Of a stretch of 35,908 bases of DNA, positions 1 through 35,908 are shown in pieces (within the stretch, counting starts at the first letter, position 1; every line of letters begins with the position of its first letter). Under the pieces are notes generated by a model, which saw nothing but the letters and a program-made list of their open reading frames with translations, did no database searches and was not told the DNA's origin. Source of the stretch: Aeropyrum sp. (lineage in GTDB: Archaea; Thermoproteota; Thermoprotei_A; Sulfolobales; Acidilobaceae); assembly GCA_015523465.1 (NCBI GenBank), contig WAKF01000036.1, positions 1 through 35,908 on the forward strand. Reading direction: 5' to 3'. The position numbers and the translations under genes are program-made.

Positions 1-1015
1 AATGTATATTACGTAGAGAGATATATTTAAATTGTAATCGCGAGTGAAGGCGGAACGTGCATCATTTAAACAATATGGAAAAATTTAATTAATTGAATTT
101 ACTATGTATATAGAGGGTGTAAGGAAGTTTGAATAATCTATTTGATACTGTAAAGGAGCTTAGAAGGCGCATCGAAAGATATAGCAACCTTTTAAGAAAT
201 AGTGAAGCACTAACACGCTACGTACTTATAGATCCTCTCCTTCGCGCTCTCGATTGGAATACGGAAGACCCCGATCTAGTAAGACCTGAAGAAACCCAGG
301 AAGGAGGCACACCTGATTATATACTTTATCTCGAAGGTACTAAATTTATAGCCCTTGAGGCAAAAAAGCTAGGAACGAAAATAGATGAGAAAGGTATTCT
401 AGAATTAGGATTCAGATATAGCTGGAATAATAAGATTCCATACTTCATAATAACGGATGGCAATGTCTGGAAAGTTTATAATATGATGAAGCTGGGAAGC
501 GAGTTAATATTAGAGATCAACTTGTTAGAGGAACCCTTGGAAGACGTGGTTAGAAAACTTCTGGCTCTATGGAGGCCCCTTATAAGAGAAGAGATAAAAA
601 CAGTGAGCACTATTTCAGTATCATATGTGCAACAAGCCTCATACGCTGAGAGATCAAGCCTAACTGAAGTAGGTGAAAAGCTTGATTTAATAAAGAAGGG
701 TAAAGTTAAAGGGCCAGTAGACTTGAAACTAGCCCAATTCCTTATCCTCTACATATTACGGGAAGCCGGAGGACCTTTAAGTAGGAAGAGTATTATGAAT
801 AAGGTTAGTGAGATAGTAGAGTTTACGTACACAGATCTTGAAAAAGTGAAATCGGGCAAGGTAAGATGGAGATCGACCGTAGACTGGGGGATCTCAAGAT
901 TACGCATGGAAGGCTATATTAAAAGAGTGCGAAGGGGCGTTTATAAAATAACGGAGGCGGGGTTACATAGGTTAAGAGAAATGGAAAAGGAGGTATCGGT
1001 TAATGCTGCTTAGAG
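1..1015. mobile_element. Probable right edge of an AT-rich integrated element or genomic island abutting tRNA-Gly
   Basis: Base composition shifts abruptly at the tRNA: everything left of 1015 is AT-rich, everything right is GC-rich. The only gene here is a nuclease. The junction is on the 3' side of the tRNA gene, which is where archaeal tyrosine integrases leave an attL/attR copy. No integrase and no second copy of the tRNA 3' end is visible in this window, so the far end must lie to the left. This is inference from composition and position. Confidence 0.45.
129..1013 (+). CDS. Stand-alone HsdR_N-like PD-(D/E)XK nuclease with C-terminal winged helix
   Basis: Resembles the N-terminal nuclease domain of type I restriction R subunits, but without any helicase. 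Residues 1-150 carry the fold: a helix with SEALTR (E26), then D63 (TPDYIL) and E77-A-K79 (ALEAKK), the D-(E/D)xK catalytic signature. A basic, positively charged stretch follows, and residues about 195-285 look like a winged helix (GGPLSRKSIMNKV, then RMEGYIKRVRRGVYKIT). The TTG at 129 is the only plausible start: an in-frame TAA lies 9 bases upstream and the next in-frame ATG is far inside the nuclease fold. The gene is clearly AT-richer than every gene to its right (many AAA, GAA, ATA codons) and ends 2 bases before the encoded CCA of tRNA-Gly. It could be defence or element-borne. The nuclease family call is fairly sure; the substrate is unknown. Confidence 0.85.
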   Translation: MNNLFDTVKELRRRIERYSNLLRNSEALTRYVLIDPLLRALDWNTEDPDLVRPEETQEGGTPDYILYLEGTKFIALEAKKLGTKIDEKGILELGFRYSWNNKIPYFIITDGNVWKVYNMMKLGSELILEINLLEEPLEDVVRKLLALWRPLIREEIKTVSTISVSYVQQASYAERSSLTEVGEKLDLIKKGKVKGPVDLKLAQFLILYILREAGGPLSRKSIMNKVSEIVEFTYTDLEKVKSGKVRWRSTVDWGISRLRMEGYIKRVRRGVYKITEAGLHRLREMEKEVSVNAA

Positions 1016-1018
1016 TGG

Positions 1019-1094
1019 TGCGGCCGCCGGGATTTGAACCCGGGATCGCCGGCTTGGAAGGCCGGCGTCCTAGTCCAGGCTAGACGACGGCCGC
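1019..1094 (-). tRNA. tRNA-Gly, anticodon TCC
   Basis: Reading the minus strand, the acceptor GCGGCCG (1088-1094) pairs with CGGCCGC (1020-1026), followed by discriminator A at 1019; CCA is encoded at 1016-1018. The anticodon arm is CCGGC-CTTCCAA-GCCGG, so positions 34-36 are TCC, which decodes GGA (and probably other GGN) glycine codons. The T arm is CCGGG-TTCAAAT-CCCGG. The D arm has the GTCT/GGAC pairing and a GG in the loop. No intron is present. Confidence 0.97.
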
Positions 1095-1123
1095 CCCCTG
1101 GGGTTGTGTTTTCTGTTGTGGGG

Positions 1124-1131
1124 GGTTTAAG
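1124..1131 (-). promoter_or_regulatory. TATA box for tRNA-Gly
   Basis: CTTAAACC on the minus strand lies about 33 bases before the mature tRNA 5' end, predicting a leader of only a few bases. It overlaps the TAA stop (1127-1129) of the aminotransferase gene, so one short segment serves as both. Confidence 0.5.
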
Positions 1132-2374
1132 TTGTGGGTTGTTTCCAGAGTCTTTCTGCGTAGGCGGCTATTATTTTTGAGCCTTCTGCTACCTCGCTTC
1201 TGGAGGTTGCGAAGCTTATTCTCACGTGTTCCCTGCCTATTTTTTCTGGGAAGCTTGTTCCTGGTAGCACTAGGACTCCTTCCTCGTATAGTAGTTTTTC
1301 TACGAATTGTTCTATGTTTAGCCCTGTCTTCTCTAGTAGCCGTGCTACCCTTGGGAACATGTAGAAGGCTCCTTCCGGCATGTAGGCTTCTATCCCTGGG
1401 GCTTCCTTGAGGTTCTCATATAGTATCTTTGCCCTGGCTTCGAATTCCTGGATCATCTCTCTCACTGGGCTCCAGTCTCCCTTAAGGGCCGCTACCCCTG
1501 CCTTCTGTGCTATGCTCGGCGGGCAACTGTATACTGTTACTGCCAGGTCTACGATCCTCTTTGCAGCCTCCTCCCTCACTACTAGGTAGCCTAGCCTCCA
1601 GCCCGTCATGCTGAAGGTCTTTGAGAAGCCGTTAACGTAGACTACGTGATCCCTCCAGTCGGGGGTGCTTAGGAAGCTTTTGAACGTGGCTCCCTGGTAG
1701 AGGAAGTTGTCGTATATCTCGTCGCTTAGTATTAGTAGGTCCTTCCTGCGGGCTATATCTAGGAGGGCTTCGACCTGGTCCGGGGGGAATACGTTGCCTG
1801 TGGGGTTGTGGGGGTTGTTGACCACTATCATCCTAGTCCTCTCCGTGACGGCATTCTCAATCGCCTCGATGTCTAGCCTGAATCCCTCCCCCTCTACAAA
1901 CCTCATGGGCACGTAGACAGGGCGGGCTCCGAACAGCTTGGCCACCTGGGCGTAAGCGTAGTAGCTGGGGTCGGGTATCACCACCTCGTCTCCGGGCCTT
2001 AGGTAGGCGGCCATCCCAATGAATATCGCCGTCTTAGCCCCCGTCGTTACTATAACTTCACTGGGGGTCACCCCGGCCCCGTAGCGGCTGTTAAGGTACC
2101 ATGCTATAGCCTCCCTAAGCTCAGGTATCCCCGCAGTCTCAGTATAGCCCGTGAACCCCTCGTCCAACGCCTTCTTAGCCGCTTCCCTTATGTGCGAGGG
2201 GGTTACATAGTCTGGCTGCCCGATGCCGAAGCTTATAACCCTCTTACCCTCCTCCCTGAGCTTCCTAGCTACAGCTAGGTATGCGAAAGCGGTCTCTCCT
2301 ATGATCTCGTCCATGACGGGCGAGAGCTTGGTCGAGGGGGGCTCTCGACTCAATAACCAGTGCACCTCCACCAC
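1127..2374 (-). CDS. PLP-dependent class I/II aminotransferase (aspartate aminotransferase-like)
   Basis: Fold-type I aminotransferase that transfers an amino group to a 2-oxoacid in the cytoplasm. The PLP lysine is K252 in SKTFSMTGWR; the ring-facing Asp is D218 (SDEIYD); NNPHNPTG (186-193) gives the conserved Asn; the substrate-carboxylate Arg is in HVRISFATS near the C terminus. The length of 415 aa is normal for the family. The start used is GTG at 2374; an ATG at residue 21 (MDEIIGETAF) is a shorter alternative. It is divergent from the gene at 2404 with only 29 bases between, and an AT-rich CATTATTC on the minus strand near 2403 could be its TATA box. The exact substrate (Asp, aromatic, Ala) cannot be told from sequence. 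Confidence 0.93.
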   Translation of the reverse strand: MVEVHWLLSREPPSTKLSPVMDEIIGETAFAYLAVARKLREEGKRVISFGIGQPDYVTPSHIREAAKKALDEGFTGYTETAGIPELREAIAWYLNSRYGAGVTPSEVIVTTGAKTAIFIGMAAYLRPGDEVVIPDPSYYAYAQVAKLFGARPVYVPMRFVEGEGFRLDIEAIENAVTERTRMIVVNNPHNPTGNVFPPDQVEALLDIARRKDLLILSDEIYDNFLYQGATFKSFLSTPDWRDHVVYVNGFSKTFSMTGWRLGYLVVREEAAKRIVDLAVTVYSCPPSIAQKAGVAALKGDWSPVREMIQEFEARAKILYENLKEAPGIEAYMPEGAFYMFPRVARLLEKTGLNIEQFVEKLLYEEGVLVLPGTSFPEKIGREHVRISFATSRSEVAEGSKIIAAYAERLWKQPTT

Positions 2375-2403
2375 AAAGGTTTGATAGGCTGCAGCAATGA
2401 ATA

Positions 2404-2994
2404 ATGTTGCGTGGGTGCCGGGTATTGGCGCTACTTAAGCTTGTCATTAGGGGGTTTAAGCGTGACCTAGTTAAGGCGGGCCCAGTGACGATAGACGCCC
2501 TGAAGCCCGTCCACTACGAGGAGAGGACTGTAAAGGGCGACCCTTGGGAGGTTGTAGCCTTGACCGCAGAGGCCCTAGTGGAGAAGTTCGACTTCCTGGA
2601 TATCGAGGCTGAGGTGTTGGAGAGGGAGGCTGACAAGCCCGGCGAGGCTGAGATGCCGGATAGAATCTACAAGGGTGAGTATGGTGGAGGATTCAGGGGT
2701 AGGGGCTCTAAGCACATAACGCACAGGCCCTCCAGGCTACGCAGGGTTGGAGTAATCTACGTTGACACGCTTGAGAGGAAGGCTGGCGAGGGAGGTTACT
2801 ACGTGCTATCCCGGGACGACATAGAGTGGCATGAGGTCGAGGGGGAGTACTATGTGCATGAGGGTACTGTGGAGGTGGAGGCTGGCGAGAGGATCCCCGT
2901 CTACCTGGTCCTGGAGACGGACTACGGTGATAGGTGGCTCAGACTAATCCCCCGCGACGCCCCTCTACGAATCCCTCGGAGAGAGAGCGGATGA
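2404..2994 (+). CDS. Conserved archaeal-looking protein of unknown function
   Basis: A 196-residue soluble protein with no recognised domain. It is rich in Glu, Arg and Gly with alternating beta-like segments (VIYVDTLERKAGEGGYYVLSR, then YYVHEGTVEVEAGERIPVYLVLET) and no signal peptide or membrane segment. The middle has a Gly/Arg-rich basic stretch at about residues 92-110 (EYGGGFRGRGSKHITHRPSR) that could bind nucleic acid; this is inference only. The ATG at 2404 is listed, but TTG at 2425 is equally possible because the first residues look non-conserved. It is divergent from the aminotransferase, and its last 56 bases overlap the zinc-finger gene tail to tail. Real coding is supported by composition and length; function unknown. 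Confidence 0.7.
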   Translation: MLRGCRVLALLKLVIRGFKRDLVKAGPVTIDALKPVHYEERTVKGDPWEVVALTAEALVEKFDFLDIEAEVLEREADKPGEAEMPDRIYKGEYGGGFRGRGSKHITHRPSRLRRVGVIYVDTLERKAGEGGYYVLSRDDIEWHEVEGEYYVHEGTVEVEAGERIPVYLVLETDYGDRWLRLIPRDAPLRIPRRESG

Positions 2995-3211
2995 GCTCGG
3001 CAAGCTCCCTAATATGAACTCTAGTCAGGTGGAGGTAGTATCCCCTGGGCGTGGGTAGGACCTTCCCGCAGAGGGGACAACGCCCCCTAAACGCCACGAT
3101 CCTCGAGACCTCCTCGATCGAGGCCTCAATGTGCCTGGGAAAAGCCGCTTCGCCACCTCCACCTACAGCCCGTGAGGCCGCCTCACGGGCAGCCTCAATC
3201 CATATATCCAC
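2939..3211 (-). CDS. Small C2H2-type zinc-finger protein
   Basis: A 90-residue protein with one classical-looking finger: CPLCG followed by 12 residues after the second Cys, then H-x4-H (CPLC...YYLHLTRVH), ending in helical residues that continue as RELAELIRSL. The N-terminal half is helical (EAAREAASRAV). Single C2H2 fingers of this size are common in crenarchaea and often bind DNA, but no target is evident. The start is GTG at 3211. It converges on and overlaps the preceding plus-strand gene by 56 bases. The finger is clear; its role is unknown. Confidence 0.75.
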   Translation of the reverse strand: MDIWIEAAREAASRAVGGGGEAAFPRHIEASIEEVSRIVAFRGRCPLCGKVLPTPRGYYLHLTRVHIRELAELIRSLSEGFVEGRRGGLV

Positions 3212-3277
3212 GAGTTCCGGCCTCCAGACGTTTTTCCTCTAGAGCGGCAAGACTATATTGCTTCGGCCCTTCTAAGG

Positions 3278-4744
3278 CTACTTCAGGTCGACGAGAGCCC
3301 TGAGAAGACCTCCACCCTCGACCCTGAATGACACTATGCTGTTTCCGAAGCCTGATAAGTCAATCACGTTCCACCCCCTAGCTAGCTGGTACTTCTCTAC
3401 CCTGGATAGTGGATGGGGCATTGCTAGGTCGTACTCTGCTACGTATAGGGTTGCGTCTCCTCCAGCCTCGACCTTGAGTTCGGGCCTCTTATAGCCCTCT
3501 AGAGGTATTCCCCCGAAGGTCCCACCCCAGCCCTCAGGTAGCCTGAAGTGGATTCTCGCTGGGGGAGGTGTCGACTGGAGGGTTTCCTGGGGGAGGGCTA
3601 TGAAGCCTCTATGCCCCGTGTCTATGGGGGTTGCATCTAGCCTCATGTAGTTGGCGTCAGTGTTGGTAGCGAGCAGTATCTTGTCGCCTACAAGCTCTAA
3701 CCCCGTGACCCGGGCTCCCAGGACCCCCACTATCCTCGCTGTGGGCGGGGTTATGTAGAGGAGTAGTGTGGGGGCTAGTATGGCGTCTAGGGCCTCCTTC
3801 TCCGGCACCCTCTCAGCGCCCCTGTAGGTCCTCCTCACAGCGTGGGTGTAGGAGTTGAACGCCACCAGCACCCCACCCCCCACGCTTTTAGCCATAGTCC
3901 TGAATGGCCCGTAGCCTGAAGCGCCGAGGTCTAGGAGCCGGACGAACTTCATCGGGTCGTCTAGACTCCCCAGCGGGTCGCCTACGAAGACTCCGCCCCT
4001 CACAAACACCATGAGTCTTCCGTGGCTAGAGGCTACCACCCCGGGGACGGGGCTCGCAGGTCCTACCCCGTCAACGCTGGGTGCACTCTCAAGGTCCACC
4101 TCAACCCCCTTAAGGGTTGCGAGGTTGTAGCAGTGAACCCCCCGGACTTCCAGGGTCTCTGGATCCATGTAGTCGAAGCACGCATAGTCCGCTAGTATGG
4201 CACCTTTAAGGCTTCTTCTATCCGATATCCTTGAAGACCTCCCCTTCATGTCAATACTGTAGACGCCAAGCCTGTCGTGCCCGTCGCCCCTAGCGGCTAG
4301 TAGCTCGTCCCTCACAGGGTTGTATATGAGGTCCGTCACCTCCCCGGCCCACAGCTCTTCATGACCCAGCCCCTCCCTCCACAATAGCCTTACCTTCAAG
4401 TCGCTTGTGTCGAAATAGTGGACGTGGCTATACTTGTTGACGAAAGATATCCGCCCCTCTCCCTTATAGACTGCGGGTGCATGGACCCACCCCCCAAAGA
4501 ATATCGTGTCGTCAACAGCGTCAACAGCGTTGTACGTGTCGCCGCCGGAGGTAGGGGGAGGTCCTACGAGGGCGAAGTCATACGTAATCCTAACGCCATC
4601 TTTCGAGACGAAGTGGGCTTCCCCCTCGAAGGCTAGAGTGTAGTAGAGGAACCCCCTATGGTACTTGAGGCCAAATATCCCCCCGCTACCCCACTCAGGC
4701 CCATACCTAGGAGGGTGAGAGTGGAGTAGCTCTAGTATGCTCAC
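3278..4744 (-). CDS. DUF2139-like protein, probable beta-propeller
   Basis: 488 residues, no signal peptide or membrane helix. The N terminus has the sequence PPRYGPEWGSGGIFGLKYH, which matches what I remember of the archaeal family DUF2139 (memory, not a search). The body is a series of short beta-rich repeats (DTIFFGGWVHAP, LIYNPVRDELLAARGDGHDRLGVY, KILLATNTDANYMR) as expected of a propeller, and the last 90 residues form a separate beta domain. The GTG start at 4744 is supported by GGGTGA at 4751-4756, which contains the stop of the upstream FAH gene. It is the last gene of the PrpD-FAH operon, so it probably serves that pathway. No enzymatic residue is assignable. Confidence 0.7.
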   Translation of the reverse strand: MSILELLHSHPPRYGPEWGSGGIFGLKYHRGFLYYTLAFEGEAHFVSKDGVRITYDFALVGPPPTSGGDTYNAVDAVDDTIFFGGWVHAPAVYKGEGRISFVNKYSHVHYFDTSDLKVRLLWREGLGHEELWAGEVTDLIYNPVRDELLAARGDGHDRLGVYSIDMKGRSSRISDRRSLKGAILADYACFDYMDPETLEVRGVHCYNLATLKGVEVDLESAPSVDGVGPASPVPGVVASSHGRLMVFVRGGVFVGDPLGSLDDPMKFVRLLDLGASGYGPFRTMAKSVGGGVLVAFNSYTHAVRRTYRGAERVPEKEALDAILAPTLLLYITPPTARIVGVLGARVTGLELVGDKILLATNTDANYMRLDATPIDTGHRGFIALPQETLQSTPPPARIHFRLPEGWGGTFGGIPLEGYKRPELKVEAGGDATLYVAEYDLAMPHPLSRVEKYQLARGWNVIDLSGFGNSIVSFRVEGGGLLRALVDLK

Positions 4745-4750
4745 AAGCCT

Positions 4751-4756
4751 TCACCC
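4751..4756 (-). promoter_or_regulatory. Shine-Dalgarno fused to the FAH stop codon
   Basis: GGGTGA contains the TGA stop of the FAH gene and lies 6 bases before the GTG start of the DUF2139-like gene, implying coupled translation. Confidence 0.6.
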
Positions 4757-5620
4757 AGAGGCTACAGGGTTCACTAGGCCTGGTAGCCCCGACACCCTAA
4801 CCTCCACCACATCCCCCGGCTTCAGGTACCTTGGGGGGCTCCTAGCGTGGCCAACGCCCGGAGGGGTTCCGAGCATTACTATGTCGCCGGGCCTGAGGGT
4901 TACTATGCTCGAGAGCCTTGAGAGTATCTCCGGTATCGAGGCTACCATATCGCTCACACAGCCCCTTTGAACCCTCTCCCCGTTTAGAAGCGTCTCCACG
5001 CACAGGCCTTCAAGGTCTCCCGGGCCTTCTACGAGTGCTACCGCAGGTCCTAGGGGGCCGAAGGTGTCTAGGCTCTTAGCTATGCTCCAGCTCATCTCGT
5101 CCTGAAGCCTCCTCTCAGTCACGTCGTTGACTGCAGTATAGCCTACTACAGCCTCGCCAGCCTCCCTCGGGGAGGCGCTCCTAAGCCTTCTCCCCACGAT
5201 AACTGCCATCTCACCCTCGTAGTCAGCCTTCGAGTAGCCTGGAGGCACGAGTATGGGGTGCCTATGCCCCACTATACTGTAAGTAGACTTTACGAAGAAG
5301 GCTATCCTAGCCTCCATCCCCATCTCCTCAGCATGAGCCCTGAAACTCCTTCCAACACCCCATAGGTTAGGGGGCCTGTATGGCGGAGGCAAGGGTTTTT
5401 CAAGGCTTACGCACTGGTCCTCTAAGGATTCTCTAAGGGTGTCTAGCAGCTTAAGGGAGTGGGGGGTCGAGGTGTAGAAGTCTCGGGGCTCGGGGAAAAC
5501 TCTGAGTACGTCGCGTGAGACAGGCCTGAAGCATCCCTGCTTCTCATCGTAAACAGCTAGCCGGGGGAGCCCTCCCAGCTCTACGGCCCCTAGCATGGTT
5601 GTGATAGTCACGTAGATCAC
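4751..5620 (-). CDS. Fumarylacetoacetate hydrolase (FAH) family enzyme
   Basis: Metal-dependent hydrolase, isomerase or decarboxylase of small 2-oxo/acylpyruvate acids. The metal site is E135 and E137 (DYEGEMAVIVG) with D166 (NDVTERRLQ); K182 sits in AKSLDTFGPLGP; the C-terminal loop GTPPGVG is at 251-257. The length of 289 aa fits. The start is GTG at 5620, one base after the TAG of the PrpD gene, with GAGGGG (5625-5630) as ribosome site; ATG at residue 9 is an alternative. The tight coupling to PrpD suggests that it acts on a product or by-product of the PrpD reaction. Family members include hydroxyhepta-dienedioate isomerase, acylpyruvase and oxaloacetate tautomerase/decarboxylase; which one is not decidable here. 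Confidence 0.9.
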   Translation of the reverse strand: MIYVTITTMLGAVELGGLPRLAVYDEKQGCFRPVSRDVLRVFPEPRDFYTSTPHSLKLLDTLRESLEDQCVSLEKPLPPPYRPPNLWGVGRSFRAHAEEMGMEARIAFFVKSTYSIVGHRHPILVPPGYSKADYEGEMAVIVGRRLRSASPREAGEAVVGYTAVNDVTERRLQDEMSWSIAKSLDTFGPLGPAVALVEGPGDLEGLCVETLLNGERVQRGCVSDMVASIPEILSRLSSIVTLRPGDIVMLGTPPGVGHARSPPRYLKPGDVVEVRVSGLPGLVNPVASG

Positions 5621-5621
5621 C

Positions 5622-7025
5622 CTACCCCTCTAGAGAGAGGCTCCTCACTATCTCGTAGGGCCTTCGTAGGTCCTCCAGCCTCCAGGCCTCGTCTAGGAAC
5701 TCCTTGAGCCTGCCGCCACCTACTAGGGGTTCTAGGAGCTTCTTAGCCTTCTCCTCAACCCCATCCCTTGTGAGGGGGTTTTTGAAGTGTCCTGGCGGGT
5801 ATATTGACTCTTCCTCGTAGGTCCTACCGTCCCTTAGCTTGACTATAATCTTGTTTGGTATGCCCTCCGGGTAAATCTTATCGTATTCTGGGTCAACGCT
5901 TATCCTCATCTTCCTCATAATCTTCCTTACATCCTCCGCCAGGAACCTCTCTGGCTTGAACGTATCTAGCCATACCCTGCCGTCTAGGAGGGCTGCAGCT
6001 ACTATGTAGGGTAGGCTGTGGTCTGCAGTCTCCCGGGTCTTGGGATCCCACTTCTCCGGGTCCTCAACTATGATCTTGTAGCTAACTGTGAAAGTCTTGA
6101 CTTCGACGGACTCAACATCTTCAGGCCTTATCTCCCCAGCCCTCTCCCTGATCTTGAGGGCCGCCTCAACAGCACTCATAGAGTGGTACTCGACGGGCCA
6201 GTACTTTATGCTAGTCTCCATGACCTTGAAGCCCCCCTCACCCAGTGGCGCTAGCTTGAACTCTTCGCCGCACAAAGCCACCTTGAAGAAGCCGAACTTA
6301 CCCTCGAATACCGGGGAGGGCCCTGTCATACCCTGCCATGCTAAGAGGGCTGCAAAGAGCCCGTTCCTCGCTGCGTGAGCTGCAGCACACCCCTTCCACA
6401 TGCTGAGCTCCCCGGCCCTCGTCTGCCTGAGTGCTAGGCCCGTCGTAACTTCTATGTTGATAGCCTGCTCGATCCCCCGAGCGTCTAGGCCTAGGACCTT
6501 CGCAGCCCCTACGGCCGAGGCTATCCCTATGTAGACAGTGTGATCCCACCCCCTACCCCTCACACTATAACTGTCGGCTAGCCTAGCCGCAACTTCATAG
6601 GCAGCCACGATGCCCTCTATAACCCTCCTCCCATCAGCGTCCGCCACCTCGGCTGCAGCCATTACGGCTGGGATCGTGTCGCTGGGGTGGAGGGCCTCCT
6701 TGGAGAGGTAGGTGTCGTTGAAGTCGAAGTAGCGGACTGCGCAGCCGTTAGCGAATGTCGCATGATCTGCTGCAGCCCTCGATTGAGTACCCCAGAGTAG
6801 GGTTGCGAGCCTCCCGCCAGCCGTCCCCCAGGCTATCGAGTATGCAATCCTAACAGGCTCTTCCCCGTGAGCCGCTACTCCCACCGCGACTGTGTCAACG
6901 AACCTCTTCTTAACCTCTTCCACCACGCTCTCTGGGATGTCCTTGTACGACAGGTTTGAGGCCCACTCAGCTATAACCTGGGCTAAGGTCCTACCCTCAG
7001 AGGACAAGATAGCCTCCCTCCACAC
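5622..7025 (-). CDS. MmgE/PrpD family dehydratase (2-methylcitrate dehydratase-like)
   Basis: 467 residues, typical for MmgE/PrpD. The helical N-terminal domain carries the landmarks RFVDTVAVGVAAHG, DFNDTYL and HPSDTIPAVMAAAE; the middle has GLALRQTRAGELSMWKGCAAAHAARNG; the C-terminal lid domain has the YEEESIYPPGHFKNPLT segment. The family dehydrates 2-methylcitrate or related tricarboxylates such as citrate or iminodisuccinate-type substrates. The GTG at 7025 is about 22 bases downstream of an AATAAAAAC box at 7043-7051, consistent with leaderless transcription. It heads a run with FAH (1-base gap) and the DUF2139-like gene. No methylcitrate synthase or methylisocitrate lyase is present in the window, so the pathway is inferred, not proven. 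Confidence 0.9.
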   Translation of the reverse strand: MWREAILSSEGRTLAQVIAEWASNLSYKDIPESVVEEVKKRFVDTVAVGVAAHGEEPVRIAYSIAWGTAGGRLATLLWGTQSRAAADHATFANGCAVRYFDFNDTYLSKEALHPSDTIPAVMAAAEVADADGRRVIEGIVAAYEVAARLADSYSVRGRGWDHTVYIGIASAVGAAKVLGLDARGIEQAINIEVTTGLALRQTRAGELSMWKGCAAAHAARNGLFAALLAWQGMTGPSPVFEGKFGFFKVALCGEEFKLAPLGEGGFKVMETSIKYWPVEYHSMSAVEAALKIRERAGEIRPEDVESVEVKTFTVSYKIIVEDPEKWDPKTRETADHSLPYIVAAALLDGRVWLDTFKPERFLAEDVRKIMRKMRISVDPEYDKIYPEGIPNKIIVKLRDGRTYEEESIYPPGHFKNPLTRDGVEEKAKKLLEPLVGGGRLKEFLDEAWRLEDLRRPYEIVRSLSLEG

Positions 7026-7040
7026 CTGGGTTGCACGTTG

Positions 7041-7053
7041 AAGTTTTTATTGG
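7041..7053 (-). promoter_or_regulatory. TATA box for the PrpD-FAH operon
   Basis: CCAATAAAAACTT on the minus strand lies about 22 bases before the GTG at 7025. The spacing suggests a leaderless or nearly leaderless mRNA. Confidence 0.5.
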
Positions 7054-7109
7054 AGGGGCGTCTCCACGTTGACACCAGTCTATGGAGTCCCGGTTTTAAG
7101 CCCTTTCCC

Positions 7110-7427
7110 TCAAACTTCCATTTCAGGCCCGTACCTAGCCTCGTCCTCTTCCTCCATCTCCTCCAAGTCCCTGTCCGGGAGGGCTAGTAGGCCTTTCCGG
7201 TTGAGGACTCTCAGTATCTTAGAGGCGGTACTCCTACTCCTAACCTTAACTAGTATAACGTCAGCCGCATCCACTATTATGGCCTCACCGCCGGAGAGGC
7301 CCTCAACGACCCTCCTAGCCTCGGGCCTTGCAGGGATTACATAGTAGCCGTGAGGATCCCTCCGGGAGAGTAGGTCTCTCAGGAACCTCTCGGACATAAG
7401 AGGACACCTTCTCGGGAGCAGCACCAT
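7110..7427 (-). CDS. Small protein of unknown function
   Basis: About 105 residues, soluble, mixed alpha/beta: HGYYVIPARPEARRVVEGL, EAIIVDAADVILVKVRSRSTASKILRVLNRKGLLAL, ending in an acidic tail (DLEEMEEEDEARYG). No family recognised. The first ATG is at 7427, but ATG at 7397 (MSERFLRDLL) is more likely the true start: an AATAATAG box lies at 7428-7436, too close to serve 7427, and AGGTG lies 8-12 bases before 7397. It sits between the saccharopine-dehydrogenase-like gene (43-base gap) and PrpD (84-base gap) on the same strand. The alternative frame on the opposite strand looks like a Ser/Leu-rich shadow. Confidence 0.6.
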   Translation of the reverse strand: MVLLPRRCPLMSERFLRDLLSRRDPHGYYVIPARPEARRVVEGLSGGEAIIVDAADVILVKVRSRSTASKILRVLNRKGLLALPDRDLEEMEEEDEARYGPEMEV

Positions 7428-7470
7428 ACTATTATTAATGCTCCCTCTAAGCCTTAAGCTTGACGTAGGG

Positions 7471-8589
7471 CTACCGGAGGAGGTTGCTTAGCAGTTTTAC
7501 ATCGCCATTTGTAGCGGCGATCCCTCTCTCAGCCGCCAGGCTTAGGACCTTAGATTCTAGGCCTATGGAAGCGAGGTCCTCGGGGTACACCACACCATTG
7601 ATATCGTCGAGGAGCCCATTTATGACTAGCTCTGTGAACGTGGCCTGCATACCCCCGACTAGCTGTGACGTGGCACTCCACCCCTCACTCCACTCCATGC
7701 TCAGCAACCATGAATCCCTCCCTCCAGGGCCCCGGTACTCCACGTAGACAAGCGCTAGGTCCTTATAGCCTCCACTCTTCCTCTCAAGGAGGCGTGCAAG
7801 GAGGTCTAGAGGTCTCACAGGACAACCGCTAGCCTTCACTGGAGCGTCGGATAAGAGGCCTAGGTCCCTTAGAAGCTTCATAGCCTTTAGGTGGCCCGGC
7901 CTCCTAACACTACACTCTAATCCTCTCCTCAGCTTGGGCGCCTTCTTAGCCAAGAACCTCTTAAGCCCGCCACCCACGAAGCACTCAAGCCTACCTACGC
8001 CGGGCCACTCAAGCTCGATCCACGACTCAGGGTCTAGGGGATCGACCATAGCAACCCTGCCATCCACCACCACAACCCCAGGCTCCATGTACTCCCTGAG
8101 AAAATCCCACACGTTCCAGGTGGCAGCGTGGCCTAGAGGAGCCTCAGGGTCAAGGCTGACGCTCCCAGCAGCTACAAGTAGGTCGCCCCCCTCGCCACGC
8201 CTCTTCAAAGCCGCCTCTGCTAGTAGCGTGGTAAGGCCTGGCGAAGCGCCAGCCTCAGCTACCAGAAGCCCCTTCACAGGCCTTATAGGAGGCGTGTGGA
8301 GGAGTGATACATCCACCACTCTAAGCCCCCGCGAAGCCAGCTCCACCGAGAGCCTGGAGCCTATCTCGCTAGGCATTGCCACAGCAACTACAGACGCAGA
8401 CTCCACCTTCGAGTAGACAATGTTAGCGCTGAGCGCATCTATAGTGGTAGCCTCCAGCCCGAGCTTCCGTGCCCTCTCAACCCTAGAACCCCTACTATCA
8501 AATCCCAGCACCTTATAGCCCCGTGAGGCTAGGTCGTAAGCAAGCCTAAGCCCCACGTTACCCAAGCCTACAACAGCCGCCTCGACCAT
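7471..8589 (-). CDS. Saccharopine dehydrogenase-like NAD(P)-dependent oxidoreductase
   Basis: Rossmann domain at the N terminus with GLGNVG (8-13) and an Asp (D31) after the second strand, favouring NAD over NADP. The middle and C-terminal parts match the LYS9/saccharopine-reductase type: VAEAGASPGLTTLLAE, then TSQLVGGMQATFTELVINGLLDDINGVVYPEDL. The length of 372 aa is near normal for archaeal members. Relatives act on saccharopine, carboxynorspermidine or lysine-biosynthesis intermediates; the substrate here is not assignable. The ATG at 8589 is preceded by GGGGTAGG and by a candidate structured leader (8605-8699). It may begin the minus-strand run that continues through the small protein and PrpD. 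Confidence 0.82.
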   Translation of the reverse strand: MVEAAVVGLGNVGLRLAYDLASRGYKVLGFDSRGSRVERARKLGLEATTIDALSANIVYSKVESASVVAVAMPSEIGSRLSVELASRGLRVVDVSLLHTPPIRPVKGLLVAEAGASPGLTTLLAEAALKRRGEGGDLLVAAGSVSLDPEAPLGHAATWNVWDFLREYMEPGVVVVDGRVAMVDPLDPESWIELEWPGVGRLECFVGGGLKRFLAKKAPKLRRGLECSVRRPGHLKAMKLLRDLGLLSDAPVKASGCPVRPLDLLARLLERKSGGYKDLALVYVEYRGPGGRDSWLLSMEWSEGWSATSQLVGGMQATFTELVINGLLDDINGVVYPEDLASIGLESKVLSLAAERGIAATNGDVKLLSNLLR

Positions 8590-8604
8590 AACCTACCCCT
8601 CAAC

Positions 8605-8699
8605 CCCCCGCAGCCACGCCAGGTCCTACGTTCCGGCTCTCCACATCCCACGATTCAGGAGACTCTCTTCCTCGTCACCCCCAGCAGCGGCTGCGGGGG
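8605..8699 (-). ncRNA. Candidate structured 5' leader closed by an 11-bp perfect inverted repeat
   Basis: Arms CCCCCGCAGCC (8605-8615) and GGCTGCGGGGG (8689-8699) are exact complements enclosing 73 bases. On the minus strand the element starts about 6 bases after the TSS predicted from the CCTAATTAAGG box at 8727-8737, and ends 15 bases before the ATG of the saccharopine-dehydrogenase-like gene. Inside, UCUCC/GGAGA can form a second helix with AUC/GAU nested in it. It does not match any tRNA, 5S, SRP, RNase P or riboswitch consensus that I can recall. Structure and role are inference. Confidence 0.35.
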
Positions 8700-8726
8700 C
8701 TCCGTCTAGATATGTAGGGCCTGCTC

Positions 8727-8737
8727 CTTAATTAGGT
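8727..8737 (-). promoter_or_regulatory. Candidate TATA box for the saccharopine-dehydrogenase-like gene
   Basis: CCTAATTAAGG (minus strand), centred about 26 bases before the outer end of the inverted-repeat leader. No closer AT-rich box exists before the ATG at 8589. Confidence 0.4.
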
Positions 8738-8739
8738 TT

Positions 8740-9135
8740 CCCGGGCTCATCCTTAAAGGCCGAGAATAATTAGGGTCCGCCTCCCGGAAGCCCTAAGGTA
8801 GAGTAGCCTTCCCTTCTAATTATAAGCTGGGGATTCCATGCTCTAGGCAGGCACGTTTACCATGATAGCCCGCATGCATCCGGTAACGCCCCTTTAAGCT
8901 TGGGTAAAGCGGTTAGGGCCACTGATATGATGGCCACCTCGGTTACTCCTCATAGACGTATTATGAATGGTACTAGACCATTGCAGGCTTTCAACGGTAT
9001 AGTGTATAATTTAGTGTATTAGTGTATCGTAGGCTGAAGGCTGGATGCTAGGGATAGGACCTAGCTAGAAATCGTTGGAGGGTGTGACCTGGTGGGGGAG
9101 GGTTTAGGGTACTCATGCTTAGCTCTCTCCGGAGG
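8740..9135. other. Remainder of the gene-free gap between hel308 and the saccharopine-dehydrogenase-like gene
   Basis: No convincing gene. It holds: an inverted repeat TTAGGG/CCCTAA (8770-8796) with a smaller nested stem, followed on the minus strand by an AT-rich run, possibly a hel308 terminator; an AT-rich TATA-like TTATAATTAG on the minus strand at 8815-8825; a GGCCA/TGGCC hairpin (8917-8935); and three copies of TAGTGTAT (9000-9007, 9012-9019, 9020-9027), the last two in tandem. GGAGG-TTAAT-CCTCC (9131-9145) surrounds the hel308 stop. Confidence 0.5.
9000..9027. repeat. Short direct repeat, three copies of TAGTGTAT
   Basis: Exact 8-base copies at 9000-9007, 9012-9019 and 9020-9027; the last two are in tandem. 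They lie about 110 bases downstream of the hel308 stop in otherwise unassigned sequence. Confidence 0.6.
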
Positions 9136-11331
9136 TTAATCCTCCATGAAGGCTGCTAGGCCTTTTTTCTCAGCGTCTGCAAGCCTATCTAGGTGAGAGG
9201 CCTCTCCACTCCTACCCAGGGCCTCCATTATATTCTTTACAGTGGCTGGGCCTACACCCTTAATCCTGAGCAGGTCTTGCACCTTAGCGGATGCCAGGTC
9301 GTGTAGGCTCCGGTAGCCTGCGTTGTAGAGTAGCCTAGCCTTAACCCTACCTACCCCGGGTATTTGTACTAGCTGGAGTAGCTCCTCTCTTACCCCATAC
9401 TTTATCCTCAAGGCCATGACCCTTAGGAGCCCTCGAGCGTCCTCGGGTAGTCCTAGCTCGACCGCTATCCTCGAGAGAGAGCTGGCAATCCACTCTGCAG
9501 TGTCTACGGCTGCAGCCAGGTCCCCGGGAGCTACACCCCACGCCTCGTATATTTCATCATCGCTATCCTCGTTAACCCATGAAAATAGTACCAGTGCCGT
9601 CTTAAGCCTCCTAACGTCCTCCTCATCGTAGGGGTCTACTAGCTCCGTTATATGAGGCGACCTTCTGTAGGCCTCCTCCAGGACCTTCCTAGCCTCCCTT
9701 GGGGGTGATGGTAGAAGCGTCATGTCGGGGCTAAGGGTTACCAGGTAGAGTAAGCTGAGCTCGTCTTCAACCCTAACCTTGCTCGCTACAGACCTAACTA
9801 TAGGCACGTTCTCGGGGTCTAGGTAGAGCCTTGCAACCTCCACCCCCAGGGGAGTGGCTGTGATCGACTTGCCATTAACCTCGACTAGACCCCACTCCCT
9901 GAGGTCCTTCACAGCCCTTTCAACGAGCCTCCTAGACAGGCTCCTTTGCACGTTATACAACGTAGCCTTTAGGACCCTAGACACCCCTTCAATGCTATTA
10001 GCCGCTCCGGAGGCTGTGAGGCCCAGGATCATGTGCCTTAGCCCTCTAAGCCCCCCGAGCCTGCTTTCAACGGGCTCCGGCTCCCCCAGTATGTAGTAGT
10101 CTATAAGCTCCCTGGGGGAGTCGTAGCCGTGAGCAACTATTACAGCTTCGCCTTCAACGTCATACCCAGGCCTCCCGGCCCTCCCGGCTAGCTGCTTATA
10201 CTCTCCAACACCTATGGGAACCTTCACGCCGCCCGAGTACCTGTAATAGTCGTCTACTATAACCCTCCTCGCAGGTAGGTTAACTCCAGCAGCCAGCGTG
10301 GGAGTTGAGTACACAACCTTCAACACACCCCTCCTAAAAGCGTCCTCAACAGTAGTCCTAGCCTGCATCGGCAAGCCTGCATGGTGGTAGGCCACACACC
10401 TAGAAGCTAGCTTGGCCAGCTCTTCCCTGAGGGAAGCCGGGCCCCAGCCACCCCTTCCCAGCTCCCTACCAACCTCCCGGCACTCAGCATCTGATAGTCC
10501 AAGCCTATCAGCAGCCCTCTTAGCAAGGCTAGCAGCCCTCCTCCTAGACTGGGTGAATACTAGCGCTTGACCCCCACCCTCAATGGTCTCCCATGCGAGG
10601 TCTACGTCGGGGAGCCCAGTAAGCCTCCTAACACTCCTCTCGCTCCCGTCGGGGTAGTGGAGCCTGTAGTCCTTGAAGACTGCCTCCCTAAGGGGGACGG
10701 GCCTCCAGCCGCTCTTCACGAGTCTGGCGCTAAGCCACTCTGCAATCTCCTCAGCGTTTGGTATTGTGGCACTTAGGGCTACGATCTGGGGAGGGCTGCT
10801 TGTGGAGAGTAGCCTCGCTATCAAGCCCTCGAGGGCTGGGCCTCTATCGGGGCTACCTACCATGTGGATTTCGTCTACTACTAGCACAGTTATCTCGTCC
10901 GTAAGGCCTGGGTGGCTTCTGAGCATTGCATCAAGCTTCTCGTATGTAGATACGATGACGTCTGCGTCTGGAGGCCCCTCAGTATAGTCGCCAATGCTAA
11001 CCCTAACCTTGAATCCCAGCTTCTCGAGGACTCTAAACTCAGCGTACTTTTCCTGGGCTATGCTCCTTAGGGGCGCTACGTAGAACGCCCTGCCACCCCT
11101 TGTGGCTAGGGCGTTTGCGCATGCAACCAACGCTATGAAGGACTTGCCGGCCCCCGTCGGGGCTGCTACCAGTAGGCTCTCCCCCCTCTCAACCCCCGCC
11201 TCCAGGGCTTGCCTTTGTGGGGGGAAGAGGCGGGTGTAGCCTAGGACCTCCGCTAGCCTCTGTGTAACCCAGGTAGCAGTCTCTGGTATAGGCTCTAGAC
11301 CATCCAAACCCTTGCACCAGCCCTTAGGCAA
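9136..11331 (-). CDS. hel308: Hel308-type superfamily 2 DNA helicase
   Basis: ATP-dependent 3'-5' helicase that acts on stalled and branched replication forks. Q-motif FPPQRQAL (36-43), Walker A APTGAGKS (57-64), motif Ia APLRSIAQEK, DEIH (153-156), SATIPN, QSRRRAA (motif IV), STPTLAAGVNLPARRVI (motif V) and QLAGRAGRPG (motif VI) are all present. The C terminus has the winged-helix/ratchet region and a helix-hairpin-helix (LVQIPGVGRVKARLL, then LRIKGVGPATVKNI). The 731 aa are full length. The TTG start at 11331 overlaps the last 8 bases of mcm, so the two are co-transcribed and probably translationally coupled. A start slightly downstream cannot be excluded, because the first 15 residues are not clearly conserved. 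Confidence 0.95.
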   Translation of the reverse strand: MPKGWCKGLDGLEPIPETATWVTQRLAEVLGYTRLFPPQRQALEAGVERGESLLVAAPTGAGKSFIALVACANALATRGGRAFYVAPLRSIAQEKYAEFRVLEKLGFKVRVSIGDYTEGPPDADVIVSTYEKLDAMLRSHPGLTDEITVLVVDEIHMVGSPDRGPALEGLIARLLSTSSPPQIVALSATIPNAEEIAEWLSARLVKSGWRPVPLREAVFKDYRLHYPDGSERSVRRLTGLPDVDLAWETIEGGGQALVFTQSRRRAASLAKRAADRLGLSDAECREVGRELGRGGWGPASLREELAKLASRCVAYHHAGLPMQARTTVEDAFRRGVLKVVYSTPTLAAGVNLPARRVIVDDYYRYSGGVKVPIGVGEYKQLAGRAGRPGYDVEGEAVIVAHGYDSPRELIDYYILGEPEPVESRLGGLRGLRHMILGLTASGAANSIEGVSRVLKATLYNVQRSLSRRLVERAVKDLREWGLVEVNGKSITATPLGVEVARLYLDPENVPIVRSVASKVRVEDELSLLYLVTLSPDMTLLPSPPREARKVLEEAYRRSPHITELVDPYDEEDVRRLKTALVLFSWVNEDSDDEIYEAWGVAPGDLAAAVDTAEWIASSLSRIAVELGLPEDARGLLRVMALRIKYGVREELLQLVQIPGVGRVKARLLYNAGYRSLHDLASAKVQDLLRIKGVGPATVKNIMEALGRSGEASHLDRLADAEKKGLAAFMED

Positions 11332-13411
11332 CCTTGTAGCAGTCGCTCCTAACCTGGTATATCGTGCCCTGCATATACAGCTTCTCCAGCACGTCCCTCA
11401 CCTTCTCAGGTGGAACCTTGTACCTCTCAGACATCACCTTCTCGATCTCGGGCGCCTTGGCACAGGGCTTCCCACCCTCCAATACGATCTCCTTGATCAC
11501 GTCCGTCACGAGCCCCATAACCTTCCTAGTGTGGAAGCTAGCCCCAGTCATTATGATACCAACGTCTATAGACCCCGTCTCTATATCTAGGCCTATGCTC
11601 GAGAGCACCGATAGCATTATCCTGATAGCCGCGATTGCGTCCTCCTCCGTAGCCTCAGTTTTGAGGGCCATCCTAGCGTAGGCCTCGGTTAGCCTGATCA
11701 AGGCCTCGAGCTGCCTCGCCGTTATCGGGATGGGCTTGGCCCCTTCCTGACTTGAGTACTGGAGCGCCGAGTTCCTCATTTCAACGTAGAACTCCTTGAG
11801 CAGCCTCTTAGCCTGAGGCGTGAGTTTGGGCTTCACGTACTTCCTAGCATATGCAATGTACTTCCTGAGCAGGTCTAGGTCAATATCGGGGCTAAACTTC
11901 TCCACGTTACTATGAACCTCTAGCACGTAGCTGGCAAGCATTTCATCCCTCCTCCTATCAATAATATCCCTCACAACGAATATCAGGTCGAACCTCGAGA
12001 TTATCGGTGCCGGGAGGTCCACGTTGTCGACGAAGCTCTTAGAGGGGTCGTAGTAGCCGAACTTGGGGTTGCCTGCTGCTAGCACGCTAGCCCTGGCGCT
12101 AAGGGTAGCTTTTATCCCTGCCTTAGCTATGCTGACTGTCTGCTGCTCCATAGCCTCGTGTATCACACCCCTATCATCCTTGCTCATCTTATCGAACTCG
12201 TCTATAACAGCTACCCCCCCATCAGCCAGTACCAGGGCCCCGGCTTCCAGGTAGTACTCCCCGGTCCTGGGGTCTCTTAGCACAGCGGCAGTAAGCCCTG
12301 CAGCGGTGCTACCCTTCCCCGTAGTATACACTACCCTAGGGGCTATCCTAGCGGCGCTCTGTAGTAGCTGGCTCTTAGCGGCTCCAGGGTCGCCCACGAA
12401 GAGAACGTGGACATCGCCCCTCGTCCTTGTGCCGTCGGGCCTCTGCTTGGGTACGCCGCCGAAGAGTAGGAGTGCTATGGCCTCCTTCAGGTCCCAGTGC
12501 CCGTAGATTGTAGGTGCTATACTGGCTACTATCCTCTCCCTGATCCACGGGTCCCTAGCCAGCTCAAGTATCTTAACCTCGTCCTCCTTGCTAATCGTGA
12601 TCTCCTCAAGCACCTTCTCCTCCAGTACGACACTGTTAGCCTCCATGTAGAGGCCGTAGAGGGTGCCGGTAGAGCTGTATTGCTCCAGCCCCACTATACC
12701 TACGACCTTCACCCTGTCACCGGGCCTAACAGACTCCACCAGGTCCTTAGTCAGGTGCACCTCTATGCTCCTAGGTATCTGCCCTCCAGGCACATCCTCA
12801 GGCCTTTCTTGCACGACTATCTTCTGCCAGTCAATAAACTCGCCCTTCTCCCTAACCAGCGTGAACTTACCGCCACCCTCGCCACACACCGGGCATATAC
12901 CAGGCCTCTCAACCTTCTCCCCGAGTATCTCATTCTCGCTCATAGGCCACCGGAACTCGCCCCCACACTTATCGTGGCGGAAGTAAGCCCTGATCATCCT
13001 GGTAGCCCTGGGGTGCATCCTAGTCACTATCCCCTCGATCTGCACTAGCTTCCCCACATGCTCGCTCCCAATATCCCTGATCCTCACTGAGTCGAAGAGG
13101 CCTACAAACCTGGGAGTGAACTCCCTCTTCTTCTCGGCATACTCAGGGCTCTCCAGGGCAACTACCTCTCTGAGAGCCTCGCCAGCCTCCCTCAGGAACT
13201 CCCGGGGCCTCTCTAGGAGCATATTAGCCATCCCAGGGTCGTAGCGGTAGAGATCCTTAAACTCGACCGTGATACTAGTCCTCTCGAAGTCGATCATCTT
13301 CCTTATTTCCTCGAGGTACTTGAGACGCCCCCTAGAATCCCTAAAGTTCTCGAGGAACTCCCTAAACTTCTCCCCCACAGGTACCTCTAGGGCCGCCCCC
13401 GCCTCAGCCAC
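11324..13411 (-). CDS. mcm: MCM replicative DNA helicase
   Basis: Homohexameric 3'-5' replicative helicase, partner of GINS and the RecJ/Cdc45-like protein. The N-terminal domain has a zinc site from H146 (or a nearby residue), C149, C173 and C176 (HDKCGG, then CPVCGEGG). The AAA+ core shows Walker A GDPGAAKS (340-347), Walker B DEFD (404-407), sensor 1 AAGNPKFG and arginine finger SRFD (472-475). A C-terminal winged helix (ISEIEKVMSERYKVPPEK-like region) closes the protein. 695 aa is normal for crenarchaea. The GTG start at 13411 is fixed by a perfect GGAGGTGA 7 bases upstream. It follows gins23 by 7 bases and overlaps hel308. Confidence 0.97.
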   Translation of the reverse strand: MAEAGAALEVPVGEKFREFLENFRDSRGRLKYLEEIRKMIDFERTSITVEFKDLYRYDPGMANMLLERPREFLREAGEALREVVALESPEYAEKKREFTPRFVGLFDSVRIRDIGSEHVGKLVQIEGIVTRMHPRATRMIRAYFRHDKCGGEFRWPMSENEILGEKVERPGICPVCGEGGGKFTLVREKGEFIDWQKIVVQERPEDVPGGQIPRSIEVHLTKDLVESVRPGDRVKVVGIVGLEQYSSTGTLYGLYMEANSVVLEEKVLEEITISKEDEVKILELARDPWIRERIVASIAPTIYGHWDLKEAIALLLFGGVPKQRPDGTRTRGDVHVLFVGDPGAAKSQLLQSAARIAPRVVYTTGKGSTAAGLTAAVLRDPRTGEYYLEAGALVLADGGVAVIDEFDKMSKDDRGVIHEAMEQQTVSIAKAGIKATLSARASVLAAGNPKFGYYDPSKSFVDNVDLPAPIISRFDLIFVVRDIIDRRRDEMLASYVLEVHSNVEKFSPDIDLDLLRKYIAYARKYVKPKLTPQAKRLLKEFYVEMRNSALQYSSQEGAKPIPITARQLEALIRLTEAYARMALKTEATEEDAIAAIRIMLSVLSSIGLDIETGSIDVGIIMTGASFHTRKVMGLVTDVIKEIVLEGGKPCAKAPEIEKVMSERYKVPPEKVRDVLEKLYMQGTIYQVRSDCYKVA

Positions 13412-13418
13412 CCCTAAG

Positions 13419-13426
13419 TCACCTCC
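13419..13426 (-). promoter_or_regulatory. Shine-Dalgarno GGAGGTGA fused to the gins23 stop
   Basis: The TGA of gins23 (13419-13421) is the end of a perfect GGAGGTGA that sits 7 bases before the mcm GTG. This sets the mcm start and implies coupled translation of the two replisome subunits. Confidence 0.8.
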
Positions 13427-13991
13427 TCTCGAAGAGGGAGGATACGAACCTGTTCCAGGCGTTAACAGTGTCTTCGAGGGACTTCATGACAAGGGCTTCC
13501 TCCGGGGTGAGCTTGCCGGCAACCTCTCCCCCGCTTCCTGTGAGTGCCAGCCTTACCATCTTAGAGAGCCTCCTCTGCGCTATCTGAAGCACGAGCCTCT
13601 CAATGCTCTCTCTGTCGGTAACCAGCATGTGGCTAGGCTTCTCGAGCAACGCCCTATCTATCTTTTCAACTAGCTCCCTTACACCCCTATAGAAGCTGGG
13701 GGGCACGTCTGCTAGCCTGTTTGCAGCCTGCTTCTTAACCTCGTTATAGTGGACCCTGCTTATGAAATCGATATCTATCTCCGGGTCCCTAACCTCAACG
13801 TAACCCTCGTTCTCGAGGAGCCTAGCCTGCCACCTAGGCAGCTCTATCTCGTCACCCCGCCTCGCATTAATTATACCACCTGGAGTAGGTAGTGAGGGGT
13901 GGTCACGTATGAACACTACTTTAACGTACTCCATGTCAAAGTAAGCCTTTATGAGCCTCAGCTTAACCTGTAAGCCTCTACCAGGCGCCAC
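13419..13991 (-). CDS. gins23: GINS complex subunit Gins23 (Psf2/Psf3-like)
   Basis: Subunit of the archaeal GINS tetramer that links MCM to primase and the nuclease in the replication fork. The small beta domain comes first (YVKVVFIRDHPSLPTPGGIINARRGDEIELPRWQARLLENEGYVEV, about residues 22-66) and the helical domain after it (about 78-190). This B-then-A order is that of Psf2/Psf3, hence Gins23 rather than Gins51. Its position directly upstream of mcm agrees with the known crenarchaeal arrangement. The start used is GTG at 13991; ATG at 13934 (MEYVKVVF) is a strong alternative that begins right at the beta domain. The preceding 125-base gap carries the promoter. Confidence 0.85.
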   Translation of the reverse strand: MAPGRGLQVKLRLIKAYFDMEYVKVVFIRDHPSLPTPGGIINARRGDEIELPRWQARLLENEGYVEVRDPEIDIDFISRVHYNEVKKQAANRLADVPPSFYRGVRELVEKIDRALLEKPSHMLVTDRESIERLVLQIAQRRLSKMVRLALTGSGGEVAGKLTPEEALVMKSLEDTVNAWNRFVSSLFERR

Positions 13992-14063
13992 GACGCTAGC
14001 CCCCTGAGCCTGGCTTAACCCCCTTCACCCGATAATGTGGTATAGGGTTCCAATCCTTTAACA

Positions 14064-14080
14064 GGGGAGGGGGAGGGGGG
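14064..14080 (+). repeat. Polypurine tract with three long G runs
   Basis: Runs of 4, 5 and 6 G (14064-14067, 14069-14073, 14075-14080) separated by single A, just before the TATA-like region of gins23. On the gins23 strand it reads as a polypyrimidine tract. Confidence 0.6.
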
Positions 14081-14116
14081 ACTGGCAACCCTTGTCGCAG
14101 AGCGAAAGTGAAGCAT

Positions 14117-15109
14117 CTAGAACCCGTGAGGGGGGCTCGGTAGGACCTTCAAACCCAGAGTTCTTTCAAGGTATCTTGCAGTGAGCATTGCACTCCTACC
14201 CCGGTAGGCGTCTACGAGGACGAGCCTGGGCCTGGCATCGTCTAGGTACTCAACTATCTCCCTCAGGGTGGCGTGGTCGCTGAAGGAGACGTTTATCACC
14301 CTATTCCCTGCTAACGCCGCTGGAGCCCTCATCTCCCAGCCTGTGAGGCGTACATGCACTCCAGGCCTCCTCCGGTAGCTTGAGAAGCGGGTCGAGTGTA
14401 AGAATATCACTATGGAGTCGTAGACCTCCTCCCCCTGGAACATCCCTACGGGGTCTAGAGGGACGTTGTAGAACCTCGAGGCAATCTCGGCAAGCCTCAA
14501 GGTTATAGGGTCTGCTAGGAAATGGTATCCTACTCCCCTCACTCTGAGCTGAGCCATAACTTCCTGTAGCTTCCCGTGGTAGCCGTAGACCCAGACAGGC
14601 CCCTCTCGTATGAACCTTTCTATTATCTCTATGAGCGCCGCTATGGCGTCCCACTCACCCCACCTCCTCTGCAGAGCAGGGTCCCCGTAGGTAGCGTCAA
14701 TCACTAGGACGTCAAGGCCTTTCAGTGGGGGTGTTCCAGGCATTTTGAAGTCGCTTGTGTAGCCATAGCTACCCTGTGACGTCTCCAGCAGGACCTGGCT
14801 ACTACCAGCGATATGCCTAGCCTCAACGAGCGTAATCCTCTCTCCATCGTACTCGAGGGAGGCCCTGTAGGGGAGGGGAGCAGCCTTCTCCGGGGGCACC
14901 CTATACCCTAGGACCTCCATCATCTCGAGAGTATAGGGGTTAGCCACGATGATCACGCTTTCCCTAACACTCCTCTCAATACCCAACAAGTGGTCCCTGT
15001 GGGCGTGGGTCACAACCCTCACAGGCCTCCCCCTATAATAGCCGTCGGCAGACGTTGTGCATCCCAGCAGTACTGCGCCTCCCCTGCTAACCATAGCGCC
15101 GCAGGCCAA
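14117..15109 (-). CDS. Metallo-beta-lactamase fold nuclease, beta-CASP type
   Basis: Zinc-dependent hydrolase of the RNA/DNA-processing branch. Metal residues: HAHRDH (35-40), H99 (EARHIAGSSQ), D120 (YTSDFKM), D138 (VIDATYGDP). The beta-CASP landmark motif C His lies in NVSFSDHATLREIVEYL, and the segment between is the inserted cap. 330 aa is short compared with CPSF-like archaeal enzymes (about 420-640), and there is no KH domain, so it belongs to the small exonuclease-like group (Artemis/SNM1-like or Ysh1-like archaeal paralogues). The start used is TTG at 15109; ATG at 15094 is an alternative. It is upstream of gins23 on the same strand, with a 125-base gap that contains a C/T-rich tract on this strand. 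Substrate not known. Confidence 0.82.
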   Translation of the reverse strand: MACGAMVSRGGAVLLGCTTSADGYYRGRPVRVVTHAHRDHLLGIERSVRESVIIVANPYTLEMMEVLGYRVPPEKAAPLPYRASLEYDGERITLVEARHIAGSSQVLLETSQGSYGYTSDFKMPGTPPLKGLDVLVIDATYGDPALQRRWGEWDAIAALIEIIERFIREGPVWVYGYHGKLQEVMAQLRVRGVGYHFLADPITLRLAEIASRFYNVPLDPVGMFQGEEVYDSIVIFLHSTRFSSYRRRPGVHVRLTGWEMRAPAALAGNRVINVSFSDHATLREIVEYLDDARPRLVLVDAYRGRSAMLTARYLERTLGLKVLPSPPHGF

Positions 15110-15268
15110 CTACTAGGAACCCCCAACTAAGCGTCCAAGCGTGCCCCGAGGTGATAACCAGTTTCCCCCGCCTCCAGGCCCGCTACCAGCTTAAAGTATT
15201 ACATGGTGGGTAAGTCCCCTAAATGAAGCTCCTAAGACCCTGCAGGATCCTTCCGAAGGGCATAACCC

Positions 15269-15274
15269 TTTAAC
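15269..15274 (+). promoter_or_regulatory. TATA-like box for the EamA transporter
   Basis: TTTAAC about 30 bases before TTG 15302 and GTG 15305, suggesting a very short or absent leader. Confidence 0.35.
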
Positions 15275-15301
15275 TCTCTTCGTCGGGAGCTTTCACGCGC
15301 T

Positions 15302-16174
15302 TTGGTGCCTTCTAAGGTGGGTGGTAGGGGGAGGTATGTTGGTGGTGTAGTGGCACTTATACTTACGACGCTCCTCTGGGGCTCTAGCTTCCCCGCGATA
15401 AAGGTTGTGGTTGAGGATGTGGGTGAGGTTACTTACACGTGGCTAAGGGGTGCTGTAAGCCTCGCATTACTAGCCCCCTATATAGTATATAGGCTTGCTA
15501 TCGGCGGGTTGAGTCTGAGGGACGTCAAGGGGGGTATTGTAGCGGGGGTCTTCTACTCGCTGGGCTTGTGGCTTCAGGGTTGGGGTACTGGCTTGACTAC
15601 GGCGAGTAACAGTGCCTTCCTCACTGCTCTCCACATGCTCTGGGTTCACGCCTACGTGGCCTCTACCTCGGGCCGCTACACGGCTAGGCTAGCCTTACCA
15701 CTATTCGCAGCCCTCATGGGCGTAGTACTTCTAACTCGCCCTCACGCGTCATTCAATGTAGGGGATGTCCTCGTAGTAGCGTCTTCCTTCATGTGGGCGG
15801 CTCAGGTCATAGTGGTTGACAGGTATAGTAGGAGCGACCCTCTAGTATTCACTGCAGCTCAGCTAGCTATCTCAACGCTATTCATTATTCCGGACCTAGC
15901 AGACGACGGGCTAGACATCCCTAAGCCCGCCACTATGCTACTAATAGTCTATCTAGCTGCGGGCCCTGGTGTCACGGCATTCGCACTCCAAGTGTGGGGT
16001 CAACGCTATGTTAACCCTGCAGCCGCCACTATAATATATCAGTTGGAACCGGTATTCGCTGCTGCCTTTTCAAGGCTACTACTGGATGAAAGGCTCACTG
16101 CCAGCCAGAGCCTGGGAGCCGCTCTCATAATAGCTGCTGTGTTATTGTCTGAAAAAGGTAAGATGGGACGCTAG
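15302..16174 (+). CDS. EamA/DMT-superfamily transporter
   Basis: Inner-membrane permease of the drug/metabolite type. It has ten predicted hydrophobic segments in two EamA halves; the first half starts LILTTLLWGSSFPAIKVVV with the family LLWGSSFP motif and the second half ends LEPVFAAAFSRLLLDERLTASQSLGAALIIAAVLL. 290 aa is normal. Short loops and a basic C terminus (EKGKMGR) are as expected. The start is TTG 15302 or GTG 15305, both just downstream of a TATA-like box; a GTG further in (15347) also exists. It converges on the next minus-strand gene with a 4-base overlap. The substrate is not predictable. Confidence 0.88.
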   Translation: MVPSKVGGRGRYVGGVVALILTTLLWGSSFPAIKVVVEDVGEVTYTWLRGAVSLALLAPYIVYRLAIGGLSLRDVKGGIVAGVFYSLGLWLQGWGTGLTTASNSAFLTALHMLWVHAYVASTSGRYTARLALPLFAALMGVVLLTRPHASFNVGDVLVVASSFMWAAQVIVVDRYSRSDPLVFTAAQLAISTLFIIPDLADDGLDIPKPATMLLIVYLAAGPGVTAFALQVWGQRYVNPAAATIIYQLEPVFAAAFSRLLLDERLTASQSLGAALIIAAVLLSEKGKMGR

Positions 16175-16437
16175 CCGAACTCGAAGAGGTCCTCTATGAA
16201 CTCGAAGAAACTTCTCTTCTTCTTCCTCTTAACCTTCTCTTCTTCAAACCTCTTATACTCGTCGTGGGCATAGTATTCCTGCTCATACTCCCTAACTCTG
16301 CTTATAAGCTTGTTAAGCTCGCCGCCGTCAAGCCAGACGCCACCGCACTTAGGGCAAAAGTCAACTTCGATCTCATAGACTATCCTGGGCTTGAGTTCTA
16401 CTCCACATACGGGGCATAGTTTAACCACTTCATGCAC
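16171..16437 (-). CDS. TFIIB-type zinc-ribbon protein (zf-TFIIB family)
   Basis: 88-residue protein with one zinc ribbon: CPVCG at 8-12 and CPKCGGVWLDGGELNKLI near 28-45, the hallmark of the small zf-TFIIB family. A basic, charged linker (YKRFEEEKVKRKKKRS) follows and an aromatic acidic tail (FFEFIEDLFEFG). It probably binds another protein or nucleic acid; no catalytic site. The GTG start at 16437 has an AATATTAAT TATA element at 16461-16470 about 28 bases upstream, so it is probably leaderless. It overlaps the EamA stop by 4 bases tail to tail. Confidence 0.8.
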   Translation of the reverse strand: MHEVVKLCPVCGVELKPRIVYEIEVDFCPKCGGVWLDGGELNKLISRVREYEQEYYAHDEYKRFEEEKVKRKKKRSFFEFIEDLFEFG

Positions 16438-16460
16438 CCGTTCGGCTATCCGATGGACGG

Positions 16461-16470
16461 GATTAATATT
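16461..16470 (-). promoter_or_regulatory. TATA box for the zf-TFIIB gene
   Basis: AATATTAATC on the minus strand, centred about 28 bases before the GTG at 16437. Confidence 0.45.
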
Positions 16471-16504
16471 GTTTTATATGTGAGGAGTAGGGTCGTATTT
16501 AACT

Positions 16505-17827
16505 TTAGCCGGTGCCCCATATCGGTAGTGTTATGATATAATGTATTATTAGTGATGATGTGGAGAACGTCAGGGAGTACTTGAGGAACTCGCGGGGGGT
16601 CACTTTGTACCCGGCCTTCTCGGCTATAGCTACTGCAACGTAGAGTGCCGGAGCTGCAGCCACAGTGGCATTGCTGGCTAGTGTTGCAGACCACGCCATG
16701 CCCCAGTATATAGGCCAAGCATCCACACCGGCTATTTCAGAAGCGTCTCTAACGACGTAGAGGAATGTGAGTAGGAGAGCGTCGTGCTCTACTATATAGC
16801 TAAAGGCCGCTACGACCCAGTAGAATACTGTGTAAGCTATCACGGGGTCCGCGTTAAGGAGCGGTGTAACGCGCTCAGCAATAGCCTCGAGGATCCCAGC
16901 CTCCTTAAGTCCCCCCACTAGGGAGAATAGGGTGGCGTAGAATAGGAGTGCCCTCCACTCCACTCTTTCCTGGAGGATCCTCTCGAAGCTGGGTAAGCCG
17001 CTCTCCACCCCAAGCCTCCGCAGGACCTCCACTGTGAGCGCCAGCAGGGCGGCGCCTGTCATGGTAATGAATCCCAGCTCCACCCCTAATAGGGGGCGGA
17101 TCGCCATCCCTACCACAGTCGCCGCGAAGAACGCTAGGCTAACCAGTAAGAGTAGTCTGGAACCCCTGGCTTCAACCTTTATGTTCTCTAAGCCGACACG
17201 GCCCCTCTCTCTCCTCATAAACAATAGGTACATTAGGGCGAGTGTCAGGATGAATGTCACCGTTAGGAGGGGGAAGCTGCTGGGCCTCCCCCTATTCCAT
17301 ATGAAATCTAGGAACTCTGCTCCCGCAACGCTATGAAGTAGCTGCGGGGGTAAGTCTCCCATTAGTAGTGCCGTGCCCATGAAGTTAGCCGAAAATCCTA
17401 TTAAGAGCACTGCCATCACAGGGTTTCTTCCAGACCTCCTAGCCACCTCCACAACAATACTACCAAGGAGGAGTATTACGAGGACGTTGTCAACAAACAT
17501 TGATATGAACCCAGAGACGAGGCACATGGTGAAGAGGAAGAGGGGGTAGCTTGAGACGCGCGACACAGCCCATGCTGTAATCCTCTCGGCAAGCCCCGCC
17601 TCGATAAGGTACCCTGTAATTATCCACATGCCAAGTAGTATGAAGATGACGTTCCAGTCTACCGCTTTAAACGCCTCTCCCGGCTCGTAGGCGGTTAGAG
17701 CGACTATCACTACTAACCCCGCAAGGGCCAAGACACTCTCATCTACAACCCTAAGTATTATGCCTACAACTACCACCAGGAACACTGCTATCGTAAGGGC
17801 TTCCTCAAAGCCCACTCTACAAGGCAC
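16505..17827 (-). CDS. Ion transporter superfamily permease (SLC13/ArsB/NhaD-like)
   Basis: 440 residues with about 11-12 hydrophobic segments arranged as two repeats. Landmarks are FVDNVLVILLLGSIVVEVARRSGRNPVMAVLLIGFSANFMGTALL in the first half (the FxDN re-entrant region of ArsB/CitM/NhaD proteins) and a matching second-half region with WSATLASNATVAAAPALYVAVAIAEK. It moves an anion or exchanges Na+/H+; arsenite, tricarboxylate and Na+/H+ are all possible. No arsenic or citrate genes adjoin it. The start is GTG at 17827, with GTG at residue 5 as alternative. Its stop and 3' flank are AT-rich. An inverted repeat in the upstream gap (17833-17874) may regulate it. Confidence 0.83.
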   Translation of the reverse strand: MPCRVGFEEALTIAVFLVVVVGIILRVVDESVLALAGLVVIVALTAYEPGEAFKAVDWNVIFILLGMWIITGYLIEAGLAERITAWAVSRVSSYPLFLFTMCLVSGFISMFVDNVLVILLLGSIVVEVARRSGRNPVMAVLLIGFSANFMGTALLMGDLPPQLLHSVAGAEFLDFIWNRGRPSSFPLLTVTFILTLALMYLLFMRRERGRVGLENIKVEARGSRLLLLVSLAFFAATVVGMAIRPLLGVELGFITMTGAALLALTVEVLRRLGVESGLPSFERILQERVEWRALLFYATLFSLVGGLKEAGILEAIAERVTPLLNADPVIAYTVFYWVVAAFSYIVEHDALLLTFLYVVRDASEIAGVDAWPIYWGMAWSATLASNATVAAAPALYVAVAIAEKAGYKVTPREFLKYSLTFSTSSLIIHYIITLPIWGTG

Positions 17828-17832
17828 CCAGA

Positions 17833-17874
17833 GTCGTTGAGGCTATGAGAGGCTAAGGGCTTAAAGTCAACGAC
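17833..17874. promoter_or_regulatory. 8-bp inverted repeat flanking the permease TATA-like box
   Basis: GTCGTTGA (17833-17840) and TCAACGAC (17867-17874) are exact complements with a 26-base spacer that holds CTTTAAGCCC on the minus strand (about 17856-17866). Centre-to-centre distance is 34 bp. Candidate operator. Confidence 0.3.
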
Positions 17875-17911
17875 CCAATGTTAACCCCCCAGTTTACAAG
17901 GAGCTATCAAG

Positions 17912-18652
17912 CTAAAGGGTTAAATGGGACTTTTCGAAGCCCTCGCCACCCTCCCTAAACCCATACCTCCCAGTGAGAGGTACAAAGAGAACCTCGATAT
18001 CACTCCACACCCTAACACTACCATCACCCCCCTTCTCCACGACGGTAAGCTTCTGCACGAACCTATCTCCAATAGGGATCACTAGCCTACCGCCTGGAGT
18101 TAGTTGATCTACTAGAGGCTCTGGTATACGGGGGGCTGCAGCCCCCACAGCTATTCTATGATATGGAGCCTCGGGCTCGTAACCCATAGAACCGTCGCCT
18201 ACCACCACAGTAACCCTATCAATATAGCCAGCCTCCCTCAGGTTACTCTTAGCAGCTTCAGCCAGCTCCTCTATGATCTCGATGCTCCATACATGCCCCC
18301 AGGACTCCCTTGGGGCCTCGCTTGGAGCTACTAGCTCAGCCAGGACTGCAGCCTGGTACCCGCTTCCAGTCCCCACGTCTAGGACCTTCTCGCCTGGCTG
18401 AGGGTCTAGTAGCTCGGCGATCCGCGCCACTACCCCTGGAGCGCTTATAGTTTGTCCATAGCCTATTGGGAGAGGCCGGTCCTCGTAGGCCATGTCAATG
18501 TATTCTCTAGGCACGAATAGGTGGCGGGGAACCTTCATGAGAGCTTCAAGTACGCGGGGGTTAGAAGCTAGCCCCTTAGCCTTAACCTCCTCCACCATAG
18601 CCTTTCTCTTCTCAGCGAAGTATACATCCCCCTTCAAGACGCTATCCCACAC
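17912..18652 (-). CDS. pcm: Protein-L-isoaspartate O-methyltransferase
   Basis: Repairs isoaspartyl damage in proteins, using SAM. The SAM-binding motif I is LDVGTGSGYQ (91-100). The family signatures VPRHLFVP (41-48) and GQTISAP (66-72) are present, as are DGSMGYEPEAPYHRIAVGAAA and PGGRLVIPIGD. 246 aa is a little longer than usual because of C-terminal residues that follow FVPLTGRYGF. The GTG start at 18652 is listed; the conserved core begins near residue 19. It is divergent from DUF371 across 65 bases with CTATA-type boxes in the gap. Confidence 0.95.
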   Translation of the reverse strand: MWDSVLKGDVYFAEKRKAMVEEVKAKGLASNPRVLEALMKVPRHLFVPREYIDMAYEDRPLPIGYGQTISAPGVVARIAELLDPQPGEKVLDVGTGSGYQAAVLAELVAPSEAPRESWGHVWSIEIIEELAEAAKSNLREAGYIDRVTVVVGDGSMGYEPEAPYHRIAVGAAAPRIPEPLVDQLTPGGRLVIPIGDRFVQKLTVVEKGGDGSVRVWSDIEVLFVPLTGRYGFREGGEGFEKSHLTL

Positions 18653-18717
18653 GACTCGATATACACTCCTATACCCTAGTTTCTTTCGGCTCCATTTACC
18701 TAGGATACCCTGCTAGG

Positions 18718-19179
18718 ATGGCAGGCTTGGGGAGCGTCAGCAGGCTACGGGCGGCTCAGCCCTGGATCGTGGTTAGCGCTGTCGGCCACAGTAACGTGAG
18801 GGCCACCCACAAGTCTACATTCGAGGTCACAAGGGACGACTACCTGACTCCGAGGGGTGACTGCATTATTGGTATCAGGGCTGATAAGGCTCCGAAGGAC
18901 CTGCCAGGCTGGTTTAAGGAGGAGGCTAGGAGGGGCGGCATAATAGTGGCGGTGCTGTGCTCAGAAGGGATCTGCGACGCCATCGCAGGCAAGGGTGACC
19001 CCCGGATGACGTTCTCTGACGAGAGAAGGATGGTGTTCCGGCGTAGCGATTACGTGGGCCCCGAGACGGTGATGATTAGGGCTTCTAAAGCGGCTAGAGA
19101 TATTAGGAGGGATCTCATAGAGAAGCTTAAGAGCGGTGCCGAACTGAAGGTATACCTAACCGTCATACCCGTTGAGTAG
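18718..19179 (+). CDS. DUF371 family archaeal protein
   Basis: 153 residues. It shows the DUF371 core: GHSNVRATHKSTFEVTRDDYLTPRGDCIIGIRADKA, then IVAVLCSEGICDAIAGKGDPRMTFSDERRMVFRRSDYVGPETVMIRASKAARDIRRDLIEKL. The family has no established function that I know of; it is soluble and widespread in archaea. The first 16 residues (to QPW) are not part of the core, so GTG at residue 18 may be the true start. The gene after it, 14 bases downstream on the same strand, is the radical-SAM homologue, so the two are probably one operon. Confidence 0.85.
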   Translation: MAGLGSVSRLRAAQPWIVVSAVGHSNVRATHKSTFEVTRDDYLTPRGDCIIGIRADKAPKDLPGWFKEEARRGGIIVAVLCSEGICDAIAGKGDPRMTFSDERRMVFRRSDYVGPETVMIRASKAARDIRRDLIEKLKSGAELKVYLTVIPVE

Positions 19180-19193
19180 GGGGTAGCGGAGCT

Positions 19194-20072
19194 GTGAGTG
19201 GCGGAGCGGAGTTGATAGAGGTGAACTCTATAGGCGTTTCTACAGTGGAGTCGGTACCCCTCTTCCACTACAAGCCTGGGGGCTTGGTGGGGAGACTTGT
19301 AGCCTACCCCTCTCGTTGGATTGAAAGTGAGTGTGACCTCCCCTTTGAAGTGTGTGAGTGGCTATCCTCTCCAAGGAGCTACCCTGGCTTCCTGGTTAGG
19401 CTCTCAGCCGTGAAGGCCTTCTTCGAGAGGTGGAGGGTTGACGCGGTGGTCTTAGACGGCGTGGAGACTTGGAGGTTTACAGGTAGCCTCAGAATGGGCA
19501 TGCCTCTGGTGGCTAGGAGCCAGCTCCTCTTAGACTCTAGGAGTCTTGTAGGGCTAGACGCCCTAATAATAGACCTTGTAGGCTCGCGCTCCAGAGTAGA
19601 TAGGCTGTCTATGCTGGTAGAGAGGGCTAAAAGCGAGGGGCTATGGGTTGAAGTCAACATGTACCTTCAATGGGCTGACGCGAGGGAGGTTGACGAGGTG
19701 CTCTCAGCGCTTAGGGGCTCGAAGGTGCCGTTGCACATTCACATAGCAGACCCCCAGGGCGGGGGGCCCGTAAGGAAGCTTTACATTAGGGCGTCATCAG
19801 CCTATTGGCCCGTCTACGTGCATGCCGGAGTATTCAGCGAGGTTGACACCAAGTGCCCCAGGTGCGGGACGTACGTGGCTTCGAGGTATAGGAGCTTCCT
19901 GACGAGCCTTGCACTCAAAGAGGGTGGTAGGTGCCCGTCATGCGGAGAGCCGTTGCCCTTCATAGGACCATATAGGAGGAAGACGGACGAGCTGGTGGTA
20001 AGGACTATGGGGTCTGGGGCCGTCTTCATGGACCCTAGGCTCTTTGGGGGCATCTCAGCGCGTAGAGGTTAA
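19194..20072 (+). CDS. Degenerate radical-SAM homologue of the AmmeMemoRadiSam partner enzyme family
   Basis: 292 residues. The N terminus PLFHYKPGG aligns by eye with the PLYHFxPGS lead-in of the radical SAM enzyme of the AMMECR1/Memo system. The cluster site is C47-D-L-P-F51-E-V-C54, i.e. C-x3-F-x2-C: the canonical C-x3-C-x2-C with exact spacing, but with Phe (codon TTT at 19344-19346) in place of the middle Cys. Middle landmarks (VDAVVLDGVETW, LDALIIDLVG, LWVEVNMYLQW, LHIHIAD) follow the partial TIM-barrel order. The C terminus keeps YVHAGVF and a zinc ribbon C221/C224/C247/C250. It is probably co-transcribed with DUF371. It probably cannot bind a normal 4Fe-4S cluster; a scaffold role, an altered cluster, or a base error are possible. 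Confidence 0.7.
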   Translation: MSGGAELIEVNSIGVSTVESVPLFHYKPGGLVGRLVAYPSRWIESECDLPFEVCEWLSSPRSYPGFLVRLSAVKAFFERWRVDAVVLDGVETWRFTGSLRMGMPLVARSQLLLDSRSLVGLDALIIDLVGSRSRVDRLSMLVERAKSEGLWVEVNMYLQWADAREVDEVLSALRGSKVPLHIHIADPQGGGPVRKLYIRASSAYWPVYVHAGVFSEVDTKCPRCGTYVASRYRSFLTSLALKEGGRCPSCGEPLPFIGPYRRKTDELVVRTMGSGAVFMDPRLFGGISARRG

Positions 20073-20189
20073 AGCCCCTCAAAAGCGTTAACGGCTGATT
20101 TAACCTTTAGATAGCTTACAGCCTCCCAAGCACGCGGCGTGAAAGACTTATTACTGCGCATCCTAGCTTAGAAATGGGTATGCCTTAGA

Positions 20190-20203
20190 ACCCTCATGAG
20201 GGT
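20190..20203. promoter_or_regulatory. 14-bp perfect palindrome over the ribosome site of the TFS-like gene
   Basis: ACCCTCATGAGGGT is a perfect dyad. It ends 8 bases before the ATG at 20212, and its right half forms part of the GAGGGTGAG ribosome-binding site. Candidate operator or translational control site. Confidence 0.4.
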
Positions 20204-20211
20204 GAGAGGAA

Positions 20212-20484
20212 ATGAAGTTCTGTCCCAAGTGCGGCGGCGCGATGGTACCCAGAGTCGAGGCTGGAAAACGGTACTTGGTGTGTGTTAGGTGCGGTTATAA
20301 GGAGGAGGCTGGGAGTAAGGACGTAGCTCACTATAAGGGCGTTGAGAAGGCTAAGGAGAAGGTATTGACTACTAAGACTGTGAGTAGGCTTCAGACTAAG
20401 AAGATGAGTAAGGAGGAGCTGGAGAGTATAAAGGAGGAGTATTACGAGTTCGTGTTGGATCAGATGGGCGAGTATGGTGAGTAG
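20212..20484 (+). CDS. TFS/RpoM-like protein with only the N-terminal zinc ribbon
   Basis: 90 residues. The N-terminal ribbon ([11 protein letters not shown], then [12 protein letters not shown]) is that of RNA polymerase subunit M / transcription factor S and of Rpb9. A lysine-rich helical stretch follows ([47 protein letters not shown]), then a stop. The second zinc ribbon with the catalytic DE pair that stimulates RNA cleavage in TFS is absent, and no remnant is visible in the 200 bases downstream. It is therefore probably a dedicated small paralogue, not a cleavage factor. The ATG at 20212 has a good ribosome site. A T-run at 20515-20519 may terminate it. Confidence 0.75.
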
Positions 20485-20514
20485 CAGGCAGTCCCCCTTG
20501 CATTATAAGTTTAA

Positions 20515-20519
20515 TTTTT
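20515..20519 (+). terminator. T-run terminator candidate after the TFS-like gene
   Basis: TTTTT in an AT-rich stretch (TTTAATTTTTA) 31 bases after the stop; archaeal termination commonly needs only a T-run. Confidence 0.35.
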
Positions 20520-20706
20520 AGCTAGGCTTTGATACAGTATTTGTATTTTCTAGTCTGTGATGGGCCTCTAAATGCTTAAAGCCACAGGCCCTAATCCCAG
20601 TCATAAGGTGCTCGGCCTATTGCTCAGGGCGGTGTATGGCCTGATAACCTTCTGTTCCCAGCTTCAAAGATAAAGCTCCGTTCTTCCTGTCTACCTTTAC
20701 CTCGAG

Positions 20707-23664
20707 GTGTTGAGCCTCCGGGTGGTAGCCTTGGCTAGCGCCCCCTTAGTCCCAAGAAGGGCTGTGGAGCCCCGTGCACCCCGCGAGCTCGTAGAGAGGC
20801 TTAAGAGGATGGAGGAGAAGTGGCAGAAAAGATGGAGTGAGGCTAGGCTCTTCGAAGCTGATCCCGACGGGAGCAGGCCCAAGTTCTTCATAACCTTCCC
20901 GTACCCCTACGTGAACTCCTACCCGCACCTAGGCAGCGCCTTCACTATACTGCGCGTCGACGTGATGGCTAGGTATAAGAGGATGCAGGGGTACAATGTG
21001 CTCTTCCCCCAGGGCTGGCATGCTACTGGAGGCCCGATAGTGAGTAGCGCTTTGAGGGTCGCCGAGGGTGACCCCAAGATCATTGAGATCCTCAAATCTG
21101 TGGGCGTAAGAGAGGATGAGATCGAGAAGTTCAAGGATCCAGCGTACTGGGTAGAGTTCTTCACCAGGGGGTGGAAAAGGGACCTTCAGAGGTACGGGCT
21201 GAGTATTGACTGGAGGAGGGAGTTCTACACTACCAAGCTCAACCCCTACTACAGCAGGTTCATCGAGTGGCAGTACCTAAAGCTAAGGGAGAAGGGGCTT
21301 GTAGGGAAGGGTAGCCACCCCGTAGTCTGGTGCCCCAAGGAGAGGAAGGTTGTGGGTGACCATGACAGGCCTGACGAGTACGTGGGGATAGGTCCTGTGG
21401 AGGCCGTCATCATAAAGTTTAGGCTAGAAGACGGCAGGGTGCTCCCAGCCCTTACATTTAGGCCTGAGACTGTCTTCGGGGTTACTAACGTGTGGGTTAA
21501 CCCCAACGCCACCTACATAGAGGCGAGGGTTAACGGGGAGGTTTGGATACTATCCCAGTACATGGTTGATGAGCTGAGGGACCAGGACTATAGGGTTGAG
21601 GTCCTAGGCAGGGTTGAGGGTAGGGAGCTGGTAGGCAGGTGGGCTAGGCTCGAGGCTACGGGGAAGCAGGTCCTAGTACTCCCTGCCACCTTCGTTAAGG
21701 CCGATCTGGGTACGGGCATTGTAATGAGCGTTCCAGGCCACGCACCCTACGACTACGTAGCCCTTAGGGAGGCGTGGGAGAGGGCTGAGGACCTAGCCCG
21801 CGAGTACGGCCTCGACCCCGAGACTATCAAGTCTATAAAGCCGATAGTGATGATAAAGGTGCCAGGCTTCGAGTCTAAGACCCCCACAGAGTATTACGTG
21901 GAGAAGCTGCGGGTTAGTAGTCAGGATGAGAGGGAAAAGCTAGACGAGGCTACCAGGGAGGTCTACGCTAAGGAGTTCTACCAGGGGATAATGGCTGGTA
22001 ATACAGGCAGGTTCGCGGGTATGAAGGTTAGCGAGGCTAAGGATAGAGTGGTTGAGTGGCTAGCCTCTAGGGGCGAGGCTCTCAAGGTCTACACACTGCC
22101 CAGGGAGGTTTACTGCCGCTGCGGTGCCAGGACCCACGTGAAGCTCGTGAGGGATCAGTGGTTCCTGCTCTATAGCAAGCCGGAGTGGAAAAGCTTAGCT
22201 CTAAAGGCCCTCTCCAAGATGAAGGTCTACCCTGAGCACGTGAGGAAGGATTTCAGAAACACTATAGAGGCCCTGAGGGACTGGGCCTTCACCCATAAGG
22301 GAGAGCTAGGGACGCCTCTACCCTGGGATAAGGAGTGGGTTATCGAGAGCCTTAGCGACTCGACGATCTACATGGCCTACTACACGATAGCCAAGTACAC
22401 CCAGCACCCAGAGAAGTATGGCATCAAGCCCGAGAACCTCACGCCAGAAGTCTTCGACTACGTATTCCTGGGGAAGGGCAACCCAGACGAGGTTTCAAAG
22501 AGGAGCGGCATCCCCAGGGAACTATTGGAGGCTATGAGGAGGGAGTTCACTTACTGGTACCCAGTAGACCTTAGGATAAGTGGGAAGGACTTGATACCCA
22601 ACCACCTGACATTCTACATATTCCACCACACGGCAATATTCCCGGAGGAGTATTGGCCCCGGGGGGTAAGCGTTAATGGCTGGGTGCTTGTAGCTGGGAA
22701 GAAAATGTCCAAGTCGCTAGGAAACTTCATCCTGCTACGGGAAGCGCTTGAGTGGTGGGGGGCCGACGCAACTAGGTGGGCTGAGGTTATGGCTGGCGCA
22801 GACGCTACTCTAGACGACGCTAACTTCGAGCCGAGCGTGGCCGACAGCGCAGTCTACATACTAAACTCGTGGCTAGACTTCGTGAGGGAGAACTATGGTA
22901 GGAGGGCTAGGAGGGAGTGGAGACTCATAGACGATTGGTTCGAGAGCGTCCTAAACTCTACGGTTAAGAGGGTGACTGAGCACATGGAGGAGACTAACTT
23001 TAAGACGGCCCTCGTGGAGGGCTACTACAAGCTACAGGAACTGTATAAGTGGTATGCTAGGATGGCGGGGGAGCCCCATGAGGACTTGTTGAGAAAGTTC
23101 ATAGAGATCCAGACGCTCCTCATAGCTCCCTTCGCCCCTCATACGGCCGAGGAAGCGTGGGAGGCTATGGGTAAGGAGGGCTTCATAAGCACGGCCCAGT
23201 GGCCTAAGGCCGACGAGTCCAAGATTAAGCCCGAGGTCGAGGCCGTTATGGAGACCGTCAGAGCGTCTATCGAGGATGCACGGGAGGTCCTACGGCTGAT
23301 AGGGGGTGGCAAGCGCCTAGTCATAACTGTGGCGGCGGGATGGAAGTTCGAGGCGGCTAGCCTTGTTAAGAAAGCAGTCGAGGAGGGTAAGCCTCTGGGG
23401 GAGGCCTTGAGGGAAGCCTTCAAGATCGAGGGTGTTGAGAAGCGGGAGATTGCAGGGATGATCCAGCAGTTGAGGAAGAGCCCGGAGGTCCTTACCAGGC
23501 TCTCGAGTAGGGAGTTAGAGCTTAGGGCTTTCAAGGAGTTGTCGCAAGCTATAGCATCCGAGCTAGGGCTGGAAGAGGTAGTAGTGGAGGCTGAGGAGGA
23601 AGGCAAGTCGCCTAGGAAGGCTAATGCTATGCCAGGCAAGCCAGCGTTGTATGCTGAGAAGTGA
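20707..23664 (+). CDS. leuS: Leucyl-tRNA synthetase, archaeal type
   Basis: Charges tRNA-Leu. 985 aa, close to archaeal LeuRS length. Class I catalytic domain: WQKRW at 39-43, HIGH-equivalent HLGS (74-77), GYNVLFPQGWHATGGPIV, and KMSKS exactly at 666-670. The CP1 editing domain is present (LTFRPETVFGVTNVW and GTGIVMSVPGHAPYDY), and a zinc-type CRCG at about 473 lies in the YCRCGARTHVKLVRDQWF segment. The anticodon-binding and C-terminal parts follow. The HIGH motif ends in Ser where most class I enzymes have His or Asn. The start is unclear: GTG 20707, GTG 20722 (12 bases after GAGGTG) and GTG 20764 are all in frame, and the conserved region begins at residue about 30. Confidence 0.95.
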   Translation: MLSLRVVALASAPLVPRRAVEPRAPRELVERLKRMEEKWQKRWSEARLFEADPDGSRPKFFITFPYPYVNSYPHLGSAFTILRVDVMARYKRMQGYNVLFPQGWHATGGPIVSSALRVAEGDPKIIEILKSVGVREDEIEKFKDPAYWVEFFTRGWKRDLQRYGLSIDWRREFYTTKLNPYYSRFIEWQYLKLREKGLVGKGSHPVVWCPKERKVVGDHDRPDEYVGIGPVEAVIIKFRLEDGRVLPALTFRPETVFGVTNVWVNPNATYIEARVNGEVWILSQYMVDELRDQDYRVEVLGRVEGRELVGRWARLEATGKQVLVLPATFVKADLGTGIVMSVPGHAPYDYVALREAWERAEDLAREYGLDPETIKSIKPIVMIKVPGFESKTPTEYYVEKLRVSSQDEREKLDEATREVYAKEFYQGIMAGNTGRFAGMKVSEAKDRVVEWLASRGEALKVYTLPREVYCRCGARTHVKLVRDQWFLLYSKPEWKSLALKALSKMKVYPEHVRKDFRNTIEALRDWAFTHKGELGTPLPWDKEWVIESLSDSTIYMAYYTIAKYTQHPEKYGIKPENLTPEVFDYVFLGKGNPDEVSKRSGIPRELLEAMRREFTYWYPVDLRISGKDLIPNHLTFYIFHHTAIFPEEYWPRGVSVNGWVLVAGKKMSKSLGNFILLREALEWWGADATRWAEVMAGADATLDDANFEPSVADSAVYILNSWLDFVRENYGRRARREWRLIDDWFESVLNSTVKRVTEHMEETNFKTALVEGYYKLQELYKWYARMAGEPHEDLLRKFIEIQTLLIAPFAPHTAEEAWEAMGKEGFISTAQWPKADESKIKPEVEAVMETVRASIEDAREVLRLIGGGKRLVITVAAGWKFEAASLVKKAVEEGKPLGEALREAFKIEGVEKREIAGMIQQLRKSPEVLTRLSSRELELRAFKELSQAIASELGLEEVVVEAEEEGKSPRKANAMPGKPALYAEK

Positions 23665-23675
23665 GTCGTCCGCGA

Positions 23676-24545
23676 TTAGGGCGGTTCAACTCCGAAAACC
23701 CTCGATACGTTTTCAACGGCTACCTTCCAAGCCCACTCTTCATAGCCTTTCGTAGCTAACTCTGACAGCTTCTCCGCCATGAGCCAGGGGTAGACTACTA
23801 CTCCCGGCCTGCGCGGGTCGTCTATGAAGTCGCTCTCAATCATGAAAATCGGTTCCGCCTTACCTGCAGCATAGTCTAGCATCTTAGGGACTCCGGGGAC
23901 TGTGGCGTTGTACCCTAGCTCTCGGGCTCTAGTAGCCATCTGTAGGGTTGAATGGTGGAAGATTACTGTCTCCCTAGCCTTGACGCCCAGCCGCCTTACA
24001 ACCATGTCTACGGTATCTATTGTAGCCCTGCCAGCCTGCTCTAAGTGTAGTTGTATCATGCATCCATCCTCTGTAGCCTCTAGGGCTTCCTCCATTATCA
24101 GGGAGGCTATGGCTACCCTTTCAGGCGCGGTCCTGTAGTGCTGCCTCCCCACCTCCCCTATACCGTCAATAACCCCATCCCGGCACATCCCTCTCAGAGC
24201 CCTTACAACCCTCAAGCCAAGCTGTAGGACCTCCTCGGGCCTCAGCCTATACCTGTCTATCAACCTGTCAACATCGGCGGGGTGGAAGCCGGAGAAACAC
24301 TTTACCTTCAGGCCCTCCTCCCTAGCTCTCCTACACTCCGAGACTATGAGGTCCACTACCTTCATGTAGGCCTCGTAGCCTGGAGGCTCGATCCCGTAGC
24401 TCCAGGGGTTTAGGCTTAGGAGTGCTATGAACCAGCCTCCCGACCTGCGGAACCTCCGGGCGATCTCGCGCGCCCCCATTCCCCTAGCAGGGTTGGAGTG
24501 GGCGTGTGCATCGCCTACAGGCACCTTCTTACCGCCTTCCAACAC
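23676..24545 (-). CDS. TatD-related metal-dependent hydrolase
   Basis: Amidohydrolase-superfamily TIM barrel, of the archaeal TatD-related group (COG1831 type, from memory). The metal residues appear in order: DAHAHS (12-17), GEVGRQHY (Glu at the bridging position), HLEQAG, FHHSTL, and IESDFIDD near the C terminus. Relatives are Mg2+/Zn2+ phosphoesterases or DNases. 289 aa is normal. The GTG start at 24545 is preceded by CTATACTGC on the minus strand (within the inverted repeat 24568-24599) at about the TATA distance. It is divergent from the HtpX-like gene and convergent with leuS (11-base gap). Confidence 0.85.
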   Translation of the reverse strand: MLEGGKKVPVGDAHAHSNPARGMGAREIARRFRRSGGWFIALLSLNPWSYGIEPPGYEAYMKVVDLIVSECRRAREEGLKVKCFSGFHPADVDRLIDRYRLRPEEVLQLGLRVVRALRGMCRDGVIDGIGEVGRQHYRTAPERVAIASLIMEEALEATEDGCMIQLHLEQAGRATIDTVDMVVRRLGVKARETVIFHHSTLQMATRARELGYNATVPGVPKMLDYAAGKAEPIFMIESDFIDDPRRPGVVVYPWLMAEKLSELATKGYEEWAWKVAVENVSRVFGVEPP

Positions 24546-24567
24546 GACCCCTATGGTGTGTATCCAC

Positions 24568-24599
24568 GCAGTATAGGGAAGTTTTAAAGCCTATACTGC
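24568..24599. promoter_or_regulatory. 10-bp perfect inverted repeat in the TatD/HtpX divergent promoter
   Basis: GCAGTATAGG (24568-24577) and CCTATACTGC (24590-24599) are exact complements with a 12-base spacer containing GTTTTAAAG. Arm centres are 22 bp apart, two helical turns. On the minus strand the left arm is at TATA distance from the TatD start; the right arm lies directly upstream of the HtpX TATA box. Candidate operator for a dimeric regulator. Confidence 0.45.
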
Positions 24600-24607
24600 T
24601 ACCATTC

Positions 24608-24615
24608 TATATAAG
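24608..24615 (+). promoter_or_regulatory. TATA box for the HtpX-like gene
   Basis: TATATAAG, whose centre is about 24 bases upstream of the in-frame GTG at 24635. This places the transcript start at or near that codon (leaderless) and argues against the longer reading frame that begins at 24506 inside the TatD gene. Confidence 0.6.
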
Positions 24616-24634
24616 ATTTATCTGGGGGCTTGCT

Positions 24635-25720
24635 GTGCTGGAGTGGATATTCGCGTGGTGGTGGATCTGGGCCCTCGAGGCCATAATCGCCGCTGGCATC
24701 GTGGGCCTCATAGCGGTAGGGGCTTCGAGGATAGTCGGAGATGCGCCTTCTAGCTTGGCAGCTCTCCGGACTAGCATGGGGCTAACGGTTCTAGCGCTGA
24801 TAGGTGGCTACATAGTAGTGCTCTGGATCGCTGGTAGGCTCCTCTCAGGCTACCTAGGACTCTCCGGCGAGGGCATAGTGCTCATGCTAACAGTCCTCGC
24901 GGCAGTCATGATAGTGGCTCAGTGGCTCTTCTCGCCATACATCATTAATGCTATATACAGGACCAGAGAGCCAGGGCCCTATGAGGAGTGGATAGTAGCT
25001 GAGGTTGAAAGGCTAGCTAGGGCTAGTGGCATCAAGACTCCCAAGGTTGTGATAAGCGAGATGGACATGCCAAACGCCTTCGCCTACGGAAGCCCCCTAG
25101 CCGGTAGCTACGTAGCCGTGACTAGAGGGCTGCTAAGGATTATGCCCAGGGAGGAGGTTAGGGCTGTTCTAGCCCACGAGGTCGGCCACCTCAAGCACAG
25201 GGACGTAACCGTGATCCTAGCACTAACCCTAATCCCCATAGCAGTGTACTTCATAGGGAGAGCACTGCTATGGGCGGGCCTCCTAGGAGGTGGTGGCGAG
25301 AGGAGGGGCTCCCCGCTTATGCTAGCCGCAGTAGGGGCGGCCATGATAGCGCTCGGAGTAGTCTTCGAGATGATCGTAGCGCACTTCAACAGGCTTAGGG
25401 AGTACTACGCCGATGCTCACAGCGCCTTAACTCTAGGAACCCCAAGGCCCCTGCAGAGAGCCCTAGCAAGGTTACAACTAGCATACGAGGGTAACCCGCA
25501 CCTGGTGGAGGAGGCTAAGAGTAATGAGATGGCGGCGATGCTGTTCATAGTAGCACCGCTAGTGGAGCTCAGCGGAGGCTTCTTCTATGACATAGACTAT
25601 GTAGTAGAGCAGTTGAAGAGGAGGGAGACGAACCCCGTGTTAGAGCTATTCTCAACTCACCCTCCAATACCGAAGAGGCTCAGGTTCCTCGACAGGGTAG
25701 GAGCTAGGATCGGGATATAA
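24635..25720 (+). CDS. htpX: HtpX-like M48 zinc membrane metalloprotease
   Basis: Membrane-bound endopeptidase for damaged membrane proteins. Numbering from the GTG at 24635: HEVGH zinc motif at 181-185 (AVLAHEVGHLKHRDV), third zinc ligand Glu in RLREYYADAHS, hydrophobic segments at about 1-30, 48-70, 80-105, and two more after the HExxH (VILALTLIPIAVYFIG and MLAAVGAAMIALGVVFEMI). The C-terminal part has STHPPIPKRLRFL. The frame is open further upstream to 24506, but that extension overlaps TatD and lies before the TATA box. 361 aa fits the larger archaeal HtpX group. The divergent promoter shares an inverted repeat with TatD. Confidence 0.88.
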   Translation: MLEWIFAWWWIWALEAIIAAGIVGLIAVGASRIVGDAPSSLAALRTSMGLTVLALIGGYIVVLWIAGRLLSGYLGLSGEGIVLMLTVLAAVMIVAQWLFSPYIINAIYRTREPGPYEEWIVAEVERLARASGIKTPKVVISEMDMPNAFAYGSPLAGSYVAVTRGLLRIMPREEVRAVLAHEVGHLKHRDVTVILALTLIPIAVYFIGRALLWAGLLGGGGERRGSPLMLAAVGAAMIALGVVFEMIVAHFNRLREYYADAHSALTLGTPRPLQRALARLQLAYEGNPHLVEEAKSNEMAAMLFIVAPLVELSGGFFYDIDYVVEQLKRRETNPVLELFSTHPPIPKRLRFLDRVGARIGI

Positions 25721-25726
25721 ACGGAG

Positions 25727-25731
25727 TTTTT
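25727..25731 (+). terminator. T-run terminator candidate after htpX
   Basis: TTTTT 7 bases after the htpX stop. Confidence 0.35.
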
Positions 25732-25779
25732 GCCGCAATGTACATGGAAAAACGTGGAGATAAATACTATTGCATGCAT

Positions 25780-25791
25780 GGTTTATAAACC
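25780..25791. promoter_or_regulatory. 12-bp perfect palindrome GGTTTATAAACC in the SQR upstream region
   Basis: Exact dyad about 98 bases before the SQR ATG, in an AT-rich 168-base gap. It may be an operator, or a TATA-containing site (TTTATAAA). Confidence 0.4.
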
Positions 25792-25809
25792 TATCCCTAT
25801 TTACAATAT

Positions 25810-25876
25810 ATATTTAAATTGATGGTTTCCACGAGGGCTAAATATTTAAACATGGTCTAAGATATTTAATATATGG
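25810..25876 (+). promoter_or_regulatory. SQR promoter region with three copies of ATATTTAA-N(2-4)-ATGG
   Basis: Copies at 25810-25825, 25842-25855 and 25862-25876. The third is at the right distance (about 24 bases) to be the TATA box of a leaderless transcript starting at ATG 25889; the others could give longer transcripts or bind a regulator. GGAGATGA (25875-25882) is a possible ribosome site. Confidence 0.45.
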
Positions 25877-25888
25877 AGATGACCTATT

Positions 25889-27052
25889 ATGACATCTGGT
25901 TCTAAGCCCCACGTCCTCGTCCTAGGAGGCGGCATCGGCGGGGTTGTGGTGGCTAGGCTACTAAAAGAGAAGTTAAGAGACGATGTTAGGGTAACGGTTG
26001 TTGACAAGAAGAATATGCACTTGTTCCCTCCAAGCCTCATATGGGTTATGACTGGGGAGAAAGAGCCCGACGATATAATGGCCCCCTTAGAAGGCCTCAG
26101 AAGGCACGGGATAGAGTTTATCCAGGCTGAGGTTAAGGCTATAGACCCTGATAATAGGAGAGTAGACACTAGTAGGGGGTCCCTAGAGTATGATTACCTG
26201 GTAGTAGCTTTAGGTAGTGAGCCTCGCCCCGAATTGATGGACGCAGACGACACGGTATGCGCTCCTTGGACCGTGTCTGGAGCCTTGAAGTGTAGAGAGC
26301 TACTCTCTAGGGTAAGGGGTAAGTCTAAGGTCCTGGTGGGTGCGTGGTCCTGGCCTTACAAGTGCCCTCCAGCCCCCTTCGAGGCAGCATTCATCCTCAA
26401 ATACCTCTTCTCTGCGGTAAGGGGCGTCCCTGTGGAGGTAACTGTAGCCCACTTCTGGCAGAAGCCTATGGAGCCCTTCGGGCCTAAGATGGTTAGCGCT
26501 TTTGAGGCCTTCCTAGATAGGTATGGCGTGGAGTTTAGGGGCGGGTTGAGAGTCGTTAGGGCTAGGGGTGGCGTGGCCGAGTTTGAAGGCGGGGAGAAGC
26601 TTGAATACGATGTTGGGGTCTTCGCTCCACCACATACCCCTCCAAAGCCAGTTGCGGAGTCGCCACTAGCTTCGGAGAAGCTTGGAGGCTATATGGAGGT
26701 GGATAAGGTTACCCTCAGGCACCCCAAGTATAGGGAGGTATTCGGTGTCGGCGACATTATCTCGCCCAGCCTGGGCATCGGCATGGCAGGTGTGTTCGCC
26801 CACTTCGAGGGAGAATATGTGGCTACTCAGATCGTAGACGAGATCAGGGGTGTCTACAGCGGGAGCGACTATAATAGGAGCGGCATATGCGTGATGGACT
26901 TAGGGTTTGTAGGAGCGGCAGTATACTGCGACTTCGCAGACAAGATCATGGGGAGGAGCGAGTATCCGGACTGTGCTATACTGGGCGGGATGAAGGCCTT
27001 CAGAGTGTTTAAGTACGCCTTCGAGAGGCTATGGTTCGCTAGGTGGCTTTAG
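25889..27052 (+). CDS. sqr: Sulfide:quinone oxidoreductase-like flavoprotein
   Basis: FAD enzyme that oxidises sulfide and passes electrons to membrane quinone. The FAD-binding GGGIGG is at 13-18; the second nucleotide motif ends VVALGS (105-110); the third FAD motif is VFGVGDI (284-290). Three cysteines lie where SQR has its catalytic set: C124 (TVCAPW), C159 (WPYKCPPAPFEAA, the KCPPAP hallmark) and C334 (SGICVMDLG). C135 and C347 are extra. The C terminus ends in an amphipathic aromatic helix (FRVFKYAFERLWFARWL) suited to membrane attachment. 387 aa fits. The ATG at 25889 is directly after the third promoter element. The DUF1641 gene follows closely. Confidence 0.88.
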   Translation: MTSGSKPHVLVLGGGIGGVVVARLLKEKLRDDVRVTVVDKKNMHLFPPSLIWVMTGEKEPDDIMAPLEGLRRHGIEFIQAEVKAIDPDNRRVDTSRGSLEYDYLVVALGSEPRPELMDADDTVCAPWTVSGALKCRELLSRVRGKSKVLVGAWSWPYKCPPAPFEAAFILKYLFSAVRGVPVEVTVAHFWQKPMEPFGPKMVSAFEAFLDRYGVEFRGGLRVVRARGGVAEFEGGEKLEYDVGVFAPPHTPPKPVAESPLASEKLGGYMEVDKVTLRHPKYREVFGVGDIISPSLGIGMAGVFAHFEGEYVATQIVDEIRGVYSGSDYNRSGICVMDLGFVGAAVYCDFADKIMGRSEYPDCAILGGMKAFRVFKYAFERLWFARWL

Positions 27053-27056
27053 GGGG

Positions 27057-27500
27057 GTGGGCGTGATGGAGGCTCCTAGGGAGGAGAAGCTGCTCAAGCT
27101 TCTAGACCTTCTGGAAGAGAACTATGAAGCTATAGAGACCGCTATAAAACTTGTAGCGGCTCTTAAGAGGAGCGGCATGCTCGATGCAATGCTCGAGATT
27201 GCCGAGAGGAGCGACGAGATATTCAACGCCGCCGTGAGAGCCGAACTCATGAAGAGCCTGGGCAACATGATGATGCTCGTCTACATGCTAGGCCAGCTAG
27301 ACAACTACAAGCTAATGATGCTAGCCGAGTCCCTACCCAAGTGCGTAGAAGAAGCGGAGAAAGCGGCTGGCAAAGGCGGCGGCATGGGCATTAGAGAGCT
27401 ACTACGAGTTATGACTAGCCCCGAAATGGCTGCAGCGCTCAGAGCATTCCAGGCTAGCATGAAGTGCTTCATGGGCGGGGGAGAAGGGAGAAGTAAGTAA
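27057..27500 (+). CDS. DUF1641 protein, partner of SQR
   Basis: 147 residues, nearly all helical, with the DUF1641 features: a repeat-like N-terminal helix (LLDLLEENYEAIETAIKLVAALKRSG), then QLDNYKLMMLAESLPKCVEEAEKA and the closing RELLRVMTSPEMAAALRAFQASMKCF. The family is commonly encoded next to SQR or other NADH/sulfide oxidoreductases in thermophilic archaea and bacteria; its role is not settled, possibly a structural or membrane-anchoring partner. The ATG at 27066 (GGGGGGTGG upstream) is the likely start; GTG 27057 gives three more residues. It is 4 bases from the SQR stop, one operon. Confidence 0.82.
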   Translation: MGVMEAPREEKLLKLLDLLEENYEAIETAIKLVAALKRSGMLDAMLEIAERSDEIFNAAVRAELMKSLGNMMMLVYMLGQLDNYKLMMLAESLPKCVEEAEKAAGKGGGMGIRELLRVMTSPEMAAALRAFQASMKCFMGGGEGRSK

Positions 27501-27529
27501 GTCCCAAGCGTCAAGGCCCAGGCTACGCC

Positions 27530-27534
27530 TTTTT
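27530..27534 (+). terminator. T-run terminator candidate after SQR-DUF1641
   Basis: TTTTT (GCCTTTTTATC) 30 bases after the DUF1641 stop. Confidence 0.4.
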
Positions 27535-27643
27535 ATCTAAGCACCTCCTAAACCTTCAATCATATGCTCCGCCTAGGATCTCTTCCATCCCGTCTGGGGA
27601 CGAGGACGTGGCCTAGTAGTGGTAGACATCCATCTTTAACCCC

Positions 27644-27655
27644 CCGGTTAACCGG
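27644..27655. repeat. 12-bp perfect palindrome CCGGTTAACCGG
   Basis: Lies in the 222-base gap between two converging genes, so it is unlikely to be a normal promoter operator. A shorter dyad AACCGGTT overlaps it at 27650-27657. Confidence 0.5.
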
Positions 27656-27722
27656 TTCCTTTGAACTAGGCTGGTATATGAACCCCCTTGAGAACCCTGT
27701 TGGAACCTGAGTCACCTCACCC

Positions 27723-28226
27723 TCAATTCAAGGTTATGCCTATTATAGCGGCTACGGCTACTATAGCAACGCTTGCCAGGCCGCCTGTAGCTAGGGCTAC
27801 TGCTAGCCTAAGCCCTCTCACGCCTAGGAGGGCCGCTGCTGCAGCTCCCGTGTACATGCCTGTGAGGGGTAGTGGTAGTGCTACGAATAGTGTTAGGGCT
27901 ATGAGCCCCCAGGTCCTAAGCCTCCCTTCGAGCCTTCTACGGTTAGCCTCTACCGAGTTAATGTAGATGCAGAAGGGGTTTAGGCGGCTAGGAGCCTTGG
28001 TACAAGCTTTCCTAGAGACGGCTAGGAGTGCTTCAACCCCCGCTGTGAGGGCTGTCGCTAGCAGTAGCACAGAGGCTATGCTAGCCGCTAGGCTCTCAAC
28101 GAGCCCCAGCCCCAGAGCCACTCCCAGGGCCACAGCGTACCTGGGCTCAAAGCCCGGTGTGAGGCCCGCGAGGATCACTGTTAGGAGTAGCCGTTCCTCC
28201 ATAGCAGCCCCCTCAATGTTCTTCAA
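27723..28226 (-). CDS. Small multidrug-export (Sm_multidrug_ex) family membrane protein
   Basis: 167 residues with four hydrophobic segments: a first one holding the family-like AGLTPGFEPRYAVALGVALGLG, a second at LAASIASVLLLATALTAGVEAL, then after a basic loop (EANRRRLEGRLRTWG) LIALTLFVALPLPLTGMYTGAAAAALLG (the PLPxTGxYTGA hallmark) and LRLAVALATGGLASVAIVAVAAIIGI. The function is poorly defined despite the name. Starts: ATG 28226 overlaps the upstream gene by 14 bases; ATG 28202 avoids this and keeps the whole core. It probably forms an operon with the upstream membrane protein. Confidence 0.75.
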   Translation of the reverse strand: MKNIEGAAMEERLLLTVILAGLTPGFEPRYAVALGVALGLGLVESLAASIASVLLLATALTAGVEALLAVSRKACTKAPSRLNPFCIYINSVEANRRRLEGRLRTWGLIALTLFVALPLPLTGMYTGAAAAALLGVRGLRLAVALATGGLASVAIVAVAAIIGITLN

Positions 28227-28953
28227 GCGACCTGACTACCCTCCTAACCTTCCGCCTAGTATAGTCTGTATAGGCTATCGCTGCCATGTCTAGGAGTACG
28301 GCTCCTACAGCAGCTATGGCTGCCTCGGCGTTCAAGGGTATCCCCTGGGTGGCGGCGAAGGCTAGTAGCCCGGCAAGCATGCCCGCCGCCACTGCTATTA
28401 TATACTCGCTGAGGTAGTGGCTAGCCAGTAACACCCCCCCGAGTGACACCCCTGCTGTGAAGGCTAGTATAAGAGCGAGTTCGGGGGGCAAGCTTGCAAC
28501 CTCCACGCCCCCCAGGCCTAGTACAACGGAGACGAGCATGCTGAGCATAGAGGCTGTGAGCCTCATCCCAGTGGAGGTTACATAAGTGTACTCCATGAAG
28601 GGGCCTATAGTGTTCATAGTGTCCATAGCCTCCTCGATAGCCCTCACAACACCCCTCTTATCCCCTCTCTCCACAGCACGCAGGACCTCCCCGGCGACCT
28701 TAGCCATCCATCCAAGCCTCCCCGCTCCCAGCCTTGAAGCCAAGTATTCCAGCCTCTCAGCCTTCACGAGAAGGTTGTTGATCGAGGAGTGTATGACCCT
28801 CCACGCCTCATCCTCTCGAGCCCTCCTATAAGCTAGTGTGAGAGCCTTGTAGAGCTGTATAGCGGAGGCAGCGTAGTACCTCCCTCTATCCCCGGTCCTC
28901 CTACTCTCAGTTGCTGTAGCGCCCTGAGATCCCACAGGCCCGGCACCCCACAA
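28213..28953 (-). CDS. Membrane protein of unknown function with helical N-terminal domain
   Basis: 246 residues. The first about 120 are soluble and helical with many Arg/Glu (AIQLYKALTLAYRRAREDEAWRV, then AKVAGEVLRAVERGDKRGVVRAIEEAMDTMNTIG), followed by hydrophobic segments at about 134-152, 160-178, 182-202 and 210-226 and a short basic tail (TDYTRRKVRRVVRSLEEH). No family recognised. It is followed by the Sm_multidrug-type gene with a 14-base overlap, suggesting co-translation and perhaps a two-component membrane unit. The GTG start at 28953 is only the longest option; the first 25 residues look unstructured. Confidence 0.65.
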   Translation of the reverse strand: MWGAGPVGSQGATATESRRTGDRGRYYAASAIQLYKALTLAYRRAREDEAWRVIHSSINNLLVKAERLEYLASRLGAGRLGWMAKVAGEVLRAVERGDKRGVVRAIEEAMDTMNTIGPFMEYTYVTSTGMRLTASMLSMLVSVVLGLGGVEVASLPPELALILAFTAGVSLGGVLLASHYLSEYIIAVAAGMLAGLLAFAATQGIPLNAEAAIAAVGAVLLDMAAIAYTDYTRRKVRRVVRSLEEH

Positions 28954-28958
28954 GTCTG

Positions 28959-29369
28959 TTAGCCCCGTTTTAAGGGTGTTAACCTGAAGCCCTCTGGGAG
29001 CAACTCCCTAAGCCTTGCAACCCTAATAGAGCCACCCCTACCCACCATGTAAACCTTGGCATCGCCTTCTGAGAACTCTGAGAGGACCTGAAGGCAGGCT
29101 CCGCAGGGAGGTAAAGGGTAGTCTGAGTCCCTGAAGTAAACTAGGACCTCGCTGATACACCGCTCGCCCGACGACACGGCAGTGAAGACCGCGACCCTTT
29201 CAGCGCAGACTGTAAGGCCGTAGCTGGAGTTCTCCACGTTAGCTCCGCTATAGACTCTGCCGCTGCAGGTCCTCACGGCAGCACCTACATGGAAGCCCGA
29301 GTAGGGGGCGTAGGCATTTTCGGAAGCCTTCACAGCCTCTTTCAGCAGGTCCTCCGGCACCCCCTCCAA
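28959..29369 (-). CDS. cdd: Cytidine deaminase
   Basis: Pyrimidine salvage: cytidine/deoxycytidine to uridine/deoxyuridine. The zinc site is C55-A-E57 (VCAERVAVFTA) with C89 and C92 (PPCGACLQVLSEF), and the substrate-binding NVENSSYG motif is at 44-51. 136 aa is the normal small homotetrameric form. The TTG at 29369 is the start; GTG at residue 4 also exists. CTTAAACG on the minus strand at 29387-29394 is a TATA candidate at about 22 bases. It is divergent from the MoxR gene; palindromes CGCTTAAGCG (29380-29389) and GGCCTAGGCC (29398-29407) lie in between. Five bases separate it from the next minus-strand gene. Confidence 0.95.
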   Translation of the reverse strand: MEGVPEDLLKEAVKASENAYAPYSGFHVGAAVRTCSGRVYSGANVENSSYGLTVCAERVAVFTAVSSGERCISEVLVYFRDSDYPLPPCGACLQVLSEFSEGDAKVYMVGRGGSIRVARLRELLPEGFRLTPLKRG

Positions 29370-29445
29370 GTTCCACTCCCGCTTAAGCGTTTAAGGGGGC
29401 CTAGGCCTCGGCTTATGCATTTATGGGGGAGCCCTGTAGTGAGTG

Positions 29446-29452
29446 TTTATTG
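29446..29452 (+). promoter_or_regulatory. TATA box for the MoxR-VWA operon
   Basis: TTTATTG centred 26 bases before ATG 29475, the expected position for a leaderless transcript. Confidence 0.55.
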
Positions 29453-29474
29453 TGGGATAAAAGGGGAATGTTGA

Positions 29475-30614
29475 ATGGAGTTTAGCCAGGCCTCCCAGCT
29501 AGCTCGAAGGTTCCTCGTGGAGCTTGAGGCCCCATTTGTTGGGAGGCACGAGCAAGCACTCGTCATAACCCTCGCGCTACTTTCTGGAGAGCATGTGGTA
29601 TTGATAGGAGAGCCGGGTACTGCTAAGAGCGCCCTGGCTAGGAGGGCTGCGGACCTGATAAACGCTAGGTTCTTCAAGTACCTTCTCACAAAGTTTACCG
29701 AGCCGAGCGAGCTATTCGGCCCCCTAGACCTCAAGCTGCTCAAGGAGGGTAAGTATCAGAGGGTTACCCGGGGGAAGCTCCCGGAGGCTCAAATAGCCTT
29801 CCTCGACGAGATCTTTAATGCTAACAGCGCTGTGTTGAACAGCCTCCTAAGCATAATGCAGGAAAGGATCCTCTACGACGGTTACACCGAGATAATAGTA
29901 CCTATATGGACTATCATAGGGGCTTCGAACAGAGTGCCAGAGGAGCCCGAGCTGGAGGCCCTCTACGATAGATTTCTATTCAGGGACTACGTGAGACCCT
30001 TAGACCAGGATTACTGGGATAAGCTGCTCGACTATGCATGGAGGCTTGAGAGGGGCGATATTGATAAGCCCAGGCCCCTTATGACGTTGAAGGAGCTATA
30101 TACAATGCACAAGCACGTGATGAGCATTGACGTCCACTCGGTAAAACCCAGCCTGATCAAGATGTTCCTAGTGCTAGAAGAGAAGGGTATGCATGTGACT
30201 GATAGGAGGAAGGGTAAGATCCTCAAGGCTATAGCGGCTCACGCATTCCTAAATGGGAGGAGGGTTGCCAACGAGAGCGACTTGATAGTGTTGAAATACA
30301 CTGTGCCTAAGGACCCGGAGGACTTCGAGAAGATAAATGTGATACTTATGGAGGAGCTGAAGACAAAGGAGAGGGTGTTGAGGGAGCTTATGGAGATTAA
30401 GAATAACGTTGAGAGTGCTAGGAGGATCATAGCTAGGTTGCAGGCCTTCGACCCCAAGCTTGCTGACTACTATAGGAGCCTGAAAACCACGAAGAATAGG
30501 GTAGCTACTCTCGTCAAGGACTTCGACGACCCGGAGATAAGGGCTCTAGCTGATGAGATCAACGACCTCATAGACATGCTGTTAGACGAGATAATAGTGA
30601 AGCTTAATATGTGA
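29475..30614 (+). CDS. MoxR-family AAA+ ATPase (RavA-like)
   Basis: Hexameric ATPase that works as a chaperone with a VWA-domain partner, often in metal-centre or complex assembly. Walker A GEPGTAKS (45-52), Walker B FLDEIF (109-114), sensor 1 GASNRVP, and the arginine-finger region ALYDRFLFRDYV are present. The length (379 aa) and the C-terminal coiled-coil region (KERVLRELMEIKNNVESARRIIARL...) resemble the RavA branch more than short MoxR. The ATG at 29475 is preceded by a TATA box at leaderless spacing. The VWA gene follows after 11 bases. What the pair assembles is unknown. Confidence 0.9.
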   Translation: MEFSQASQLARRFLVELEAPFVGRHEQALVITLALLSGEHVVLIGEPGTAKSALARRAADLINARFFKYLLTKFTEPSELFGPLDLKLLKEGKYQRVTRGKLPEAQIAFLDEIFNANSAVLNSLLSIMQERILYDGYTEIIVPIWTIIGASNRVPEEPELEALYDRFLFRDYVRPLDQDYWDKLLDYAWRLERGDIDKPRPLMTLKELYTMHKHVMSIDVHSVKPSLIKMFLVLEEKGMHVTDRRKGKILKAIAAHAFLNGRRVANESDLIVLKYTVPKDPEDFEKINVILMEELKTKERVLRELMEIKNNVESARRIIARLQAFDPKLADYYRSLKTTKNRVATLVKDFDDPEIRALADEINDLIDMLLDEIIVKLNM

Positions 30615-30625
30615 GGGTGTAGAGA

Positions 30626-32044
30626 TTGGCGGAGGACAAGGTAAAGGTGTCTGAGGATAAGAGGCCCTTCAGCCTCATAACCGGCGTGGGAGAGATAGAC
30701 GATGTTAGAATGTATAGGGGGGGTAAGGTCCTAGACCTTGCAGCGAAGCTTATGGGCGTGGCTAGCAGGGACGTCTCTGAGATGTTCACCCCCGAGCTGG
30801 CTTTAGACGTCTTCTACGCCTTCTACCTCCCCATACCCAGCATTGACGAGGATAGGGTTAAACTGCTCGACGCCAACAGCCAGAGAGACCTTGTGAGGCT
30901 AGCCACAGTCTCCCAGCTACTCTCCAGCATGGGGCTATGGAGGGTTAAGCCCTTCACCTCAGGCGATAACGTGACTAGCGTGGTAGCGGCTGCGAGCTTC
31001 CTAGAGAAGCTTATGAGGAGTCTCGGGAGGCAAATGGCCGAGTCTCGGGGCAAGTCGAGGGGTGAGAAGAGCAGGGAGAAGAGTAGGGAGGGTGCTGGCG
31101 GTCAGAGGGGTGAGATGGAGGGTTCCCAGTCCCAGAGTGTAGACTTCGAGCAGATGATGAGGAATGCTGTTGAGAGGGCTCTGGAGGCTGCGGAGAGGGA
31201 TGCTAGGACTGCTAAGAGCATTAAACAGCTTCTCTCGGGCATGGGGGTTGGGAGCACTAGTACCCTAGCCTTCGACGAGTCTGCAGACGAGATACTGAGG
31301 CTTGCTAGGGAGACTGACGTGCAGAAGATACTCGAGAACGTTGAGGGGATAAAGCTTACTGCTTCGAAGTCTAGGAAGGAGACCCGGTACTCGAGGGGCT
31401 GGGTTAGGGGTTTGGAGTACGGTAGCGACCTTGAGAGGGTTCACTACTCGCAGCTAGTACTGCCAGACGAGTACTTCCTGGCTAGCTATGCGAATTCAAA
31501 GCTACTATTGTACGAGAAGGTCTTGAATAGCACTCGAGGCCCCATATACGTGCTCCTAGATAAGAGTGGTAGCATGGTGGGGGCTAAGATCGACTGGGCT
31601 CGGGCTGTGGCTGTAGCGTTGTTTAGGAAGAGCGTGGAGGAGAATAGAAGGTTCTACGCTAGGTTCTTCGACAGCATAGCCCACCAGCCTATATCGCTCA
31701 AGCCCAATACCAAGCCGCGAGACTTCCTAAGGCTTCTAGGCTACCTAGCTAGGGTCAAGGCTGGCGGGGGGACCGACATTAGCGGAGCTTTGAAGGCGGC
31801 TGTGGAGGATATACTTAGCACGCCTCGGGGGGAGGAGAGGGTTAGCGATATCATACTAATCACGGATGGCGAGGATAGGCTAAACCCAGAACAGCTAGAA
31901 GCCACTTTGAGGAGGGCCGAGGCTAGGCTACACTCTGTGGTGATCCAGGGTCACAACCCGTACCTGAAGAGGGTTAGCCACAGGTATATGTCTGTCAAGA
32001 AGCTTGAGTCCAAGGAGGCTCTTCGGGTAGTGGACTTCACCTAA
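30626..32044 (+). CDS. VWA-domain protein (ViaA/CoxE-like partner of MoxR)
   Basis: 472 residues. The N-terminal helical part (about 1-137) is followed by a low-complexity charged linker (138-171: Ser/Arg/Lys/Glu/Gly/Gln, repeats of SRGEKSREKSRE type), a helical middle, and a C-terminal von Willebrand A domain with intact MIDAS D312-x-S314-x-S316 (LLDKSGSMVGAK), a Thr in GGGTDISGAL and an Asp in ITDGEDRL. The TTG start at 30626 has GAGGGTG upstream. It is co-transcribed with MoxR. Known pairs use the VWA part to deliver substrate to the ATPase; the target is not visible here. Confidence 0.88.
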   Translation: MAEDKVKVSEDKRPFSLITGVGEIDDVRMYRGGKVLDLAAKLMGVASRDVSEMFTPELALDVFYAFYLPIPSIDEDRVKLLDANSQRDLVRLATVSQLLSSMGLWRVKPFTSGDNVTSVVAAASFLEKLMRSLGRQMAESRGKSRGEKSREKSREGAGGQRGEMEGSQSQSVDFEQMMRNAVERALEAAERDARTAKSIKQLLSGMGVGSTSTLAFDESADEILRLARETDVQKILENVEGIKLTASKSRKETRYSRGWVRGLEYGSDLERVHYSQLVLPDEYFLASYANSKLLLYEKVLNSTRGPIYVLLDKSGSMVGAKIDWARAVAVALFRKSVEENRRFYARFFDSIAHQPISLKPNTKPRDFLRLLGYLARVKAGGGTDISGALKAAVEDILSTPRGEERVSDIILITDGEDRLNPEQLEATLRRAEARLHSVVIQGHNPYLKRVSHRYMSVKKLESKEALRVVDFT

Positions 32045-32069
32045 AACCCCCAGGCTATATTATTCTAGT

Positions 32070-33509
32070 TTGGTGCGCTCGTTGGAGAGCGTGGTCTACA
32101 CGGGCATCTCGGTTCTAGATTATAATGGTGACGAGCTGGGCGACTCTGTCTATGTTGAGAAGGGGGTTATAGCTGGTGTAGGACCTGCATCGAGGTTTCT
32201 AGGTGTTAGGAGGGTTGAGGTTGACGGCTACATTATGCCTGGGCTTGTTGACGCTCACATGCACCTCGAGGGATTGGGCATGAAGGCCTATACTGTTGAC
32301 TTGAGGGGTTCTAGGAGCGCGAGGGAGGTTGCTAAGAGGCTTGCTGGAGCCCAGGGGCCTATAGCCCTGGGGAGGGGTTGGGACCAGGAATACTTCGAGG
32401 AGCCGGGTCTCCCTAGCAGGAAGCTCTTAGACGAGGCTCTGGGCGATAAGCCTGGGGTGGCTGTTAGGGTCTGTGGTCACATGGCTGTAGCCAACACTGC
32501 CGCCCTGAGCCTTGCTAGGCCTTGGGAAAGGTTTCCCGGGCTCGTTGACAGGGAGAGGGGAGTTCTTGTGGAGGACGCTGTATACTATACCCTCGAGAAG
32601 CTTAAGGCCTGGATGGACCCTATAGACCTCGTCTCTAGGGCTCTAGGGGAGCTTAGGTCCTACGGCGTTTATGGAGCCTCTAGCATGGCTTGCGGGGCTA
32701 GAGAGATTGAGGCCCTCGAGAAGCTAGAGGCTAAGGGGCCGCTGGGTGTTAGGGTTGCGTGCTACGCCTCCAGCGAGGACCTACTGGGCCTATCCGGGAG
32801 GGAGTGGAGGGTTGTTGGGCTCAAGCTATTCGCCGATGGCAGCCTCGGGGCTCGGACTGCCAGGCTTAGGGAAGACTACAGCGACTCCCCTGGCACGAGA
32901 GGCCTCCTACTGCTAGACTCGGAGAGAATAGCTGAGAGGGGAGAGAGGCTTCTAAGGGCCGGGTTTAGGCTGGCAGTCCACGCCATAGGTGACGAGGCGT
33001 TGGACAACGTCGTAGAGGCTTATAGGAGGCTTGGAGGTGGTGGGAGGCTCAGGGTTGAGCATGCAAGTGTAGCCTGGGATGAGCAGGTTGAAGCTCTAGC
33101 CGAGCTGGGGGTATGGGTTGTAGCGCAGCCTCACTTCAAGGTTAGCGACTGGTGGATAGAGAAGAGACTGGGAGGGCGGGCTAGGCTGGCATACAGGCTC
33201 CGCTCAATGAGGCTCGCTGGGGTTAGGCTAGCCTTCTCCACCGACGCACCCGTAGAGCCTCTAGACCCTGTGGAGACTCTGAGAGCCGCTGTAGGCCTCT
33301 GCAACGAGCCCGCCTGCAGGGCCGAAGAAAGCCTTAGGCCTAGAGAAGCCCTTGAAGCTTATACACTCAACGCAGCTTTGGCGTCTGGAGGTCCTGTTAG
33401 GGCTTTAGGTGCCATCGAGAAGGGTAGGCCCGCCTTTCTGGCGGTCTCTACCGAAGACCCTCGTGGCCTCAGTGGCCTGGAGAGGGCTAGGGTTAGGGGT
33501 TTAGTATAG
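32070..33509 (+). CDS. Amidohydrolase family protein (YtcJ/PF07969-like)
   Basis: Metal-dependent hydrolase with composite beta domain plus TIM barrel. First metal motif DAHMHLE (61-67); then LKLFADGSLG (Lys), LAVHAIGDEALD (His), LRVEHAS (His) and FSTDAPVEPLDPVETL (Asp). Relatives deacylate or deformylate aromatic amides, imides or hydantoin-like compounds; the substrate here is unknown. 479 aa is slightly short for the family (about 530) because loops are trimmed. The TTG at 32070 is the longest start, but TATATTATT (32056-32064) lies too close to it; TTG 32082 or GTG 32091 would fit a leaderless start better. Confidence 0.82.
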   Translation: MVRSLESVVYTGISVLDYNGDELGDSVYVEKGVIAGVGPASRFLGVRRVEVDGYIMPGLVDAHMHLEGLGMKAYTVDLRGSRSAREVAKRLAGAQGPIALGRGWDQEYFEEPGLPSRKLLDEALGDKPGVAVRVCGHMAVANTAALSLARPWERFPGLVDRERGVLVEDAVYYTLEKLKAWMDPIDLVSRALGELRSYGVYGASSMACGAREIEALEKLEAKGPLGVRVACYASSEDLLGLSGREWRVVGLKLFADGSLGARTARLREDYSDSPGTRGLLLLDSERIAERGERLLRAGFRLAVHAIGDEALDNVVEAYRRLGGGGRLRVEHASVAWDEQVEALAELGVWVVAQPHFKVSDWWIEKRLGGRARLAYRLRSMRLAGVRLAFSTDAPVEPLDPVETLRAAVGLCNEPACRAEESLRPREALEAYTLNAALASGGPVRALGAIEKGRPAFLAVSTEDPRGLSGLERARVRGLV

Positions 33510-33605
33510 TGTGAGAATCTGAATAATGTATCGCGCTCAGATGTATAGCGTATAAGGTTAAACCGGGCATATATTATACTGACTCGGTGGTTTTAAGGGG
33601 GAGGG

Positions 33606-34604
33606 GTGTATGCGTGTTTGAAGCCTGTTAGAGCTGAAGGCCTGACTAAGGTTTATGGGGAGTTTACGGCTGTGGATGGGGTGTCTCTCGAGATAGGGAG
33701 GGGTGAGGTTTACTCTCTGCTAGGACCTAACGGCGCTGGGAAGACGACTACGATAAAAATGTTGAGTACCCTTGCAAAGCCTACCCGGGGGGACGCTTTC
33801 ATAGAAGGTTACAGCGTTGTTAGGGAATCCCGGGAGGTTAGGAGGGTTATAGGCCTGGCTCCCCAGGACCTCACTGCAGACGATGAGATGACGGGGTGGG
33901 ATAATGTCTACCTCCAGGCCCGGCTCTACGGCTTGTCGCCCTGGGATGCACGTAGGAGGGCTCGGGAGGTCTTGGAAATGATGGACCTCTACCAGGTGGC
34001 TCATAGGAAGGTTGCCACCTATAGCGGGGGTATGAGGAAAAGGCTGGAGATAGCCATGAGCCTCGTGCACGAACCTACAGTCCTGTTCCTAGACGAGCCT
34101 ACCCTAGGTCTAGACGTGCAATCCCGGAGGAAGCTCTGGGGCTATATACAGGGGTTTAAGAGGAGTGGTATGACGATACTCCTCACAACCCACTACATGG
34201 AAGAGGCGGACTTCCTGAGCGATCGGGTGGGGATCATGCATAAGGGGAGGATAGTGGCTGAGGGGACGCCGGAAGAGCTTAAGTCTATGGTTAAGGGTGA
34301 GACCGCCTACATAGAGCCCCTAGACCCCCTAAACCTCGAGGAAGTCAAGAAGGCCCTCGAAGCCCGAGGGTTTAAGGTGTGGCTTGTAGGTCCTAGGGTT
34401 GCTGTGGAGATGGATAGCTCTGGGGAGGACCTACCCGAGGTGATGAAGGCTATAGAACCCTTCAAGCTCAAGTCAGTAACAGTATCCAAGCCTACCCTAG
34501 AAGAGGTTTTCGTAAGGCTAACGGGGCAAAAGCTCGACGAGTCCGAAGAGGAGCCCCTAGACTCCTTTGCTTTCAGAAGGATTGTTAGGGGGGTTAGGAG
34601 GTGA
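33606..34604 (+). CDS. ABC exporter ATP-binding protein (DrrA/CcmA-like)
   Basis: Cytoplasmic ATPase of an ABC-2 exporter. Walker A GPNGAGKTT (40-48), Q-loop APQDLT, signature YSGGMRKR (139-146), Walker B LFLDEPT (160-166), D-loop LGLD, and H-loop LLTTHYMEEADF. A C-terminal domain (about 240-332) typical of DrrA-type proteins follows. GGGGGAGGGG precedes the start; GTG 33606 is used, TTG 33618 is possible. The ATATTATAC box at about 33569-33580 is the likely TATA. The permease gene follows 6 bases downstream. Drug, lipid or protein substrates are all possible. Confidence 0.93.
   Translation: MYACLKPVRAEGLTKVYGEFTAVDGVSLEIGRGEVYSLLGPNGAGKTTTIKMLSTLAKPTRGDAFIEGYSVVRESREVRRVIGLAPQDLTADDEMTGWDNVYLQARLYGLSPWDARRRAREVLEMMDLYQVAHRKVATYSGGMRKRLEIAMSLVHEPTVLFLDEPTLGLDVQSRRKLWGYIQGFKRSGMTILLTTHYMEEADFLSDRVGIMHKGRIVAEGTPEELKSMVKGETAYIEPLDPLNLEEVKKALEARGFKVWLVGPRVAVEMDSSGEDLPEVMKAIEPFKLKSVTVSKPTLEEVFVRLTGQKLDESEEEPLDSFAFRRIVRGVRR
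34597..34604 (+). promoter_or_regulatory. Shine-Dalgarno GGAGGTGA fused to the ABC ATPase stop
   Basis: A perfect GGAGGTGA ends with the TGA stop of the ATPase and sits 6 bases before the permease ATG. Confidence 0.75.
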
Positions 34605-34610
34605 CTGGGG

Positions 34611-35489
34611 ATGGCTAAGGCTGAGGTCCTATCCAGGCTCTACTACGACGTTGACGTGCTAGTAGCCCTCACGTGGAGGGAGGTTTTGAAGTGGGTTAGG
34701 AGGAGGGCCGTGCTCCTAGTCAGCATATCAACGCCCGTATTCTGGATAGTCTTGTTCGGGAAGAGCTTCAACATAACCTCAATATTATCGCTTCCTGCCG
34801 AGGGCATTGAGCCGGGGCTCGCTGAGGCCATTAGGAGGGTTCTAGCTGCGAGGGTTGTAGAGCTATTCGGGACTATAGACTACTTCACCTACGTTGCGAC
34901 GGGGATGCTAGTGGTGTTCACCTTATTCCAGAGCATGTTCGGGGCTGTGGGTGTTGTGTTTGAGAGGAGGATAGGATACCTTACGAGGCTCCTAGCCTCT
35001 CCAGCACCCCGCTCAGTGATCTTCCTATCGAAGGTCCTAGGCACGCTATTCAGGGTGACAGTACTCTCAGCCCTCCTAGTAGCAGTAGCGTACTTATTCG
35101 GCCTCGAGGTAAAGGAGGGGCTGACGGTTTCAGACGTGATCCTGGCGTGGCTAGTCCTAATGGTGCTCGGGATGGGCCTCTCAAGCCTATTCACAGGAAT
35201 AGCATTTAACGTGAACCACCAGGAAGTCCTATTCGCCCTAGCTAACCTCATAAACCTCCCCCTAATGTTTAGCTCCAGCGCCCTCTTCCCCCGAGAGCAG
35301 ATGCCCGAGTGGCTTCAGGTCGTTGCCAGAGTCAACCCCCTAACCTATGCCGCCGACCTAGAGAGATACTTGATCATAGGACGCCCCGTAGAGGACCCAC
35401 TAGCCTACTGGGCCTACCTCCTAGCAGTGAGCATCACCCTCACGATCATCGGCTACATCCTAAGCCTCAGGGGCATGAGGGAGGTCTAA
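34611..35489 (+). CDS. ABC-2 type permease subunit
   Basis: 292 residues with six hydrophobic segments; the first follows the amphipathic helix WREVLKWVRRRAVLLVSISTPVFWIVLFG. The ABC-2 signature region is VLGMGLSSLFTGIAFNVNHQEVLFALANLINLPLMFSSSALFPREQMPEWLQVVARVNPLTYA. It forms the membrane pore for the preceding ATPase. The ATG at 34611 is supported by a perfect ribosome site. Its stop overlaps the last gene of the window by 4 bases tail to tail. Confidence 0.92.
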   Translation: MAKAEVLSRLYYDVDVLVALTWREVLKWVRRRAVLLVSISTPVFWIVLFGKSFNITSILSLPAEGIEPGLAEAIRRVLAARVVELFGTIDYFTYVATGMLVVFTLFQSMFGAVGVVFERRIGYLTRLLASPAPRSVIFLSKVLGTLFRVTVLSALLVAVAYLFGLEVKEGLTVSDVILAWLVLMVLGMGLSSLFTGIAFNVNHQEVLFALANLINLPLMFSSSALFPREQMPEWLQVVARVNPLTYAADLERYLIIGRPVEDPLAYWAYLLAVSITLTIIGYILSLRGMREV

Positions 35490-35908
35490 CGGCCCCCACG
35501 CTCCCTCGACTTAAGCTCAGCCAGCAAACCCAGCCTGGCAGACTCCACGATAGCCTCCTCAAGCAGGCTCAGGGCGTTCCGGTAGTGAGCCTCCCTAGCG
35601 GAGCCAGAGGACCTGGAAGCCAGGTATAGGCCATAGATCGCCCTTAGGAGGGGCGCTGTCACCCTAGCCCTCTCAACGATCCCAAGCCTCCTCCAAGCCA
35701 CAGTGCACTGCATCCTCATAAGTGTCCCCGCTATGATAAGGGCGGCGTCTATCTTAGAATCCCCTAGTAGCGGTACGGGATAACGCCCGTTACTACAGTC
35801 CACCGAGAACGCCCCTGAGGCTAGCACCTCGGCAGCTATAGCCAGAGCCTCAGCCCTACTCTCAACCCAGTACATCTCCTCTAATACCTTCAGGTCACCT
35901 ATAACCAC
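35486..35908 (-). CDS. Helical protein of unknown function, reaching the window edge
   Basis: 140 residues are visible, ending at 35486; a GTG is the last codon of the window, so this may be the true start or only an internal codon. The visible part is nearly all helical with many Ala, Leu, Glu and Arg (SRAEALAIAAEVLAS, RLGIVERARVTAPLLRAIYGLYLA, YRNALSLLEEAIVESARLGLLAELK). It has only two Cys and no motif I recognise. Its composition and frame fit a real archaeal gene. It overlaps the ABC permease stop by 4 bases. Confidence 0.6.
   Translation of the reverse strand: MVIGDLKVLEEMYWVESRAEALAIAAEVLASGAFSVDCSNGRYPVPLLGDSKIDAALIIAGTLMRMQCTVAWRRLGIVERARVTAPLLRAIYGLYLASRSSGSAREAHYRNALSLLEEAIVESARLGLLAELKSRERGGR

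Follow-up and report, generated by a model that had tools for sequence, protein, structure and literature searches.

The window, a 35,908-nucleotide stretch from an Aeropyrum genome (1.80 Mb, 92 contigs), carries at 19194..20072 (+ strand) a gene with a GTG start for a protein of 292 amino acids, P0001, which we read as a pseudo-radical-SAM protein and a paralogue of the AmmeMemoRadiSam radical-SAM enzyme. Hereafter SHORT denotes the short paralogue, the window gene included, and LONG the canonical, intact AmmeMemoRadiSam paralogue; f1 is the window's family, Acidilobaceae, and f3, f4, f5, f7 and f10 are other families. SHORT would be an ancient paralogue of the TIGR04337 enzyme from which, in f1, the [4Fe-4S]/SAM site has been lost, a loss that would make the usual radical-SAM chemistry impossible; very probably it works without canonical radical-SAM chemistry. 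Tentatively, and with a chance that we put just short of even, we propose that it is a non-radical partner subunit in the AmmeMemoRadiSam pathway.

Translation of the window ORF gave ...RWIESECDLPFEVCEWLSS..., with the loop ECDLPFEVCEW. The degenerate cluster loop C47-DLP-F51-EV-C54 (C47-x3-F51-x2-C54; 19332..19355, + strand), which the initial annotation had reported with Phe in the middle, was confirmed in this way, F51 being encoded by TTT at 19344-19346. That annotation had also held the exact spacing to be a special feature, and comparison with orthologues spoke against this. It can be seen that, first, CX3CX2C, the functional signature of radical-SAM proteins, occurs in P0001 and its aligned f1 relatives in none of 37 cases, so that the suspected loss of the cluster motif is real; the G003 orthologue, 56% identical to P0001, has CSAPFEPC. 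Secondly, the two remaining cysteines in f1 are separated by 2, 3, 5, 6, 7, 8 or 10 residues (L135, for instance, reads CSDFDIC), and 4 of the 37 members have no pair at all. Thirdly, all six CX6C members of f1 have Phe (four members) or Leu (two) as the middle residue. By alignment column, 97% of the f1 clade retain C47 and 85% retain C54, the latter being absent from several members. The distance from the P of the PGG anchor to the first Cys was 12 residues in intact homologues versus about 17 or more in the f1 members counted, which means that the loop from strand 1 to C47 is longer by about 5 residues or more. Because the loop before C47 is enlarged and the Cys spacing is free, F51 cannot be interpreted as the relic of a one-base change. 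The idea that F51 is a substituted middle Cys at otherwise intact spacing was ruled out by the enlarged loop, across which the cysteines have no clear one-to-one correspondence. The alignment indicates that the f1 cluster loop has been remodelled rather than altered by a single Cys swap.

Orthologues in other families place this loop at the end of a graded series: the motif is intact in f3 and f4, only the first Cys is gone in f7 and f10, where CX2C is kept, and the loop is remodelled in f1. A single divergent short homologue from f5 (L117, on contig C16 of G061) has CATCPW and no first Cys; it sits on a long branch and its position in the tree is unsure.

The initial annotation had further assigned P0001 to the AmmeMemoRadiSam family by its lead-in, barrel order and zinc ribbon. 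Column by column, the lead-in E19-x2-P22-L-x-H25-x2-P28-G29 and the CxxC...CxxC ribbon match the canonical paralogue. The lead-in reads E19-S-V-P22-L-F-H25-Y-K-P28-G29 in P0001 (19248..19280, + strand) and corresponds to E82/P85/H88/P91/G92 of that paralogue; the C-terminal ribbon C221/C224 ... R231 ... C247/C250 (19854..19943, + strand) is unchanged in every member as well as in the canonical paralogue. The predicted barrel order agrees as well. The family recognition by eye was sound and went beyond what the standard models return. With P0001 as query, a Pfam search matched no radical-SAM model, and the sole COG1180-type match in NCBIfam was TIGR04337 at 17.2 bits, far below the curated cut-off of 220 and confined to the zinc ribbon. 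The LONG protein of the same genome (contig C5, L068:10570-11694) scored 333.6 bits against this model, and the intact f3 and f4 orthologues match Radical_SAM, Fer4_12 and TIGR04337. No Pfam or NCBIfam model covers the SHORT family of f1. Since CX3CX2C is the mark by which radical-SAM proteins are usually identified, f1 SHORT proteins, which reach the cut-off of none of the curated models checked, would receive the annotation 'hypothetical'. A scan of public contigs with the single protein returned no match; with the genus alignment it returned nine loci (one Aeropyrum, five Acidilobaceae).

The AlphaFold2 model of P0001 (pLDDT 92.6, pTM 0.91) has a partial radical-SAM barrel followed by the ribbon, in the order beta1-alpha1-beta2-...-beta6-alpha6, with alpha2 shortened and alpha3 missing. 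At the end of beta2, where intact members have GGEP, only the remnant D88-G-V-E91 is found (19455..19466, + strand): G89 is conserved in 88% of the f1 clade, the second G is replaced, and E91 stands at 64%. A direct sequence search of the PDB with P0001 gave no match, and a search with the family profile gave marginal radical-SAM matches. Fold searches in the PDB with the P0001 model were also weak, returning radical-SAM structures at high probability but with E of about 0.01 and TM of about 0.4 (BlsE: probability 1.0, E = 9e-3), while the model of an intact f4 orthologue matches the radical-SAM protein QueE with E = 7e-8. The fold argument therefore leans mainly on the intact orthologues. On the partial beta-alpha barrel of the model, P0001 belongs to the radical-SAM superfamily by descent. 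QueE, NrdG2 and BlsE, the closest solved folds or profiles for intact or degenerate members (identity 13-20%), all retain the cluster and the SAM site.

Of 98 relatives, 79 yielded homologues, the canonical paralogue counted in. SHORT, assigned by best E-value, is present in all 25 f1 genomes that are at least 90% complete. LONG with C-x3-C-x2-C is present throughout, and every canonical paralogue carries the motif. In a quick tree search with the motif columns removed, SHORT and LONG formed separate clades (SH-aLRT 100). Upstream of SHORT, in f1, f3, f4 and f10, stand divergent genes for RNase Z, a THUMP/TrmG10-type methyltransferase and PRPP synthetase; the downstream gene is LONG, one for a GPN-loop GTPase or a TFS-like gene. 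The names RNase Z, TrmG10, PRPP synthetase and GPN are what we take these genes to be from reading their sequences rather than from profile matches. This common synteny indicates one orthologous locus across families, and in the tree the SHORT genes form a group that is monophyletic apart from the canonical enzyme. The tree requires at least three motif changes, but a history with one loss is statistically acceptable (p-AU 0.31); one to three losses are all compatible with the data. The N-terminal Cys region of LONG (CxxCxxxC...C) is found in the f4, f10 and most f7 SHORT proteins and is absent from f1 and nearly all f3. Beyond the order only LONG-like matches were obtained, the best at 121 bits versus at least 264 for the f3 and f7 SHORT proteins. 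Elsewhere in the order there are families in which the canonical enzyme occurs and SHORT does not, which indicates that SHORT is not needed for the enzyme in general.

SHORT shares E19, P22, H25, G29, E153, H181, T219, C221, C224, R231, C247 and C250 with LONG, in which E153 corresponds to E237 and H181 to H271. E153, found in all members, lies on predicted strand beta5 together with Y157 (91% in f1; 19650..19664, + strand). The segment from H181 on strand beta6 through GGGP (189-192) to Y208-x-H210 spans 19734..19823 (+ strand), and both H181 and H210 are invariant in the main f1 clade, with R34, Y157 and GGGP nearly so. In all, conservation in the f1 clade reaches 90-100% at about ten polar positions, and R34, Y157, H210 and GGGP are absent from the canonical enzyme. 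A basic residue at position 108 (R108 in P0001) is specific to SHORT: K or R dominates in every SHORT family, versus V in LONG. Between close pairs, dN/dS was 0.07-0.16 for SHORT and 0.01-0.08 for LONG, and SHORT evolved faster in all six pairs compared. These values indicate a working protein that is under purifying selection, if freer than the LONG enzyme.

SHORT and LONG are neighbours in one orientation at 30 loci, each directly following the other on the same strand, and their ORFs, taken from the longest start, overlap in 29 of these; overlapping frames are found in most f1 genomes outside Aeropyrum and two other groups. In Aeropyrum and in genus g6 the genes are unlinked; three g4 genomes have them near each other but on opposite strands. 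Memo (TIGR04336), AMMECR1 (TIGR04335) and the canonical enzyme are all present in the window's genome, Memo and AMMECR1 on contigs other than that of the window. Because LONG is also present there, this co-occurrence does not discriminate for SHORT. Among the loci examined, neither AMMECR1 nor Memo was seen adjoining SHORT. The three-gene system may be incomplete in some relatives (G053, G060, G070 and G079): among these, no AMMECR1 was detected in G053, an f7 genome that is 99% complete in 2 contigs, or in three f4 genomes, and Memo was present, in G079 as a short fragment only. The next gene downstream of SHORT in the window encodes an archaeal TFS/RPB9-like zinc-ribbon protein (PF02150; 20212..20484, + strand), and such a gene follows SHORT, or SHORT-LONG, in many f1 genomes. 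The consistent neighbours of SHORT are the canonical paralogue and the archaeal TFS/RPB9-like gene. In two f7 genomes, SHORT (L064 7839, L065 7798) follows a gene resembling lipoate-protein ligase.

The gene coordinates agree with the earlier observation that SHORT begins 14 bases after a DUF371 gene (PF04027, Pfam E = 4e-51; 18718..19179, + strand). The joint action that had been suggested from this adjacency found no support when adjacency was looked for across genomes. Nearly all genomes of the order have DUF371 (89 of 96), and the head-to-tail arrangement with SHORT occurs in the window and G003 only, that is in 2 of about 39 genomes. In the two other genomes of the genus, which we take to be Aeropyrum pernix and A. 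camini, DUF371 is found past TFS on the opposite strand; in complete f1 genomes outside Aeropyrum (G009, G024, G032) it lies hundreds of kb from SHORT. DUF371 is probably not a functional partner of SHORT. Solved relatives of DUF371 are 3cbn (MTH639) and 7y7n, and the listing gives neither a function.

In the partner reading, SHORT still has the fold of the enzyme, its lead-in loop and zinc ribbon, and several invariant polar residues in the barrel. Through the common lead-in and ribbon it would bind the target of LONG, or the protein carrier of that target, and would position or hold it for the active LONG enzyme and for Memo/AMMECR1-type proteins. It would enter a physical complex, share a substrate with LONG and carry no cluster of any kind. 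SHORT resembles the AmmeMemoRadiSam enzyme (TIGR04337, COG1180 type) in ExxPLxHxxPG, the partial barrel order, the E153/E237 and H181/H271 pairs and the CxxC...R...CxxC ribbon, and the two often occur as overlapping genes. It differs in the absence of CX3CX2C and of the N-terminal Cys region, in the eroded GGE, in being about 70-80 residues shorter and in scoring only 17 bits against the 220 that the enzyme's model demands; both proteins coexist in the same genomes. The haloarchaeal 'pseudo-SAM/SPASM' protein TIGR04347 of NCBIfam is, judged by its name only, a precedent for a pseudo-radical-SAM protein; it is of SPASM type, P0001 does not match it, and it came up as no more than a weak match of an intact f3 member. 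In the open-access literature we found no function study of AmmeMemoRadiSam, DUF371 or pseudo-SAM proteins and no paper on the SHORT family. PMC11048331 describes the radical-SAM heterodimer Dph1-Dph2 of diphthamide synthesis, a pair of paralogous subunits with non-canonical Cys motifs that jointly cleaves SAM, and this offers a precedent for how SHORT and LONG might work. Dph1-Dph2 is unlike SHORT-LONG in belonging to another protein family, in its reaction and in having a cluster on each subunit.

Several observations stand against the partner reading. Aeropyrum, g6 and three g4 genomes lack the arrangement with both paralogues in succession on one strand; SHORT outpaces LONG in the six pairs, and other families have LONG without SHORT. 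In addition, Y157, H210 and GGGP are newly invariant in f1, and a mere scaffold would not need them. The main rival is a re-purposed barrel that binds a ligand or metal of its own and possibly performs non-radical catalysis, independently of the canonical paralogue, which we consider possible if doubtful. Such a barrel may use R108, E153, Y157, H181, H210 and often C47/C54. The gene overlap in most genera favours the partner reading, whereas the residues that became invariant and the lack of linkage in Aeropyrum and g6 favour the re-purposed barrel, as does the strong purifying selection. However, the canonical enzyme already has E153, H181, H25, E19 and the ribbon, which as inherited features could equally serve a common target, and the missing C54 in several members together with the variable Cys spacing makes a fixed Cys-based metal site unlikely. 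A related scenario, in which the cluster was lost in one archaeal order and a new non-radical site arose in the old barrel (R108/E153/Y157/H181/H210), with orthologues showing the intact, one-Cys-lost and remodelled stages, seems rather unlikely to us.

We give little credence to a reading in which C47, C54 and a third ligand other than Cys (e.g. H25) hold an unusual Fe-S cluster and radical-SAM or redox chemistry is kept. The high conservation of the two cysteines would fit it, and Dph1-Dph2, according to PMC11048331, cleaves SAM with the help of non-canonical Cys arrangements; yet the spacing of 2-10 residues, the four members without a Cys pair, the eroded GGE and the failure of P0001 to match any Pfam or NCBIfam radical-SAM model beyond the zinc ribbon all argue otherwise. 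A base error or a decaying pseudogene hardly deserves consideration: TTT is one base away from TGT, but the other f1 members, none of which has the three-Cys motif, the Phe or Leu in six of six CX6C members, the dN/dS values and the retention of the gene in all near-complete f1 genomes refute both.

SHORT is under selection though its three-Cys site is gone, and is a good test case for 'dead' radical enzymes. With the active paralogue retained, usually as an overlapping gene, it allows one to ask why a radical-SAM fold persists after its chemistry is lost, and it also bears on what the AmmeMemoRadiSam system does. One genome, G027, has two SHORT genes, L058 on contig C258 and L057 on contig C105. 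The SHORT gene on C258 (4.9 kb) is nearly identical to that of G022, which belongs to another genus, and this contig is probably mis-binned.
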